Origin: Larsenimonas rhizosphaerae
GTDB taxonomy: Bacteria; Pseudomonadota; Gammaproteobacteria; Pseudomonadales; Halomonadaceae
NCBI RefSeq assembly: GCF_023700005.1
Contig: NZ_JAMLJK010000001.1
Span: 1,203,366-1,267,365 of the forward strand
DNA: 64,000 nucleotides
Reading direction: 5' to 3'
Shown here: piece after piece, positions 1-64,000 of the stretch
Position numbering within the stretch: the first letter of the stretch is position 1
Layout: each line of letters begins with the position of its first letter
Notes under the pieces: model-generated
What the model was told of the DNA's origin: nothing
The model's input: the letters and a program-made list of their open reading frames with translations, nothing else
Database searches by the model: none
Position numbers and translations under genes: made by a program

Positions 1-700
1 CATCATCCACGTCCGGCAGTGAACTTGAGGGACTGCGTTCCTGGGCCTTCTGAAGTAGATCGTCGAAGCGTGACAGGCCGGAGGCTGCGCGGGTTTTCAT
101 GGGGCCGGGAGAGAGGGCATGAACACGGATTCCCTTCGGCCCGAGTTCGGCTGCCATGTAGCGTGTTGCCGCTTCAAGGGCCGCCTTGACCGGCCCCATG
201 ACGTGATAGCCTTCCACCACCTTCTGGCTGCCGTGGTACGTCATGGTGAACAGCGTACCGCCCTCGGTCATCAACGGTTCGGCGAGCCGGCACAGGGCCA
301 GAAACGAATGACATGACACCGTCATGGCGTCATTGAACCCCTCGCGGGAGCAGTCAACCAGCCGGCCCTTGAGGTCTTCGGCCGGGGCGTAGGCAATCGA
401 GTGCAGGACAAAATCGAGCCGTCCCCAGCGGTCGGTGAGTGTCTCGAACAGGGTTTCCATCTGGTGCTCATCACGCACATTCAGCGGCATCAGCAGCTCG
501 CAGCCAACCTGATCCGCCAGAGGGGCAACATGGGGCAGCGCATGGTCATCGAGGTAGGTAATGGCCAGCTCCGCGCCCAGCTGATGGCAGGCACGGGCAC
601 ATCCCCAGGCAATGGAGCGGTCATTGGCGATGCCGATGATCAGACCGCGCTTGCCCTCAAGGGAGAGCGAGGCAGGCAGGGGGCGTGGGTCAGTGGTCAT
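1..700 (-). CDS. fabI: FabI-like enoyl-[acyl-carrier-protein] reductase (partial, C-terminus off the left edge)
   Basis: Short-chain dehydrogenase of the divergent FabI type, which reduces enoyl-ACP with NAD(P)H in fatty-acid elongation. The first 233 codons are visible. The N-terminus has the FabI nucleotide motif GIANDRSIAWG instead of the classical TGxxxGxG, and the catalytic Tyr-x6-Lys is seen as YHVMGPVK, followed by a FabI-like segment ending HALSPGPMKT. The start at 698-700 is preceded by AAGGAA 8 bases upstream. It lies 12 bp after ackA and is the last visible gene of the DUF3141-pta-ackA-fabI operon, so it may be an accessory FabI paralogue rather than the housekeeping one. The C-terminal end is missing because the window stops. 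Confidence 0.85.
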   Translation of the reverse strand, partial: MTTDPRPLPASLSLEGKRGLIIGIANDRSIAWGCARACHQLGAELAITYLDDHALPHVAPLADQVGCELLMPLNVRDEHQMETLFETLTDRWGRLDFVLHSIAYAPAEDLKGRLVDCSREGFNDAMTVSCHSFLALCRLAEPLMTEGGTLFTMTYHGSQKVVEGYHVMGPVKAALEAATRYMAAELGPKGIRVHALSPGPMKTRAASGLSRFDDLLQKAQERSPSSSLPDVDD

Positions 701-712
701 GGCGCGTTCCTT

Positions 713-1906
713 TTAATGGGGCGTGGACAGGAAGGTGCGAACGTGTTCTGCAATCATGCGCGCCTCATCCGTGGGGATAACATGAACGGGGCGTTCGCTG
801 TGCGGTGCTGAAATGCAGGAGGCGTGGCGCTGATTGGCTGTGTCATCCAGGGCAATGCCCAACCAGCCAAGCCAGGTGCAGGTGAGGCGGCGCAGTCTGG
901 CACTGTGTTCACCAATACCGGCGGTAAATACGATGCCATCCAGCCCGCCCAGGGCCGTAGCCAGCTCGCTGATTCCCATCGCTACGCGGCGAGCCAGATA
1001 GGCCAGCGCGAAATCGGCACGGGCATCGGATTTGGCGGACAGCACCTGTACATCACTGCTGATGCCGGAAAGGGCCTTGAGGCCGCACTCATGATAGAGC
1101 AGCTGTTCCATGGCCTCCGGGCCCAGGCGTTTTTGCTGCATCAGGTAAAGCAGGACGCCGGCATCGAGTCGGCCGGGGCGGCTTCCCATTGGCAGACCAT
1201 CAAGCGCCGTAAAGCCCATGGAGGAATCAATGCTCCTGCCCTTGTGCAGGGCGCACAGCGAGCAGCCATTGCCTAAATGGGCCACCACCACACGGCCCTG
1301 TGCGATCTCCGGGGCGACGGTCGGGAGCTGACCGGCAATGTATTCGTAGGACAGACCATGAAACCCGTAGCGTCGCACGCCTTCCTCGTGCAGCGCTTCC
1401 GGAATGGGCAGCCGCTCTACCATGGGCTCATGATCATGATGAAAGGCGGTGTCGAAACAGCCTATCTGGGGCAGGTCGGGTCGCCGGCGCAGGATCGAGC
1501 GAACCGGGGCAAGATTGGCCGGCTGATGCAGGGGGGCCAGCGGAGTGAGGGCGGCAAGCTGTTCGAGTACATGGGTATCCAGTATTACCGGCCTGTCAAA
1601 CGAGGGCCCCCCGTGAACAATGCGGTGCCCGACCGCCACTACCCGGCCGGGCAGGAGCGGTGTCAGTTGATCGGCCAGCAGCGTCTGGGCCTGGTCTGCG
1701 TCCAGGCTCTGGTGGGCCATGGGCAACACATCAATCAGGGTGTTGTCGTCACCATCACTGATGACCAGGTGCGGGTGAACGGTACCAATCCCGGAAAAGG
1801 TGCCTCGTATGCAGGTCGACAGCGCCGGATCATTGGCATCAAATCCCTCGACCTTGAGACTGGATGATCCGGCATTGATGACCAGCAGAAGATCACGCTC
1901 TGCCAT
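713..1906 (-). CDS. ackA: Acetate/propionate kinase
   Basis: Acetokinase-family enzyme that interconverts acyl phosphate plus ADP with carboxylate plus ATP in the cytosol. The 397-residue length is normal. Family landmarks are the N-terminal NAGSSS, GHRIVHGG, FHGLSYEYI, HLGNGCS, SSMGFTALDGLPMGSR and the C-terminal FTAGIGEHSARLR. The ATG at 1904-1906 is one base from the pta stop, and the AAGGAGC ribosome site lies inside the end of pta, so translation is coupled. Pairing with a phosphotransacetylase predicts acyl-CoA to acyl-phosphate to ATP plus acid. Whether the preferred substrate is acetate, propionate or butyrate cannot be read from the sequence. Confidence 0.93.
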   Translation of the reverse strand: MAERDLLLVINAGSSSLKVEGFDANDPALSTCIRGTFSGIGTVHPHLVISDGDDNTLIDVLPMAHQSLDADQAQTLLADQLTPLLPGRVVAVGHRIVHGGPSFDRPVILDTHVLEQLAALTPLAPLHQPANLAPVRSILRRRPDLPQIGCFDTAFHHDHEPMVERLPIPEALHEEGVRRYGFHGLSYEYIAGQLPTVAPEIAQGRVVVAHLGNGCSLCALHKGRSIDSSMGFTALDGLPMGSRPGRLDAGVLLYLMQQKRLGPEAMEQLLYHECGLKALSGISSDVQVLSAKSDARADFALAYLARRVAMGISELATALGGLDGIVFTAGIGEHSARLRRLTCTWLGWLGIALDDTANQRHASCISAPHSERPVHVIPTDEARMIAEHVRTFLSTPH

Positions 1907-1907
1907 G

Positions 1908-2873
1908 TCAGCTCCTTATCGGATGTGTCTGCCGCAGGTGGTGTGCATACAGGCTGGCGGTGGCGCAGGAGGCCAGCCGTGTCTTGTGACTGTCGGCGCG
2001 ACTGGTCAGGATGATCGGCACTCTGGCGCCCAGCACGATACCGGCGGCATCGGCACCTGACAGAAAGGTCAGGTTCTTGGCCAGCATATTGCCGGCTTCC
2101 AGCGTCGGGACGACCAGAATCTGTGCCTGCCCGGCGACCTGGGAGACGATTCCCTTGATGCGCGCCGCTGCCGGGCTGATGGCGTTGTCCAGCGCGAGCG
2201 GGCCATCCAGCATGCCCCCGGTAATCTGCCCTCTGTCTGCCATCTTGCACAGGGCCGCCGCTTCAATGGTGCCCGGGATTTTGGGGGTAATGGTTTCAAG
2301 CGCTGATAAAATAGCGACGCGCGGTGTGCCCAGTCCCAGGCCCAGGTGCAGATCAATGGCATTTTGAATGATGTCCGCGCGCGTCAGCAGATCGGGTTCG
2401 ATATTGATGGCCGCGTCAGTAATGAACAGTGGCCTGGGATAGCGAGGCACATCCATGATGAAGACGTGGCTGATGCGCCGTTCGCTGCGTAGACCGGTCT
2501 CCCTGTCGATCACCGCGTGCATCAGTTCATCGGTATGCAGGCTGCCCTTCATCAACAGCTCTGCCTCGCCGGCACGAACAAGGGCTACGGCTTCTTGAGC
2601 GGCCGCGTGGCTGTGAGGCACATCGATGATCTGAAGCCCATCGGTTGAGCGGCCCAGTGTCTGAGCGGCGGCATTAATGCGTGCCCGGGGCCCAACCAGT
2701 ATCGGGTGAATGAGCTGTTGCTCGAAGGCATCCAGCGCCCCCGACAGGGAGGCTGCGTCGCAGGGATGGGCCACGGCGCAGCGTAACGGCACATGACGGC
2801 CCGCTGCCGTAATCAGTTGTTCATAGTGGTACTGAGGGTCGCTGCGTGGCGCATCGTTCAGGCCGTCAATCAT
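1908..2873 (-). CDS. pta: Phosphate acetyl/butyryltransferase
   Basis: Phosphotransacetylase/phosphotransbutyrylase-family enzyme (321 residues) that transfers an acyl group between CoA and phosphate. Family segments visible are LFITDAAINIEPDL, SALETITPKIPGT, MLDGPLALDNAIS and the C-terminal EAGNMLAKNLTFLSGADAAGIVLGA. It is the short form, without the N-terminal MaoC-like hydratase domain found in some homologues or the long regulatory N-terminus of E. coli Pta. The start chosen is the ATG at 2871-2873, which overlaps the upstream DUF3141 stop by 8 bp; the open frame extends further upstream only through the DUF3141 gene. It works with the adjacent ackA. Substrate chain length is unknown. Confidence 0.9.
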   Translation of the reverse strand: MIDGLNDAPRSDPQYHYEQLITAAGRHVPLRCAVAHPCDAASLSGALDAFEQQLIHPILVGPRARINAAAQTLGRSTDGLQIIDVPHSHAAAQEAVALVRAGEAELLMKGSLHTDELMHAVIDRETGLRSERRISHVFIMDVPRYPRPLFITDAAINIEPDLLTRADIIQNAIDLHLGLGLGTPRVAILSALETITPKIPGTIEAAALCKMADRGQITGGMLDGPLALDNAISPAAARIKGIVSQVAGQAQILVVPTLEAGNMLAKNLTFLSGADAAGIVLGARVPIILTSRADSHKTRLASCATASLYAHHLRQTHPIRS

Positions 2874-5124
2874 GAGATGACTCCGTGGTGGCGGAATGGT
2901 CGTCAGTGCGAGAGGGGGCGGTAAAAAGTCGCCTGATGCGCTCAAGGCGGTGACTTTCCTGCTTATCAAGAGGCGTGCCGGCGGTCAGGATGGTCGTCAG
3001 GTGGGCCAGATCCTTTTTGCGCTGCGCCGCTGACAGCCGAACCAGCGGCCTGGCCAGCGCCGTAATGGCTTCATCCGGCACGACGGTCAGCAGGTGTGCC
3101 TGACATCGTATTCGCTGTTTCAGGTCGGCCAGGGAGGCACCACCGGATGGGTGAGCTGCATTCAGCGCCTTGAGTGCGTTGAAATGGCGCTCATCGATGG
3201 CCGGGGCGGCCGAGAAGACGTACAGCATGGCGCGCACGACCAGATCAAGATGATCAACGTGATATAGCCGCTGCGTAATTTCTCCGGCGTGCAGCGGGAC
3301 AAACTCATCCGGCGGCGGTTCACAGGCCGGCAGGGGGCGAACCGGTGACGCGTCGGGATCCACTCCTACCAGTCGTTGCAGCCAATGCTGGCCGTAGAGG
3401 GCCATGAACATTGCTTCGCGCAGCCTGTCACGCTGGTCTCGCCACTGATTGAGGGCCGTGACGATATGTGCTGCGGTGGCGGTTTCCATGGCGAGAAAGA
3501 GGTTGTCGGAAGACACTGGATGCCGGTCAGTGCGCACATGATCCGCGGCGCTCTTGATCAGTGGCGCAGCAGGGTGATGATCCGAGCAGGCGGTAAAGCC
3601 CAGCCTCAGCGGGTGGCATTGACGAAGGGCATCAGCCACGGGTGGGGTAACCATGGCGCGCCAGTAGGGCTGGGCCCAGACCGTATAGGCCTGATGAGTC
3701 AGTCGTGACAGGCCGTCGACCGTCGCAAAGCGGCGATCATCCTCCTCCCTGTGATCAATACGGGCGCTCAGTTCATCGAAGGTTCTCGGAACCGTGGTGA
3801 ACAGGGTGGTTCCTTCCACCCATTGAGGGTTGGCCGTGTCGGGGGCGCTGTCCTGCACGCTGGCTTCATACAGCCCGGGGGGCAGAACATCATACAGCCC
3901 GGGGGGCAGAACATCGATGAAGTCCACGTTGCTGGTGAATTCGGTATGCTGGCGACGTGACACGTCGCCGGAGACGAAGATGCCCAAATGCCCGGTGTGA
4001 TCATGGACGCAGTACAGTACTGTCTGATCATTGTCCCGCAGGGCATCCTCATCACTGTACAGGTCCGTCAGCCAGCCCAGTGCCTGCGGGGGTGGGGTGA
4101 TATCGTCTCCCTCGGAGCAGAAGACGATGACCGGGGAGCGCACATGTCTCAGATCCACGGTGCGCCCGTCCCGAAAGGTGATGCGGTTATCGGTCAGACG
4201 GTTGCCCATGAAAAGGTTGTCAACGATGTATTCCATCTCTTCTCGCGTACTGAAGACATGGCCACCCCACCAGCGCTCGAAATTCAGATATCGGGGCACT
4301 TCCGTATCCACCCGGGCGTAAAGGGCATACTGCTTTTGCCACCATGTATTGGCCGGGTTAAGGCTTTCGAAATTGGAGACCAGCCAGGCGCCATCAAACA
4401 ATCCGCCTCCGAGGTCGCCCAGCCAGGTAGTGATCCAGCTGCCACCGGTCAGACCGGCGGTATACCGCATCGGCGAGCCGCCTCGGTGTCCGGCCCAGTA
4501 GGACAGGGGAGTACCGGCAATCAGTATCGGGCCGACATCCTCCGGAGCGAGAGCCGCCGCCATCATCAGCTGCCAGCCGGCCTGGCAGTTACCGATGACC
4601 ATGGGGCGGCTGTCTGCCTCCGGGTGGCTGGCACGGACATGGCTGATGAACTGACTCAGTGCATCGACAACGTCCTCGATGGTCTGTCCATGCTCGGGGT
4701 AACGTAGAAAACTTACAAAGTAGCAGGGGTGGCCTGCGCTCATGGCCACGCCCAGTTCACTGTCGGCCTTGAATCCGCCAATGCCCGGCCCGTGGCCGGC
4801 TCGAGGATCAATGATGATAAAGGGGCGTTTTGCATCATCAATCCGAACGCCCTCGGGGGGATGTACCCGCATCAATCGGTAGTTGACCGGTCGAGGAAGC
4901 GTACGCCCATCGAGCAGCAGGTCGGTGGCGTAAATCAGTAAATTGGGCGCGGGGTCATGGGTATGCGCCAGATACTGGTTGCTGCGCTGGCGCTGGGCAT
5001 CAAGATATAGCCAGGAGCGCTCGACAGCGTCCAGGCTGTAGGCCATGCCTTGCTGAAAGGCATCAATCGGGGCTGTCCAGAGGCGAAAGCCAGCGGTCAG
5101 GGCAGGGAATAGCGCGGAAAACAT
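2866..5124 (-). CDS. DUF3141 family protein (PHA-synthase-like alpha/beta hydrolase)
   Basis: Large protein (752 residues from this start) of the DUF3141 family, some members of which are annotated as 3-hydroxyalkanoate synthetases. The N-terminal 50 residues resemble phasin/PhaC leader helices. A nucleophile-elbow-like GNCQAGWQ lies near residue 180, followed by an acid-type EGDDITPP segment and a His in HDHTGHLGIF, the order expected of an alpha/beta-hydrolase Cys/Asp/His triad. The C-terminal 250 residues are helical and specific to the family. An upstream ATG at 5161-5163 is possible, but its AGG abuts the codon, whereas this ATG has GGGA 8 bases ahead. A perfect 24-bp tandem duplication repeats DVLPPGLY in the middle. 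First gene of the pta-ackA-fabI operon; its reaction is not established. Confidence 0.8.
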   Translation of the reverse strand: MFSALFPALTAGFRLWTAPIDAFQQGMAYSLDAVERSWLYLDAQRQRSNQYLAHTHDPAPNLLIYATDLLLDGRTLPRPVNYRLMRVHPPEGVRIDDAKRPFIIIDPRAGHGPGIGGFKADSELGVAMSAGHPCYFVSFLRYPEHGQTIEDVVDALSQFISHVRASHPEADSRPMVIGNCQAGWQLMMAAALAPEDVGPILIAGTPLSYWAGHRGGSPMRYTAGLTGGSWITTWLGDLGGGLFDGAWLVSNFESLNPANTWWQKQYALYARVDTEVPRYLNFERWWGGHVFSTREEMEYIVDNLFMGNRLTDNRITFRDGRTVDLRHVRSPVIVFCSEGDDITPPPQALGWLTDLYSDEDALRDNDQTVLYCVHDHTGHLGIFVSGDVSRRQHTEFTSNVDFIDVLPPGLYDVLPPGLYEASVQDSAPDTANPQWVEGTTLFTTVPRTFDELSARIDHREEDDRRFATVDGLSRLTHQAYTVWAQPYWRAMVTPPVADALRQCHPLRLGFTACSDHHPAAPLIKSAADHVRTDRHPVSSDNLFLAMETATAAHIVTALNQWRDQRDRLREAMFMALYGQHWLQRLVGVDPDASPVRPLPACEPPPDEFVPLHAGEITQRLYHVDHLDLVVRAMLYVFSAAPAIDERHFNALKALNAAHPSGGASLADLKQRIRCQAHLLTVVPDEAITALARPLVRLSAAQRKKDLAHLTTILTAGTPLDKQESHRLERIRRLFTAPSRTDDHSATTESSHD
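3867..3914. repeat. Perfect 24-bp tandem duplication inside the DUF3141 gene
   Basis: Positions 3867-3890 and 3891-3914 are identical over 24 bp. The unit is a whole number of codons, so the frame is kept and the protein carries DVLPPGLY twice in a row. The unit contains a run of six G, which favours slippage. It looks like a recent duplication in a loop between the catalytic core and the C-terminal region. Confidence 0.95.
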
Positions 5125-5436
5125 GGCGGTTGTCCCATAAAGGCGGTCGGAGCGATATGGCATCCTGCATGATAGATAAAGCTTTTATCATGTTGCATTG
5201 CAGTATAAATAAAGTATAGGCCATTGCGGCCATGTGCCAGTTAAAACAACGTTAATGCCCTTTGACGCGATTGATGGTTTCATAACAGGGATCAACAAAT
5301 TATTACCCGAAAGCCCGCCTCGGCCGGGAACACGGTCTGTTGATCCCGGTCAGTGTCAGACAGTAGTGGTTTTTGTGTGCCGACGGGCCTTCACGGGTTC
5401 ACTATTGATTATCAGTTCAGGGAGTAAAAAGGGTTC

Positions 5437-7074
5437 ATGGAAAGACGTTCATTATTAAAGGCCTCAATGGCACTGGCGGCACTGGGCCTCCCCCCATTAC
5501 CGGCCTTTGCCGCCAAAAACGAAGGCGCGACCAGTACCGACGCCAGCAGTAGCCATTTTGATTTCAAATGGCTTCGACAGCATGCCAAATCCATGTCAGG
5601 CCAGGCATTCAAGCCGACGACGGAAACCCTGCCGGAAAGCCTGACGCTGGAAAAGCTGCGCCCGCTGGATTATCAGAAAATTACCTACAAGCCCTCTCAT
5701 GCGCTGTGGGCCGATGATCCCAAGGCCGATATACGCCTGCAGTTTTTCCATGTAGGCATGCAGTTCAATCAACCGGTACGCATGTATTCCGTTGATCGGG
5801 ATACAGGCCAGTCACATGAGATCCACTTCAGCCCGGAACTCTACGACTATTCAAAAGTCGGTATCGATCCGAAGACGCTTGAAGGCAATGACCTGGGGTT
5901 TGCAGGTTTTCGAGTCACCAAGAAACCGCGCTGGGCGGATAATCAGGACATCGTGTCCTTTCTGGGGGCAAGCTATTTCCGGGCGATTGACAAGAACAAC
6001 CAGTACGGTCTGTCGGCGCGTGGTCTGGCCATCAATACGGCCGCCGATGGCGGGGCACCGGAGGAATTCCCATCCTTCACCCATTTCTGGTTTATCCATC
6101 CGGAACCCAATACCACCCGCTTTGTAGCCTATGCGCTGCTGGATTCGCCGAGTACGACCGGGGCGTTTCGATTTGATATCGATTGTCAGGACGAGCAGGT
6201 CGTGATGGGCGTGCAGAGCTATATCTATCCGCGCAAGCCCATTGCTCGCATGGGCATCGCGCCGATGACCAGCATGTACCTGACCGGAACCAGTCAGAAA
6301 AAGGCCCGCGATACCATTCATCCCCAGATTCATGATTCAGACCGCCTAAGCATGTGGCGCGGGAATGGGGAATGGGTCTGCCGCCCGTTGTATAACCCCA
6401 AGACGGTTCAGTACAACGCCTATCCTGACGAGAACCCGCGAGGATTCGGGCTGCTTCAGACCGATCATGACTTCGAAAACTACATGGACAACCAGGCCTG
6501 GTACAGTCGCCGGCCCAGCCTGTGGATCGAGCCGACCAGTCAGTGGGGCAAGGGGGCCATCAATCTGATCGAACTGCCCACGGTCGGTGAAACCGTCGAC
6601 AACATCGTGGCCTTCTGGGTGCCGGAAGAGAAGGTGCAGCCGGGGGAAACGATGTCGTTCTCCTATACCCTGTACTGGAGTCCGCTGCCGCCGGTATCAC
6701 CGTCTCTGGCCCATGTCGACAAGACATGGACCGGAATGGGGAACGTGCTGGAAGGCTGGATCCCCGGTGACAAGTCGCCCGAGCATTATGCTCGTCGCTT
6801 TGCGGTGGACTTCAAGGGCGGGAATATCATGGACCTGCCGAAGGATGCCGACATCGAGGTGGTGGTCTCAGCCTCACGTGGTGCACTGAGCCATCAGCAG
6901 GTCCTGCGTTTTGATGACGTCAAGGCCTACCGGGCGATCTTTGACTGGACGCCGGAGAGTGAGGATACCAGCGCGGTAACCTTCCGAATGTACCTGCGTC
7001 ACAAGGACAAGCCACTGAGCGAGACCTGGCTTTATCAGTGGGTACCGCCAAAGCCGGAAGAACGCTTTTATTAA
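5437..7074 (+). CDS. opgD: Periplasmic glucan biosynthesis protein D
   Basis: MdoG/OpgD-family protein (545 residues) that acts on the backbone of osmoregulated periplasmic glucans. The N-terminus is a twin-arginine signal (ERRSLLKAS followed by a hydrophobic stretch and an Ala-x-Ala-like site near residue 25), as known for OpgD and unlike the Sec signal of OpgG. The body follows family order, with a beta-sandwich domain rich in aromatic motifs (GASYFRA, YGLSARGLAI, FWFIHPEP) and a C-terminal Ig-like domain ending in the family's WLYQW. The start is preceded by GGGAG about 10 bases upstream. It is a single gene with its own terminator; no opgG, opgH or opgC is in the window, so the synthase must lie elsewhere. 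Confidence 0.93.
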   Translation: MERRSLLKASMALAALGLPPLPAFAAKNEGATSTDASSSHFDFKWLRQHAKSMSGQAFKPTTETLPESLTLEKLRPLDYQKITYKPSHALWADDPKADIRLQFFHVGMQFNQPVRMYSVDRDTGQSHEIHFSPELYDYSKVGIDPKTLEGNDLGFAGFRVTKKPRWADNQDIVSFLGASYFRAIDKNNQYGLSARGLAINTAADGGAPEEFPSFTHFWFIHPEPNTTRFVAYALLDSPSTTGAFRFDIDCQDEQVVMGVQSYIYPRKPIARMGIAPMTSMYLTGTSQKKARDTIHPQIHDSDRLSMWRGNGEWVCRPLYNPKTVQYNAYPDENPRGFGLLQTDHDFENYMDNQAWYSRRPSLWIEPTSQWGKGAINLIELPTVGETVDNIVAFWVPEEKVQPGETMSFSYTLYWSPLPPVSPSLAHVDKTWTGMGNVLEGWIPGDKSPEHYARRFAVDFKGGNIMDLPKDADIEVVVSASRGALSHQQVLRFDDVKAYRAIFDWTPESEDTSAVTFRMYLRHKDKPLSETWLYQWVPPKPEERFY

Positions 7075-7086
7075 AGGAACAACAGG

Positions 7087-7108
7087 GCGGCCTGCGGGCC
7101 GCTTTTTT
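7087..7108 (+). terminator. Rho-independent terminator after opgD
   Basis: A six-base-pair GC stem (GCGGCC/GGCCGC) with a four-base loop is followed directly by six T, 13 bp after the opgD stop. Confidence 0.9.
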
Positions 7109-7240
7109 GTGATTACATTTTTTAACATTGTTTCAGAAGATCGGCTCGCGCGCCGATAGTTCAGGAGACTGAAGTACGCTACACTCGCCGCGCCCTATAG
7201 GGCTCGATCCATTATCCAGTAACTTCCGGGTGCGCCCAGC

Positions 7241-7810
7241 ATGAGCCTTTTACCACGACCCTTTGTCTTTGTGCGTCACGGTGAGACGTTTTATAACCGT
7301 GCCCGGATCATCGCCGGCCGCTTTGATGTTCCCTTGACGCCGGATGGCGAACAACAGGCCATCAATGCGCGGGACTGGCTGGATGAGGACTGGTCCTATA
7401 TTGCCGTCAGTGACATGTTTCGTGCTCGCAAGACGGCGATGCTGGCAGTACCAAACGGCAGGTTCCACTACTTTCATGGATTGCGCGAGCGCAACTGGGG
7501 AACGCTGGAAGGGCAGGCATATCGTCATCCAATGCCCTATGTCGATACGCCCGAAGGGGGCGAGTCATGGGATGGCTTTCGCCATCGCGTGCTTGATGTG
7601 ATCAACACCGTACTGGATCAGTACGAGCGTCCCCTGTTCGTGGCGCACTCAGGAGTCTTCCGCGTGATTCGCGATGCGGCCATCGGCACCCATGAAGGGC
7701 CGCGAGTCAACAATGTAAGCCCCGTGGAATGTCTGCCCCCGGGCAGAGGTCAAGCACGCTGGGAACTCCGTCCTCTGGCCGAGAATGCCTTTGCCGACAT
7801 GACCGAATGA
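7241..7810 (+). CDS. Histidine phosphatase family protein
   Basis: Phosphoglycerate-mutase-like (histidine phosphatase) protein of 189 residues. The phospho-accepting motif RHGE is at residues 13-16, the second conserved Arg is in the DMFRARKTA segment, a Glu in the RERNWG segment fits the general acid, and the second catalytic His is in FVAHSGVFRVI. This is the minimal branch-1 domain. Substrate cannot be deduced; relatives include phosphoglycerate mutases, alpha-ribazole phosphatases and sugar phosphatases. It is followed 76 bp later by the DUF1415 gene on the same strand, with no terminator seen between them. Confidence 0.85.
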   Translation: MSLLPRPFVFVRHGETFYNRARIIAGRFDVPLTPDGEQQAINARDWLDEDWSYIAVSDMFRARKTAMLAVPNGRFHYFHGLRERNWGTLEGQAYRHPMPYVDTPEGGESWDGFRHRVLDVINTVLDQYERPLFVAHSGVFRVIRDAAIGTHEGPRVNNVSPVECLPPGRGQARWELRPLAENAFADMTE

Positions 7811-7886
7811 CCGGCCTGTATCATGGCTGGTCATATTGATTATTACCGGGCAGCCCCTGTATTTGCCCGCCTTGTTCAGGATACCC

Positions 7887-8444
7887 ATGCACGACGCATC
7901 CCATGATACCCCAGCGATCGCTGATACCGCCCGCTGGCTTGAACAGGTCGTGATCGGCCATAACCTTTGCCCTTTCGCGCAGCGTGAGTGGGTTCGCAAG
8001 TCAGTGCGTCTGGTTAGTGCCGAGGCTTCGCCGCCGGAATCGCTGATCATGCACATGCTGGATGAATGTGCCTGGCTTGATGAACATCCCGATACCGAAA
8101 CCACGCTGATGGTGCTGGAACAGGGCGCCGAGGACTTCGAAAGCTACCTGTTTCTGGTTGAAGCCGCCGAGCATACCGTGGCTGCCCGGGGGTACGAAGG
8201 AATCTATCAGGTGGCCAGTTTTCATCCGGAATACTGTTTTGCCGGAGAGCCACCGGGTGATGCGTCCAACTATACCAACCGCTCACCGTGGCCATTACTG
8301 CATTTATTGCGAGAGGACAGCCTGGAGCGTGCGCTGGCACAGTGGGAATCACCGGACGACATCTACCAGCGCAATATTGCCTACACCCGTGAGAAGGGAG
8401 CCGCCTTCTGGCAGGCGCTCATGGCTGGCTGCCGTAGCCGCTAG
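7887..8444 (+). CDS. DUF1415 domain-containing protein
   Basis: DUF1415 family protein of 185 residues, a small cytosolic family of unknown function in proteobacteria. The hallmark NLCPFA with an invariant Cys is near residue 30, and the family segments FHPEYCFAGE and TNRSPWPLLHLLRE are present. The start at 7887 is preferred over an upstream in-frame ATG at 7836 because homology begins here and AGGA sits six bases ahead. The two conserved Cys residues (NLCPF and EYCFAG) might bind a metal, which is a guess. The stop overlaps the end of the convergent 71-codon gene by 4 bp. Confidence 0.88.
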   Translation: MHDASHDTPAIADTARWLEQVVIGHNLCPFAQREWVRKSVRLVSAEASPPESLIMHMLDECAWLDEHPDTETTLMVLEQGAEDFESYLFLVEAAEHTVAARGYEGIYQVASFHPEYCFAGEPPGDASNYTNRSPWPLLHLLREDSLERALAQWESPDDIYQRNIAYTREKGAAFWQALMAGCRSR

Positions 8445-8656
8445 CGGCGGCCCGGACGAATGATGTTGATGGCCGGCGCGTAGCCGTGACGTTGATAGTA
8501 GGCCTGACGCTGGCGCCACTCTTCGAGCCGTCTTTTACGCATGATGTCGTAAAAGCCGCTGAAGCGATCAGTCTGGTTGTAGTCATGATCGTTATAGGCA
8601 TCGCCGGAGGAAGGCTCGGTGATGGGCATGAGGCTGTTGCTGGATAAGCGTGTCAT
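8441..8656 (-). CDS. Small charged hypothetical protein (71 aa)
   Basis: No family recognised. The ATG at 8654-8656 has a clear AGGGA ribosome site 8 bases upstream, the best evidence that this is a real gene. The protein is hydrophilic, with an acidic, Tyr/Asp-rich first half and a basic second half (MRKRRLEEWRQRQ). There is no signal peptide or membrane segment. It ends tail to tail with the DUF1415 gene. It could be a nucleic-acid-binding or adaptor protein, but nothing in the sequence proves a role. Confidence 0.6.
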   Translation of the reverse strand: MTRLSSNSLMPITEPSSGDAYNDHDYNQTDRFSGFYDIMRKRRLEEWRQRQAYYQRHGYAPAINIIRPGRR

Positions 8657-8867
8657 AACGTATTCCCTGTCTTGAAGTGGACCGTATGCCTCTGGCGGGC
8701 GATGTGCTCGGTCCGGCCGGTCAGTGGTGCATAGCGTGCCTCCTCTTCACGCCTGATGCTGTGCGGTAACGCGTTGACACGCTACCGACGCGCACTGCGG
8801 CAAAGTGTTACGTTTCTTCAAGTGCTGACGGCCTGAAAGGACCGGTCCTGATAACAGGACGGCGGGC

Positions 8868-9737
8868 CTATATCAGATCCAGTGGCACTTTCTGTTTTGG
8901 CGCCGGAAAGGCTTCATCCAGCAGGGCAAGCTCGTGGTCGGTCAGCACCATCGTCATCGCGTCGGCATTGTCATCGATATGTTCGATACTGGTGGCCTTG
9001 GGGATGGCCAGCGTTGTGTGGTGCCCCTGATACGGGCGAATGGCCCAGGCCAGCAGGATCTGTTCGACCGATGCATTGCGGTGTGCAGCAATGTCTGTCA
9101 GTACCGAATCACGGTGCAGTGACTGATGGCTTTTTCCCATGTGTTGCGCCAGCGGGCTGTACGCCATCAACGGCATCTCCCAGCGGGCCATGGAAGGCCT
9201 GAGTGAGAACTCGATACCGCGTGAGGCCAGGTGGTACAGCACCTGATTGGTCACGCACTCGCGACCGAGTTGAGTACCGCGCAGCTCCTTCATGTCGCCG
9301 ATGTCCAGATTGGACACTCCAAAATAGCGGATCTTTCCCTCGTCACGCAGATGGCCAAAGCTTTCCATGACGGCTTCAAGCGGATAGGCGCCCCGCCAGT
9401 GAAGCAGATACAGGTCAATGACGTCGGTCTGCAGCCGTCTGAGGCTGCGCTCACAGGCACTGACAATGTTGTTGTGACCGGTATTGCCGGGAAGCATCTT
9501 GGTCACTAGAAAGGCATCGTCGCGGCGCTGCTTCAGCGCTTCGCCCACTACTTCCTCCGATCCGCCATTACCGTACATTTCGGCTGTATCAATCACCTTC
9601 AGTCCGCGGTCGAGCCCGTGAATCAGTGCATCGACTTCATCGCGGCGTGCCTTTCGGCCTTCACCCAGATGCCAGGTACCCTGGCCGATGGCGGGAAGCA
9701 ACGTGCCGTCCGGGAGACGAACGTGGGGAATGTCCAT
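8868..9737 (-). CDS. Aldo/keto reductase
   Basis: NAD(P)H-dependent aldo/keto reductase of 289 residues with the TIM-barrel catalytic tetrad visible: Asp and Tyr in DTAEMYGNG, Lys in LVTKM, His in LLHWRG. The phosphate-binding end shows the usual AIPKATSIEHIDDN. The N-terminus (VRLPDGTLLPAIGQGTWHLGEG) resembles the AKR subgroup including E. coli YeaE/DkgA-like enzymes. It is monocistronic, with a 3' end facing the promoter region of nothing on its own strand. The physiological substrate is unknown; reactive aldehydes or dicarbonyls are typical. Confidence 0.9.
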   Translation of the reverse strand: MDIPHVRLPDGTLLPAIGQGTWHLGEGRKARRDEVDALIHGLDRGLKVIDTAEMYGNGGSEEVVGEALKQRRDDAFLVTKMLPGNTGHNNIVSACERSLRRLQTDVIDLYLLHWRGAYPLEAVMESFGHLRDEGKIRYFGVSNLDIGDMKELRGTQLGRECVTNQVLYHLASRGIEFSLRPSMARWEMPLMAYSPLAQHMGKSHQSLHRDSVLTDIAAHRNASVEQILLAWAIRPYQGHHTTLAIPKATSIEHIDDNADAMTMVLTDHELALLDEAFPAPKQKVPLDLI

Positions 9738-9982
9738 GGGCGATCCTGAGGTTGTTGAATAAAACAGGGCTCGTGATAACGAGTGCTGAACGCACTATCG
9801 GCATCTCGAGGACTAAATGCAATTCATGATGCCCTGGGCAGGAAGGGCTGATGGCCGGGAGTACATGTCGCAGCCGGCCGGCGCTGTGCTACAGTTTCCG
9901 CCCCTGTCGGTGCCAGCATCGGCAGGGGCGGACACGCATACCAACACCAAACAAGAAGTGCTCATGACTACACACCTTTTTC

Positions 9983-10102
9983 ATGGCGCTGGACCCGATG
10001 GCACCGGTGTATTACATCGCCTTTATTGGCGCGCTGGGCATGATGATCGGGGCGCTGGTCATGCGCCAGACGCGTCGCGTGGCGACAACGGCCACTGTCT
10101 GA
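9983..10102 (+). CDS. Putative 39-aa single-span membrane protein
   Basis: A 39-codon frame starts at the ATG at 9983. It encodes a short polar start (MALDPMAP), one uninterrupted hydrophobic segment of about 22 residues rich in Gly, Ala, Ile and Met, then a positively charged tail (MRQTRRVA), as in small inner-membrane proteins with a cytoplasmic C-terminus. A good terminator follows 24 bp later, which suggests a transcribed unit. Its ribosome site is poor. An overlapping frame from 9964 (53 codons) has a slightly better AAGAAG but a polar, His/Gly-rich product that looks like a shadow. Function unknown. Confidence 0.5.
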   Translation: MALDPMAPVYYIAFIGALGMMIGALVMRQTRRVATTATV

Positions 10103-10126
10103 CGGTCCCACCGGGCCACTTTTAAT

Positions 10127-10154
10127 AAAAAAACCCGCCTTGGCGGGTTTTTTT
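10127..10154. terminator. Bidirectional terminator between the small membrane gene and rluF
   Basis: The inverted repeat CCCGCC-TT-GGCGGG is flanked by seven A on the left and seven T on the right, so it can serve the small plus-strand gene and the minus-strand rluF. Confidence 0.9.
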
Positions 10155-10170
10155 ATGGGGTTGCTGGCGC

Positions 10171-11214
10171 TCAGCGACGTCTGGTCGGTTTTCCGGCCGG
10201 CTTCGCCGGTCCTTTTCGGCTGCCTTTGGCAGAAGGTCTGGCACCTCCCGCCGATTTGGTGCCGGTTCCAGCCGGTTTGCTGCCTTTCCGGGCAGGTTTG
10301 CCATTCGCGGGGGCCGGCTTGCCGCGAGACGATGGTTTCCCCCCTGCGGACGTGGCGGCTTTTCTGGAGGAGGGCTTGCGTCCGGTAGACGTTGCACCAC
10401 GCGCCTCCTTGTGACGCGCCTTGCCGGAGGCAGCATTCTTGGCCTTGCCCGCGGAATGCCCGGATGACTTCCTGCGTCCGGGCGGGGCCTGGGAGGAGGA
10501 ATCCTCAACGGCTGCCAGGAGCTGCTCAAGCTCTTTTTGAGTAAAGTCCCGCCATTCGCCTACCGGCAGCCCTTTCAGAGTCATGTGCATGATACGCACG
10601 CGCTCAAGCTTTTGAACCTCGTAGCCAAAGTACTCGCACATGCGTCGGATCTGGCGGTTCAGGCCCTGAATCAGCGTGATGCGAAACACGGTGGGCGCTT
10701 CCTTCGAGACCGGGCACTTTTTGGTACGCGTGCCGAGAATCGGTACGCCCTCGCTCATGCCCCGGATGAAGTCATCGGTTATCGGCTTGTTGACGGTAAC
10801 CAGATACTCCTTCTCATGGTCATTGCCCGCTCGCAGCACCTTGTTGACCAGATCCCCGTTACTGGTCAGAAAGATCAGTCCCTGGGACTCCTTGTCCAGC
10901 CTGCCGATGGGAAAGATGCGAGCGCCATGCTGTACGAAGTCGACAACATTATGGCGCTCCGAGCTCTCCGTGGTACTGACGATACCGACCGGCTTGTTCA
11001 GGGCTATCAGAACAAAATCGTCCGGGTCCGGAGGATCAATCAGCTGACCATTCACCTTCACCGTATCGCCTGGCGCTACCTGATCGCCAATGCCGGCACG
11101 CTTGCCGTTGATATAGACATTGCCCTGTTCGATGAAGCGGTCGGCATCCCGGCGAGAGCAGATACCGCTTTCCCGGATGTACTTGTTCAGACGGGTCGTG
11201 GAAGGGTTCACCAT
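10171..11214 (-). CDS. rluF: 23S rRNA pseudouridine(2604) synthase with a long basic tail
   Basis: RluF-type RNA pseudouridine synthase. An S4 domain ([25 protein letters not shown]) occupies residues 1-60, and the catalytic core has [10 protein letters not shown] with the nucleophilic Asp, followed by NDHEKEYLV and [15 protein letters not shown]. The start at 11212-11214 matches the family N-terminus; the open frame extends upstream without homology. From about residue 240 to 347 the protein is a low-complexity Lys/Arg/Ser/Gly/Pro/Ala tail ending PTRRR, longer than the basic tail of E. coli RluF. Such tails are usually disordered and bind RNA. The target uridine is assigned by family only. 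Confidence 0.9.
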
Positions 11215-11390
11215 GAATAACCGTATTGATAAGTGCTGAAAGAAAATGCCCCGCGCCCGGCCTCGAAAGGCGGTGTGCCAGTCTGACAGGCTTGCAGGAA
11301 GGCCATTGTAGAGGAAAGACATTGGGGCGCGTCGAGAAAAAATCACCCGTGAAGCCAGGATGTGGCGCACAGGGTGATATTCAGGCATTA

Positions 11391-11412
11391 AAAACCCCGC
11401 CGTAGCGGGGTC
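11391..11412 (-). terminator. Rho-independent terminator of the sugar transporter gene
   Basis: On the minus strand ACCCCGC-TACG-GCGGGGT is followed by a T run, beginning 25 bp after the stop of the minus-strand transporter gene. Confidence 0.88.
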
Positions 11413-11436
11413 AGGATCGTGTGATCAGTATCTGGA

Positions 11437-12738
11437 TCACTTCACCGGAGTGACTACCTTCGAGCCCTTGAAGCCGTAGAAGGCGATGAAGAGGTAGCAC
11501 AGCAGTGGCAGTAAAAAGGCAACCTGCAGGCCAAGGCTGTCTGCCAGGGTTCCCTGAATGACCGGCAGCAGCGCTCCACCCACAATCGCCATGATCAGCA
11601 GGCTGGAGGCCTTGCCGGTCAGCGGCCCGAGCCTGGCAATACCCAGAGTGAAGATGGTCGGGAACATGATCGAGTTGAAAAGACCAATGGCCACAATGGC
11701 GTACATGGCAACATGGCCGGTAGTGGCCACTGTCGTGCCCAGCAGTGCGGCAGCAATCAGCGCAGCCAGGCCCAGCATCAGCTCCGGCCGGATGGAGCGC
11801 ATCAATACCGAACCAATGAAACGTCCGATCATCGCGCCACCCCAGTAGAAAGTGACCATATGCGCGGCGCTGGCTTCCGTCATGTTGCCGATGCTCGGCA
11901 TCGCCAGGTAATTGACCATGAAGCTGCCGATGGATACTTCGGCACCGACATACAGAAACAGCGCGATAACGCCCAGTTTCACGTGGCGATGACGCAGGGC
12001 ATCCTTGAAGGTATAGCTGCCGGTATCGCTTTCACCGGAGGCCTGATCCTTGAAGTGAGGCAGCTTCCAGAAAAAGATGATCGCTGAAAGTACGACCAGT
12101 ACCGCGGCCAGTACGATATAAGGTACCTGAACGCTCTGGGCCTGACTGATCTTGTAGGCAGTTGCCTGTGCATCGGTCATCTGGGCAATCTGTTCGGCAC
12201 CCAGCACGGCGCCGGACAGGATGACGGCGCCACCAATCAGCGGAGCAACCGTCGTGCCCAGAGAGTTGAAGGCCTGTGCCAGATTCAGCCGGCTGGAAGA
12301 GGAGTGCTCCGGGCCCAGCAGCGTGACATACGGGTTGGCTGAAACCTGCAGCATGGTCACGCCGGTTGCCAGTACAAACAGTGCCAGCAGGAACAGGGCG
12401 TAGGACGGGGCCATGGCTGCCGGTACGAACATGATTGCCCCCAGACCGGCGATCAGCAGGCCAAGGCTGATGCTGTTTTTATAGCCGATGCGGGTCAGGA
12501 TCTTGGCGGCCGGCATCGACATGATGAAATAGGCACCAAAGAAGGTGAACTGAATCAGCATCGACTGGGTATAGTTCAGCGAGAAGACGGCCTTCAGGTG
12601 CGGGATCAGAATGTCATTCAGACAGGTGATGAATCCCCACATGAAAAAGACCGTGGTAACGACCGCCAACGGCCCGTTCTGGGTACGGGTAGCAGCATTC
12701 CCGGAAGGGGCTGCCTGAGAGCTTGCATGGGTTGCCAT
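11437..12738 (-). CDS. FucP/GluP-type sugar MFS transporter
   Basis: Major-facilitator sugar:proton symporter of 433 residues with about 12 hydrophobic segments, in the inner membrane. The fucose-permease/glucose-galactose-transporter signature is clear: MWGFITCLNDILIPHLK in helix 1, FFGAYFIMSMPA in helix 2, VSANPYVTLLGP and LNLAQAFNSLGT in helices 4-5. It is monocistronic, with its own terminator, and diverges from recC across 282 bp. Substrate could be fucose, glucose, galactose or N-acetylglucosamine; no catabolic genes lie beside it to decide. Confidence 0.9.
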   Translation of the reverse strand: MATHASSQAAPSGNAATRTQNGPLAVVTTVFFMWGFITCLNDILIPHLKAVFSLNYTQSMLIQFTFFGAYFIMSMPAAKILTRIGYKNSISLGLLIAGLGAIMFVPAAMAPSYALFLLALFVLATGVTMLQVSANPYVTLLGPEHSSSSRLNLAQAFNSLGTTVAPLIGGAVILSGAVLGAEQIAQMTDAQATAYKISQAQSVQVPYIVLAAVLVVLSAIIFFWKLPHFKDQASGESDTGSYTFKDALRHRHVKLGVIALFLYVGAEVSIGSFMVNYLAMPSIGNMTEASAAHMVTFYWGGAMIGRFIGSVLMRSIRPELMLGLAALIAAALLGTTVATTGHVAMYAIVAIGLFNSIMFPTIFTLGIARLGPLTGKASSLLIMAIVGGALLPVIQGTLADSLGLQVAFLLPLLCYLFIAFYGFKGSKVVTPVK

Positions 12739-13020
12739 TGAATTCTATCTCTGGAGCCGACGCGTACGATGGACCGTCATGGCCACTGCGTCAGGTGTAA
12801 CGAGTGTTGAAAATGACGTGTTCAGACGGGAAAAGGGGCCGCTGACACGATTTAGCGACGGCGACCTTACCATGTGCATGTCCGACATAGGATGTGCTGA
12901 AGGTGATATTTAGACTATCGTCGAATAGATCAGTAGACGTTGATTTATGTAGGCCGGTGCAGCGGTACCTTCGCCCGGTGTTTGATGGCAGGATATCGGT
13001 TCACTGGAAAGGGGACCTGC

Positions 13021-16000
13021 ATGTTTACGGTGGTACACGCCAATCACGTTGAAGACCTCAGGGACCTTGCGTTGTCGCTGGTCGCCAGGCAGCCTCTGCC
13101 GCCGCTGGACGACGAAACCTTTATCGTTCAGTCCAACGGCATGGCCCAATGGCTGAAGCTGGGACTGGCCGACGCACTGGGCGTGGCTGCCTCGACGGAT
13201 TTTCCCATGCCGTCCTCCTTTGCCTGGCGGGCCTACCGCGCCGTGCTGGGTGATGATATCCCCGACCAGTCTCCCTTTGACAAGCCGGCGCTGACCTGGC
13301 GGATCATGCGGCTGTTGCCTGCGTATCTTGAGGTTCCGGCCTTTGCTCCCCTGCGCCATTACCTGAAGGGAGAGCGCTATCCCCACCGGGATGTCATGGC
13401 CCGCAAGCAGTATCAGCTGGCGGCTCAGCTGGCCGACCTGTTTGACCAGTATCTGGTGTATCGTCCCGGGTGGATGGCCGCCTGGGCGGCCAACGAGACC
13501 CTCCCGGCAGACATGACCGAGGAGGAGCAGTGGCAACCGGCACTGTGGCGTGCGCTGATGGAGGATGCGCCGGAGGCGCTTCGCGACCAGCACCGTGCCG
13601 CACTTCATACCCGGTTCATTGCCCGGGCCGCTACCCTTGAACGGATACCGGATGGCCTGCCGGCGAGGGTGTTTGTCTTTGGGGTGTCTTCGCTGCCGCG
13701 TCAGGTGCTGGAGGTACTTCATGCACTCTCGGGGGTGATGGAGGTGGTGCTGTTGATGACCAATCCCTGTCGCTTTTACTGGGGCGACGTGATTGCCGAT
13801 CGGGACGTGTTGCGGCGCGAGTTCAAGGCGCGCCGTCACCAGAACAAGCCAGGCCTTGCCGACCTGGCACCTGAAGCACTTCATCTGCATGCCAACCCGC
13901 TACTGGCCAGCTGGGGGACCCAGGGACGTGACTTTCTGGTATCGCTGTATGACTTTGAAACCCACAACCCCTTTTCGATCGAAGAGGATGTGTTCCGTGA
14001 CCGGATCGAGGCAGGGTCTTTAGCACACGCGCCACTGCTTCATCAGCTTCAGCAGGATGTTCTGGACCTCGTCCACCCGAGTGAGCATGTACAGGCCGGG
14101 CAGAAGCGCACGGTAGCGCAGGATGATGACTCCATCAGTCTGATCGTTACCCACTCCCCTCTTCGGGAGGTGGAAGTGTTGCGAGACCGGCTGCTGGCGG
14201 CCTTCGAAGCGCAGCCGGACCTGATGCCGCGGGATATTATCGTCATGGTGCCGGACATCAACGCCTATGCACCCTTTATCAAGGCCGTGTTTGGGCAGAT
14301 CAGCCCTGATCAGCGCGATTATATTCCCTATACCATTGCCGACCAGCAGGCCAGTCAGGCTGATCCACTGCTGATGCTGGTATTATCGCTGTTGCAGTTG
14401 CCGGATCAGCGCCTTGGGGTGTCCAGATTGCTGGACTGGCTGGATGTGCCTGCCTTCAGGCGCCGGGTGCGTATCGAAGAAAGCGAGTTGCCGCTGCTGC
14501 GACGCTGGCTGGAGCAAAGCGGTGTGCGGTGGGGGCTTAATGGCGCACATCGCGAACGGCTGGGGCTGCCGGGACTTGCAGAAAACACCTGGGCGTTTGG
14601 ATTGAAGCGCATGCTGCTGGGGTATGCCAGTGGTGAAGGCGAGGCCTTCAACGGTATCGAGCCCTACGCAGACGTTGCCGGCATCGATGCGGCGCTGGCC
14701 GGCCGGCTGGCGATGCTGCTGGACCGGCTTGACGCTCTGGCCACGCGACTAATGACGTCTCGTGCGCCTGCCGACTGGCAGCGCGTGCTGGATGACGTAC
14801 TGGCCACGCTGCTGGCTCCGGAAACACCGGGGGAGTGGATGATTGTCGAACGGGTGCAGCAGGCCGTCACGCGCTGGTGCGACGAATGCCGATGCGCCGG
14901 GTTTGACGACCCCCTGCCGGCAGTGGTGGTGCATGATGCACTGGCAAGCAGCCTGGATGAAGGCGGGCTGGCCCAGCGCTTTCTCGCCGGGAAGGTCAAC
15001 TTTGCCACCCTGATGCCGATGCGGGCGATCCCGTTTCGGGAAGTGGTACTGCTGGGCATGAATGATGGTGACTACCCACGTTCCCGGCTGCCTCAGGACT
15101 TTGACATGATGGCGCGGCGGCCGCTGGCCGGTGACCGCTCAAGACGTGACGATGACCGCTACCTGTTTCTTGAAGCGCTGCTGTCGGCCCGGGACCGCCT
15201 GACCCTGTCCTGGGTGGGGCACGATCAGCGCGACAACAGCGAGCGCACGCCGTCGGTACTGATCAACGAATTGATGGATACGCTGCGTATCGGCTGGTGC
15301 GCCTGGCAGGGCGGGGCAGTGGTGGATCAGTTAACCACCTGTCACCCGCTGCAGCCCTTTTCAAGGCGCTATTTTGATCCTGCCGACCCGCTCTGGACCT
15401 ACGATCAGCAGTGGGCGCGGATACATCGCCCCCACGCCCCCGCTTCATCAGGGGGGCTGGCAGCCGGCATGCCGGAGGCCCGGCTGCGGATGGAGGATCT
15501 GGAGCGGCTGATGCGTCAGCCCATGGGCGTCTGCGTACAGCAGCGTCTGGGGATCGGCTTTCAGGCACCCTCGGTGCCGGAGGAGGACCGCGAGCCCTTT
15601 GGCCTGAATGGCCTTGACGTACACCAGATCAAGCAGTCGCTGCTTGACAGTGCCGAGCAGGGCGAGGCACTGGCAACCAGCATGGCCCGATGGGTACGCC
15701 GTGGCGAATTGCCGGCGGAAGGATTCGGAGACCGGTGGGCACAGACGCTGCTGGCACCGGTGGAGCAGCAGTGGGCGCACTGGTGTGGGGTGATGGAGTC
15801 GCTGACGCTCACCGGCGACGTGGTGCTCAACGAGTGCCTGACCGTGGGCGGCATCGCCCTGACCCTGCGGGACCGGCGGGATGATATCCGACAGGACCCT
15901 GACGGACGACGTTGGTTGTGGCAGCTGGCAGCCGGTCATTACAGCCATTTCCGTCACCACCGGGATGGCCGTCTGGATCGTTACGGCAAGGCGCATCGAC

Positions 16001-16473
16001 TGTATTCCGGCTGGCTTTGGCAGCAGTGGCTGGCTGCCAGCGGCGAATCGGTGCATCTGGGGGTTCTGTTTGAAGACCGGGCCCTGACGCTGCCCCCGCC
16101 GACACTGGCCGTCGCCCGTGAGCGCTGCCAGACGCTGATGACCCAGTGGCTGGCGGCATGGCAGTCGCCTCTGCCCACGGCCAGCGAGCTGGCGCTGCTT
16201 TGGTGGTCACGTCAGCCTGTCGGCGATGATGCTTCATCAAGTGATGAGGCGCGCTGGGCACTGCATGAGCAGCTGACTACCCTTTACGAGGAGGGGGTCT
16301 TCAATGGCCTGCTCGGGCTGCGTCAGCGTCAGCCCGCCATGGGAGAGCTCTGGCCTTCCATGAACCACCTGCTTGAGGCAGGTTTCGAGCACGCAACACG
16401 GGCACTTTATGGTGATTTCTGGTCTGACCTGTCAACACGGGTCGAACAGTCACCGCTTGACCCTTCTTCATAA
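13021..16473 (+). CDS. recC: Exodeoxyribonuclease V subunit gamma
   Basis: RecC subunit of the RecBCD helicase/nuclease, which processes double-strand DNA ends and recognises Chi. The 1150-residue length is normal. Segments closely matching E. coli RecC include FIVQSNGMAQWLKL, ADLFDQYLVYRPGW, TNPCRFYWGD, NPLLASWGTQGRDF, PRDIIVMVPDI, FATLMPMRAIPF, LGMNDGDYPRSRLP and GDRSRRDDDRYLFLEALLSAR. The start at 13021 has AAGGGGAC 8 bases upstream and matches the family N-terminus. RecC carries inactive helicase and nuclease folds. Its partners recB and recD are in the window but 3.4 kb away, behind ubiX, xdhC, a MobA-like gene and a convergent gene. Confidence 0.97.
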   Translation: MFTVVHANHVEDLRDLALSLVARQPLPPLDDETFIVQSNGMAQWLKLGLADALGVAASTDFPMPSSFAWRAYRAVLGDDIPDQSPFDKPALTWRIMRLLPAYLEVPAFAPLRHYLKGERYPHRDVMARKQYQLAAQLADLFDQYLVYRPGWMAAWAANETLPADMTEEEQWQPALWRALMEDAPEALRDQHRAALHTRFIARAATLERIPDGLPARVFVFGVSSLPRQVLEVLHALSGVMEVVLLMTNPCRFYWGDVIADRDVLRREFKARRHQNKPGLADLAPEALHLHANPLLASWGTQGRDFLVSLYDFETHNPFSIEEDVFRDRIEAGSLAHAPLLHQLQQDVLDLVHPSEHVQAGQKRTVAQDDDSISLIVTHSPLREVEVLRDRLLAAFEAQPDLMPRDIIVMVPDINAYAPFIKAVFGQISPDQRDYIPYTIADQQASQADPLLMLVLSLLQLPDQRLGVSRLLDWLDVPAFRRRVRIEESELPLLRRWLEQSGVRWGLNGAHRERLGLPGLAENTWAFGLKRMLLGYASGEGEAFNGIEPYADVAGIDAALAGRLAMLLDRLDALATRLMTSRAPADWQRVLDDVLATLLAPETPGEWMIVERVQQAVTRWCDECRCAGFDDPLPAVVVHDALASSLDEGGLAQRFLAGKVNFATLMPMRAIPFREVVLLGMNDGDYPRSRLPQDFDMMARRPLAGDRSRRDDDRYLFLEALLSARDRLTLSWVGHDQRDNSERTPSVLINELMDTLRIGWCAWQGGAVVDQLTTCHPLQPFSRRYFDPADPLWTYDQQWARIHRPHAPASSGGLAAGMPEARLRMEDLERLMRQPMGVCVQQRLGIGFQAPSVPEEDREPFGLNGLDVHQIKQSLLDSAEQGEALATSMARWVRRGELPAEGFGDRWAQTLLAPVEQQWAHWCGVMESLTLTGDVVLNECLTVGGIALTLRDRRDDIRQDPDGRRWLWQLAAGHYSHFRHHRDGRLDRYGKAHRLYSGWLWQQWLAASGESVHLGVLFEDRALTLPPPTLAVARERCQTLMTQWLAAWQSPLPTASELALLWWSRQPVGDDASSSDEARWALHEQLTTLYEEGVFNGLLGLRQRQPAMGELWPSMNHLLEAGFEHATRALYGDFWSDLSTRVEQSPLDPSS

Positions 16474-16514
16474 TCCGGCTGTCGCGTTCAGTGCGGCAGA
16501 TCAGGGAGAGCTGC

Positions 16515-17102
16515 ATGAGTAGTACATCACGTCCGACGCGCTTGATTGTCGGTATTTCCGGTGCCTCAGGCGCTATTTATGGCGTACGTCTGCTTGAACT
16601 TTTACGCCCGACGCCCATTGAAACCCATCTGGTCATGACGCCGTCGGCAGAGGTTACCCTGGCTCATGAAACCGATTATCGGGCACAGGAAGTCAGGGCG
16701 CTGGCAGATGTCTGTTATTCGAGCAAGGACATCGGGGCGTCCATTTCCAGCGGGTCCTTCAGGACACTGGGAATGGTGGTTGCCCCGTGTTCGGTGCGGT
16801 CCATGTCGGATATGGCCACCGGGTCCACCTCGACGCTGTTGACCCGGGCCGCGGATGTGGTGATGAAGGAGCAGCGTCGTCTGGTGCTGATGGTGCGCGA
16901 GACGCCACTGCATCGAAATCACCTGCGTAACATGACTTCGCTGGCCGAAATGGGCGTCATCATTGCCCCACCGGTGCCGGCGTTTTATGCCCGTCCCGAC
17001 AGTCTGATGGCCATGGTGGACCACAGTCTGGGCCGGGTGCTGGATCTGTTTGATATTGATCTCGGCGTTGTGTCGCGCTGGAAGGATGACTCGGCGCCAT
17101 GA
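16515..17102 (+). CDS. ubiX: Flavin prenyltransferase UbiX
   Basis: UbiX (195 residues) prenylates reduced FMN with dimethylallyl phosphate to make the prenyl-FMN cofactor of the ubiquinone decarboxylase UbiD. The Rossmann start GISGASGAIYG, the central APCSVRSMSDMATG, the EQRRLVLMVRETPLH segment and the PAFYARPDS loop are diagnostic. The start has AGGGAGAG five bases upstream; a longer frame from 16491 lacks homology. It follows recC by 41 bp and precedes xdhC by 48 bp on the same strand, so it may be co-transcribed. No ubiD is in the window. Confidence 0.96.
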   Translation: MSSTSRPTRLIVGISGASGAIYGVRLLELLRPTPIETHLVMTPSAEVTLAHETDYRAQEVRALADVCYSSKDIGASISSGSFRTLGMVVAPCSVRSMSDMATGSTSTLLTRAADVVMKEQRRLVLMVRETPLHRNHLRNMTSLAEMGVIIAPPVPAFYARPDSLMAMVDHSLGRVLDLFDIDLGVVSRWKDDSAP

Positions 17103-17150
17103 CGGCCGCCGAGAACTTGATTTTCCCTTTTGACAGTAATGAGGTTCAGC

Positions 17151-18149
17151 ATGCATCACATGGATGTGCAGGTGCTGGAAAAGGCACTTGAATGGGCGCG
17201 CGAGGGTGAAACCCTGTGGTTTTGTACGGTGCTTTCTACATGGGGCTCATCGCCTCGTCCGCCGGGGTCGTTGCTGGTTGCCTGTGCGCGCGGTGAATAT
17301 GTCGGGTCGCTGTCAGGCGGATGTGTCGAAGAGGCGTTTATCACGGCCCTCGTGGATGGCCTGCTCGACAAGCCGGTTCAATGCGTTGATTACGGGGCCA
17401 GTCAGGAAGAAGGTCAGCGACTTCATCTGCCGTGCGGTGGCGTATTGAGGGTGATGATCGAGCGCCGGCCCGCCGACGCCGAATGGCTGACGCACCTGGA
17501 AGTGCTGCATGCCACCTTGCTGGGCCAGCGGCGGCTGGTACGCCTTGTCACTCCGGCGTCCGGGCGTTACCGCGTCGAACTGGACGAGCAGGCCAGTGGT
17601 CCGGTGGTTGAAGAGGACGCCACCCGGATTCGTGTCAGGGTAGGTCCTGCGCTTCGGCTGGTACTCGCGGGCATTTCGCCGGTAGCCACCTTCTGCGCGC
17701 AATTTGCGCACCTGGCCGGCTTTGAAGTGATTGTCTGTGATCCCCGCGAAGCGGAGCGGCGCGCCTTTGATGTGCCAGGTGTGGAGGTGCAGAACGTGCT
17801 GCCGGCACTGTTTATTGCCTCCGGCGCCACCCATGGGGCAACGGCGATCGTGGCCCTGACCCATGACCCGCGTCTGGACGATCCATCCATGATCGAGGCG
17901 GTCAGGACGGATGCCTTTTATATCGGTGTGATGGGGTCCCTGCGTACCTCCAGGGCAAGGGCCGAGCGACTCAAGCGGTCGGGGGGGCTTGATGACGAGG
18001 ATATCGCCCGTATTCACATGCCGGTCGGGCTGGATATCGGCAGCAAGGCGCCGGCAGAGATTGCTCTGGCCGTCGTGGCAGACATCGTGCGGGCATTTCG
18101 CGCGCTGGCCGCGGATGAAACGCGCCCCGATGACGTGCTTCCCGCGTGA
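17151..18149 (+). CDS. xdhC: XdhC/CoxI family protein
   Basis: XdhC-type chaperone (332 residues) of the family that sulfurates and inserts the molybdenum cofactor into xanthine dehydrogenase-type enzymes. The N-terminal XdhC/CoxI domain has STWGSSPRPPGSLL, GSLSGGCVE with the conserved Cys, and the C-terminal Rossmann domain begins LVLAGISPVATF and ends IGVMGSLRTSRAR...DIGSKAPAEIALAVVADI. The start has GAGG six bases upstream. Its stop overlaps the MobA-like start by one base, so the two are coupled. No molybdo-hydroxylase structural gene is in the window, so the client enzyme must be elsewhere. Confidence 0.9.
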   Translation: MHHMDVQVLEKALEWAREGETLWFCTVLSTWGSSPRPPGSLLVACARGEYVGSLSGGCVEEAFITALVDGLLDKPVQCVDYGASQEEGQRLHLPCGGVLRVMIERRPADAEWLTHLEVLHATLLGQRRLVRLVTPASGRYRVELDEQASGPVVEEDATRIRVRVGPALRLVLAGISPVATFCAQFAHLAGFEVIVCDPREAERRAFDVPGVEVQNVLPALFIASGATHGATAIVALTHDPRLDDPSMIEAVRTDAFYIGVMGSLRTSRARAERLKRSGGLDDEDIARIHMPVGLDIGSKAPAEIALAVVADIVRAFRALAADETRPDDVLPA

Positions 18150-18766
18150 TGTTGCCGGTTGTGGTGTTGGCAGCGGGGCGAAGTCACCGGTTCGGCGCGG
18201 ACAAGCGCCAGGCGATACTGCCTGATGGACAGGGCATCCTCGCCACGACGCTTGCCACATTCAGGCATGCTCCGGCACGGTTTGTGGCGCTGAGGCACAG
18301 CGACCGATGCACTGACTGGTGCGAGGACCTGCTCGCCGCACACCCGGGCTGGGTGCCGATCTTTTGTCATCGAGCCGAACAGGGTATGGGTGCGAGCCTG
18401 TCCGAGACGATGGCGGCCGTCTCTTCGTGCCTTTCCTCCCGGGCTGTCATGATCGCCCTCGGAGACATGCCCTGGATTCAGCCGGCTACCCTTCACCTGC
18501 TGGCGGCTCGGGCCAGTGAAGTGCGGGTCGTTCGGCCCCGGTACGAGGAAGGCGGAGCAGGGGGGCATGTTCCGGGCCATCCGGTCGTCTGGGGGCGACG
18601 CTTCTGGCCCGCCCTTCAGGCGCTGGACCGGGACGAAGCCGGTCGGGCGGTGCTGGCTCAATACCCTGAGGCGCTTGATGAGGTGCCTGTCAATGACCCG
18701 GGCGTGATTCGTGATATTGACCGGCCTCGTGACCTGGATCTGTCTCAGGACGAGAAGGCGAAATGA
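18149..18766 (+). CDS. MobA/MocA-like molybdenum cofactor nucleotidyltransferase
   Basis: NTP-transferase-fold protein (205 residues) with the N-terminal nucleotide motif VVLAAGRSHRFGADKR and the metal-binding ALGDMPW. Position directly after xdhC (TGATG overlap) fits the MocA-type CTP:molybdopterin cytidylyltransferase that makes MCD for xanthine-dehydrogenase-family enzymes. MobA (guanylyl) activity cannot be excluded from sequence alone. Its 3' end overlaps the convergent C45-type gene by 22 bp. Confidence 0.8.
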   Translation: MLPVVVLAAGRSHRFGADKRQAILPDGQGILATTLATFRHAPARFVALRHSDRCTDWCEDLLAAHPGWVPIFCHRAEQGMGASLSETMAAVSSCLSSRAVMIALGDMPWIQPATLHLLAARASEVRVVRPRYEEGGAGGHVPGHPVVWGRRFWPALQALDRDEAGRAVLAQYPEALDEVPVNDPGVIRDIDRPRDLDLSQDEKAK

Positions 18767-19806
18767 AGGCGCTCCGGCCGTGCCGAGGGCTTGCCGAAGC
18801 TGTATTCGGCCCGGCGCTCGGTCAGGTTCATGACCAGCGTGAACAGGGTCTCCATTTGTTCGCTGTCCGGCACCCTGGTATCACGATGACGGCAAATGCT
18901 CCAGGGGGCATTGTCTTCGTCACTGAGCCGTTCATACAGTGACTCGACGGACGGCGTGGTTTCCCTGCTGATGGCACGCAGGCGCGCCAGACGTGTCATG
19001 GAGTTGTCATGCGGCATGTCCTCAAGGCCCGGCGGCAGGTGAGGTGCAATCAGGTGGTTGGTGTGAAAGAGATTGCCCTCGCGCGGTTTCATGGCGGCAT
19101 CGCCCATCGGTGAGACCTCCATGGATGCGGCATTGCCATCGCCGTCACCGATCAGAAAATGGGCTGGTGAGGCGGTGCCTACATCATCAATCATGTCCAG
19201 TGCATGTTCGACACTGTCACTTTCAAGTACGCGTCGCAGCATGATATGAACCGGCAGCTTGGGTTCGCAGATTTGTGAACGCAGCGCGTTGAGACATACG
19301 CCTACGCCCTGATCATTCAGACCTACCTTGCCGATGATGCCACCTTCGGTAATCATGTGGATGGCCGGTTTGTTGTCCGGATAAAGTGTCAGGGTGATCA
19401 GGGCATCAGCCTGATCGGGAATCCAGTCCCAGTTCTGAGCCAGCCACTGGCTGCCATCGGCCGGGTGGCGTTGTGCCAGTGCGGAGCACCCATCGCTCTG
19501 AACGGGCCGGCTGGCATGGGTCAGCACGATTTCACTGCGTGCATTGAGCACTAGAATGTCCAGTGGCTCGACGCTCGCGCCCTCGGCAATTCCGTTCATT
19601 TCCTCCATCAGCTCCGGACATGCCTGCTCGATGGCCGGAATGAAGGACTCTGCCGTTCGGCGAGCTTCATTCCAGTCGATGCCGGCTACTTCCTCGAACA
19701 TGCGCCGATAATTGGCCAGACCCAGCCTGATTTCCTCGGCAGCCAGGCGACCATGTGTTTCGCCCAGCGCCCAATGGCTGCCGCGTGCTTCTATCTGTGT
19801 CACCAT
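18745..19806 (-). CDS. C45 family Ntn-hydrolase / acyltransferase-like protein
   Basis: Protein of 353 residues similar to the acyl-CoA:6-aminopenicillanic-acid acyltransferase (peptidase C45) family. The expected autoprocessing nucleophile is Cys107 in DGCSALAQ, preceded by a pro-region with RGSHWALGETHGR and EEMNGIAEGA, and followed by the family's LAQNWDW and NDQGVGVCLNALR segments. These enzymes cleave themselves before the Cys and hydrolyse or form amide bonds; the natural substrate is usually unknown. No signal peptide is visible, so it is probably cytosolic. It is convergent with the MobA-like gene and divergent from recB. Confidence 0.82.
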   Translation of the reverse strand: MVTQIEARGSHWALGETHGRLAAEEIRLGLANYRRMFEEVAGIDWNEARRTAESFIPAIEQACPELMEEMNGIAEGASVEPLDILVLNARSEIVLTHASRPVQSDGCSALAQRHPADGSQWLAQNWDWIPDQADALITLTLYPDNKPAIHMITEGGIIGKVGLNDQGVGVCLNALRSQICEPKLPVHIMLRRVLESDSVEHALDMIDDVGTASPAHFLIGDGDGNAASMEVSPMGDAAMKPREGNLFHTNHLIAPHLPPGLEDMPHDNSMTRLARLRAISRETTPSVESLYERLSDEDNAPWSICRHRDTRVPDSEQMETLFTLVMNLTERRAEYSFGKPSARPERLHFAFSS

Positions 19807-19906
19807 GGATTGATATCCTCACTCTCGATAACAGCGTCCATTACGCCTGTAGTAAAGCCTGGTTCGCCATGGCCGTAACGTCGAGGGCCGTCCGGCTTTT
19901 TCAGGG

Positions 19907-22900
19907 ATGTTTTTCGCCGTGATAACTGATTCCACTCCGTCTGCACCGTCAGTGACAAACCTCGATATTGCTGCCTTTCCACTGTTTGGCCGCCGATTGA
20001 TCGAAGCCAGCGCCGGCACCGGCAAGACCTTTACGCTGGCAGCCCTGTATGTCCGGCTGGTACTTGGGCATGGCGGTGACAACGCCTTTGCCCGACCGTT
20101 GATGCCGCCGGAAATTCTGGTGGTAACGTTTACCGAAGCGGCTACTCAGGAGTTGCGTGACCGTATTCGTCGTCGGCTGACCGAAGCGCGGGATGCGCTG
20201 CTGTCCAGTGACCCCATCACTGACAAGGTGCTGGCTCTACTGCTCGAGCCCTATACCCCGGAGGAGCGTCGCCACGCTGCTGCTCGGCTCGATCAGGCCG
20301 CTCGAATGATGGATGATGCCGCCATTTTCACCATCCATGGGTTTTGCCAGCGGATGCTGAAGCGCCATGCCTTTGACAGTGGCAGCCTGTTTGCCTCTAC
20401 GCTGGTGCAGGATATTGCGCCACTGTATCAACAGGTGGTGGATGATTACTGGCGCCAGCAGTTCTACGGACTATCGGTGGAGGCACAGGCGGTGATCGGC
20501 AGGCTCTGGAGCGGGCCGGACGCGCTGGGGCAGGCTGTGCGTCCTCTGGTGATGGACGGGCGACCGATGCCGCTTTACTGGGACAACGCCCTGATCGAAA
20601 GCCCTGAATCGGTGGAGCAGGCGCTGTCTGCCGTGCTGGCCTTTGACGCTGCGCTGGCCGCTCAAAAGGCTGCGTTGCAACAATTGTGGTCGCGCGAACA
20701 GGTAGCGATTACCCATTGCCTGTCGGAGGCCGTCGAGCAGAAGCGGCTTAATGCGCGCAGCTTCAGGCTGGAGGACCTTCAGGAGAAGTGGTCGCTGCTT
20801 GAACAGTGGCTGAGCTCGCCATCCCTGACATTTCCGAGTGCCCTGCGCGACAGCAAAAAACAGCCGTTTTGCGGCCGTACTCGTATCCGCGATGCGGTGA
20901 AAAAAGGCCATGACGCCCCGGAGCATGCCTTCTTCGCGCAGCTGGAAGACTGGGTCGATCTGGGGGACCATCCGGAAGACCCGACGCCGGGGCTGATGGC
21001 TCACGCCCGGGACCATATCTGTCAGGCGCTCCTGCGTGAAAAGCGTCGCCAGGCACAGTGGACCTTCGACGACCTTCTCAATGAGCTGGATGACGCGCTG
21101 GCCGGCCCTGCAGGGTCACGGCTGGCCGGGCGTATCCGTGATGAGCTTCCCGTGGCCCTGATCGATGAGTTTCAGGATACCGACCCGGTACAGTATCGAA
21201 TTTTTTCAACAATCTATCCGGTTACGCGGCAGGACCAGGCGCTTTTGCTGATAGGGGATCCCAAGCAGGCCATCTACAGCTTCCGTGGTGCCGATATCGA
21301 AACCTATCTGGCGGCCCGGCGTTCGGCCGATTCTCACCACACGCTTGAGCGGAATTTTCGCTCTACGTCGGCCATGGTCGACGCGGTCAACCGGCTGTTC
21401 AAGGCGCGGGTTAATCCGTTCAGCAGCGAGGAAATCCCGTTTCAGGCGGTGACGGCGAACGGGCTGGATACGCGGCTGGAAGCGCAGGGCGTTACCCTGC
21501 CGGCCATGGGGTTCTGGTGGCCGGAGACCAGCCATTCCGTCTCCGTCAGTGACTACACCCGCCTGATGAGCCAGGCGCTGGTCAATGATATCCGCTGCCT
21601 GCTTGATTCCGGGCGCGCCGGTCTCGCCGGGTTTCGGCGCGACGAGCATACACCGCTGACGCCGATCAGGCCGGCAGATATTGCCATTCTGGTCCGTACC
21701 GGTCGAGAAGCGGATCTGGTGCGACAGGCGCTGGATGCGCAGGGGATCAAGAGTGTCTATCTGAGTCAGAAACGCTCGGTGTTCGAGTCGGCAACTGCCT
21801 TTCAGGTGTTGCAGGTGCTGGAGGCAGCGTCCAACCCACGGGACGATCGCCGGCTGCGTGCTGCTCTGGCGACGCGGCTTTTATCGGATGACCTGTCGGT
21901 TGTGGCCTCGCTGAGCGAGGACGAGATGGCCTGGGAGACCATGATCGAGCGCTTTGATGGCTATCACCGGCGCTGGCAGCGTGATGGGGTGCTGCCAATG
22001 CTGCGTACCGTGATGCAGGATTTCGATATCGGGGTGCGGTGTCTTTCCTGGCCGGATGGAGAGCGTCAGTTGACCGATCTGCTGCATCTGGGTGAACTGG
22101 CGCAAATGGCCAGCCAGTTTCTGGAAGGGGAGCAGGCCCTGATGCGCTGGTTGCACCGGTCCCTGTCAGGGCATGTCGAGCAGGGCATGAGTTCGGATGC
22201 ACTGGTGCAGCGGCTTGAAAGCGATGAGGCACTGGTGCGTGTGATTACCCTGCACAAGGCCAAGGGGCTACAGTATCCGGTCGTCTATCTGCCCTTTATT
22301 GCCAATTATCGAGAGATCAAGGACACCGCCGGACCAGTGGTACTGTCGGATCCCGAGCTGGGTCGCTTCCAGGCCTGGCATTTGAGCCCGGAGCAGCGCA
22401 CTTCTGCAGATCGACAGCGGCTCGAGGAGGACATGCGGCTACTGTATGTAGGGCTGACCCGTGCACAGTACGCCTGCCGTCTGGGACTGGCTCCCGTGTT
22501 CAAGGGGCGAAAGGGCAGGCAGCACCCCGAGGATGCCACCTCGCTTGACAGGTCTGCCATTGGCTGGCTGCTGGAGGAACGGGGAGATATCACCCGTGGT
22601 ACGGCAGTGCTTTCAGCATTACGCGGACTGGATGCGCCGGACATCAGTGCCTGTCTGGCACTGCCCGAGCCGATTCAGTCGGCGCCAGTGGCCAGCGGAC
22701 CTGCCACGGAAACGGGGGCGGCACGGCTGTTCACGGGCCGGGTAGATCGGCGATATGCCGTCAGCTCCTATTCACAGTTGATGCGGCGTACCCAGGTGGC
22801 ACCGACGGATGACGAGGCGCCGATGCAGGGCGTGGACGTGGAAGTGGTTGATGAGCGGACCCCCTTGCCGCTGCCTCCGGGGGATACCCTGCTTGATTTT

Positions 22901-23650
22901 CCCCGCGGGCCGGGACCGGGAACCTTTCTTCATGCGTTACTTGATCAGGTGGACTGGCCTCGGCTGGGGGAGGAAGAGCATGACTCCTCCCTTCGGGTCT
23001 GGCTTGAGCATCGACTGCTTCAGGGAGGGATGGAAGCGCGCTGGGGACCTGTACTCATTGATGTGGCACGCCGCCTGGCATCTCGCCGTCTGGCGGCGCC
23101 GGAGGTGACGCTGGCCGGCCTTGATCGCTGGAAGGTGGAGGTTGAGTTCTGGGTGCCGGTCCACGGGGTTAATGTTGCATCACTGGACCAGGCCATTCGC
23201 CAGATGGACCCGATAGCTACCCGTCGACCGGCTCTGGGAGCATGGCAGCTTAGTGGTATGGTCAAGGGCTTCATTGATCTGCTGGCCGAGAAGGATGACT
23301 GCTGGTACATCATTGACTGGAAATCCAATCATCTGGGAGACCGGCTGGAAGATTATCGCGCTGAGGCCATGGAGGCCGCGGTTGCCGAGCATCGCTACGA
23401 CGTGCAGTACTGGCTGTATGCGCTGGCGGTGCATCGACTGCTGCGTTCTCGTGTTCCGGGCTATGATCCGGCGCGTCATTTTGGGGGGGTGCGTTATCTC
23501 TTCCTGCGTGGTTTTGCCGGGGAGGTCGCCGATGAGGCGCTGGGTATCTGGGCCCGCACTCCCACCGCTGAACAATTGAGCCGGCTTGATGCGCTGTTTG
23601 AACAGCCGATATCCGACATCGACCGCAGTGAGGTGGCACATGGTGCATGA
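19907..23650 (+). CDS. recB: Exodeoxyribonuclease V subunit beta
   Basis: RecB (1247 residues), the 3'-5' helicase and nuclease subunit of RecBCD. Walker A ASAGTGKT is at residues 34-41, motif Ia is VTFTEAATQELRDRI, Walker B is LIDEFQDTDPVQ, and the later UvrD-type motifs are ITLHKAKGLQYPVVYLP and RLLYVGLTRA. The C-terminal nuclease domain has GFIDL and the Asp-x-Lys active site in IIDWKSN. The start is uncertain: the ATG at 19907 has CAGGG touching it, and a GTG at 19919 would be better spaced. The stop overlaps recD by 11 bp. Confidence 0.96.
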   Translation: MFFAVITDSTPSAPSVTNLDIAAFPLFGRRLIEASAGTGKTFTLAALYVRLVLGHGGDNAFARPLMPPEILVVTFTEAATQELRDRIRRRLTEARDALLSSDPITDKVLALLLEPYTPEERRHAAARLDQAARMMDDAAIFTIHGFCQRMLKRHAFDSGSLFASTLVQDIAPLYQQVVDDYWRQQFYGLSVEAQAVIGRLWSGPDALGQAVRPLVMDGRPMPLYWDNALIESPESVEQALSAVLAFDAALAAQKAALQQLWSREQVAITHCLSEAVEQKRLNARSFRLEDLQEKWSLLEQWLSSPSLTFPSALRDSKKQPFCGRTRIRDAVKKGHDAPEHAFFAQLEDWVDLGDHPEDPTPGLMAHARDHICQALLREKRRQAQWTFDDLLNELDDALAGPAGSRLAGRIRDELPVALIDEFQDTDPVQYRIFSTIYPVTRQDQALLLIGDPKQAIYSFRGADIETYLAARRSADSHHTLERNFRSTSAMVDAVNRLFKARVNPFSSEEIPFQAVTANGLDTRLEAQGVTLPAMGFWWPETSHSVSVSDYTRLMSQALVNDIRCLLDSGRAGLAGFRRDEHTPLTPIRPADIAILVRTGREADLVRQALDAQGIKSVYLSQKRSVFESATAFQVLQVLEAASNPRDDRRLRAALATRLLSDDLSVVASLSEDEMAWETMIERFDGYHRRWQRDGVLPMLRTVMQDFDIGVRCLSWPDGERQLTDLLHLGELAQMASQFLEGEQALMRWLHRSLSGHVEQGMSSDALVQRLESDEALVRVITLHKAKGLQYPVVYLPFIANYREIKDTAGPVVLSDPELGRFQAWHLSPEQRTSADRQRLEEDMRLLYVGLTRAQYACRLGLAPVFKGRKGRQHPEDATSLDRSAIGWLLEERGDITRGTAVLSALRGLDAPDISACLALPEPIQSAPVASGPATETGAARLFTGRVDRRYAVSSYSQLMRRTQVAPTDDEAPMQGVDVEVVDERTPLPLPPGDTLLDFPRGPGPGTFLHALLDQVDWPRLGEEEHDSSLRVWLEHRLLQGGMEARWGPVLIDVARRLASRRLAAPEVTLAGLDRWKVEVEFWVPVHGVNVASLDQAIRQMDPIATRRPALGAWQLSGMVKGFIDLLAEKDDCWYIIDWKSNHLGDRLEDYRAEAMEAAVAEHRYDVQYWLYALAVHRLLRSRVPGYDPARHFGGVRYLFLRGFAGEVADEALGIWARTPTAEQLSRLDALFEQPISDIDRSEVAHGA

Positions 23651-25634
23651 ACAGGGCGAGCTGGGACTGGCAGCGCCGGCAGCGCTTCCCGCTGTCGACC
23701 AGGTGCTGACGTTACTCGAGCAGTGGAGCGAGCGAGACTGGATTCGGCCCATTGATCTGTACTTTGCTCGTTTCATTGCCGAGCAGGGGGAGCAGGATAG
23801 CCTCGTTGTATTGCTGGCCATGCTGGTCAGTCATCAGTCGGGTCGCGGCCATATCTGTCTGGTATTGAAGCGTTTCCAGGCCTCGCCGTGTGCCTATGTA
23901 CAGTTGCCTCCGGAAGTGGATGAGGGCGGCGACCTGACATGCCTGCTGTCAGTGCTGGCCCAGGAGCCTCTATCGGAGCGGCTGCTCGGCTCATCAATGG
24001 TCTCGGCCGGCGACGGTAGTGCACCTATGGTGCTGGATCGGGAGCGCCTTTATCTACGCCGCTTCTGGCGCAGCGAATGCCGGGTGGCCTCGAAAATACG
24101 GGCGCGGATGGGCCCGTTGTTACCCGCTGACCAGAAGACGGTCGCGCGGCTTGATGTTCTGTTTCCTGCCGGCCCGGAGCAGCCGGACTGGCAGCGTCTG
24201 GCATGTGCGCTGGCACTGCGACAGCGATTCTGCGTTATTTCCGGCGGACCCGGGACGGGCAAGACCACTACGGTGGCCAGGTTGCTGGCGTTGCTGCAGG
24301 AGCAGGCGCTGGAAAATGACGGGATACCGCTGGTGATCGAAATGGCCGCGCCGACCGGCAAGGCGGCGGCACGACTGACCGAATCGATCAGTGGCGCACT
24401 GGCCCATCTGCCCGTAAGTGAGGCCGTGAAGGCTGCCCTTCCACGGGAGGCTGTGACCCTGCATCGGTTGCTGGGCGCGCGCCCGGATACACGACGCTTT
24501 CGCTTCGGTGAACGGATGCCCCTGCCACTGGATGTTCTGCTGGTGGATGAGGCTTCCATGATCGACCTGGAGCTGATGGCCGGTTTGATGGAGGCCCTGC
24601 CGGCTCGTGCGCGCCTGATTCTGCTGGGAGATCGCGATCAGCTGGCCTCGGTGGAGGCGGGCGCTATTCTCGGGGATGTCTGCGAAGGTGCCTGGCCCCC
24701 GGCGTTCAGTACCGATGTGGCTGACTGGCTGACTCAGGCCTCGTCATATCCGCTTGCCCCTTCTACCACGGAACGCTGTATTGCCGATCACGTTGTGGTG
24801 CTGCAAAAGAGCTACCGATTTGATGCCGGCAGCGGCATCGGCGCTCTATCGAGGATGATCAATCAACGTGATCCGGCGGGGGCAAGGCAGGTGCTGGAAG
24901 CCGGTTATACCGATATTGCACTCGAGCCCCTGGGCGAGATTCGTGCTCGCTGGCATATCAGCCGTGCCGTTGAGGGGTATCGTGCCTGCCTTGAACAGGT
25001 ACATCAGCAGGCCGCGCCGGAAGACGTACTCGGGGCCTTTCAGCAATTTCGGGTATTGTGTGCGCTGCGCAGGGGCGAATGGGGCGTCGATGCCTTGAAC
25101 CAGGCGATTGCTACGGCGCTTTTCAACCGTGGGCTGATCAGTGATGATCATGGCTGGTACGCCGGTCGCCCGGTCATGGTGACAAGCAATGACCGCCAGT
25201 TGAATCTTTATAATGGCGATATCGGGATAGCGCTGCCGGACGCCGCTGCCGGAGGGAGACTGAGGGTGTTTTTTGATCAGGGAGAGCGCGTTCGGGCGGT
25301 TCTGCCCGGCCGACTGACCAGTGTTGAAACGGCTTATGCCATGACGGTTCATAAATCCCAGGGGTCGGAGTTTTCATCAGTGTTGTTTATCGTGCCGGAT
25401 CGTCACTCCCCATTGCTTACCCGTGAGCTTTTATATACGGCGGTCACGCGTGCAAAGACGCGCTGCGATATCGCAGCGCGTCGTCCCGAGGTTTTTTTTG
25501 AAGCCATGCGGCACCGTGTTGAACGATCTTCCGGTTTACAGTGCCGCCTTGACGTCAAGGATGGGTCAGGCTCCGCGTCCGATATGGGTGGGCTAACCAG
25601 CACGGGGCCGGGTCAGAATGGAGGACATCAGTGA
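23640..25634 (+). CDS. recD: Exodeoxyribonuclease V subunit alpha
   Basis: RecD (664 residues), the 5'-3' SF1B helicase subunit. Walker A GGPGTGKTTT lies near residue 203, Walker B is LLVDEASMIDLELM, followed by LLGDRDQLASVEAGA and the C-terminal TVHKSQGSEF and YTAVTRAKTRCDI. The start at 23640 gives an 11-bp overlap with recB, the usual coupling; an earlier frame start inside recB is not needed. The last 42 bp overlap the 3' end of the convergent holin-like gene, and the tail after residue 640 is not conserved. Confidence 0.96.
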   Translation: MVHEQGELGLAAPAALPAVDQVLTLLEQWSERDWIRPIDLYFARFIAEQGEQDSLVVLLAMLVSHQSGRGHICLVLKRFQASPCAYVQLPPEVDEGGDLTCLLSVLAQEPLSERLLGSSMVSAGDGSAPMVLDRERLYLRRFWRSECRVASKIRARMGPLLPADQKTVARLDVLFPAGPEQPDWQRLACALALRQRFCVISGGPGTGKTTTVARLLALLQEQALENDGIPLVIEMAAPTGKAAARLTESISGALAHLPVSEAVKAALPREAVTLHRLLGARPDTRRFRFGERMPLPLDVLLVDEASMIDLELMAGLMEALPARARLILLGDRDQLASVEAGAILGDVCEGAWPPAFSTDVADWLTQASSYPLAPSTTERCIADHVVVLQKSYRFDAGSGIGALSRMINQRDPAGARQVLEAGYTDIALEPLGEIRARWHISRAVEGYRACLEQVHQQAAPEDVLGAFQQFRVLCALRRGEWGVDALNQAIATALFNRGLISDDHGWYAGRPVMVTSNDRQLNLYNGDIGIALPDAAAGGRLRVFFDQGERVRAVLPGRLTSVETAYAMTVHKSQGSEFSSVLFIVPDRHSPLLTRELLYTAVTRAKTRCDIAARRPEVFFEAMRHRVERSSGLQCRLDVKDGSGSASDMGGLTSTGPGQNGGHQ

Positions 25635-26171
25635 ATGAGGCCGTTGTCCCATTGAGGCCATGCGCTCTACACTGACCTGACGGATATTGACGCCAAGCAC
25701 TGCACCCATGGACACGATCAGCATGACGATACCGTCCATGACCTCGGCCAGTTGCGAAGGATCAAGAATGATCGCAACACCGAGCATGACGCTGATCCAC
25801 CCGAAGGACAGGGCCATGGTCCAGCCAATGGCCGAGCGCCAGCGGCTTTTGAACCCGTCTGTACTGGACAGTTCAGACTGCATGGTGGTGTTGATGCTCT
25901 TCAGCTGGTCAGTCCGTGCGCCATGCTCTATTTCCTGGCGTCGTGTGTCGTGCTCCAGCGTGGATTGCTTGAGTTGGGTTTCAAGTTCAGCCAGCTTGAC
26001 GGCTGCTGCCGGATCGGTCTTCAGGGCTTCATGAATGGCATCCGGGGTGTTTTCTACTCCCAGGATTCGTGAAACAGCCTGACCTACCAGGTGGCCGGCA
26101 GGCCCTGCAAGTGCCTGTCCCACGGTTGGGGCCATGCTTGCAACAGTGTTGGCAATAGTGGTCCAGTTCAT
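25593..26171 (-). CDS. Holin of the 3TM family (phage-type)
   Basis: 192-residue protein resembling the 3TM_holin family of phage holins, inner-membrane proteins that form lysis holes. The N-terminal half is amphipathic (APTVGQALAGPAGHLVG) with a charged coiled-coil-like stretch (KLAELETQLKQSTLEHDTRRQEIE). The C-terminal half has a conserved RWRSAIGWT before two hydrophobic spans. The start at 26169-26171 has AAGGAG 8 bases upstream. It overlaps the upstream 96-codon gene by ATGA. No endolysin, terminase or structural phage gene is nearby, so this is either a phage remnant or a domesticated membrane protein. Confidence 0.75.
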   Translation of the reverse strand: MNWTTIANTVASMAPTVGQALAGPAGHLVGQAVSRILGVENTPDAIHEALKTDPAAAVKLAELETQLKQSTLEHDTRRQEIEHGARTDQLKSINTTMQSELSSTDGFKSRWRSAIGWTMALSFGWISVMLGVAIILDPSQLAEVMDGIVMLIVSMGAVLGVNIRQVSVERMASMGQRPHSLMSSILTRPRAG

Positions 26172-26458
26172 GGGGTGGTCTCCTTGGTCAGGGTGGATTG
26201 CATGGACATCAAATCCATCAAAAGTTGTCGATATTGACGCTCTTCTCGCTCTGTTGCGGTCATCCAGGCATGTTGGGATACGGCGCCGGGATGCGGGGGG
26301 GTTGCATTTCCTTGCAGGCTCAGTCGCTCGTCGTGTCGAATCACCATGTCGTGGGTCTCCATCAGCGTCTGTCCAGCCCAACCGATAACTCCTGTCATCA
26401 GTACTGCCAAAGCGGAGGAGATTTGTGGGTAGCCAAATGAGGCGGTTCCAGTTGTCAT
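26168..26458 (-). CDS. Small one-span membrane protein paired with the holin
   Basis: 96-residue protein, no family name recognised. It has an N-terminal hydrophobic segment (SALAVLMTGVIGWAG), then a hydrophilic, charged region ending in a helical stretch (EREERQYRQLLMDLM). The start at 26456-26458 has GGAG nine bases upstream, and the stop overlaps the holin start by ATGA. A short membrane-anchored, coiled-coil-tailed protein beside a holin is the arrangement of phage lysis accessory proteins (antiholin or spanin-like). This role is inferred from context only. Confidence 0.65.
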   Translation of the reverse strand: MTTGTASFGYPQISSALAVLMTGVIGWAGQTLMETHDMVIRHDERLSLQGNATPPHPGAVSQHAWMTATEREERQYRQLLMDLMSMQSTLTKETTP

Positions 26459-26629
26459 CTCAGTGATCTCCGTTGGTGGACGCAACCATCATCACAAATT
26501 GTTTCTGTAAGTTACATTAGATGGGCGTGTAAGAAGGCCTGAGACGCGGGCAGCAGGAATCAAGCAGTAAAATACTTTAATATTCAATGATTAAGTAATT
26601 TTTAATTTAAGGGATTGGTTTTCCCGATC

Positions 26630-26648
26630 GTACAAAAGTACACAGTAC
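26630..26648. repeat. Three spaced GTAC tetramers upstream of the RibD-like gene
   Basis: GTAC occurs at 26630-26633, 26638-26641 and 26645-26648 in the otherwise AT-rich 212-bp gap between the holin cassette and the RibD-like gene. The first two form a small palindrome with an AAAA centre. It might be an operator for either divergent unit, but there is no independent support. Confidence 0.3.
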
Positions 26649-26670
26649 GTTGATCAGCCATGGAGCCGGC

Positions 26671-27516
26671 ATGACACAACAGATAATTGACGGGGATGCC
26701 TGGCAGGTAATTCTTGCAGTACGTGATCGTGACAATACGGCCTGTCAGCGCTCGGAAATCCGGTTTGATGAGGGGGTCATCAGACTGCAGAGAGACGGCG
26801 CATGGAGCAGTGATACACTGCTTCCGGCGCAGACAGTGCGTCTGTTTGATCTGTATCTGCCCCTGGCGATGGCCGGGCCGATGGTCATCGGACAGCTGGG
26901 ACAGAGCCTGGATGGGCGTATTGCCACGGTTACAGGCGCCTCACGCTATGTGACCGGGCAGGAAGGGCTGGTTCATCTTCATCGACTGCGCGCGTTGGTG
27001 GATGCGGTCATCGTTGGTGCTGGCACGGCCTCGGCCGATGACCCCCGATTGACGGTTCGGCTGGTGGCCGGTCGTCATCCGTGCCGTGTGGTACTGGACC
27101 CGCGTCACCGGGTTGACTCGAATCTGGCGCTGTTCACGGATAATGCGGCCCCTACGTTGCATCTGGTGAATGAACCTGCATCAGAACCACCTTCGCCTCA
27201 TGTTGACTATCTGGATATTTCACAATGTCAGGCGTCAGATGGCAGTCGACCGGAACAGATCCTTGCGTTGCTGGCCGCCAGAGGACTGTCACGGGTACTG
27301 GTCGAGGGCGGAGGGCTTACCGTGTCACGATTTCTGGAGGCAGGCTGCCTTGATCGTCTGCATGTCATGGTGGCACCCATGTTGATCGGTTCCGGACGAC
27401 CGGCATTTACCCTGCCTGATATCGAGGAGCTGGATCAGGCACTGAGGCCGGAATGCCGTACATGGACGATGGGATCAGATGTCCTGTTCGACTGCCGCTT
27501 CCCCGGCTCTGTGTGA
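26671..27516 (+). CDS. Stand-alone RibD C-terminal-type reductase
   Basis: 281-residue protein with a RibD_C (bacterial bifunctional deaminase-reductase C-terminal / DHFR-like) domain from about residue 75. Visible are GQLGQSLDGRIA, the conserved substrate segment RALVDAVIVGAGTASADDPRLTVR, VVLDPRHRV, and VLVEGGGLTVSRF with MLIGSGRPAF. The deaminase domain of true RibD is absent; instead there is an unrelated 70-residue N-terminal extension. Family chemistry is NADPH reduction of a ribosylamino-pyrimidine to the ribityl form. It converges on the glycosylation operon, with a 42-bp tail overlap. The start has GGAG five bases upstream. Its relation to riboflavin synthesis is doubtful given the neighbours. 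Confidence 0.82.
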   Translation: MTQQIIDGDAWQVILAVRDRDNTACQRSEIRFDEGVIRLQRDGAWSSDTLLPAQTVRLFDLYLPLAMAGPMVIGQLGQSLDGRIATVTGASRYVTGQEGLVHLHRLRALVDAVIVGAGTASADDPRLTVRLVAGRHPCRVVLDPRHRVDSNLALFTDNAAPTLHLVNEPASEPPSPHVDYLDISQCQASDGSRPEQILALLAARGLSRVLVEGGGLTVSRFLEAGCLDRLHVMVAPMLIGSGRPAFTLPDIEELDQALRPECRTWTMGSDVLFDCRFPGSV

Positions 27517-28431
27517 AGAGGTCTGCTGGTGTGGTGGCGTGTTCTGCCGTCGCATCAGCATCACAATGGCACCAGGCAGGCTTGAAACCAGCACGGTGGC
27601 ACCATAGGCGACTGAAATTGCTACGCCTTCGCTGGAGGAGAGGCCGGCCGAGGCCCATATCAGCGCCGCCGCTCCTTCCCGAACTCCCCACCCCCCGATC
27701 GACAAGGGCAGTGCCATCGCCATCAGCACCGGTGGAATCAGTGCCAGCAGGGTCAGACTGTCGAGCGTGCTGCCCAAGGCACGTGCGCAGCAGGCATAAG
27801 CACCAATATAGGTCGCTACGATTACCAGCGAGCCGCTCAACTGTTTAATCCAGAGGTGGCTGCCGCACAGGCTTAAGGCGATGTGATGGCCGAAGCGCGC
27901 CAGCGCCTTTCTCGTCGATGTGCGAAAAAGAAGCAGGCTTCCGATACCTGCCAGCACTGCCAGAAGAATCTGACCGGTGGTGCCTGACGGTTCACTGCGA
28001 TGAAATGAAGTCAGCACGACAGGATGGGTGGCCAGCATGATGCCGGCAATCAGCAGCAGAGCCAGTTGGCCTGATGCTCGTTCGATCATGACGGCATGGA
28101 AGGCGCGGGTTCGCGAGGCCTGTCGGTGACCGTGTCGCCAGGCGCGCGCCACGTCGCCACCCACTCCACCGGGTAACAGCTGATTGAGAAAGGTGGCGAT
28201 GTAATATTCGCTGACGGCCCGACGCAGCGATAGTGACAGTCCGAGGGCATGGGTCGTCAGCTGCCAGCGCCAGGCCGACAGAAAGACCTGCGGCAGGGTC
28301 AGCAGCAGAGCCAGTAACAGCCAGCCTGGAGAGGGGGCCGACAGGGACTGACGTATATGTGATATATCCAGCGTATACGCCATGATGCCAAGGCACAGGG
28401 CCATGAACGCAAGACGCAGCCCCGTGTGCAT
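27475..28431 (-). CDS. UPF0104 / lysylphosphatidylglycerol-synthase-TM-like membrane protein
   Basis: 318-residue integral membrane protein with about eight hydrophobic segments and the family hallmark LPGGVGGDVARAWR in the first third. The family includes the flippase half of MprF and proteins thought to flip or transfer lipid-linked glycans. The ATG at 28429-28431 overlaps the methyltransferase stop (TAATG), so it is the last gene of the five-gene operon. The cytosolic tail (RRQNTPPHQQTSSH) overlaps the 3' end of the convergent RibD-like gene. A role in moving the operon's product across the inner membrane is inferred. Confidence 0.83.
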   Translation of the reverse strand: MHTGLRLAFMALCLGIMAYTLDISHIRQSLSAPSPGWLLLALLLTLPQVFLSAWRWQLTTHALGLSLSLRRAVSEYYIATFLNQLLPGGVGGDVARAWRHGHRQASRTRAFHAVMIERASGQLALLLIAGIMLATHPVVLTSFHRSEPSGTTGQILLAVLAGIGSLLLFRTSTRKALARFGHHIALSLCGSHLWIKQLSGSLVIVATYIGAYACCARALGSTLDSLTLLALIPPVLMAMALPLSIGGWGVREGAAALIWASAGLSSSEGVAISVAYGATVLVSSLPGAIVMLMRRQNTPPHQQTSSHRAGEAAVEQDI

Positions 28432-29321
28432 TACAGGGCCTGATGCCACTGGTCTGGCACTGCCAATACATCCTGATGCCCGACATTGATGGTGATTTTT
28501 CCCTGATTAACCCCTTCAAGCCGTGCCGCGAGCCATGCTCGAAGTGCATCGTGCTGCGAAGCAGGCACCACCTCAAGCGCGGCATCAACCCGCTCACTCA
28601 GCAGACGCTCGGCCAGGGCGAGGTCGCCAGTGCCCGAGGCGCGAGACAGCTGCCAGTCAGCGGGAGCGCAATGTACCTGATACCCTGCATCGGCCAGCAA
28701 TTCAGCCGCAATACGCCAGCCTTCGCTGCCACAGGCTGTACCCAGTCCGCGTTCCTGTTGCTGGTGATGGTTGATGGCCTCTTCCATCAACATATCGAGC
28801 CGCTTCAGTGCCGGATTTCCGTCAGGGTCCTCGATAAAAAAGCGCCCATCAACGCTCATGGTCATCATGACTACCATGCAGTGACTTGAGCAGTGCGCTA
28901 CAAGTGCCTCAAGCCAGGGGCGGGATACCAGGTCCAGTAGCGCTGAGGCGGTCACCAGTGTGGTGGAGGGCGGAACAAGTTCTGCCGGGTGGGCAATGCT
29001 GCTCAAGCGGCTGGAAAGCTCAAGCTGCCCTGATGACAGGGTGGGAGCACTGACCATGGCTTCATCAAGCAGAATCGGGTCATGATCAATCAGCTGCCAG
29101 TGCTGATCAAACGGCAGGCGAGGTGCCAGATAGCGGCAGTTGCTGCCTCGACCACACCCCAGATCGACAACAGCCAGGCGCTTGTGCGCCTGGCTGTTCA
29201 GTGCATCAATCAATGGTGCGAGCAATGACGGATGGCGTGACCGGTGGTCGACAGGTTCCCTCAGCGTCAGCCAGTCCGATGCGAACTGGCTGCCCGGTGC
29301 CGGTGAAGCGGCCGCTGTCAT
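28431..29321 (-). CDS. Class I SAM-dependent methyltransferase
   Basis: 296-residue protein with the SAM-binding motif I VVDLGCGRGSN near residue 60, an acidic end of strand 2 (LIDHDPI), and the motif-II-like LVTASALLDLVSRPWLEALV. The substrate domain is not recognised. It overlaps the upstream glycosyltransferase by ATGA and the downstream flippase-like gene by TAATG, so all three are coupled. The acceptor is unknown; the context suggests the sugar or heterocycle made by the neighbours. Confidence 0.85.
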   Translation of the reverse strand: MTAAASPAPGSQFASDWLTLREPVDHRSRHPSLLAPLIDALNSQAHKRLAVVDLGCGRGSNCRYLAPRLPFDQHWQLIDHDPILLDEAMVSAPTLSSGQLELSSRLSSIAHPAELVPPSTTLVTASALLDLVSRPWLEALVAHCSSHCMVVMMTMSVDGRFFIEDPDGNPALKRLDMLMEEAINHHQQQERGLGTACGSEGWRIAAELLADAGYQVHCAPADWQLSRASGTGDLALAERLLSERVDAALEVVPASQHDALRAWLAARLEGVNQGKITINVGHQDVLAVPDQWHQAL

Positions 29322-30367
29322 GCCGGCTGCTCATGGCGTACCGCCTTCATGAAGCGATACCCGGTATCCGTCCAGAGCCTCAGGCTTGAACGGGCTTCCA
29401 GCGCCCCTTGGGCGAGCTGCTGACGGGCCTTGTTGTCCTGCAGCAGATGCCTGAGGGTGTTCGACAGGGCGTTGGTATCACCGGGAGGCAGAGTAATGCC
29501 TGCATTACGGGGCAGGGTTTCCATCAGTGCGCCACCGTTCATGGTCACAACCGGCACGCCGTAGGCGATGGCTTCGCTGATGACCATGCCGTAGCTCTCG
29601 AAGTAAGAGGGCAGTACGAACAGGCTGGCGCGCTGATACATGGATTGCAGCTGCTCGCCCTGATACTCGCCATGCAGTTCAATACGTTCTTCCAGTCCGT
29701 GGGCCTTGATGCGGGCGCGCACGTCATCGACGTATTCCGGATCTCGTTCCAGATCACCGACGATATCGCATTTCCAGCCAAGATCAGACAGCTCAGCGAG
29801 CGCATCGACCAGCAATGCCTGCCCCTTGCGCGGGATGACCGTGGCCACGCACAGCAGCCGACGTGGATGGAGATCCGGTTGCGAGGCCGCTACCTTGTCG
29901 ACGCCGGGCTCAACGACACGAATGGTATCGGGTTCAATGCCATAGTCCGCCAGGCGCCGTGCCATGAAACGACTGGTAACAATGATGTCATCCATGGCCG
30001 CTAAAGTACGCTTTTCCTGTGCCATGTACTGCTGGCGTGTCTGATCGGGCAGACCGGTCTCGTCAGCAATCGGAAGGTGGACCACGGCGGTCAGGTGCAG
30101 CCGGTGCTGATGGGCCTCGACAATATCGGGCAGGTTGGCGATGGCCAGTCCGTCACAAATGACCCGGGACTGGTCGGGTAGAGCGCTCAACGCATGGTCA
30201 AGTGCCCTGCGTGCCGTGTCATCACCCTGTGGAAACACGCCTTCCAGTTCAATGACGTTGACATCGATATCATGACGACGAAGGGTGTTGATCACGCGCG
30301 CATTGTAGATATAGCCACCGGTCAATTGATTGAGCCGGCCGGCGGAAACGAAATGGAATGTATCCAT
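29318..30367 (-). CDS. GT4-family glycosyltransferase
   Basis: 349-residue GT-B glycosyltransferase of family 4. The N-terminal acceptor domain begins with HFVSAGRLNQLTGGYIYNARV (a Gly-rich loop binding the donor phosphate), the C-terminal domain has CVATVIPRKGQALLVDALA, and the donor-binding E-x7-E motif is in FESYGMVISEAIAYGVPVV. No membrane segment is seen, so it is cytosolic or peripheral. Its ribosome site (AAGGAGAA) lies in the end of the PTPS-like gene, 2 bp upstream. Donor and acceptor are unknown. Confidence 0.88.
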   Translation of the reverse strand: MDTFHFVSAGRLNQLTGGYIYNARVINTLRRHDIDVNVIELEGVFPQGDDTARRALDHALSALPDQSRVICDGLAIANLPDIVEAHQHRLHLTAVVHLPIADETGLPDQTRQQYMAQEKRTLAAMDDIIVTSRFMARRLADYGIEPDTIRVVEPGVDKVAASQPDLHPRRLLCVATVIPRKGQALLVDALAELSDLGWKCDIVGDLERDPEYVDDVRARIKAHGLEERIELHGEYQGEQLQSMYQRASLFVLPSYFESYGMVISEAIAYGVPVVTMNGGALMETLPRNAGITLPPGDTNALSNTLRHLLQDNKARQQLAQGALEARSSLRLWTDTGYRFMKAVRHEQPA

Positions 30368-30369
30368 GC

Positions 30370-30780
30370 TTAGTGATTCTCCTTCAGTTCGCCTTCGTAG
30401 CTTGCCCAGGCGATGTGCGATTCGTGCAGTGTGACTGCCATGGCAGTCAGTGCCTTGCCGGTGTCTCCCAGCTTCCCTTCATTGATAGCATGAGCGAGGC
30501 GGTCAAAGACAGCCCGCGCCATGAATTCAGTGGTGGTATTTCGTCCCTTGAACGCCTTGAGGTCATCAAGGTTTTCGAAATTGAAGGCGCTCAGTACGTC
30601 AGACAGCGCCTGGCTGGCCAGGCCGATGTCCACGATCAGGTCCTCATCGTCCAGCTCGGGGCGCTTGAATGTCACGTCAACGATATAGGTTGCACCGTGC
30701 ATCTTCTGGGCCGGGCCAAAGGTATCACCGTTGAAACTGTGGGCGATCATGATGTGGTCGCGAACGGTCAGGCTATACAT
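30370..30780 (-). CDS. 6-pyruvoyltetrahydropterin synthase/QueD homologue with altered active site
   Basis: 136-residue tunnelling-fold protein of the PTPS/QueD family. Family marks are IAHSF near residue 13, MHGATY at 27-32, FKGRNTTTEFMA and the C-terminal LHESHIAW with the conserved Glu. Two key positions differ from QueD: the zinc-binding His-Gly-His reads His28-Gly-Ala30, and the catalytic Cys four residues before that His is Ala24. So the zinc site keeps only two of three ligands (His14, His28), though His9 may substitute. The chemistry may differ from that of QueD or PTPS. AGGA lies 8 bases before the start. It is the second gene of the operon. Confidence 0.85.
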   Translation of the reverse strand: MYSLTVRDHIMIAHSFNGDTFGPAQKMHGATYIVDVTFKRPELDDEDLIVDIGLASQALSDVLSAFNFENLDDLKAFKGRNTTTEFMARAVFDRLAHAINEGKLGDTGKALTAMAVTLHESHIAWASYEGELKENH

Positions 30781-30822
30781 GGTGTTATCCTGAAAAGTGA
30801 AAAGGGTGTAACGCGAGTGTTG

Positions 30823-31791
30823 TCAGCAGTACGACACGCGATGACACAGTGTATCCGGGTTCTTCACGATGTCGGCGTAGTGTTCAGGCAGGTGCTCGAA
30901 CGGACTTTCTCCGTTGATCAGGGTGTCGAAGCGCTCATCGCACAGTAACGCCATTGCCTTTTCCAGGCGGCGTCGATAGTTCCAGCGCGGTTGCTGATCA
31001 GGAGCAATGGTTCCAACCTGACTTGAGCGAAGTGTCAGGCGCCGGGAATGAAACGTCTGACCAAGCATCAGTGGCACTGTGGTAGAGCCGTACCAGCTCA
31101 TTTCAATGATGCGGCCTTCCTGGCCTGCCAGTGTCAGCGCCGTTTCAAGCCCTTTCGGGTGTCCACTGGCGTGAATGATGACATCGCGCTCCCTCGATGC
31201 CTCTTCGGCGGACAGGCGATGATCAAGCCCCAGGCGGGAGAGTGTCGTTGTTCTCGAGGCGGCCGGGTCGATGACTTCGACGTCGGTGCCGACAATGCCC
31301 TTGCAGAGCGAGGCGACCAGCAGGCCAACCACGCCGGCACCGATGATCGTTATTCGATCGCCTATGCGTGGTGCTGCGTCCCAGACACCGTTCAGAGCCG
31401 TTTCCATGTTCGCTGCAAGCACGGCACGTGCCGGGGGGAGGCCCGCCGGAAGTGGCGTTATTGCATCTTCCGGTACCAGAAAGCAGTCCTGATGGGGGTG
31501 AAGGCAAAATACCATCTGTCCGGCGAGCGGCCCGGTTTCGGCCCTGCCCACGGCGCTGTAGCCATACTTTACCGGCCATGGAAATTCGCCGGCCTGAAAG
31601 GGAGCGCGCATGCGTTCCCTTTCGCTCTCCGGAATGCGTCCTTCAAAAACCAGTCGCTCGGTCCCCCGGCTGATGCCGCTGTAATGGGTCGTGACCAGTA
31701 CCGACTGATCAGTGGCAGCGTGGAGGGGCGTGTTACGCAACTCGCCACGCTGGCAGTCAGTGATCCAGAATGCTCGGGAAGTACGGCGCAC
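30823..31791 (-). CDS. BchC-like MDR-family dehydrogenase (no catalytic Cys)
   Basis: 322-residue medium-chain dehydrogenase/reductase. The N-terminal domain has YSGISRGTER, the form seen in BchC-like dehydrogenases, where the catalytic zinc Cys of classical alcohol dehydrogenases is missing. The Rossmann domain has IIGAGVVGLLVA and an acidic VIDPAA end of strand 2, pointing to NAD. The GTG at 31789-31791 is chosen because AAGGAG lies 8 bases upstream; a GTG at 31815 would place that site inside the gene. First gene of the five-gene operon, 42 bp ahead of the PTPS homologue. Substrate unknown; an alcohol/ketone on the pathway intermediate is likely. Confidence 0.85.
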   Translation of the reverse strand: MRRTSRAFWITDCQRGELRNTPLHAATDQSVLVTTHYSGISRGTERLVFEGRIPESERERMRAPFQAGEFPWPVKYGYSAVGRAETGPLAGQMVFCLHPHQDCFLVPEDAITPLPAGLPPARAVLAANMETALNGVWDAAPRIGDRITIIGAGVVGLLVASLCKGIVGTDVEVIDPAASRTTTLSRLGLDHRLSAEEASRERDVIIHASGHPKGLETALTLAGQEGRIIEMSWYGSTTVPLMLGQTFHSRRLTLRSSQVGTIAPDQQPRWNYRRRLEKAMALLCDERFDTLINGESPFEHLPEHYADIVKNPDTLCHRVSYC

Positions 31792-32040
31792 TATGCCTGC
31801 TCCTTGTACGTTCACATGGCCATAGCGCCAATACGCTACAAATATTGTACTGCTGGCTGCTCAGTTAAGCTGATTTAGCCTTGATGTCAATGGTGCGTGC
31901 CACCGCAGGGCCGTACCACAAGGTCTGACAAGTCGATGTAAGCTATAGTCAAATGAGTCCAGGCCTGTTTGCGAAAGTGGCTTGAGTACGCCTTTGAAGT
32001 TATAAAATAGTTATACAGATGTGGGTCAGGGAGTGCCTCG

Positions 32041-32802
32041 ATGGAACAGCCGCTTTGGTGGAATGACATGAAGGCTCGTGCACCTGGCGGGGAATGGGTG
32101 CTGCTGGAGCTTTTTGTCGGACTCTGGGGGTTACAGTGGCTGGCAAGTCACAATCCCGGGTTGAGCCACTCAGTGCCGGGCGTGGGTCAGACCGCGTTTG
32201 CAAGCTACTGCATTTGCGGTTTTCTGGTCTGGACAGCCTTGCGCCGATATGGGCAGCGCCATCTGGGATGGGCCAATGCCGTCACACTGCTTCGTTGTGT
32301 CATTGTCTGCTATCTGGCAGGCATGGTGATGTATGCCGAACATATTCGCTCGGATATGCTGGCCTTTCTGCTTCTGGCACTGGTGGCGCTATCGCTTGAT
32401 GGCGTTGATGGCTGGACCGCACGACGCTTTCAGTGTGATTCATCGGTAGGCGCGCGCTTTGATATGGAACTGGATGCCGGGTTCATTCTGCTTCTGAGCA
32501 TTGCGGTATGGCAACTGGAGCAGGTGGGGGCATGGATCATGCTGACAGGCCTTATGCGGTATCTGTTTATTGCGGCTGGTGCATGCTGGCCTGCCTTGAA
32601 GGCGCCCCTGTTTCCCTCTCGCCGACGCAAGGTGGTATGTGTGGTACAGGTGGTGGCATTGATGATGTGTCTGCTGCCGTGGGTAGGGCCCTTGGCTGCT
32701 TCTATCATTGGTGCAGTGGCACTGGTGGCGTTGATCCATTCCTTTGGAGTAGATACGTTGTGGCTCTACAATACTGCCCGTCATCGCGATGTACTGTCCT
32801 GA
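32041..32802 (+). CDS. CDP-alcohol phosphatidyltransferase family protein
   Basis: 253-residue inner-membrane enzyme with about six hydrophobic spans. The CDP-alcohol phosphotransferase signature D-x2-D-G-x2-A-R-x8-G-x3-D-x3-D is visible as DGVDGWTARR followed by GARFDMELDAG. Members transfer a phospho-alcohol from CDP-linked donors to an alcohol such as glycerol phosphate, inositol phosphate or serine. CAGGGAG lies 8 bases before the ATG. It is divergent from the five-gene operon across about 250 bp and probably belongs to the same pathway, for instance joining the product to a lipid. The actual substrates cannot be read off. Confidence 0.88.
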   Translation: MEQPLWWNDMKARAPGGEWVLLELFVGLWGLQWLASHNPGLSHSVPGVGQTAFASYCICGFLVWTALRRYGQRHLGWANAVTLLRCVIVCYLAGMVMYAEHIRSDMLAFLLLALVALSLDGVDGWTARRFQCDSSVGARFDMELDAGFILLLSIAVWQLEQVGAWIMLTGLMRYLFIAAGACWPALKAPLFPSRRRKVVCVVQVVALMMCLLPWVGPLAASIIGAVALVALIHSFGVDTLWLYNTARHRDVLS

Positions 32803-32925
32803 ACAGGGCGTGAAAATACCGGGCTAAAGGTGCGCCAGAAAGTCGGCTGTGCGACACTTCGCGCCCTTGTAATATTCCATTCCCTTTTGCGCTCATGTGA
32901 TCGCGTCTGTCAGGCGCCATGGTAG

Positions 32926-33924
32926 ATGATAATGCTGGATAATCCCCTTTCTCGTGTGGAAGATGCACGCCGTTTTTCCATAGCCCCCATGATGGAGTGG
33001 ACCACGCGGGACTTTCGCGTTCTGGCCCGGTGCATGACCCGTCGTACCCTTTTGTATACCGAGATGGTAACCACTGGTGCCTTGCTTCATGGCAGCCCAC
33101 GTACGCGTTTCATCGGTCATGACGATATCGAACACCCCCTGGCACTGCAGCTTGGTGGCAGCGACCCTGTTGCCCTTGCTGAGTGCGCGGCGATTGCAGA
33201 GCAATGGGGGTTCAGTGAGGTCAATCTGAATGTGGGCTGCCCGAGCGACCGGGTTCAGAATAATCTGATCGGTGCCTGCCTGATGGCTCATCCCGAGCTG
33301 GTAGGGCGTTGTGTCAGGGCCATGCAGGAAGTGGTCTCTATACCCGTGACGGTCAAGTGCCGCATTGGCATAGATGATCAGGATGCCGAGGCCGACCTGG
33401 CCCGGTTTATTCAGATTGTTTCCGATCACGGCGCACGCATCTTTACCGTGCATGCGCGCAAGGCCTGGCTTCAGGGGTTGTCGCCCAAGGAAAATCGGGA
33501 TGTGCCTCCACTGGATTATGACCGGGTGCATCGCCTCAAGGCCGCTCGTCCTGAGCTGCACATTGGGATCAATGGGGGGCTCAAGACACTTGAGCAGTGT
33601 CAGGCACAGCTTGCCCATGTGGATAGTGTGATGGTGGGGCGCGAAGCCTATCAGAACCCGTATCTGCTGGCCGAGGTAGATGAGCGCCTGTGGGGAGGTG
33701 TGCCGGTTGTTTCCAGCCGTGCCGACGTGCTCAGGGCGTATCGACCCTACGTCGAGCGAAGGCTGGAAGAGGGCGCACGGCTCAATCATCTGACACGTCA
33801 TATGCTGGGTCTTTTTCATGGCTGTCATGGCGGACGAGCGTTCAGGCGGCATCTGTCGGAGCAGGCCCATCGTCCCGGTGCGGGAATACAGGTGTTCGAT
33901 GATGCTGCGGCTCTTGTGGTGTGA
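32926..33924 (+). CDS. dusA: tRNA-dihydrouridine(20/20a) synthase
   Basis: DusA flavoenzyme (332 residues) that reduces uridines in the tRNA D-loop. FMN-barrel motifs are FSIAPMMEWTTRDFR, ALQLGGSDP, and NVGCPSDRVQ with the catalytic Cys; later come VTVKCRIGIDD, IFTVHARKAWLQGLSPKENRD and the FMN-phosphate motif VMVGREAYQNP. These match DusA rather than DusB/DusC. The start is not certain: 32926 and the second Met at 32932 both have poor ribosome sites. It is monocistronic, upstream of the porin gene. Confidence 0.94.
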   Translation: MIMLDNPLSRVEDARRFSIAPMMEWTTRDFRVLARCMTRRTLLYTEMVTTGALLHGSPRTRFIGHDDIEHPLALQLGGSDPVALAECAAIAEQWGFSEVNLNVGCPSDRVQNNLIGACLMAHPELVGRCVRAMQEVVSIPVTVKCRIGIDDQDAEADLARFIQIVSDHGARIFTVHARKAWLQGLSPKENRDVPPLDYDRVHRLKAARPELHIGINGGLKTLEQCQAQLAHVDSVMVGREAYQNPYLLAEVDERLWGGVPVVSSRADVLRAYRPYVERRLEEGARLNHLTRHMLGLFHGCHGGRAFRRHLSEQAHRPGAGIQVFDDAAALVV

Positions 33925-34051
33925 TGTGATCCGGTCGCATGAGACCAATGGCTAAAGAATCGGGCAAAAATTAAGCTTGGAAAAAGATTGGGACATGAAA
34001 CAATAGTGCCTCCTTCAGGTAATCAATGAATAACGATAAGGAGCAGTAATC

Positions 34052-35365
34052 ATGTCTCGGCAGGTAGCGGGTCTTTTAGTGTGTCTGGGCGGTATCATGC
34101 TGATGGCATCGCAGGCTCAGGCCTATTCCGTTCTGGCTAGTGATTCTCCATGGATGCTGGGTGACTGGGGGGGGGAGCGAACGGCACTGGAAGAGAAGGG
34201 CATTTCGTTTACCCTGGGGTACGTCTCCGAGTCCGCATGGAACGCGGCTGGCGGGTATAACCATGATCGCACTGCTCGCTACAGTGACCAGTGGACATTG
34301 GGTACGACCCTGGACCTTGATCGTCTGTTTTCCATTCCCAATGCCACCTTCCAGTTCAGCCTAACGGATCGCAACGGTCGGGACATTACCCGTGACCGCG
34401 TGGTCGACCCGCGCAGCGGAGCCCTGTCATCGACTCAGGAAGTCTGGGGGCGTGGACAAACCACGCGCATTACCCAACTGTGGTATCAGCAGAGTTATTT
34501 TGATGACACCCTGGATATCAAGCTGGGGCGTATCCCGGTCGGCGGTGACTTCGCCAGCATCGACAGTCAGTTCCAGAATCTGGCGCTGGGCAGCGGTCAG
34601 CCAGGAAACTGGGCCGGCGGTATCTGGTACAACTGGCCGGTAAGTCAGTGGGCCGGGCGGGTGCGTTTGAACATGACCCCCGAGTGGTACGCTCAGGTCG
34701 GGGTGTTCAACCAGAACCCCTCAAACCTCGAGGTCAGCAATGCGCTGGATCTCAAGCACAGTGGTACCACGGGAACACTGGTACCAGTGGAGCTTGGCTG
34801 GACGCCTCGCCTTGGCACGCAGCAACTGCCGGGGAAATATGCCATCGGTGGGTACTACAGCTCGGCGCCTGCCGATGCTGTCTATCTTGAAAACGGCAAT
34901 GGTGATCCTCGCCAGGAAAGCCGCCGCTATGGCGCCTATTTTGTGGCTCAGCAGCAGGTCACCGCTCGTGACGGGGATGTCCATCGGGGCATGACGTTGA
35001 CGTTCCAGGGCATCTACAACGACCATCAGACGGCCAATGTTGACCGATATCTTTCTGCGGCGATGAGTTATGTCGGACCGTTTGATGCGCGCCCGAAGGA
35101 TGACATGGGCGTGGGGCTTGCATGGGTACACGTCAATGATGATGTCACTCGAAGCCAGCGCCGTAACAACAATGGTCAGGCATTTGGAAGTGTCCTTTAT
35201 TCACCGGTTCAGGGCAGTGAATATGATATGGAGGTCTATTACGGTTTCCATATGAGCCCCTGGCTTACCCTGCGGCCGAATATTCAGTACATGGTGCATC
35301 CAGGCGGGGTGACGGATGTTGATAATGCACTGGTAGGCGGGTTGAAGGTGCAGGCTACGCTTTAG
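34052..35365 (+). CDS. OprB-family carbohydrate-selective porin
   Basis: Outer-membrane porin (437 residues) of the OprB family, which admits glucose and other sugars. A Sec signal (LLVCLGGIMLMASQAQA) is cleaved near residue 24. The mature start has the family's LGDWGGERTALEEKGI, then alternating beta-strand sequence with RFxxL-type segments (LGRIPVGGDFASID, YYGFHMSPWLTLRPNIQY) and a C-terminal strand ending near LKVQATL. An AAGGAGC ribosome site lies 7 bases upstream. Single gene with a terminator. Expression might follow the sugar transporter at 11437, but no shared site was found. Confidence 0.92.
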   Translation: MSRQVAGLLVCLGGIMLMASQAQAYSVLASDSPWMLGDWGGERTALEEKGISFTLGYVSESAWNAAGGYNHDRTARYSDQWTLGTTLDLDRLFSIPNATFQFSLTDRNGRDITRDRVVDPRSGALSSTQEVWGRGQTTRITQLWYQQSYFDDTLDIKLGRIPVGGDFASIDSQFQNLALGSGQPGNWAGGIWYNWPVSQWAGRVRLNMTPEWYAQVGVFNQNPSNLEVSNALDLKHSGTTGTLVPVELGWTPRLGTQQLPGKYAIGGYYSSAPADAVYLENGNGDPRQESRRYGAYFVAQQQVTARDGDVHRGMTLTFQGIYNDHQTANVDRYLSAAMSYVGPFDARPKDDMGVGLAWVHVNDDVTRSQRRNNNGQAFGSVLYSPVQGSEYDMEVYYGFHMSPWLTLRPNIQYMVHPGGVTDVDNALVGGLKVQATL

Positions 35366-35372
35366 AACGGGG

Positions 35373-35395
35373 ATGCCCCGCAGGGGGCATTCTTC
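35373..35395 (+). terminator. Probable terminator after the OprB-type porin
   Basis: The stem ATGCCCC/GGGGCAT with a short loop is followed by TTCTTCTT, a weak T tract, eight bases past the porin stop. Confidence 0.65.
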
Positions 35396-35421
35396 TTGCC
35401 GGTGTGTGGTCGCGGATCACT

Positions 35422-36045
35422 CTAGTACAGTGTGATCGGTTGCCATACACCCAGCACGCGTGCTCTTGGCAGAGCGCTGACGGCCAGTGCCTTGCGTTCC
35501 CCCCGGCTGTTTTCAGCCCAGCAGCCTGAAGGCTCCTTGACCAGCCGCTGAATGATCAGCTGCCCCTTTTCCTCCATGACATACAGCCCGGGCGTTGTAA
35601 ATCGAAGCGCCGGTGCTGCAAACATCCAGTCACCTTCGTGGCAAAAATCAAAGTGTGACCGGTCATCCGGCCTGAGCAGGTATCCGTCCTGCTCCTGCCA
35701 TGCCTCCGGCAGGAGACTGGCCGGTATGCTCCCCAGGGCCTGGCTGCCACCATTCAGGCAGGCAGGTTCTCGTGTCAGCGAGAAAATACAGACCCCGTGC
35801 TGTGAGACATTACAGGCATCGAACGAGTCCTGCGTGCCGTGTTTCGTATCACCCAGCAGATAGCCCACGCTGCAGTTGAGCGCGCGCGACAGTGGACCCA
35901 GTCGTGAATGCCCGACCCGTTGTATGGCGCCGCTTTCCCAATAGGAGATTGTTACATCCGAGACACCTACCCGTCGGGCAAGGGCAGCTTTACTGAGGCC
36001 AGCCTTCTCTCGCAGGCTGCGAATTCGCTCGCCAAGCTTGTTCAT
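35422..36045 (-). CDS. XRE-family regulator with a degenerate S24 (LexA/CI-like) domain
   Basis: 207-residue DNA-binding protein. Residues 1-65 form a Cro/CI helix-turn-helix (LGERIRSLREKAGLSKAALARRVGVSDVTISYWESG). The C-terminal half resembles the S24 domain of phage CI repressors (EGDWMFAAP, TTPGLYVMEEKG) but the Lys normally found just before the final RL reads Gln in IIQRL, so self-cleavage is not expected. Such proteins repress through dimerisation or ligand binding. The ATG at 36043-36045 has GAGAG seven bases ahead. It is divergent from the quinone oxidoreductase, with a 35-bp dyad in the gap. Phage origin is possible. Confidence 0.83.
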   Translation of the reverse strand: MNKLGERIRSLREKAGLSKAALARRVGVSDVTISYWESGAIQRVGHSRLGPLSRALNCSVGYLLGDTKHGTQDSFDACNVSQHGVCIFSLTREPACLNGGSQALGSIPASLLPEAWQEQDGYLLRPDDRSHFDFCHEGDWMFAAPALRFTTPGLYVMEEKGQLIIQRLVKEPSGCWAENSRGERKALAVSALPRARVLGVWQPITLY

Positions 36046-36372
36046 CAATAGCTCTCATTCTCGGTGTTGATTCGACAGTATAAAAGCATGATTCCTAAGT
36101 GTGCTTCTCTTTTGATGCTAATACTTATTAATTAGTTTAATTGCTTGAACAATCTACATGATAAACAAACATGAGAATTGTTTACGTTAAAAAATGTCTT
36201 TGTGATAGTAAGTTAAAGTGATCTTTCATTAAGAGTTAAACATGGGTAGTGGTAATTTAGTATTAGTTTTATCTTGATCCGTCCTGTGGTGGCGGCCTTG
36301 GTGCCGGTTGTTGAGCGGGAAGGACCGGCGTAGTCTTCCCTGGGTACATTTCACGTTAATGGAGGGCCAGAC
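36046..36372. other. AT-rich intergenic region between the regulator and qor
   Basis: These 327 bp carry no convincing gene and are far richer in A and T than the flanks. A short minus-strand frame of 69 codons here has no ribosome site and runs into the qor start. The notable element is the dyad at 36148-36182. The base composition suggests a horizontally acquired segment together with the regulator. Confidence 0.7.
36148..36182. promoter_or_regulatory. 35-bp imperfect palindrome, candidate operator
   Basis: The arms AACAATCTACATG and CATGAGAATTGTT are inverted repeats matching at 10 of 13 positions around a 9-base AT-rich centre. It lies about 100 bp upstream of the XRE-type regulator and 190 bp upstream of the divergent qor. 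Size and symmetry suit a dimeric or tetrameric CI-like repressor. No experimental or comparative support is available here. Confidence 0.45.
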
Positions 36373-37350
36373 ATGGGCAGGCAGGTGCAGATAAGTCGAC
36401 ACGGTGGGAGTGATGTGCTTGAAGTCGTCGAACAACATCCGGAGCAGCCAGGCGCAGGGTGTGTCAGGGTTGCCAATCAGGCTATCGGCATGAACTTCAT
36501 TGACGTGTATGGCCGGGAAGGACTGTATCCGATTCCCTCGTTTCCCTCCGGCCTGGGTACTGAAGGGGCTGGCATTGTCGAGGCAGTAGGTGACGGGGTC
36601 ACCGCCTTTTCACCGGGCGATCGAGTTGCCTATGCACAGGGGCCGCTAGGGGCTTATGGCAGTTGGCACTGCCTTCCTGAAAAACATCTGGTGGCACTTC
36701 CGGACGATATTTCCTTCGAGACGGCCGCAGCTGCGATGCTCAAGGGCATGACCGTGCAATATCTGCTGCGCCAGACTCACTGCGTTGAAGCGGGAGATAC
36801 CGTATTGTTTCATGCGGCTGCCGGCGGTGTGGGGTCGCTGGCCTGTCAATGGGCCAATGCTCTGGGAGTTAGACTGATCGGTACCGTATCGACCCCTGAA
36901 AAGGCGGCACGAGCACGCGAGCTTGGTGCATGGGCAACCATTGATTATACCCGTGAGGATGTGGTGGCGCGGGTCAGGGAGCTGACCGATGGCCGAATGT
37001 GCGATGTGGTATATGATTCCGTGGGCAAGGATACCTGGGAAATGTCACTGGACTGCCTGGCGCCACGGGGGCTGATGGTCAGCTTCGGCAATGCCTCGGG
37101 TCCGGTCGAGGGGGTCAATCTGGCCATCCTGAACAAGAAGGGCTCTCTTTTTGTAACGCGTCCCAGTCTGGCCGGATACGCCACCACGCCCGAGCGGACA
37201 AGAAGCATGGCAGCCGAGCTGTTTGAGGTCATCCGCAGTGGTCAGGTCGTGGTGCCTGTCGGGCAACGGTTTTCGCTGGATCGTGTCGGCGAAGCTCATG
37301 ATGCCCTGACAGAGCGTCGTACGACCGGCTCGACCATTCTGATCCCCTGA
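36373..37350 (+). CDS. qorA: Quinone oxidoreductase (NADPH)
   Basis: 325-residue zeta-crystallin-type NADPH:quinone reductase of the MDR superfamily, lacking zinc ligands. Motifs are the N-terminal NFIDVYGREGLYP, LKGMTVQYLL and the NADPH-binding HAAAGGVGSLACQWANALG; the C-terminal RSGQVVVPVGQRFSLD is typical. The family catalyses one-electron reduction of quinones and detoxification of reactive carbonyls in the cytosol. GGAGG lies 8 bases before the ATG. It ends only 3 bp from the convergent SDR gene stop, with no terminator seen. Confidence 0.9.
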   Translation: MGRQVQISRHGGSDVLEVVEQHPEQPGAGCVRVANQAIGMNFIDVYGREGLYPIPSFPSGLGTEGAGIVEAVGDGVTAFSPGDRVAYAQGPLGAYGSWHCLPEKHLVALPDDISFETAAAAMLKGMTVQYLLRQTHCVEAGDTVLFHAAAGGVGSLACQWANALGVRLIGTVSTPEKAARARELGAWATIDYTREDVVARVRELTDGRMCDVVYDSVGKDTWEMSLDCLAPRGLMVSFGNASGPVEGVNLAILNKKGSLFVTRPSLAGYATTPERTRSMAAELFEVIRSGQVVVPVGQRFSLDRVGEAHDALTERRTTGSTILIP

Positions 37351-37353
37351 GTA

Positions 37354-38082
37354 TCACCAGTCGACAGGCATATCGTTCCAGTCCCTGAAGCTTCCACTGT
37401 CTTCAGGGGTTCGACGCGACATGACGCCCAGCAGGCAGCGGGCAGCGTAGTCGGGAGTGAAAAGTTTCTCCGCTGGCACATTATGCTGGAATGGGGCTGA
37501 GAGCTCGGTGTCGGTAGTGCCTGGATGAAGGCTCAGCAGGATGGCCTGGGGATTGCGACGCTTCATCTCGATTGCGGCCGTCTTGATCAACATGTTCAGG
37601 GCTGCCTTGCTGGCGCGATAGCCATACCAGCCGCCCAGGCGGTTGTCGGAAATCGAGCCGATTCGTGCGGACAGTGCCGCCACAATGCAGGGGCCTTGAG
37701 ACAGGGAGGGCGTCAAGTGGCCAAGCAGCCCGCCAAAGCTGCCCGCATTGATGCGAAACAGCGCCGACAGTTGATCGGTATCAAGCGCTTCGAGGCGTTT
37801 TTCGGGACGAATACTGTCTGAATGCAGCGTCCCGACGGTATGAATCCATAAATGAATCGGGTGGCCGTCCGTTTCATCTACCAGTACCTGCTGGCCTTCT
37901 GCAGTTGTGGCGTCCAGCTGCAGTACGCGAGCGCGTTCGTCATCAAGTTCAAGCTCGCGCCGTGTGGTCAGCCATAGTCTCTTCACATCACGATATGTCA
38001 GTAATTCAGTGGCAAAGGCCTGGCCCAGGCCGCCACCGCCGGTTACGAGTGCGTTGAAGGGGGTTGGCAGGTGAGAAAACAT
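37354..38082 (-). CDS. SDR family oxidoreductase (CsgA-like)
   Basis: 242-residue short-chain dehydrogenase/reductase. The cofactor motif is TGGGGLGQAF, the dinucleotide-specificity segment has basic residues after strand 2 (TTRRELEL, suggesting NADP), and the catalytic Tyr-x3-Lys is YGYRASKAALN with an upstream Ser in ALSARIGSI. The region SLHPGTTDTELSAPF is typical of the CsgA/sniffer subgroup. The start at 38080-38082 has CAGGAG six bases ahead and matches the family start; a longer frame to 38139 is not needed. It follows cydC by 69 bp on the same strand, so it may be the third gene of that unit. Substrate unknown. Confidence 0.88.
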   Translation of the reverse strand: MFSHLPTPFNALVTGGGGLGQAFATELLTYRDVKRLWLTTRRELELDDERARVLQLDATTAEGQQVLVDETDGHPIHLWIHTVGTLHSDSIRPEKRLEALDTDQLSALFRINAGSFGGLLGHLTPSLSQGPCIVAALSARIGSISDNRLGGWYGYRASKAALNMLIKTAAIEMKRRNPQAILLSLHPGTTDTELSAPFQHNVPAEKLFTPDYAARCLLGVMSRRTPEDSGSFRDWNDMPVDW

Positions 38083-38151
38083 GGCATCTCCTGAAGGGGG
38101 CATTGTCCGGTGATATCCCAGTATAGATAACACCGGCAATGCCCGAAGGTG

Positions 38152-39903
38152 CTATAGCACGACACGGCCCTGCAATGTGTGAAACCGTGAGGAGGTATCA
38201 GCCATGAGCGCAGAGGGTGTGCCTTCTTCCAGGAGACTGCCGGCCTGCATGATGGCGATCCGGTCCATCTGATCAAGGCCTGTCATGCGATGGGTGATCA
38301 GCAGAAGCGTACGCCCCTGGGTATGCCGGTAAATGGTCGCCATGACCTGGCGCTCGCTTTCCACATCAAGCCCTTCGGTCGGCTCGTCCAGAATGACAAT
38401 GGGCGCCGGTGACAACAGGGCCCGGGCCACGCCGAATCGCCGTAATTGTCCGCCCGACAGTGAGCTGCCCCCTTCATCCGGCCAGCTGTCCAGGCCTTCG
38501 GGCTGCTCACTGAGCCAGCTGCCCAGTCCCAGTTCTTCCAGAAGGCTGATGAAGGTGTGGTCGTCGGCGGCCGGGGCGCCAATACGAAGGTTTTCTCGAT
38601 AACTGGTCATGAACAGGTGCACGTCCTGTGGGGCGACGGCCATACTGTTGCGCAGATCCTTTTCGCTGAGTGTCTCAAGCGCTACGTTACCCAGCCGAAT
38701 GTGACCGCTTTCTGGAATGACAAACCGTGTCAGGGCATTGACAAGAGTGGTCTTGCCGCTGCCGGAAGGGCCCAGAAGCGCCAGATGAACACCGGCTTCA
38801 AGTGTCAGTGACAGGGCATTCAACGTACGAATGCCCGGGGTCAGAGTGATACTCAATTCATTGATATCCAGTCGGGAGTCTACTGGCTGTGTACCGGTGG
38901 TCTCGGGGAAGTGAATGGGGTCGGCCGTATGGCGTATTTCGTCAATTCTGGCTGCGGCGCGGCGCATTTTGCCCAGCTCCTGCCAGGCTCGTGGCAGCAG
39001 TGCAATGGCTTCGAAACCGGCCAGAATCGTCAGGCCCATCAGGGCGATCAATGTCGGGTCCAGCTCATGATACCGGGCGTACCAGGCTGCTGCTGCGAGT
39101 ACGCCGGTGATGGTGAGGCCCAGCAGGCACTGATTCAGCAGCTGAGAGGCCCCCCAGAGTCTTGCCAGCGTCATTTCCCGCTGGTCACGCTGTCGGGCAT
39201 GACTCAGCAGGGTTTCCCTTTCCCTTGACCACTGTCCATAGAGTAGTAGTTCAGGCAGGCCGGCCAGTCTTTCCAGTAGATACACACGTCCTTCCGTATC
39301 AAGGCGTTGCCATTCACGTGACGGTGTGGCGCCCTTTTTCATGGCAATCCAGGGGCCTGCCAGGCCACTGGCCAGCATGGCGATGGCTGCGGCCATGCCA
39401 ATCGCGGGCGCAAAGATGCCGATGACCACACCGCAACCGATAATGGCCAGCAAGGCGACCAGCGACGGGGTGATGACTCGGATATACAGACCGTCCAGGG
39501 CATCAATATCATTGGATAGACGCGTCAGCAGGTCGCTGCTGCCATAGCGTTGCAGTTGCGTCGGTGACAGGGGTTCGATGGTGTTGAACAGGCTGCGTCG
39601 CAGGCGTGACAGCAGCCTGAAGGTACCTTCGTGAGTCGTGATTCGCTCCCCGTAACGGCCCGCGGTTCGAGTGATGGCAAAAAATCGCACACCGGCAGAG
39701 GGCAGGAAGAAATTGAAGCTGTGCGCGGTGGCGGCGGTTACGCCTGCCAGAGCACTGGCGCTTAAAAACCAGCCCGACAACGAAATCAGGCCAATGGTGG
39801 ATGCTACGGCAACCAGGTTGAGAAGTACCCCCAGCCCCAGCAGCAGGGCATGTGATTTCATCTGTCTCAGGTAAGGGCGCAGGGACGCATGGCGGTGGTT
39901 CAT
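38152..39903 (-). CDS. cydC: Heterodimeric ABC exporter subunit CydC
   Basis: CydC (583 residues), half of the CydDC exporter that moves glutathione/cysteine to the periplasm and is needed to assemble cytochrome bd. An N-terminal six-span membrane domain (residues about 20-310) is followed by an ATPase domain with Walker A LGPSGSGKTT, signature LSGGQLRRFGVARALL and Walker B IVILDEPTEGLD, ending with the switch His in LLITHR. The start overlaps the cydD stop by ATGA. CydA/CydB are not in the window. CydC is distinguished from CydD by its position and the N-terminal LNLVAVASTIGLISLSGWFLSAS. Confidence 0.93.
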   Translation of the reverse strand: MNHRHASLRPYLRQMKSHALLLGLGVLLNLVAVASTIGLISLSGWFLSASALAGVTAATAHSFNFFLPSAGVRFFAITRTAGRYGERITTHEGTFRLLSRLRRSLFNTIEPLSPTQLQRYGSSDLLTRLSNDIDALDGLYIRVITPSLVALLAIIGCGVVIGIFAPAIGMAAAIAMLASGLAGPWIAMKKGATPSREWQRLDTEGRVYLLERLAGLPELLLYGQWSRERETLLSHARQRDQREMTLARLWGASQLLNQCLLGLTITGVLAAAAWYARYHELDPTLIALMGLTILAGFEAIALLPRAWQELGKMRRAAARIDEIRHTADPIHFPETTGTQPVDSRLDINELSITLTPGIRTLNALSLTLEAGVHLALLGPSGSGKTTLVNALTRFVIPESGHIRLGNVALETLSEKDLRNSMAVAPQDVHLFMTSYRENLRIGAPAADDHTFISLLEELGLGSWLSEQPEGLDSWPDEGGSSLSGGQLRRFGVARALLSPAPIVILDEPTEGLDVESERQVMATIYRHTQGRTLLLITHRMTGLDQMDRIAIMQAGSLLEEGTPSALMADTSSRFHTLQGRVVL

Positions 39904-41666
39904 GCAGTACCTCCATGAGTGTCGGGGCCAAAACCTGGCGTGCCTGCCAGGTTGTTCGGCGTATCCAGGGCGCGCATGTGCCCGTTGTCCAGCACCAGGA
40001 CCTGGTCTGCCAGCTGCAGAAGATCAAGCCGATGAGTCAGAATGATCAGCGTATGAGAAGCCTTGAGGCGAGAAAGGGCTGCCATGACGTGACGTTCGCT
40101 GTCCTGATCAAGGCTTGCAGTGGGCTCATCGAGCAGAATCAGAGGGGCCTGGCGGACAAAGGCGCGAGCCAGCGCAATGCGTCTGGCCTGGCCGCCGGAT
40201 ACCGGCTGCCCCTGTTCGCCCAGTCGGGTCGACAGGCCCTGAGGAAGGCTGTTTGCCCATTCAAGCAGGCCCACCTCGTTCAGCGCTGCTTCAAGTGTCT
40301 GGTCGCTGGCATCAACGTTGGCCAGTCTCAGGTTGTCGGCCAGGCTTGCCGACAGAAGCGAAGTGCTCTGACCCACCCAGCCCAAAGCTGCCTGCCAGTC
40401 ACCGGGATACATTCGGGCAACATCCTCGCCATCACTGGTGCTCAGCGTGCCCTGGGCCGGAGACAGGGCGCCTGTCAGTACATTGAGAAGGGTGGACTTG
40501 CCTGCGCCACTGGGGCCGACAACGGCCAGGCAGTCGCCCGGCGCCAGTGTCAGTGTCAACCCTTCGATGGCGTAACGGGTCTGCCCATCATAGCGGGCGT
40601 GAATATTATCGAGTACCAGTCCGAGGCTGTTTGGTACCTGCCAGCGAGCCGATGGCATATTGGCTTCCGGCGGTGTTGCCCTGGCCTCGAGAATGGGGAT
40701 CAGGTCTTCCGCGGCGGCCTCGGCTTCCGCCTTGGCATGGTAATGCGCTCCCAGGTCTCTCAGTGGCTGGTAGAACTCGGGCGCCAGAATCAGGATGAAC
40801 AGGCCGGTAAAAAGATCAAGGCCATGCCCCCAGTCACCAAAATGAAACTGGCCCAGGTATGTAAAGCCTATATAGATCGCCATCAGCGCAATCGATACCG
40901 AGCTGAAGAATTCAAGCACCGTGGATGACAGGAAGGCCAGTCTCAGTACACGCATGGTCTTGCGGCGAAAGTTTTCGGATACCCGGTAAATGATCTGACC
41001 CTGCTGTCGGCTTTGACCGAACAGTTTAAGGGTGGTCAGTCCGCGCAGGGTGTCCAGGAAGTGTCGACTCATTCGGGTCATTTCCTGAAACTGCTCCTCC
41101 TGCCGCTGCTTGGCCCCCATTCCTACCATGGCCATATTCATGGGGATCAGTGGCCCCGTGAGCAGCAGAATCAGTCCGGCAGCCCAGTTAAGCGGGAACA
41201 CCACACACAGGATCATGAGCGGGACGAGTCCGCTGAGCAGTATCTGGGGGCGGAAGTCAGCGTAATAGCCCTGCAGGGCATCTACCTGATCCCATACACG
41301 GTTTCCAAGGGTGGCACTGTGCTGACGGCGTGCCCATAACGAGCCACGTTCTCCCAGGTGCTCAAGCAGTTCACGGCGAATGGACTGGCGCACCAGAATA
41401 CCGGTACGAGTGCCGGCTTCCGTCTTGAGCCAGCTCAGAGCGCCTCGGCCGACAAAGGCCAGTGGCAGGGCAACAAGATAGGGCGTCAATGTTGAGAGAT
41501 CAGCATCATCCAGTACCATTTTCTGAACGATGCCGGCGATGGCCCAGGCCAGCAAAAACAGCAGCAGGGTAGAAGCGCCGCCGGCGGCAACGCTTATCAA
41601 GGGCCAGAATGACGCGCGCCTGGCATTTCGGGATAGCCACTGACGTGCAGTAGGGCGTTCTGGCAT
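39900..41666 (-). CDS. cydD: Heterodimeric ABC exporter subunit CydD
   Basis: CydD (588 residues), the partner of CydC. The membrane domain (residues about 20-320) contains PLIPMNMAMVGMGAKQRQEEQF and LRGLTTLKLFGQSRQQ, typical of CydD. The ATPase domain has Walker A VGPSGAGKST, signature VSGGQARRIALARAF and Walker B LILLDEPTASLD with the switch His in ILTHR. It is the first gene of the cydDC pair, coupled by ATGA. It is divergent from gltX. Confidence 0.93.
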   Translation of the reverse strand: MPERPTARQWLSRNARRASFWPLISVAAGGASTLLLFLLAWAIAGIVQKMVLDDADLSTLTPYLVALPLAFVGRGALSWLKTEAGTRTGILVRQSIRRELLEHLGERGSLWARRQHSATLGNRVWDQVDALQGYYADFRPQILLSGLVPLMILCVVFPLNWAAGLILLLTGPLIPMNMAMVGMGAKQRQEEQFQEMTRMSRHFLDTLRGLTTLKLFGQSRQQGQIIYRVSENFRRKTMRVLRLAFLSSTVLEFFSSVSIALMAIYIGFTYLGQFHFGDWGHGLDLFTGLFILILAPEFYQPLRDLGAHYHAKAEAEAAAEDLIPILEARATPPEANMPSARWQVPNSLGLVLDNIHARYDGQTRYAIEGLTLTLAPGDCLAVVGPSGAGKSTLLNVLTGALSPAQGTLSTSDGEDVARMYPGDWQAALGWVGQSTSLLSASLADNLRLANVDASDQTLEAALNEVGLLEWANSLPQGLSTRLGEQGQPVSGGQARRIALARAFVRQAPLILLDEPTASLDQDSERHVMAALSRLKASHTLIILTHRLDLLQLADQVLVLDNGHMRALDTPNNLAGTPGFGPDTHGGTA

Positions 41667-41738
41667 AACGGCTCCGAATACGGCAAAGCCGTATTGTATA
41701 GCATTGGGGGGTGCGATGAAGCGACCTGGTGTCGCACG

Positions 41739-41767
41739 TCGAACAACAGGGCCTCTTCCCGTATAAT
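41739..41767 (+). promoter_or_regulatory. Putative promoter of gltX
   Basis: A perfect TATAAT at 41762-41767 lies 36 bp before the gltX ATG. The hexamer 17 bp upstream (TCGAAC) is a weak -35 match. The extended spacing and the divergent cydD gene fit a promoter here. Confidence 0.55.
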
Positions 41768-41803
41768 TGCCCTGAACCTCCCTGCTACCAATGGTTGGAC
41801 ATT

Positions 41804-43291
41804 ATGACGGTAAGAACACGCGTTGCGCCTTCACCCACCGGCGACCCTCACGTTGGTACGGCGTATATCGCCCTGTTTAATCTTTGTTTTGCGCGCCAGC
41901 ATGGCGGGCAATTCATTCTTCGTATCGAAGACACTGACCAGACGCGTTCGACTGCGGAATCCGAGCAGATGATCCTGGACAGCCTGCGCTGGCTGGGCCT
42001 TGAGTGGGATGAAGGCCCCGATGTTGGCGGGCCTCATGGCCCCTACCGTCAAAGCGAGCGTGGCGACATTTATGGCAGGTATGCCGATCAATTGCTGGAG
42101 CAGGGCGATGCCTTCAAATGCTATCGCACCAGTGACGAGCTCAATACGTTGCGTGACGAGCGCAAGGCCAACGGGCAGTTTGCTGCGCTGAAGTTTGAGG
42201 ATCTGGCACTGCCTGAAGAGGAAGTGGTGCGGCGCGCGGCGGAGGGGTGGCCTCATGTGGTGCGGATGAAGGTGCCTTCCGAAGGTGTCTGTGTCATCAA
42301 TGATCTGCTGCGAGGCGACATCGAGGTGGACTGGGCGCAGGTGGATGCCCAGATTCTGCTCAAGTCGGATGGCATGCCCACCTATCACCTGGCCAACATC
42401 GTGGATGATCACCTGATGGGGATTACGCACGTATTGCGAGGCGAGGAGTGGATCAATTCGGCGCCCAAGCACAAGTTGCTGTACAAGTATTTCGGCTGGG
42501 ATATGCCGGTACTGTGCCATATGCCTCTTCTGCGTAATCCGGATAAGTCCAAGCTGTCCAAGCGCAAGAACCCGACCTCGATCAATTACTATCGCAGGAT
42601 GGGCTTTCTTCCCCAGGCGGTCATGAATTACCTGGGGCGCATGGGGTGGTCCATGCCGGATGAGAAGGAGAAGTTCACGCTCGACGAGATGATGGCTGCG
42701 TTTGATATTCAGCGGGTATCGCTGGGTGGTCCGGTATTTGATCTTGAAAAGCTGACATGGCTCAACGGGGTGTATATTCGCGAGGATCTGAGCAATGAGG
42801 CACTGTTGCGTCACATGATGCAGTGGGCTTTCAATGAGGAGTATATCGAGCAGATCCTGCCTCAGGTACGCCCGCGGATTCAGACACTGTCAGATGTCAT
42901 GCCGCTGGCCGGTCATTTCTTCGGTGGGCTGCCATCTGTAACGCCAGCAGATTTCGAGGACGTCAAACTCGATGCCGAGACCGTGGTTGATTTGCTTCAG
43001 TTGCTGGTATGGCGGCTGGAAGTGGTACGGCACTGGGACAAGGAGCACCTCATGGCGGAGGTCAAGCTACTGGCGGCAGACTTTGATCTCAAGATGAAGC
43101 AGTTTCTGGCTCCGGTCTTTGTGGCCGTTACCGGAAGCACATCATCAACATCGGTAATGGATGCCATGGCCATTCTGGGATCCGATGTCACGCGTGCGCG
43201 GCTCCGCCATGCGATCACCGTACTGGGTGCGCCATCGAAGAAGCGAACCAAGGTACTGGAAAAACGTTTCAAGGCGCTCGACAGTATCTGA
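41804..43291 (+). CDS. gltX: Glutamate--tRNA ligase
   Basis: GluRS (495 residues), the class-I aminoacyl-tRNA synthetase that charges tRNA-Glu. The HIGH-type motif appears as [13 protein letters not shown], the KMSKS equivalent as KLSKRKNP, and [23 protein letters not shown] and NYLGRMGWS are family segments. The start at 41804 matches the family; the frame extends upstream without homology. It is immediately followed by tRNA-Ala and tRNA-Glu genes, so the enzyme and its tRNA substrate are neighbours, but the tRNAs have their own promoter. Confidence 0.97.
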
Positions 43292-43312
43292 TGCTGTTTG
43301 TGTCATGAAGGC

Positions 43313-43341
43313 TTGACGGGAGGGCGGTGGTCGCATAAGAT
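43313..43341 (+). promoter_or_regulatory. Stable-RNA promoter of the tRNA-Ala/tRNA-Glu unit
   Basis: TTGACG at 43313-43318 and TAAGAT at 43336-43341 are separated by exactly 17 bp, followed by the GC-rich discriminator GCGCACCG. This is the layout of stringently controlled rRNA/tRNA promoters. The first tRNA begins 57 bp after the -10. Confidence 0.8.
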
Positions 43342-43397
43342 GCGCACCGTCTTTTCGGGAATGTCCCGCAGGACACCCTCCGTGCAATTGCACTTGT

Positions 43398-43473
43398 GGG
43401 GCCTTAGCTCAGCTGGGAGAGCGCAACGCTGGCAGCGTTGAGGTCATCGGTTCGATCCCGATAGGCTCCACCA
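43398..43473 (+). tRNA. tRNA-Ala (anticodon GGC)
   Basis: A 76-nt cloverleaf ending in an encoded CCA. The acceptor stem is GGGGCCT/AGGCTCC with one G-T pair, the D-arm AGCTCAGCTGGGAGAGC is canonical, the anticodon stem CAACG/CGTTG holds the loop CTGGCAG with GGC at 43431-43433, and the T-arm has GGTTCGATCCC. Confidence 0.97.
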
Positions 43474-43478
43474 TTTAC

Positions 43479-43554
43479 GTCCCATTCGTCTAGTGGTCCA
43501 GGACACCGCCCTTTCACGGCGGTAACAGGGGTTCGAACCCCCTATGGGACGCCA
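43479..43554 (+). tRNA. tRNA-Glu (anticodon TTC)
   Basis: A 76-nt cloverleaf with encoded CCA-type end (GCCA). The acceptor stem is GTCCCAT/ATGGGAC, the anticodon stem CCGCC/GGCGG holds the loop CTTTCAC with TTC at 43513-43515, and the T-arm is AGGGGTTCGAACCCCCT. It follows tRNA-Ala by 5 bp in one transcript. Confidence 0.97.
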
Positions 43555-43773
43555 TTTTATTCTCTCCTGTTCTTGACAATATCATTTTTGTCCACTGCGA
43601 CTTCCTTTCGTGCCTGCTGGTCGAGCGGCGCTGTCATTCTGTCGCCATGAATCAATATTTTAGATAATATTCAATAAAATCATTGGGTTATGTCTGGTCA
43701 AAAAATGTTCAATCTGTCTGTAACCCGCCTGTCATGGCTCTCTTGAACGCTATTCCGAATGTTTTCAACAGGG

Positions 43774-43796
43774 TTATCCACAGAAAGTGTGGAAAA
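43774..43796. promoter_or_regulatory. Inverted pair of DnaA-box-like nonamers
   Basis: TTATCCACA at 43774-43782 is a perfect consensus DnaA box. TGTGGAAAA at 43788-43796 reads TTTTCCACA on the minus strand, which fits the relaxed consensus TTWTNCACA. They face each other across 5 bp in the gap between tRNA-Glu and gltA. Confidence 0.55.
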
Positions 43797-43817
43797 CATC
43801 CAGGGGTTGCTCATAAA

Positions 43818-43845
43818 AAAGCTGCTTCGAAAAGCAGCTTTTATC
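43818..43845. terminator. Terminator of gltA (bidirectional)
   Basis: The inverted repeat AAAGCTGCTT-CGAA-AAGCAGCTTT has an A run on the left and a T-rich tract on the right, about 20 bp beyond the gltA stop. On the minus strand the A run becomes the T tract that ends gltA transcription. Confidence 0.88.
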
Positions 43846-43864
43846 TTGCCGTGTTGGCGGGAGG

Positions 43865-45148
43865 TCAGGCGGGGTAGTCGCGCTTGTCATATCCCTTGTA
43901 CAGCTGGCGTGGCCGGCCAATGCGTACGCCGTTCTTGATCATCTCGTTCCAGTGAGAGATCCAGCCGATCGTGCGTGACATGGCAAAAATGACCGTGAAC
44001 ATGTTGGTCGGGATGCCCAGTGCCTCCAGGATGATGCCTGAGTAGAAGTCGACGTTGGGGTAGAGTTTGCGCTCGATGAAGTATTCATCTTCAAGTGCGA
44101 TCTGCTCCAGCCGCTTGGCGATCTTGAGTTTGGCGTTGTTGCCTGTGCCGAGTTCGGCCAGTACCTCGTCACAGGTTTCCTTCATGACCTTGGCGCGTGG
44201 GTCGAAGTTACGATAGACACGGTGGCCAAAGCCCATCAGGCGGAACGGGTCATCCTTGTCCTTGGCGCGATCGACATAGCGCTGAATGTTTTCTTCGGAT
44301 TCGTCGCCGATTTCCTCAAGCATGGTGAGCACGGCTTCATTGGCGCCACCATGGGCGGGGCCCCACAGTGCCGCGATGCCTGCGCTGATGCATGCGAACG
44401 GGTTTGCACCGGTGGAGCCGGCCAGACGTACGGTTGACGTCGAGGCGTTCTGCTCATGGTCTGCATGAAGCATGAAGATGCGATCCATGGCCTTGGCTGC
44501 CACGGGGTTGACCTCAAACGGTTCGCACGGGTTGCCAAACATCATGTAAAGGAAGTTTTCCGCGTAGGACAGGTCATTTCGCGGATACATGAAGGGCTGC
44601 CCAATATTGTACTTGTAGCACATGGACGCCAGGGTCGGCATCTTGGCCAGCAGGCGGATCGCTGATACTTCACGGTTTTCCGGATCATCGATGTCCAGGT
44701 TGTCGTGATAAAACGCTGACAGCGCCCCTGCAACGCCGCACATGACGGCCATCGGATGTGCGTCACGACGAAAGCCCTTGAAGAAGTTGGCTATCTGTTC
44801 GTGAACCATGGTGTGGTTGCGAACATGATAGTCAAATTCACGGTACTGTTCTTCGGTCGGAAGCTCGCCGTTGAGCAGCAGGTAGCCCATCTCGATATAA
44901 TTCGAATGTTCGGCAAGCTGATCGATCGGGTAGCCACGATGCAAAAGTACGCCATTGGCGCCATCGATGTACGTTATTTCTGATTCACAGGAGGCGGTCG
45001 ATACGAAGCCGGGATCGAATGTGAAGTACCCTGAATCGATGAGGCTTCTTACATCAATGACATCAGGGCCGAGAGTTCCACTATAGATGGGCAGGTCGAT
45101 AGGGGTATCATGCCCTTCGATAATCAGCTGCGCCTTTTTTTCAGCCAT
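43865..45148 (-). CDS. gltA: Citrate synthase
   Basis: Citrate synthase (427 residues), condensing oxaloacetate and acetyl-CoA at the entry of the TCA cycle. The catalytic residues sit in [24 protein letters not shown] and the [15 protein letters not shown] segment. Length and the N-terminal beta-domain ([31 protein letters not shown]) match the hexameric, NADH-sensitive type II enzymes of gammaproteobacteria; NADH control is inferred. Two ATG codons lie in tandem; the second is chosen because AGGAGG is five bases ahead of it and only two ahead of the first. It diverges from sdhCDAB. Confidence 0.97.
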
Positions 45149-45227
45149 CATGGCCTCCTGTAATTATATAGTACGGTACGCGTAAGTTATTGATTGCATG
45201 CCTTGCCCGGTCATCTTTGACCTGCCC

Positions 45228-45255
45228 ACTATAGAATCACGGTAGACATTGTCAA
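45228..45255 (-). promoter_or_regulatory. gltA promoter
   Basis: On the minus strand a perfect TTGACA (45250-45255) and TATAGT (45228-45233) are separated by 16 bp, about 80 bp upstream of the gltA start. Confidence 0.75.
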
Positions 45256-45404
45256 TTTGTTTGACGATGGGCTGAATGCGAACGATGGCTTTCATGATGA
45301 TGGGTTATGCTGCAGAGCACAAAGTTTTTATGCGCTCTGCCGATAAACGCATCAGGCCTTCCCGGGTGTTGGCCCGCCATGCCGGGATATTGTTGCGTGG
45401 CAAT

Positions 45405-45433
45405 TTGTCATACGTTCTGCAACAGCCTATACT
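45405..45433 (+). promoter_or_regulatory. sdhCDAB promoter
   Basis: TTGTCA at 45405-45410 and TATACT at 45428-45433 are separated by 17 bp. The start codon of sdhC is 135 bp further on, leaving a leader of roughly 125 nt. Confidence 0.72.
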
Positions 45434-45567
45434 TTTGCACCGCGCAATGAGGCTTTGGCTGTCCTGAGCGTGCTCTGGCCTTCTTTCCGTGACACATCCA
45501 AAACGATCTCCTGGTAACGGCTTCCAAGCGTGGCTTTGCTGATGGAGAAAGAGAGAGTGAACGCGCC

Positions 45568-45966
45568 GTGAATAGCAGAAAAAATCCGTCGCCGAAAAAG
45601 CGACCCGTTAACCTCGATTTATCGAGTATGCAGTTTCCCCTCCCGTCCCTTGTCTCCATTTCACACCGCGTAACAGGCATTATTCTGTTTGTGGGGCTGA
45701 TCTTCCTGCTGTGGGCATTTGATACCTCGCTGTCATCGCCGCATGGTTTTGAAGCGGTGCAGGATGTTCTGTCAGGCAATGCACTCGCCAAGCTGGTGTG
45801 CTGGGGGCTGTTGTCTGCCCTCGGGTATCACCTTGTTGCGGGTGTCAGGCATCTGTTGATGGATGCCGGCTATGGCGAGACTCTTGAAGGTGGCAAGCGC
45901 GGCGCGCAGATTGCCGTTGTCTGTGGCGCAGTTATCGTGATTCTGGCCGGAGTGTGGGTATGGTAA
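45568..45966 (+). CDS. sdhC: Succinate dehydrogenase cytochrome b556 subunit
   Basis: SdhC membrane anchor (132 residues) of complex II, carrying part of the ubiquinone site and heme b. The family start RPVNLDLSSMQFPLPSLVSISHRVTGIILF and the heme-ligand segment YHLVAGVRHLLMD are clear, with three membrane spans. The start is a GTG with GAGAGAG about 10 bases upstream; no ATG is in frame nearby. Its 3' end overlaps sdhD by 7 bp. Confidence 0.95.
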   Translation: MNSRKNPSPKKRPVNLDLSSMQFPLPSLVSISHRVTGIILFVGLIFLLWAFDTSLSSPHGFEAVQDVLSGNALAKLVCWGLLSALGYHLVAGVRHLLMDAGYGETLEGGKRGAQIAVVCGAVIVILAGVWVW

Positions 45967-46307
45967 CCAATATTACAAATCTGGGTCGTTCCGGCGTGTC
46001 CGACTGGCTGATTCAGCGTGTCTCCGCCGTACTGATGACTCTTTTTACGGTCTTCATGGTGGCGTTTCTGCTGTTTCATCCGCACCTTGATTATGCTGCC
46101 TGGAGCGGATTGTTCGAGCGCACCTGGATGCGCATATTTACGTTGTTGACGTTGCTCTCCATTGCTGCTCACGCCTGGGTCGGCCTTTGGATCGTATCGA
46201 CGGATTACATCAAGAAGTCCTGTGTTCGTCTCGGGGTGCAGACTGCTGTCGTTGCAGCATTGTTTGCTTTTGTGGTTTGGGGCGTTCAGGTACTTTGGGG
46301 AGCTTAA
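45960..46307 (+). CDS. sdhD: Succinate dehydrogenase membrane anchor subunit
   Basis: SdhD (115 residues), the second membrane anchor of complex II. Three hydrophobic spans follow the conserved GVSDWLIQRVSAVLM, and HAWVGLWIVSTDYIK near residue 80 contains the His and Asp/Tyr that build the heme and quinone sites. The start at 45960 overlaps sdhC and gives the usual family N-terminus. It is 3 bp from sdhA. Confidence 0.95.
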   Translation: MVTNITNLGRSGVSDWLIQRVSAVLMTLFTVFMVAFLLFHPHLDYAAWSGLFERTWMRIFTLLTLLSIAAHAWVGLWIVSTDYIKKSCVRLGVQTAVVAALFAFVVWGVQVLWGA

Positions 46308-46310
46308 GTA

Positions 46311-48086
46311 ATGGCACAGATGCGTAGCATGAGTTTTGACGCCATCATTATTGGTGGTGGTGGTTCCGGCTTGCGTGCAGGTCTTGAGCTTGCAAAATCC
46401 GGCAAGAAGACAGCAGTTCTTTCCAAGGTGTTTCCTACCCGTTCACATACGGTGTCTGCACAGGGCGGTATCACCTGCGCCATCGGCAGTGCTGACCCCA
46501 ATGATGACTGGCGCTGGCATATGTACGATACCGTCAAGGGGTCGGACTATATTGGTGACCAGGACGCGATCGAGTACATGTGTCAGGAGGGCCCCAAGGC
46601 TGTCTTCGAGCTTGAACACATGGGGCTGCCGTTCTCGCGTTTTGATAATGGTCGGATCTACCAGCGTCCGTTTGGCGGTCAGTCCAAGGATTTCGGCAAG
46701 GGCGGCCAGGCTGCACGTACATGCGCGGCTGCAGACCGTACCGGTCACGCACTGCTGCACACTCTCTACCAGAACAACCTGAAGAACGGGACCGTGTTTC
46801 TGGATGAGTGGTATGCCGTTGACCTGATCCGCAATGCCTCCAACGATGTGGTGGGCGTTATTGCCATCTGCATCGAAACCGGTGAAACCGTTCAGATCAA
46901 CTCCAAGGCCACGGTTCTGGCCACTGGCGGTGCCGGGCGTATCTACGCTTCGACAACCAATGCCCTGATCAACACCGGTGATGGTGTTGGCATGGCCTTG
47001 CGCGCCGGCTTCCCGGTACAGGACATCGAAATGTGGCAGTTCCACCCGACCGGTATCTATGGTGCGGGCTGTCTGGTAACGGAAGGTTGCCGGGGTGAGG
47101 GTGGTTATCTCATCAACAAGGATGGCGAGCGATTCATGGAGCGTTATGCGCCCAATGCCAAGGATCTCGCCTCCCGTGATGTGGTAGCACGTTCCATGGT
47201 TCAGGAGATGCTAGAAGGTCGTGGCTGTGGTGAAAACAGCGACCACGTCATGCTCAAGCTCGACCACCTGGGTGAAGAAACGCTGATGAAGCGCCTTCCG
47301 GGTATCGTTGATCTGGCCAAGACGTTTGCGCACGTGGATCCGACCAAGGAGCCGATTCCGGTCGTACCAACCTGCCACTACATGATGGGCGGTATACCGA
47401 CCAACGTGCATGGTCAGGCCATCAATATCGATCAGAATGGCAACGATACGGTGATCAACGGGCTTTACGCCTGTGGCGAAGTCGCGTGTGTTTCCGTTCA
47501 CGGCGGCAACCGCCTGGGTGGTAACTCACTGCTTGATCTGGTGGTGTTCGGGCGCGCAGCCGGTATCTTCATCGAGAAGGCGCTGAACGAAGGCGTGGAC
47601 TACATGGAGCCGAGTGAGACCGACGTCGAGAATGCCTTGTCGCGTCTGGATCGCTGGAACAATTCCGACAGCTCAGGTGAAGAAATTCACGTGCTTCGCA
47701 AGGAGCTGCAGGAAGTCATGCAGAACAACTTCGGTGTATTCCGCAAGGAAGAATACATGAAGGATGGTGTGTCGAAGCTGGCTGACCTGCGCGAGCGTAT
47801 CGGCAAGGCTTATCTGCCGGACAAGTCGGATGTGTTCAATACCGCACGCGTCGAAGCGCTTGAGCTCGATAACCTGCTTGAAGTGGCCGAGTCTACGGCA
47901 ATTGCTGCGCTTGAGCGTCGTGAAAGCCGGGGGGCGCACTCTCGCGAGGATTATCCCAAGCGTGATGACGAAAACTGGCTCAAGCACTCGGTTTATTTTC
48001 CGAAAGAGAAAACGCTGGGTAAACGTGATGTCAACTTCTCGCCAGTCAGCGTTGACACCTTCGAGCCGAAAGAACGGACCTATTGA
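46311..48086 (+). CDS. sdhA: Succinate dehydrogenase flavoprotein subunit
   Basis: SdhA (591 residues), which oxidises succinate to fumarate with covalently bound FAD. The dinucleotide motif [17 protein letters not shown], the FAD-attachment [10 protein letters not shown] with its His, the substrate segments [21 protein letters not shown] and [23 protein letters not shown] are all present. GGAG lies 8 bases before the ATG. It is the third gene of sdhCDAB. Confidence 0.98.
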
Positions 48087-48101
48087 TGAGGTGATGTGAA
48101 A

Positions 48102-48812
48102 ATGTCCACATTGCAAGTCTCGATGTATCGCTATAATCCTGAAACCGACGATGCACCCTATATGCAGGAGTTTCAGGTCGATACACAGGGCCGTGATCTA
48201 ATGGTCCTGAATGTTATACAGATGCTTAAAGAGCAGGACAGTACGCTTGCTTACCGTCGGAGTTGCCGTGAAGGTGTCTGCGGTTCAGATGGCATGAACA
48301 TGAATGGCAAGAATGGTCTGTCCTGCGTGACAGCGCTTTCGGAAGTGGTCAAGAATAATCGGCTTGTGCTTCGGCCGTTGCCTGGTCTGCCGGTAGTGCG
48401 GGATCTCGTCGTGGATATGGGAGTGTTCTACAAGCAGTACGAGCGCATTCAGCCCTATCTGCAAAATGATCAGTCCACGCCGTCGATCGAGCGGCTGCAG
48501 TCGCCGGAAGAGCGCGACAAGCTGGACGGGCTTTATGAGTGCATCCTGTGTGCGTGCTGCTCTACGTCCTGTCCTTCCTTCTGGTGGAACCCGGACAAGT
48601 TTGTTGGTCCCGCGGGCCTTCTGCAGGCGTATCGCTTCCTGGCGGATTCCCGTGATACGGCAACCACCGAGCGGCTGTCCGGCCTGGATGACCCGTTCAG
48701 TGTCTTCCGCTGCCGCGGCATCATGAATTGTGTCAACGTCTGTCCGAAGGGGCTTAACCCGACGCGGGCCATTGGCAAGATTCGTGACATGTTATTGTCC
48801 AATGCGACTTAA
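48102..48812 (+). CDS. sdhB: Succinate dehydrogenase iron-sulfur subunit
   Basis: SdhB (236 residues), passing electrons from FAD to quinone through three iron-sulfur clusters. The [2Fe-2S] Cys residues are in RSCREGVCGSDG and LSC, and the [4Fe-4S]/[3Fe-4S] ligands in CILCACCSTSCP and CVNVCPKGLNP. The ATG at 48102 has GAGGTGAT nine bases ahead; an in-frame GTG at 48096 is possible. It closes the sdh operon, 210 bp before sucA. Confidence 0.97.
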   Translation: MSTLQVSMYRYNPETDDAPYMQEFQVDTQGRDLMVLNVIQMLKEQDSTLAYRRSCREGVCGSDGMNMNGKNGLSCVTALSEVVKNNRLVLRPLPGLPVVRDLVVDMGVFYKQYERIQPYLQNDQSTPSIERLQSPEERDKLDGLYECILCACCSTSCPSFWWNPDKFVGPAGLLQAYRFLADSRDTATTERLSGLDDPFSVFRCRGIMNCVNVCPKGLNPTRAIGKIRDMLLSNAT

Positions 48813-48881
48813 TATGCGTCGCAGGGCTTGGTATCATACCCGTCACAAGCTCGCGCGCGGCGGGTAATGCTATTGATGAAC

Positions 48882-48915
48882 AAAGGCCGGCGCCCCGGGG
48901 CGTCGGCCTTTGTCG
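48882..48915 (+). terminator. Hairpin/terminator between sdhB and sucA
   Basis: AAAGGCCGGCGCCCC and GGGGCGTCGGCCTTT form a 15-bp stem with one mismatch and almost no loop. Only three T follow, so it may act as a partial terminator or attenuator setting the sdh to suc ratio. Confidence 0.6.
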
Positions 48916-49026
48916 ATTATTCGATGCAGTGCGGACCCACGGGCCGCGTTTTCAATGTCATGACGCCGACGCGGTCTGGCCGTGCCAGGCGCCGACACCA
49001 CCCCAAAAGCATAGGGTGATCGAAAG

Positions 49027-51861
49027 ATGCAAGAAGGTATCATGGAGTTAATGCGACAGACTTCGCACATGAGCGGAGGCAATGTCCATTACGTCGAAGA
49101 TCTGTACGAGCAGTACCTCAACGAGCCTACTTCAATACCGGATGAATGGCGGGGATACTTTGACCAGCTGCCTGCGTATGAAGGCGCTCCGTCTCACGAT
49201 ATTCCGCTCGCTCCCGTTCGGGAAGAGTTCTACAACATTGGCCAGCAGCGCCGCACGCTCGGTGGTGGCTCATCCTCCGAAGGTGCCGAGAACAAGAAGC
49301 AGGTTCGTGTTCTTCAGCTGATCAATGCCTATCGTTTTCGTGGTCACCAGCAGGCTGATATAGATCCGCTTGGTCTTCGTTCCAGTCAGCGTGTACCTGA
49401 TTTGGACCTCTCATTCCATCAGCTGTCCAAAAGCGATATGGATACCGAGTTCCAGACCGGCTCGATGTTCATGGGCAAGGATTCCGCACCGCTCAAGGAA
49501 ATCGTTGACGCTCTGCAGCAGACGTACTGCCGCTCGATTGGCTGCGAATTCATGCATATCGTCAACACGGAAGAGAAGCGCTGGCTTCAGCAGCGATTCG
49601 AGTCTGTCAGGTCCAGGCCGAAGTACAGCAACGAAGTTCGCCGGCATATCTTTGAACGCCTGACGGCAGCTGAAGGTCTGGAAAACTATCTGGCCAGCAA
49701 GTATCCGGGCACCAAGCGCTTCGGTCTTGAGGGCGGCGAGTCCTTTATTCCGCTGGTTGACGAGATGATTCAGCGTGCCGGCAACTATGGCACACGCGAA
49801 GTTGTCATTGGTATGGCGCACCGTGGTCGCCTCAATCTGCTGGTCAATATCCTTGGCAAGAGCCCGTCAGAGCTGATCGACGAGTTCGATGGCAAGAAAA
49901 TGCTGGAGCGGGGCTCCGGTGATGTTAAATATCACCAGGGGTTCAGTTCCAATGTGATGACTCCGGGTGGTGAAGTGCATCTGGCGCTGGCGTTCAACCC
50001 GTCTCACCTTGAAATTGTTTCTCCCGTGGTAGAGGGGTCGGTTCGTGCTCGTCAGGATCGTCGCAAGGACGCTGAAGGTGATCAGGTTCTGCCTCTGGTT
50101 GTTCATGGTGATGCTGCCTTTGCCGGTCAGGGCGTGGTCATGGAAACCTTCCAGATGTCCCAGACGCGTGCCTACAAGACAGGCGGTACGATACACCTGA
50201 TCATCAATAACCAGGTTGGTTTTACAACCTCTCGCCCGGATGATGCGCGTTCGACCGAGTACTGCACCGACATCGCCAAGATGGTTCAGGCGCCGATCCT
50301 GCACGTCAATGGCGATGACCCCGAAGCGGTCATCCATGTCACGCAGGTTGCCATCGACTACCGTCAGCAGTTCAAGCGTGACGTTGTCATTGATCTTGTG
50401 TGCTATCGCCGTCGCGGTCATAACGAAGCTGATGAGCCTTCGGCAACCCAGCCGCTGATGTATCAGAAGATCAAGTCGCACAAGACCAGCCGGGCGCTCT
50501 ATGCCGAGCAGCTGGTGAGGGACGGTGTGATTGGTGAGGATGAAGCTAAGACCTTCGTTGACGAGTATCGTGATTCCCTCGATAAGGGCAATCATGTTGC
50601 CAATGCCCTGGTCAAACAGCCGAACCAGTCACTGTTTGTCGACTGGACTCCGTACCTGGGGCATGAGTGGACCGGTGTGGCCGACACTACCTTCAACATG
50701 AAGCGCCTGCAGGAACTGGCGACCGTCATGTGTGAAGTGCCCGAGGACTATGAAGTTCAGCGGCAGGTGGCGAAGGTCTATGAAGATCGGCGCAAGATGG
50801 CTGCCGGCTCGCTGGCTCTTAACTGGGGCTTTGCCGAGACATTGTCCTACGCCACCATCCTTGATGAAGGCTTTGGCGTGCGTATTACCGGGCAGGATGC
50901 TGGCCGAGGCACGTTCTCCCACCGTCATGCAGTCCTTCATAATCAGAAGAACGGTGATACGTGGACGCCGCTTCAGCATATGAAGGAAAGCCAGCCGGAC
51001 TTCCTGATTCGCGATTCTTACCTCTCGGAAGAGGCGGTGCTGGCATTCGAATATGGTTACTCAACCACACGGCCGGACTCACTGGTCATCTGGGAAGCGC
51101 AGTTTGGTGATTTTGCCAACGGCGCCCAGGTGGTTATCGATCAGTTCATTTCCTCGGGCGAGACGAAATGGGCGCGGCTTTGCGGCCTGACGCTGTTATT
51201 GCCTCATGGCTATGAGGGTCAGGGGCCCGAGCATTCCTCGGCGCGACTAGAGCGATTCCTGCAGCTGTGCGCCGAGCACAACATGCAGGTCTGCATGCCG
51301 ACCACGCCTGCACAGATATTCCACCTGCTGCGCCGTCAGAGTGTGCGTCCGATCCGCAAGCCGTTGATCATCATGTCGCCCAAGAGTCTGTTGCGTCACA
51401 AGGACGCGACGTCCACGCTTGAAGAACTGGCAGAGGGTACGTTCAACATGATTCTGCCGGATCAGGCAGAGCTTGCAGCAGAAGACGTCAAACGTCTTAT
51501 CCTCTGTTCCGGTAAGGTGTATTACGACCTTGCCAACTATCGTAATGAAAACGAGCGTCGTGATACGGCCATCCTGCGTGTCGAGCAACTCTATCCGTTC
51601 CCGGAAGAACTGCTTCAGAGCATGTTTGAGCAGTATCCGAATCTTGAAAAAGTCGTCTGGTGTCAGGAAGAACCCCAGAACCAGGGGGCCTGGTATCAGA
51701 GTCAGCACCACATGCGCAAGACGGCGGATGCGGTGAAGGCGGGACTGGGTCGAGATCTGTCGTTTGCCGGCCGCGCTGCATCTGCAGCACCTGCAGCCGG
51801 TTACATGGCCGTTCACGTAGAGCAACAGCGTCAGCTGGTCGATGATGCCTTCAATCAGTGA
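49027..51861 (+). CDS. sucA: 2-oxoglutarate dehydrogenase E1 component
   Basis: SucA (944 residues), the ThDP-dependent E1 that decarboxylates 2-oxoglutarate and transfers succinyl to the lipoyl groups of SucB. Visible are the N-terminal SGGNVHYVEDLYEQYLNEP (E2/E3-binding segment), GMAHRGRLNLLVNILGK, HGDAAFAGQGVVMET with the ThDP-binding GDG-like region, and NQVGFTTS, HVNGDDPEAVI and the C-terminal CQEEPQNQGAW. The start with MQEGIM matches pseudomonad homologues; a second Met at 49042 has AAGAAGG five bases ahead and is an alternative. Confidence 0.97.
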   Translation: MQEGIMELMRQTSHMSGGNVHYVEDLYEQYLNEPTSIPDEWRGYFDQLPAYEGAPSHDIPLAPVREEFYNIGQQRRTLGGGSSSEGAENKKQVRVLQLINAYRFRGHQQADIDPLGLRSSQRVPDLDLSFHQLSKSDMDTEFQTGSMFMGKDSAPLKEIVDALQQTYCRSIGCEFMHIVNTEEKRWLQQRFESVRSRPKYSNEVRRHIFERLTAAEGLENYLASKYPGTKRFGLEGGESFIPLVDEMIQRAGNYGTREVVIGMAHRGRLNLLVNILGKSPSELIDEFDGKKMLERGSGDVKYHQGFSSNVMTPGGEVHLALAFNPSHLEIVSPVVEGSVRARQDRRKDAEGDQVLPLVVHGDAAFAGQGVVMETFQMSQTRAYKTGGTIHLIINNQVGFTTSRPDDARSTEYCTDIAKMVQAPILHVNGDDPEAVIHVTQVAIDYRQQFKRDVVIDLVCYRRRGHNEADEPSATQPLMYQKIKSHKTSRALYAEQLVRDGVIGEDEAKTFVDEYRDSLDKGNHVANALVKQPNQSLFVDWTPYLGHEWTGVADTTFNMKRLQELATVMCEVPEDYEVQRQVAKVYEDRRKMAAGSLALNWGFAETLSYATILDEGFGVRITGQDAGRGTFSHRHAVLHNQKNGDTWTPLQHMKESQPDFLIRDSYLSEEAVLAFEYGYSTTRPDSLVIWEAQFGDFANGAQVVIDQFISSGETKWARLCGLTLLLPHGYEGQGPEHSSARLERFLQLCAEHNMQVCMPTTPAQIFHLLRRQSVRPIRKPLIIMSPKSLLRHKDATSTLEELAEGTFNMILPDQAELAAEDVKRLILCSGKVYYDLANYRNENERRDTAILRVEQLYPFPEELLQSMFEQYPNLEKVVWCQEEPQNQGAWYQSQHHMRKTADAVKAGLGRDLSFAGRAASAAPAAGYMAVHVEQQRQLVDDAFNQ

Positions 51862-51904
51862 AGGCTCAGCCGGGTATCGAGAGAAGATGAACTAAGGAAT
51901 CCAA

Positions 51905-53482
51905 ATGGCAACGGATATCAAAGCGCCAAGTTTTCCGGAATCGGTCGCCGAAGGCACTGTGGCTACATGGCACAAGAAGCCGGGCGATTCTGTATCCCGT
52001 GATGAACTGATCGTTGAAATAGAGACAGACAAGGTAGTGCTGGAAGTCGTCGCACCTGAAGACGGCACGATTGAAGAAATCAGTGTCGAGGAAGGTGATA
52101 CCTGCCAGTCGGAACAAGTGCTGGGTCGGCTTGGCGCTGCCGGTGCGTCTTCGGGTGACAGCAAGGAAAAGGGCGAGGAAAAGCCTGCTGAAAAAGACAA
52201 TGACAAGGCTGAGCAATCTGCCGGGTCTTCTTCGGCGAGCGGCAAGTCGCATGATGTCAAGGCACCTTCCTTCCCCGAGTCCGTTCAGGAAGGCACCATC
52301 GGCACCTGGCACAAGAAGCCGGGTGAGCAGGTCAAGCGCGACGAAGTGCTTGCCGACATCGAAACCGACAAGGTAGTTCTTGAAGTAGTGGCACCTGCCG
52401 ACGGCAGCCTGAAGGAAATCAAGGCTGAAGAAGGCGATGTCATTGAGTCCGAGCAGTTGCTGGCTGTTTTTGTTGAAGGTGAGGCTGGCGGTGCTGGTTC
52501 TGCGGCCTCGTCTTCCAGCGACAAGAGTGGCGGTAGCGACGAGAACGACGACGGCGATGAAAAGGTCGGCGACAAGATTCTGGCACCTTCTGCCCGTCGT
52601 CTGGCGGCTGAAAACGACCTGGACGTGTCAAAACTTGAAGGCACTGGCAAGGGTGGTCGTGTACTGAAGGAAGATGTACAGAAAGCCATCAAGTCAGGCA
52701 GTGCTGCGAAGTCCAAACCTGCTGCGTCCGGCGGTCAGTCCAGGGCCTCCGCACCGGCGGCATCTGCTCCGGCAGAAGGTGATCGTCCCGAGAAGCGCGT
52801 GCCGATGAGTCGCCTTCGTCAGACGATTGCCAAACGGCTTGTGCAGGCGCAGCAAACGGCGGCCATGCTGACAACCTATAACGAAGTGGATATGACTGAA
52901 GTCATGTCGCTGCGTTCGCAGTACAAGGATGCCTTCCTCAAGGCGCATGACGTCAAGCTTGGCTTCATGGGCTTCTTCGTCAAGGCCGTGACTGAAGCGC
53001 TGAAACGCTTCCCTGATGTCAATGCGTCCATCGATGGCACCGAGATTGTCTACCACGGTTACCAGGACATCGGCGTTGCCGTATCCACGCCACGTGGTCT
53101 GGTTGTGCCGGTACTGCGCGATACCGACAGCATGAAACTGGCTGATGTCGAGAAGGGCATTGGTGATTTCGGCAAGCGCGGTCGCGATGGCAAGCTGGGC
53201 ATCGAGGACATGCAGGGCGGCACCTTTACCATCACCAACGGTGGTATCTTCGGCTCGCTGATGTCCACACCGATCCTGAATCCGCCGCAGACGGCTATCC
53301 TGGGCATGCACAAGATCCAGGAGCGCCCAATGGCAGTCAACGGCAAGGTCGAGATACGTCCAATGATGTATCTCGCGCTGTCCTATGACCACCGCATGAT
53401 CGATGGAAAGGACGCGGTTCAGTTCCTGGTCGTGGTCAAGGAATTGCTGGAAGACCCGGCACGGTTCCTGCTGGACGTATAA
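51905..53482 (+). CDS. sucB: 2-oxoglutarate dehydrogenase E2 (succinyltransferase) with two lipoyl domains
   Basis: SucB (525 residues), the dihydrolipoyl succinyltransferase core. Unlike the single-lipoyl E. coli protein (about 405 residues), it has two lipoyl domains, residues 2-77 with lipoyl-Lys43 and 117-190 with Lys156, both in [13 protein letters not shown]. They are joined by acidic Ser/Gly/Lys/Glu linkers. A peripheral-subunit-binding domain ([22 protein letters not shown]) lies at about 225-260, and the catalytic domain runs from about 290 to the end with the active His in [11 protein letters not shown]. The two lipoyl domains are very alike, pointing to an internal duplication. Confidence 0.96.
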
Positions 53483-53494
53483 TCGGATAGTACG

Positions 53495-53524
53495 CCGACA
53501 GGCCATCTCGGGATGGCCTGTCGG
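53495..53524 (+). terminator. Perfect 13-bp hairpin between sucB and lpdA
   Basis: The arms 53495-53507 (CCGACAGGCCATC) and 53512-53524 pair perfectly around a TCGG loop, 13 bp after the sucB stop. A discontinuous T-rich tract (CGCCTTTTATCTTTT) follows. It may be an intrinsic attenuator or an mRNA-stabilising hairpin. Confidence 0.6.
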
Positions 53525-53547
53525 TCGCCTTTTATCTTTTGAAATAA

Positions 53548-54999
<1,452 letters not shown>

Positions 55000-55016
55000 G
55001 CGTCACTGACGCGGCT

Positions 55017-55040
55017 GGCAGGTGAAGACCTGCCGGCTTT
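55017..55040 (+). terminator. Short hairpin between lpdA and sucC
   Basis: GGCAGGT-GAAG-ACCTGCC is a seven-bp stem with a GAAG tetraloop, followed by GGCTTTTC, 17 bp after the lpdA stop. With only a short T run, it is more likely a partial attenuator or processing site. Confidence 0.5.
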
Positions 55041-55104
55041 TCGTGGTTCCGGCTGAAGGATGGCCGGGATCGTGGGAGTCCAATGCAACCAATGGCATGA
55101 GACG

Positions 55105-56271
55105 ATGAATCTTCACGAGTATCAGTCAAAACAGCTGTTTGCCGATTACGGCTTACCGGTATCCAAGGGCTTTGCCGTTGATACACCCGAAGAAGCCGCC
55201 GAGGCATGCAGGAAAATCGGTGGTGACAAGTGGGTGGTCAAGGCGCAGGTACATGCCGGTGGCCGCGGCAAGGCCGGTGGTGTCAAGCTGGTCGAGACCC
55301 CCGAAGCTGCACATGCCTTTGCCGAACAATGGCTGGGCAAGAATCTCGTCACCTTCCAGACTGACGAAAAGGGCCAGCCGGTTACCAAGATTCTGGTCGA
55401 GACCTGCACCGATATCGCCAACGAGCTTTATCTGGGCGCTGTCGTGGATCGCAGCACCCGCCGTATCGTGTTCATGGCATCCACAGAAGGTGGTGTCGAG
55501 ATCGAGACGGTTGCCGATGAAACGCCGGAGAAGATTCTCAAGGCTACCATCGATCCGCTGACAGGCGCACAGCCCTACCAGGCACGTGATCTGGCTTTCC
55601 AGCTGGGCCTGAACAAGGATCAGGTGAAGCAGTTCACCAAGATCTTCCTGGGACTGGCCAAGCTGTTCCAGGACAAGGATCTGGCGCTGCTGGAAATCAA
55701 CCCGCTTGTCATCACGGATGAAGGCAATCTGCACTGCCTGGATGCCAAGATCGGTCTGGACAGCAATGCCCTTTATCGTCACCCGGATCTGCAGGAAATG
55801 CGTGATCCGTCCCAGGAAGATGAGCGTGAAGCCCATGCTCAGCAGTGGGAGCTCAACTATGTAGCACTTGATGGCAACATCGGCTGCATGGTCAACGGTG
55901 CCGGTCTTGCCATGGGTACCATGGACATCATCAAGCTCAACGGCGGCCAGCCGGCGAACTTCCTTGATGTTGGCGGCGGTGCCACGGAAGAGCGTGTTGC
56001 CGAAGCCTTCAAGATTATTCTGTCCGATACGTCCGTCAAGGCAGTACTGGTCAATATCTTCGGCGGAATCGTGCGTTGTGACATGATCGCCGAAGGCATC
56101 ATCGGTGCCGTTGAGCAGGTCGGCGTCAACGTTCCTGTGGTTGTTCGCCTTGAGGGCAACAACGCTGAACTGGGTGCACAGAAACTGGCTGAAAGCGGCT
56201 TGAACATCATTGCCGCCACGAGCCTGACTGATGCTGCGCAGCAGGTAGTTAAAGCAGCGGAGGGCAAATAA
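55105..56271 (+). CDS. sucC: Succinate--CoA ligase subunit beta
   Basis: SucC (388 residues, the E. coli length), the ATP-grasp subunit of succinyl-CoA synthetase. It has [19 protein letters not shown] at the start, [16 protein letters not shown], the nucleotide site segment [21 protein letters not shown], and the C-terminal [16 protein letters not shown] and [11 protein letters not shown]. The ATG at 55105 fits the family; a longer frame upstream lacks homology. It ends TAATG, overlapping sucD by one base. Confidence 0.97.
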
Positions 56272-57143
56272 TGAGTATTTTGATCGACAAGAACACCAAG
56301 GTGATCTGCCAGGGCTTTACCGGTGGGCAGGGTACATTCCACTCCGAGCAGGCTGTCGAGTATGGCACGAACATGGTCGGTGGTGTCACGCCGGGCAAGG
56401 GGGGTCAGACTCATCTGGGCCTGCCTGTGTTCAATACAGTGGCTGAAGCTGTCGAAAAGACCGGCGCTGAAGCATCTGTCATTTATGTACCGGCAGCATT
56501 TTGCAAGGATTCCATCCTTGAAGCGGCCAATGCAGGTATCAAGCTGATCGTCTGCATTACCGAAGGTATTGCCACTCTCGACATGCTTGAAGTCAAGGTC
56601 AAGTGTGACGAGCTGGGCGTGCGTCTGATTGGTCCTAACTGCCCGGGTGTTATCACTCCGGGGGAATCCAAGATCGGCATCATGCCGGGCCATATTCACA
56701 AGCCGGGCAAGGTTGGCATCGTGTCTCGTTCCGGTACATTGACCTACGAAGCCGTCAAGCAGACGACTGATCACGGTTTCGGTCAATCTACCTGTGTAGG
56801 TATCGGCGGCGACCCGATCCCGGGTTCCACTTTCATCGACATTCTCGAGATGTTCGAGAAGGACCCACAGACCGAAGCCATCGTCATGATCGGCGAAATC
56901 GGTGGTAACGCCGAAGAGGAAGCGGCCGCCTATATCAAGGAGCACGTCTCCAAGCCGGTAGTGTCCTACATTGCCGGTGTTACTGCGCCTCCGGGCAAGC
57001 GCATGGGCCATGCCGGTGCAATCATTGCCGGTGGCAAGGGTACTGCAGACGAGAAGTTTGCAGCGCTTGAGTCAGCGGGTGTCAAGACAGTGCGTTCCCT
57101 GGCGGAAATCGGTGATGCATTGAAAGAAGCCACTGGCTGGTAA
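56271..57143 (+). CDS. sucD: Succinate--CoA ligase subunit alpha
   Basis: SucD (290 residues), the CoA-binding subunit of succinyl-CoA synthetase. Visible are the CoA-site segment [49 protein letters not shown], and the phosphorylated His in [16 protein letters not shown]. It is coupled to sucC and followed by a strong terminator, so it closes the suc transcript. Confidence 0.98.
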
Positions 57144-57159
57144 GTACTGCTGGTGTATA

Positions 57160-57190
57160 AAAACCCCCTGCCCTGGCAGGGGGTTTTTTT
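57160..57190 (+). terminator. Rho-independent terminator after sucD
   Basis: ACCCCCTGCC-CT-GGCAGGGGGT forms a ten-bp stem followed by seven T, 20 bp past the sucD stop. The A run on its left makes it partly bidirectional for the convergent gene at 57202. Confidence 0.93.
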
Positions 57191-57201
57191 ATGGCTGTTC
57201 C

Positions 57202-57561
57202 TCAGCATCCGGCTTCAGTGATCAGCTCGTCAGCCTGAAGCCAGGTAGTCTGCCATACGGTACGGGGCGGTGATGCCTGTTCGACAAGAGACCTTTCGGC
57301 GGGATCAATGAAAATCAGATAATCCGCGTCCAGTCGCTGCGTCAGTGACAGGATTTCTCCGGGATAATACAGGGTAATACCATTCAGCTGCGTTCCATGC
57401 TGCCATGGGTCTGTCGTGACCATGCCCTGAACATTGATAGTGTGTTCAATGCGCTTGAATATTCGATAATGCTCACTGCTGCATCCACATAAAACAGCAA
57501 TAGGCTTGTTTGAGTGTTGGCTGGTCATCAGCCTCAGCCATTGTCTGATCGGTGTCAGCAT
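57202..57561 (-). CDS. Hypothetical protein (119 aa), possible Rossmann-like domain
   Basis: No family recognised. From about residue 20 it reads like one Rossmann-type half-domain: a hydrophobic strand PIAVLCGCSS, then GMVTTDPWQHGTQLNGITLYYPGEIL, then DADYLIFIDPAE. The DPW-x-HG...GI segment faintly recalls the N-terminal cofactor-like domain of CapD/FlaA1 sugar epimerases, but the protein stops there. There is no signal peptide. It is convergent with sucD and divergent from the 459-residue unknown across 82 bp. The ribosome site is weak, so the start could be internal (Met12). Confidence 0.6.
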   Translation of the reverse strand: MLTPIRQWLRLMTSQHSNKPIAVLCGCSSEHYRIFKRIEHTINVQGMVTTDPWQHGTQLNGITLYYPGEILSLTQRLDADYLIFIDPAERSLVEQASPPRTVWQTTWLQADELITEAGC

Positions 57562-57643
57562 TCGTTATCCGGTCAAATGTCACTTTTGGTAAAGTTCGTT
57601 GCATTGAATGTCTTTAAGCTTGGGGACTTCTCGGGAGGTCTTC

Positions 57644-59023
57644 ATGTCAACAGCAACCTATTACCCAGAACCTGCATTTGAAGGTGATCATGTCGAAGGT
57701 GCCGTGCTGCTTGCAGAGTTGATTCAAGCGCGTGGCCATCGTCGTGTATGGCTTGACGATCAGTGTTCTGGCGCGATCACCCAGGCTTTTGGTGAAACCG
57801 GCCATCATCTCCTGCCCGCGCGTCAGGCGCTCGAAGCCGCACTGGCAGATAATGATGCGGTCACTCTTGTGCTTGCAGCTGACAGCCTTCCAGCGTTGTT
57901 GCCTCGCCTTCAGCAGATTGCAACAGGGTGCTCGATGTCACTGCTGATTATAGTCACCGGTTCAGCTCAGGGTCATGGTTTACCCGAGGATTGCTTTCAT
58001 CGGCATATACTGGCCGGTGATGGCTGGTTAAGCAGTATGGACCACGCTCTTGATCTGATGCAGGTTCATGCCGGCATGCATCTGGTGATTACGGCCTCGG
58101 AGGTGCTGCAGGGCCTATGGCCGCGTAACCTGATGGCATCAGTCAGTACTGCGCTGCACTTTCCGGAAACAGCAGCCAATTCAACACTGATCATGCCATC
58201 ACCCGCAGAGCGCACGGTGGCACTGATTGGTGCCTTGCCGCCTGCCTGGGAGGAAGCAGTTCATCGTTGGGCTGATCGGGAGGCCGTCCTTTGTCTGTCA
58301 CTATATGCAACCATTCCGGTCTCAGGGCAGCATCGCTACCCGCTGGCCTCTTCATGTGAAGGGAAGAATGTGCTTGGCCGTGCCACTCAGGTAATCGTAC
58401 TGGGGGAAGAGGAGGGCGATATTCACGCGGTCATTCCCGAGGACGTAACGGCGGTGGCACTTTCCCTGTCGAGTTATACGCCCTTTTCCTTTCAGCATGG
58501 ACTGGATGTTCAGGGGGATGAGGAATTCTATCTTGATGGCCGAGCCAGGCTGGCTGCTACGCAGTGTATTTTGCAGCAGACCGAGAAAGTAGCCATCAAG
58601 CAGGTGGCTGCACTTGATGTGCTCACGCGACGTATGGACCATTTCCTTGTAGATGATCGCATGGCGGCCGAGCGTGTATGGTTCAGTGACGAACAGCGTG
58701 CTCGCACCCGTGCTGTTCACTTTGATGATCAGGACATCCTTATGGCACAGGCCCTGGTCTACAGTGCATCACGCGCTGGCAGGCTGTGGGTCATCATGCC
58801 GCCAGGCATGCAGGCAGACTGGGAGGAGTGGAAGGTATTCTGGAGCAGGTGTGGAGAAGGGCGCTCCCTGTGTCTGTTGCAATGGCACGATGAGGCGCCG
58901 TTGCCTGATCCTCAGGGTGTATCCGTGGAGCGTTCTACGCCTGGTGCCATTGATGCTGTTCGCTCTCTGCTGCATGAGCAGACGCTGTGTCGGATAAGTT
59001 TGAAACGCTACTTGATGCGTTGA
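57644..59023 (+). CDS. Hypothetical protein (459 aa), faintly ThDP-enzyme-like
   Basis: No family firmly recognised. The start has a strong GGGAGG six bases upstream, so it is a real gene; an earlier ATG at 57608 lacks one. By eye residues about 15-150 (EGAVLLAELIQARGHRRVWL) resemble the pyrimidine-binding domain of ThDP enzymes, and about 180-310 (VSGQHRYPLASSCEG, TQVIVLGEE, YLDGRARLAA) resemble their central domain. The cofactor-binding GDG...N motif is not seen, so it is not expected to be an active decarboxylase or synthase. Divergent from the 119-codon gene, in the gap between sucD and acnB. Confidence 0.65.
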   Translation: MSTATYYPEPAFEGDHVEGAVLLAELIQARGHRRVWLDDQCSGAITQAFGETGHHLLPARQALEAALADNDAVTLVLAADSLPALLPRLQQIATGCSMSLLIIVTGSAQGHGLPEDCFHRHILAGDGWLSSMDHALDLMQVHAGMHLVITASEVLQGLWPRNLMASVSTALHFPETAANSTLIMPSPAERTVALIGALPPAWEEAVHRWADREAVLCLSLYATIPVSGQHRYPLASSCEGKNVLGRATQVIVLGEEEGDIHAVIPEDVTAVALSLSSYTPFSFQHGLDVQGDEEFYLDGRARLAATQCILQQTEKVAIKQVAALDVLTRRMDHFLVDDRMAAERVWFSDEQRARTRAVHFDDQDILMAQALVYSASRAGRLWVIMPPGMQADWEEWKVFWSRCGEGRSLCLLQWHDEAPLPDPQGVSVERSTPGAIDAVRSLLHEQTLCRISLKRYLMR

Positions 59024-59043
59024 CCTTCTTTTCCGGGATCATT

Positions 59044-59076
59044 AAAAAAGCGCCGGCAGATGCCGGCGCTTTTTCG
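59044..59076. terminator. Bidirectional terminator between the 459-aa gene and the beta-barrel gene
   Basis: AAAAAGCGCCGGCA-GA-TGCCGGCGCTTTTT is a perfect long stem with A and T runs on both sides, serving two convergent genes. Confidence 0.93.
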
Positions 59077-59099
59077 TTACTGCCAGGGGGCGTTTGCGA

Positions 59100-59702
59100 T
59101 CAGAATTGAACGCCGATGGAGCCCATGGCGGTATCAAGCTTGTAGTTGCTGTCGAGCTGGTAACGATCGTACTCGGCGCGAACGAACACAGGCATCTGTT
59201 CGAACTGGTATTTTGCACCTACACCGTAGACGGGCGCGCCGCCGTATTCGTTGTCGATGTCGTTACCTGCACCGTAGCTGCCGTGGCCATTGGTCTTAAA
59301 GTAGGCGTAGCCTACACGGCCGTAGGCGCTCAGACCGCCGTAAATCGGCAGTTCGCCGATGGCACTCAGGCCATAGGCCTTGGTGCTAAGCTTGCCGTCT
59401 GTGCCATTGCCGCTGACGTCAACATCACCGAAATCGGTGAAAAAGGCTTCAGAGGAGAAATAAGGGTTGTACTTGTAACCAACAAAGGCGTTCTGGGCAG
59501 TGTCATCATCGCTGCTGATGGTAGAACCGCTGTCATTGTTGGAGAAGGCGTGCAGATCTGCGTCATGAACGCGGCTCTGGCCTACGCCGACGCCGGAATA
59601 CAGGCCGGAATCAGTGTTGTTGTCAGCCAGCGCGGCGCCTGAAACAGTCAGCAGGAAGGCGCTTGCTACCACAGGTGCGGTCATTTTGGACATGTATTTC
59701 AT
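59100..59702 (-). CDS. Outer-membrane beta-barrel protein (OMP_b-brl type)
   Basis: 200-residue outer-membrane protein. A Sec signal (APVVASAFLLTVSGAALA) is cleaved near residue 26. The mature part has alternating strands with Tyr/Gly girdle residues (LYSGVGVGQSRVH, NAFVGYKYNPYFSSEAFFTDFGD, SAYGRVGYAYFKT, YGVGAKYQFE) and ends in a C-terminal Phe (GSIGVQF), the BAM recognition mark. It resembles small eight-stranded OmpA/OmpX-like barrels. The protein is markedly acidic, as usual in halophilic bacteria. AAGGAGC lies six bases before the ATG. Function not known; adhesion or stress resistance are typical for the fold. Confidence 0.85.
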   Translation of the reverse strand: MKYMSKMTAPVVASAFLLTVSGAALADNNTDSGLYSGVGVGQSRVHDADLHAFSNNDSGSTISSDDDTAQNAFVGYKYNPYFSSEAFFTDFGDVDVSGNGTDGKLSTKAYGLSAIGELPIYGGLSAYGRVGYAYFKTNGHGSYGAGNDIDNEYGGAPVYGVGAKYQFEQMPVFVRAEYDRYQLDSNYKLDTAMGSIGVQF

Positions 59703-59880
59703 ATCTTGCTCCTTGAGGAAAAAACAGGGGGCGTCCTGCGTGCCTGTCCGGCGGTGGTATTGTCATTATGGCCAATGCTTGCACTGGCAAAGACAGGTGC
59801 TGTATCGAACACCGTTTTATAATGGCACCACATGCCTGGTTACGCAAGGAAATAAATACGACCTTGTGTCATGGATATAA

Positions 59881-59908
59881 AAAAACCGCCGATCAGGGAT
59901 CGGCGGTA
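59881..59908 (-). terminator. Rho-independent terminator of acnB
   Basis: On the minus strand ACCGCCGATC-CCT-GATCGGCGGT is followed by at least seven T, about 33 bp beyond the acnB stop. Confidence 0.92.
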
Positions 59909-59940
59909 GTGTACACAGTGCGAATGACGCGATGTGTGCG

Positions 59941-62544
59941 TCAGGCTTCCTCGACCAGCGGGATTACATTGGATGCCGCCTTCTGAAATTCCTCGATCTC
60001 ATGGAAATTCATGTAGCGGTAGATCTCACCGGCCATGGCATCAAACTCGCTCATGATTTCCCGGTATTTTTCAACGCTGGGCAGCTCACCGTAAACGGCT
60101 GCCACGGCGGCCAGCTCTGCCGATGCCAGATACACATTGGCACCATCACCAAGCCGGTTGGGGAAGTTGCGCGTGGAGGTGGATACCACCGTGGACTTCG
60201 CCGCTACGCGCGCCTGGTTACCCATGCACAATGAGCAGCCGGGCATTTCCATCCGTGCCCCGGCGCGACCATAGATGGCGTAGTAACCTTCTTCGGTCAG
60301 CTGGTGCTGATCCATCTTGGTTGGTGGAGCGAGCCACAGGCGCGTTTTCAGGGAGCTGGGTGGCTGCTTCTCAAGCAGTTTACCGGCTGCTCTGAAGTGG
60401 CCTATGTTGGTCATGCAGGAGCCGATGAACACTTCATCAATATGCTCGCCAGCCACGTCTGACAGCCAGCGTGCGTCATCCGGGTCATTCGGTGCGCACA
60501 GGATCGGCTGGGTGATCTCGGACAAGTCGATTTCGATGATTTCAGCGTATTCGGCGTCCTTGTCGGCGCGCATCAGGCTCGGATTGGCCAGCCACTCTTC
60601 CATGGCCTTGATGCGACGACCGATGGTGCGAGCATCACCATAACCACTATCGATCATCCATTTCAGCAGCGTGATGTTGGAGGTCAGGTACTCCGCCACG
60701 CTTTCATCACTCAGGGTAATGGTACAGCCGGCTGCGCTGCGCTCGGCAGAGGCATCGGACAGCTCGAATGCCTGTTCAGCCGTCAGGTCTTCCAGACCTT
60801 CGATTTCAAGAATCCGGCCGGAGAAGGCATTTTTCTTGCCAGACTTGGCTACGGTCAGAAGCCCCTGCTTGATGCCGTAAAGCGGAATGGCGTGTACCAG
60901 ATCGCGCAAGGTGATGCCGGGCTGACGTTCGCCCTTGAAGCGCACCAGGATGGATTCCGGCATGTCGAGCGGCATGACGCCGGTCGCTGCAGCGAAAGCC
61001 ACCAGGCCCGAGCCTGCAGGGAAGGAGATACCCATCGGGAATCGAGTGTGCGAGTCGCCACCGGTGCCGACTGTATCTGGCAGCAGCATGCGGTTCAGCC
61101 AGGAGTGGATAATGCCGTCACCCGGACGCAGGGAGACACCACCCCGATTCATGATGAAATCAGGCAGCGTATGCTGCATCTCGACATCGATGGGTTTCGG
61201 GTAGGCGGCGGTGTGGCAGAAGGACTGCATGACCAGATCGGCCTGGAAGCCAAGGCAGGCCAGATCCTTCAATTCATCCCGGGTCATGGGGCCTGTCGTG
61301 TCCTGTGAGCCGACCGTAGTCATGCGTGGCTCGCAGTACATGCCCGGCCGAACCCCTTCCATGCCGCAGGCCTTGCCAACCATTTTCTGGGCAAGCGTGA
61401 AGCCCTTGCCGGTATCGACAGGCTGTTCGGGAGTGCGGAAGTCCTCGGCCGGGCCAAGGTTCAGATAGTCACGGGCCTTTTGCGTCAGACCGCGGCCAAT
61501 GATCAGCGGAATACGCCCGCCAGCCCGAACCTCATCCAGCAGAACGCGGGTTTTCAGTTCAAAGGTGCTGACAACGTCGTCCGTACCATGTCGGCAGACC
61601 TTGCCCTCAAAGGGGTAGACGTCAATGACGTCGCCCATTTCGAGGTGTTCAACATCCATTTCGATCGGCAGGGCACCGGCATCTTCCATGGTATTGAAGA
61701 AAATGGGAGCGATCTTGCCACCGAAGCAGAAACCACCGGCCCGCTTGTTGGGTACGTTGGGAATATCGTCACCGAAGAACCACAGTACGGAGTTGGTAGC
61801 TGACTTGCGCGAGGAGCCGGTGCCGACCACGTCGCCGACGTAAGCAACCGGGAATCCCTTGGCCTTGACAGCTTCGATCTGCTCAAGCGGACCTTTGCTA
61901 CCGGGCGTTACCGGCTCGATACCGTCCCGGGGATTCTTGAGCATGGCGTTGGCATGAAGAGGGATGTCCGGCCGTGACCAGGCATCCGGTGCCGGGGAGA
62001 GGTCATCGGTATTGGTTTCGCCGGGTACCTTGAAGACGGTAACAGTGGCTTTTTCAGGAACCTGGGGCTTGGCCTTGAACCATTCGGCGTTGGCCCATGA
62101 TTCAATCACGCCCTGTGCATGCGAGTTGCCTGCCTTGGCACGGTCGGCCACATCATGGAAGGCGTCGAACATCAACAGGGTGTGCTTCAGCTGTTCGGCA
62201 GTTTCTGACGCCAGCGTCTCGTCATCAAGCAGCTCAACCAGTGTGGCGATGTTGTAGCCACCCTGCATGGTACCGAGCAGCTTGACGGCATGTACCTTGT
62301 CGATCAGAGGCGAGGTTGCTTCACCGCGTGCAATCGCGGAAAGGAAGCCGGCCTTGACGTAGGCAGCCTCATCTACACCTGGAGGAACGCGGTCCGTGAT
62401 CAGTTCCAGCAGAAATGCTTCTTCGCCGGCTGGCGGGTTCTTGAGCAGCTCGACCAGTTCAACGGTCATCTCGGCAGTTAATGGCTGGGGCGGTACGCCA
62501 TCAGCGGCACGCTCCTCGACATGGTGACGATAGGCTTCGAGCAC
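59941..62544 (-). CDS. acnB: Aconitate hydratase B
   Basis: AcnB (867 residues; E. coli 865), the main TCA-cycle aconitase interconverting citrate and isocitrate with a [4Fe-4S] cluster. The N-terminal HEAT-like domain begins [14 protein letters not shown] and contains [33 protein letters not shown]. The swivel domain has [17 protein letters not shown], and the cluster Cys residues lie in [18 protein letters not shown] and [10 protein letters not shown]. The start is a GTG at 62542-62544, with AAGGA 8 bases upstream. AcnB N-terminal regions also sense iron status and bind mRNA in relatives. It is separated from sucD by two unknown genes and the beta-barrel gene. Confidence 0.97.
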
Positions 62545-62773
62545 GGTGTGGTCCTTCGTTGGTTATTGGTGTCAAAGTACGACAAAACGGGTATCGGGCA
62601 AGACACTGGATTCTGCCGCACTTCGATGGCCGCCAGTTTACGGTAAAGTGTTGACAATGTTAAGCGGCACAGCCGCACTCCGGGCTCGATAAAAAGTCGA
62701 CGTCAGCCTGCTGAATAACGACAATGGCCCCTGTTATGGCTCTGCCGATCAAGTAGATAGCGCAAGGACAATG

Positions 62774-63394
62774 ATGACAGACATGATCCCCCAGGCGTTG
62801 CTGGACTTTCTGCCCTGTAGAACCCCTCAGGCATGGATTGATGCGGCCGCTGAAAACAACGAGATCCTACTGATTGACCATGCCCAGTGCGAAAAGAAAG
62901 CGGCCTCGACGGCCATGCATCTGCTGTTCAAGTACGTTGACCGGCCAGAGCTTCTGACCAAGATGTCGCAACTGGCGCGAGAAGAGTTGCTGCATTTCGA
63001 ACAGGTCGTGACGTTGATGCAGGAGCGGGGAATCGATTATTCCCGGCTGAGTGCTTCACGGTATGCAGAGGGCCTGCGCCAGCACGTGCGGGGTAATGAG
63101 CCCGGGCGACTTGTCGATATTCTCGTTGTAGGAGCATTTATCGAGGCGCGCTCCTGTGAGCGGTTTGCCAGTCTCATTCCGTTTCTGGATGAGGGGCTGG
63201 CACGCTATTACCGCACCCTGCTGAAGTCGGAAGCTCGTCATTTCGAGGATTATCTGACCCTGGCGCGTAGTTATGCCGAGGAGGATATTGCGCCACGCAT
63301 TCAGTTCTTTGGCGAGAAGGAGCGGCTGTTGATCGAGTCCCCCGACCCGGAATTCCGGTTTCACAGCGGCGTGCTGGTCACGTCCGGCGCCTGA
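62774..63394 (+). CDS. miaE: tRNA-(ms2io6A)-hydroxylase
   Basis: MiaE (206 residues), a ferritin-like diiron enzyme that hydroxylates the isopentenyl side chain of ms2i6A37 in tRNA. Diiron ligands fit EILLIDHAQCEKKAAS, the E-x2-H in REELLHFEQV, EARSCERF and SEARHFEDYL. Two tandem ATG codons begin the frame (62771 and 62774); the second is better spaced from AAGG. MiaE occurs in a limited set of gammaproteobacteria and relatives. It needs MiaA and MiaB, not in the window. Confidence 0.93.
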   Translation: MTDMIPQALLDFLPCRTPQAWIDAAAENNEILLIDHAQCEKKAASTAMHLLFKYVDRPELLTKMSQLAREELLHFEQVVTLMQERGIDYSRLSASRYAEGLRQHVRGNEPGRLVDILVVGAFIEARSCERFASLIPFLDEGLARYYRTLLKSEARHFEDYLTLARSYAEEDIAPRIQFFGEKERLLIESPDPEFRFHSGVLVTSGA

Positions 63395-63437
63395 CCGCCG
63401 ATAGCTACTCCATTCGTTTCAAGACCAAGAGGTCGAC

Positions 63438-64000
63438 ATGGCATCAAGTGAGCCGGTTCAGCTATCCGTGACGGGGAGCTTCTCCCTGAACCGACAGGGT
63501 GAGCTCATTACCCAGTTCAGTTACGACAAGGTCAAGGCCCTGTTCATATTGATGCTGCTCAGCGACAAGGCGGTCCCACGCCACCAGCTGGCGCAGTGGC
63601 TCTGGCCTGATCAGGAGATAGCATCCTCGCGTACCAATTTGCGTCATGCCCTGCACAGCCTGCGCCAGACTCTGGGGGGAGCAGAAGAGGCCCTGGTCAT
63701 CTCTCGTCAAAGCCTGGCGCTGTTTCCTCCGGACCACTGGCAGTATGACCTGCGGGATCTGGCTGCCTGCCTTGAACAGCCCCCCAGTGTCGACAATCTT
63801 GCTGCAGTATTGAACGCATATGGGGGAGAGCTTGTCAGCGAGCTGGCCCTGCCGCAGTGCGCCGATTTTCAGCGCTGGCTTCTCGAGCAGCGTGAACACT
63901 GGCGCCGTCGGGTACTTCAGTACCTGGAGCAGGGTATCGAGGCCCATGCCTCACTGCCCATGGATATACTCAATCAGGCTACGAGGGCCTTTCCTCATTA
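63438..64000 (+). CDS. BTAD/SARP-like transcriptional activator domain protein (partial)
   Basis: The first 187 codons of a protein cut by the right edge. Residues about 1-95 form an OmpR-type winged helix (SYDKVKALFILMLLSDKAVPRHQLAQWLWPDQEIASSRTNLRHALHSLRQTLG), and 96-187 begin the all-helical BTAD region (YGGELVSELALPQCADFQRWLLEQREHWRRRVL). In related genomes such N-termini are often fused to ATPase, TPR or GGDEF domains; which applies here cannot be seen. AGAGG lies six bases before the ATG, 43 bp after miaE. Confidence 0.8.
   Translation, partial: MASSEPVQLSVTGSFSLNRQGELITQFSYDKVKALFILMLLSDKAVPRHQLAQWLWPDQEIASSRTNLRHALHSLRQTLGGAEEALVISRQSLALFPPDHWQYDLRDLAACLEQPPSVDNLAAVLNAYGGELVSELALPQCADFQRWLLEQREHWRRRVLQYLEQGIEAHASLPMDILNQATRAFPH

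Follow-up and report, generated by a model that had tools for sequence, protein, structure and literature searches.

Toxoflavin, vicine and the bacterial pterin glycosides are made from products of GTP cyclohydrolases and carry methyl or sugar groups, and we know of none that is formed by a combination of PTPS, BchC-like MDR dehydrogenase (ZDH), GT4 glycosyltransferase, methyltransferase (MT) and CDP-alcohol transferase. The nearest solved relative of the PTPS protein analyzed here, SCO6650 from Streptomyces coelicolor (PDB 3d7j), was deposited as an ‘uncharacterized protein’ and to our knowledge has no pathway. Also close is the early riboflavin route of archaea and fungi (GTP cyclohydrolase III, ArfB and a reductase; RIB7) together with bacterial BrbF, as these three reactions match the entry steps that we infer, including a reduction before any deamination. 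GTP cyclohydrolase III is unrelated to GTP cyclohydrolase II (GCHII) and yields the formyl precursor of the GCHII pyrimidine, while BrbF is a bacterial formamidase of the creatininase family performing that deformylation (PMC9478397). According to PMC3631187, Lys151 of BsRibG (Lys152 of EcRibD) selects the deaminated substrate, with Lys pairing with AROPP and Thr or Asn with DAROPP. For the PTPS family, PMC5041015 describes the motifs CxxxHGH for PTPS-I/QueD and CxxxxxHGH or ExxHGH for PTPS-II and PTPS-III, and mentions unpublished work that connects PTPS-IV with archaeal F420. The linkage of PTPS-IV (561 sequences, cluster 62 of the AGeNNT analysis, signature FGPAQ) with GTP cyclohydrolase II (PF00925) and RibD_C (PF01872) was already published in 2017 (PMC5445326, section 19), where, within that section, these are the only neighbours named and no pathway is proposed.

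The locus described here lies in a stretch of 64,000 nucleotides from Larsenimonas rhizosphaerae (contig NZ_JAMLJK010000001.1), called the window in the following. All seven open reading frames that an earlier note had placed at 26671–32802 are present and intact (Table 1), and the junctions it had given (a 42-bp gap, a 2-bp gap, ATGA and TAATG) are correct. ZDH, PTPS, GT4, MT and UPF0104 form a tight operon, with RibD_C converging on it and the CDP-alcohol transferase gene diverging from it.

Table 1: Features of the locus, with positions in the window.
Feature	Position	Strand	Match or remark
Stand-alone RibD_C-type reductase, 281 aa	26671..27516	+	PF01872, 9.4e-40
Gln75 of RibD_C, at the place of BsRibG Lys151 / EcRibD Lys152	26893..26895	+	
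Tail-to-tail overlap of UPF0104 and RibD_C 3' ends, 42 bp	27475..27516		
UPF0104 / LPG_synthase_TM flippase-like membrane protein	27475..28449 (ATG alternative 28431)	-	PF03706, 3.6e-45
Class I SAM-dependent methyltransferase (MT), 296 aa	28431..29321	-	PF13649, 4.7e-5, weak, under cut-off
GT4 glycosyltransferase, 349 aa	29318..30367	-	PF00534 (Glycos_transf_1), 2.7e-30
PTPS-IV type T-fold protein, 136 aa	30370..30780	-	PF01242, 2.1e-23
His28-Gly29-Ala30 of PTPS, at the place of the HGH motif	30691..30699	-	
FGPAQ signature of PTPS, residues 21-25	30706..30720	-	
BchC-like MDR dehydrogenase (ZDH), 322 aa	30823..31791	-	GTG start, AAGGAG upstream
CDP-alcohol phosphatidyltransferase, 253 aa, divergent gene	32041..32802	+	PF01066 (CDP-OH_P_transf), 1.5e-15

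Sampling 398 Pseudomonadota genomes, we found the PTPS gene in 27 of them, and the gene set also in actinobacteria and haloarchaea; it is widespread in bacteria and some archaea, and because the arrangement recurs in all three groups it is not a matter of chance. Its genes co-occur with their order mostly kept, so that the missing co-occurrence by which the earlier note would have been refuted was not observed, and the description as uncharacterised in the earlier note holds for the function as far as literature searches reach. In the 36 sampled Pseudomonadota loci we found ZDH 35, GT4 35, MT 33 and RibD_C 29 times, and a collection of 96 loci, sharing some genomes with the 36 (for example G613 / L016), contains PTPS in all 96, ZDH in 94, GT4 in 91, RibD_C in 82, the CDP-alcohol gene in 80, UPF0104 in 74 and a creatininase-family gene in 55. 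The most constant part of the loci is PTPS-ZDH-GT4-MT together with RibD_C. Of the two neighbours published for PTPS-IV, RibD_C is present in the window, and GCHII occurs in 13 of the 36 and 58 of the 96 related loci, with no GTP cyclohydrolase linked to the window operon. Exceptions do occur: RibD_C was not found in the Streptomyces-like actinobacterial loci L198–L201 and L203 nor in Streptomyces L097, ZDH and RibD_C are missing in L169, GT4 is absent in L163 and L100 and set apart in L158, L160 and L103, and PTPS-IV is solitary in L098 and L099. The actinobacterial count covers 14 of 15 fetched regions from 16 of 20 matching genomes (omitting G938, G917, G756 and G821); the weakest region, L212, which has GCHII and RibD_C several kb off and neither ZDH nor GT4, was excluded. 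Three of the four haloarchaeal plasmid matches were read (all except H23), the codon table excludes L093, the named clade excludes L064 (a frameshifted record), and in one pattern search 5 of 80 matches were off motif (L024, L025, L028, L045 and L090).

Most likely this gene set turns a GTP-made precursor of the vitamin B2 type into a sugar-bearing, methylated compound, and we consider it somewhat better than an even guess that it encodes a dedicated biosynthetic pathway of six steps that leaves riboflavin synthesis at its first intermediate. We draw steps one and two from sequence and linkage, steps three to five from family and linkage, and step six from linkage. In the first step GTP would be opened to 2,5-diamino-6-ribosylamino-4(3H)-pyrimidinone 5'-phosphate (DARoPP), in relatives by the linked GTP cyclohydrolase II or by cyclohydrolase III plus a formamidase. 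Many of their loci indeed add GCHII and a creatininase-family, formamidase-like protein, and one of the three haloarchaeal loci read (Haloarcula L110) has GTP cyclohydrolase III (PF05165, 3.4e-81) beside ZDH-PTPS-MT. The formamidase-like proteins match the creatininase family, and AFRPP deformylation as in BrbF/ArfB is their putative role. Complete GCHII enzymes are expected to carry a Tyr, which is present in 14 of 15 aligned linked copies, so that a formamidase should mostly be superfluous; the remaining copy has Met, and a Streptomyces GTP cyclohydrolase with Met reportedly makes the formyl intermediate. As the window genome yielded no creatininase and the operon has no linked cyclohydrolase, step one would be borrowed there, presumably from the housekeeping RibA.

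In the second step the stand-alone RibD_C would act like RIB7 and reduce the ribosyl to the ribityl group on the non-deaminated compound. PF01872 was the sole Pfam match of the window protein, no deaminase domain being matched, and its family profile finds 6p8c (6.6e-49) and 2azn (2.2e-42) as top solved structures. A bifunctional RibD could be rejected, as the N-terminal deaminase domain is missing and Gln stands where BsRibG has Lys151. Among 23 aligned cluster RibD_C proteins this position is Q in 17, H in 4, S in 2 and K in none, and the window genome's own RibD, used as a control, does have the Lys. The window enzyme thus looks like a RIB7/RED-type reductase, although with Gln versus Thr or Asn in the characterised enzymes. 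With the Lys for the deaminated substrate missing from the cluster RibD_C but present in the genomic RibD, the entry route probably leads from GTP via 2,5-diamino-6-ribosylaminopyrimidinone phosphate to the ribityl counterpart of this compound, with the pyrimidine kept non-deaminated. This would sharpen the ‘pyrimidine or pterin-like’ head group of the earlier note to a non-deaminated 2-amino-4-oxo-pyrimidine.

In step three a zinc-less MDR dehydrogenase and PTPS-IV may remodel the ribityl pyrimidine, perhaps to a pterin-like ring. The dehydrogenase matches its Pfam family with 1.1e-6, under the curated cut-off. It is not BchC proper (62.8 bits versus an equivalog cut-off of 291 for TIGR01202), nor a zinc-dependent MDR alcohol dehydrogenase, as zinc-type MDR enzymes have the catalytic zinc Cys within an N-terminal GxCGTD-like motif and the window protein reads SGISRGTE with Ser replacing this Cys. 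The window PTPS carries the PTPS-IV signature FGPAQ, is closest to SCO6650 (1.3e-50 over residues 1–130) and reads FGPAQKMHGA with HGA replacing HGH and no Cys of the QueD/PTPS motifs. Its Glu120, invariant in 28 of 28 aligned sequences, could hold a 2-amino-4-oxo-pyrimidine, and the gene set around it does not suggest a role in archaeal F420. GT4 would then add a sugar (step four) and the methyltransferase would cap the sugar or the base (step five). The nearest solved structures to the GT4 family profile are Tll1590 (6kih), MshA and PimB-type enzymes; profiles against solved structures fix neither donor nor acceptor for GT4 or the CDP-alcohol enzyme. A family profile search with MT gave weak matches, and its AlphaFold2 model (mean pLDDT 92.9) finds generic class I methyltransferases alone (best 3mgg, 3e-12). 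GT4 and MT are fused in 32 open reading frames and in one further actinobacterial locus. The linked cyclohydrolases II and III, the RibD_C residue pattern and these fusions support three parts of what had been suggested from the sequence, namely a head group derived from GTP, its glycosylation and its methylation, while the accompanying suggestion of membrane attachment or transport has gene linkage as its only evidence.

In step six, in many lineages, the product would be coupled to a phospho-alcohol or a lipid by the CDP-alcohol transferase, with UPF0104 shifting it across the membrane. CDP-alcohol phosphatidyltransferases share the motif DxxDGxxAR...G...D...D, and D120-x2-DG-x2-AR-x8-G-x3-D-x3-D is invariant in all 17 aligned sequences including that from the window. 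Membrane attachment is plausible, and as a tentative possibility the product might represent a new class of membrane molecule common to bacteria and haloarchaea. It would be a ribityl-aminopyrimidine or a reduced pterin that carries sugar and methyl groups, is lipid-anchored by a phosphatidyl-type bond through the CDP-alcohol enzyme and is flipped outward; in some lineages an LtaS-like transferase would hand it on, or it would be tied to cytochrome b561. A soluble or secreted pyrimidine or pterin glycoside, with the two membrane genes serving a separate envelope function, is also possible though doubtful: both genes are absent in 16 of the 36 Pseudomonadota loci, and no membrane gene was detected beside RibD_C-ZDH-PTPS-GT4 in the six distant actinobacterial loci L206–L211, where distant homologues could escape the queries. 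Against this, 17 of the 36 loci have both genes, 3 the CDP-alcohol gene only and none UPF0104 only (Fisher p 1.3e-7), the pair occurs in L198–L203, and all three haloarchaeal loci read have an annotated CDP-alcohol gene. Beyond the 36, L087 has UPF0104 with no CDP-alcohol gene in reach, as does L205, where the contig is cut.

It is unlikely that the loci serve as an additional source of riboflavin, for instance to secrete flavins, with GCHII, formamidase and RibD_C feeding the normal pathway and the other genes acting on flavins. Three of the linked enzyme families do belong to early riboflavin synthesis, and RibBA of S. meliloti is required for flavin secretion and not for growth (PMC9478397). 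We set this explanation aside because the window genome encodes a separate RibD-type protein with the Lys, a RibBA-type protein and a canonical RibA elsewhere, while the cluster RibD_C is without the Lys; moreover, unlike in the archaeal and fungal route that feeds riboflavin, the RibD deaminase, RibB, RibH (lumazine synthase) and RibE (riboflavin synthase) are unannotated alongside in 15 annotated plasmid regions, whose gene table is incomplete. Quite improbable is an envelope glycan locus of the osmoregulated-glucan or teichoic type with PTPS and RibD_C being incidental: an MdoH-like glucosyltransferase, FkbM and an LtaS-like gene are present in a good part of the loci, but these (MdoH 12, FkbM 8, sulfatase-like 5 of the 36) are less constant than PTPS-ZDH-GT4-MT and RibD_C. 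Some of the MdoH matches lie at the outermost positions of Marinobacter loci and may be neighbours without any relation to the set. The LtaS/LtaP-like (sulfatase-like) protein of some loci gave a moderate model (mean pLDDT 73.4) with LtaP/LtaS-type phosphotransferases, EptC and GacH on top of the fold search, and a PDB sequence search with its profile gave no match. Queuosine, folate or biopterin synthesis via a divergent PTPS is highly improbable despite the family membership and the public annotation as 6-carboxytetrahydropterin synthase (queuosine), and was rejected on motifs, as the missing CxxxHGH and a QueD score of 40.7 versus a cut-off of 89.25 exclude PTPS-I/QueD, the missing CxxxxxHGH and ExxHGH exclude PTPS-II and PTPS-III, and que/fol partners are unannotated in the 15 plasmid regions.

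A search of the open-licence PMC literature found no paper recognisably describing this pathway, and one could exist outside this literature. A gene set whose order is largely kept in Pseudomonadota as well as in actinobacteria and haloarchaea yields a useful product, and the sequence evidence identifies an entry metabolite that can be tested, namely a ribosyl- or ribityl-aminopyrimidine phosphate that is not deaminated. The pathway would assign a function to the PTPS-IV family including SCO6650, whose structure is solved, and many proteins now labelled ‘QueD’ or ‘zinc-binding dehydrogenase’ would have their names corrected. If the proposed membrane molecule is real, the ties to LtaS-like proteins and cytochrome b561 would hint at a compound on the cell surface that is redox-active or absorbs light.

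The seven genes of the window, read together with their relatives, led us to the verdict of a conserved, functionally unassigned pathway, whose product, from sequence comparison, would be an aminopyrimidine or pterin derived from GTP and then glycosylated and methylated. All seven genes listed in the earlier note were present by ORF reading and Pfam, and the junctions it had claimed between the five minus-strand genes (42 bp, 2 bp, ATGA and TAATG) were found as described. None of the seven contains an internal stop, the most likely start of the BchC-like MDR dehydrogenase (ZDH) is a GTG with AAGGAG upstream, and RibD_C and the flippase-like UPF0104 gene overlap tail-to-tail by 42 bp. The window proteins are 38–77% identical to those of two Kushneria relatives (L016, L027), with the PTPS being the most conserved. 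The window genome has a size of 3.29 Mb, and one further genome (G613) was assigned to the same family. Between the locus and a RecB/RecD-like pair, named from ORF reading alone, sits a gene for a protein with a GTA-type three-TM holin domain (PF11351, 1.1e-9), and an ARAGORN tRNA call with a stop-reading anticodon (tta) is a likely false positive.

Positions of features in the window, in the window genome (G000) and in relative loci (L-numbers)
Feature	Position	Strand
ARAGORN tRNA call	window 680-767	+
Holin-domain gene	window 25593-26381	-
RibD_C/UPF0104 overlap	window 27475-27516	
ZDH start	window 31791	-
Second PTPS gene	G000:C1:1288269-1288997	
Extended UPF0104/RibD_C overlap (example)	L038:12395-14272 vs L038:13346-14185	+ vs -
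Continuation of distant actinobacterial clusters	L206:12018-14092; L209:5738-7661	

Searches with the PTPS matched 12 of 274 genomes at class level (E<=1e-10) and 27 of 398 genomes from 20 of 213 genera at phylum level (E<=1e-12), the window genome being counted in both. In the phylum of a Micromonospora locus 20 of 296 genomes matched, nine of them at E<=2e-24 and 11 less strongly. Among named genomes at least 582 relatives were confirmed, and 24 of 72,556 plasmid records matched, among them Streptomyces, rhizobia, Methylosinus and Haloarcula. Locus L037, labelled as a Natrialbaceae archaeon, carries a halomonad-like cluster with a PTPS 70% identical to that of the window and is probably a misbinned contig.

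For locus comparison the best 80 of the named-genome relatives were retained and combined with 16 plasmid regions into a set of 96 loci, which is skewed towards Halomonadaceae and was analyzed by local searches. Here PTPS (96) occurs with ZDH (94), the glycosyltransferase GT4 (91), RibD_C (82) and the methyltransferase MT as its own ORF (60), with the membrane pair of CDP-alcohol transferase (80) and UPF0104 (74), and with accessory genes for GTP cyclohydrolase II (GCHII, 58), creatininase (55), FkbM (33), MdoH-like (31), sulfatase-like (18) and cytochrome b561 (4) proteins; a fusion of GT4 with MT is seen in 32 ORFs, of which one is a fragment and another is cut. A second set, less biased yet including several close relatives, comprises all 36 matching Pseudomonadota loci of the class and phylum scans except that of the window, and contains ZDH (35), GT4 (35), MT (33), RibD_C (29), CDP-alcohol transferase (20), UPF0104 (17), GCHII (13), MdoH (12), creatininase (8), FkbM (8), cytochrome b (7) and sulfatase-like genes (5), with ZDH directly upstream and GT4 directly downstream of PTPS in 33 loci each. 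Fourteen actinobacterial loci carry GT4 (14/14), ZDH (13/14) and RibD_C (8/14), and as six of them keep the order RibD_C-ZDH-PTPS-GT4 despite a PTPS only 30–35% identical, the core looks older than the accessory genes; the GT4-methyltransferase fusion recurs in one of these six. Local searches found neither ZDH nor RibD_C in L169 and no GT4 in L100 and L163, and two Streptomyces plasmids (L098, L099) carry solitary PTPS-IV genes next to MBL-fold, cupin or MEKHLA genes. Two distant actinobacterial clusters run on into genes for a PHP-domain protein, an AlaRS-related (AlaX-like) protein and DUF192.

The motif FGPAQ, the mark of PTPS-IV according to PMC5445326, is present in the window PTPS, which matches the structurally solved Streptomyces coelicolor protein SCO6650 at 1.3e-50. 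All 28 aligned PTPS share His14, His28, Asp51, Glu85 and Glu120, and the window and most bacterial proteins have HGA in contrast to the HGH of zinc enzymes, with HSH in three haloarchaeal ones. Because Glu120, which we take to hold the 2-amino-4-oxo ring, is invariant and HGA replaces HGH, the fold should still bind this ring, and known PTPS, QueD or folate chemistry is probably not performed.

Three signs point to a product of GTP cyclohydrolase II or III (GCHIII), rather than of cyclohydrolase I, as the putative entry metabolite. First, GCHII is linked to the cluster in many loci, and its place is taken by the unrelated GCHIII in one of three haloarchaeal loci read. Second, the creatininase-family gene linked in many relatives is a candidate BrbF-like deformylase, as BrbF of this family is described to remove formate from a GCHIII-type intermediate to give DARoPP, the non-deaminated pyrimidine phosphate (PMC9478397); against this role, 14 of 15 aligned copies of the linked GCHII look complete. 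Third, RibD_C finds 6p8c and the archaeal 2azn as top profile matches, followed by bacterial RibD, and has no lysine at the selector site. PMC3631187 gives the selector residue as Thr in ScRIB7, Asn in archaea and Lys in bacterial RibD, with wild-type ScRIB7 preferring DAROPP and its T35K mutant preferring deaminated AROPP about threefold. Among 23 aligned cluster RibD_C this site is Q (17), H (4) or S (2, both divergent actinobacterial proteins) and never K, unlike the RibD of the window genome itself, which has the lysine; a simple-pattern scan gave Q 69, H 4 and S 2 in 75 loci after removal of five false matches. No deaminase is annotated across 15 annotated plasmid regions.

The window cluster is a reduced version of this gene set, with no GTP cyclohydrolase linked to it and no creatininase found in the whole genome. 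Elsewhere the genome has two GCHII-domain matches, one canonical and one within a RibBA-type ORF, whose GCHII part looks degenerate. Three Kushneria loci (L016, L017, L031) likewise have no linked GCHII and creatininase, and L027 carries both. A second PTPS gene outside the window (L002, L003) encodes a 280-aa single frame with two tandem PTPS-domain matches.

Regarding the remaining enzymes, the window dehydrogenase is of the MDR type and has no zinc cysteine, the GT4 profile is nearest to Tll1590 (the only name given in the PDB), MshA and PimB types, and the MT model is confident with generic fold matches. The CDP-alcohol transferase retains its full motif, as do the two haloarchaeal proteins in the alignment, and in the 36 loci this gene and UPF0104 occur together in 17, CDP-alcohol transferase alone in three, UPF0104 alone in none and neither in 16 (p 1.3e-7); outside this set, L087 has UPF0104, and a local search there found no CDP-alcohol gene. 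Within the 36, MdoH/cytochrome b561 genes are present in 4/20 loci with the module versus 9/16 without it (p 0.04). Enzymes of the LtaP, LtaS, EptC and GacH type transfer phospho-head groups, and a moderate model of the sulfatase-like protein has LtaP, an alkaline-phosphatase-superfamily protein and LtaS as best fold matches, with EptC and GacH lower.

Among 64 tail-to-tail loci there are 29 whose UPF0104 ORF is missing its stop and continues in phase antisense through all or most of RibD_C; the window has only the short overlap. In 28 extended loci RibD_C uses TTA/CTA for 0 of 1069 leucines (13–18% in neighbouring genes) and TCA for 5 of 207 TCN serines (16–23%), the remaining A-ending codons being normal. 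Such Leu and Ser codons amount to 6/1614 against 11–16% in 30 Halomonas-type loci chosen by name, and to 13/731 (1.8%) against 3.2–4.9% in sister genera with a non-extended ORF, which is low, though less so. Antisense residue conservation over the null is hardly higher than in control genes (0.065 vs 0.050–0.062), and no Pfam match was found in the UPF0104 C-terminal tail of three proteins. Taken with the codon usage, it seems that stops antisense to RibD_C are selected against.

A linkage of PTPS, GCHII and RibD_C had been noted already in 2017, in the text of PMC5445326 without a function. New relative to the open literature that we found are the wider gene set, the inference on the substrate and the CDP-alcohol/UPF0104 module.
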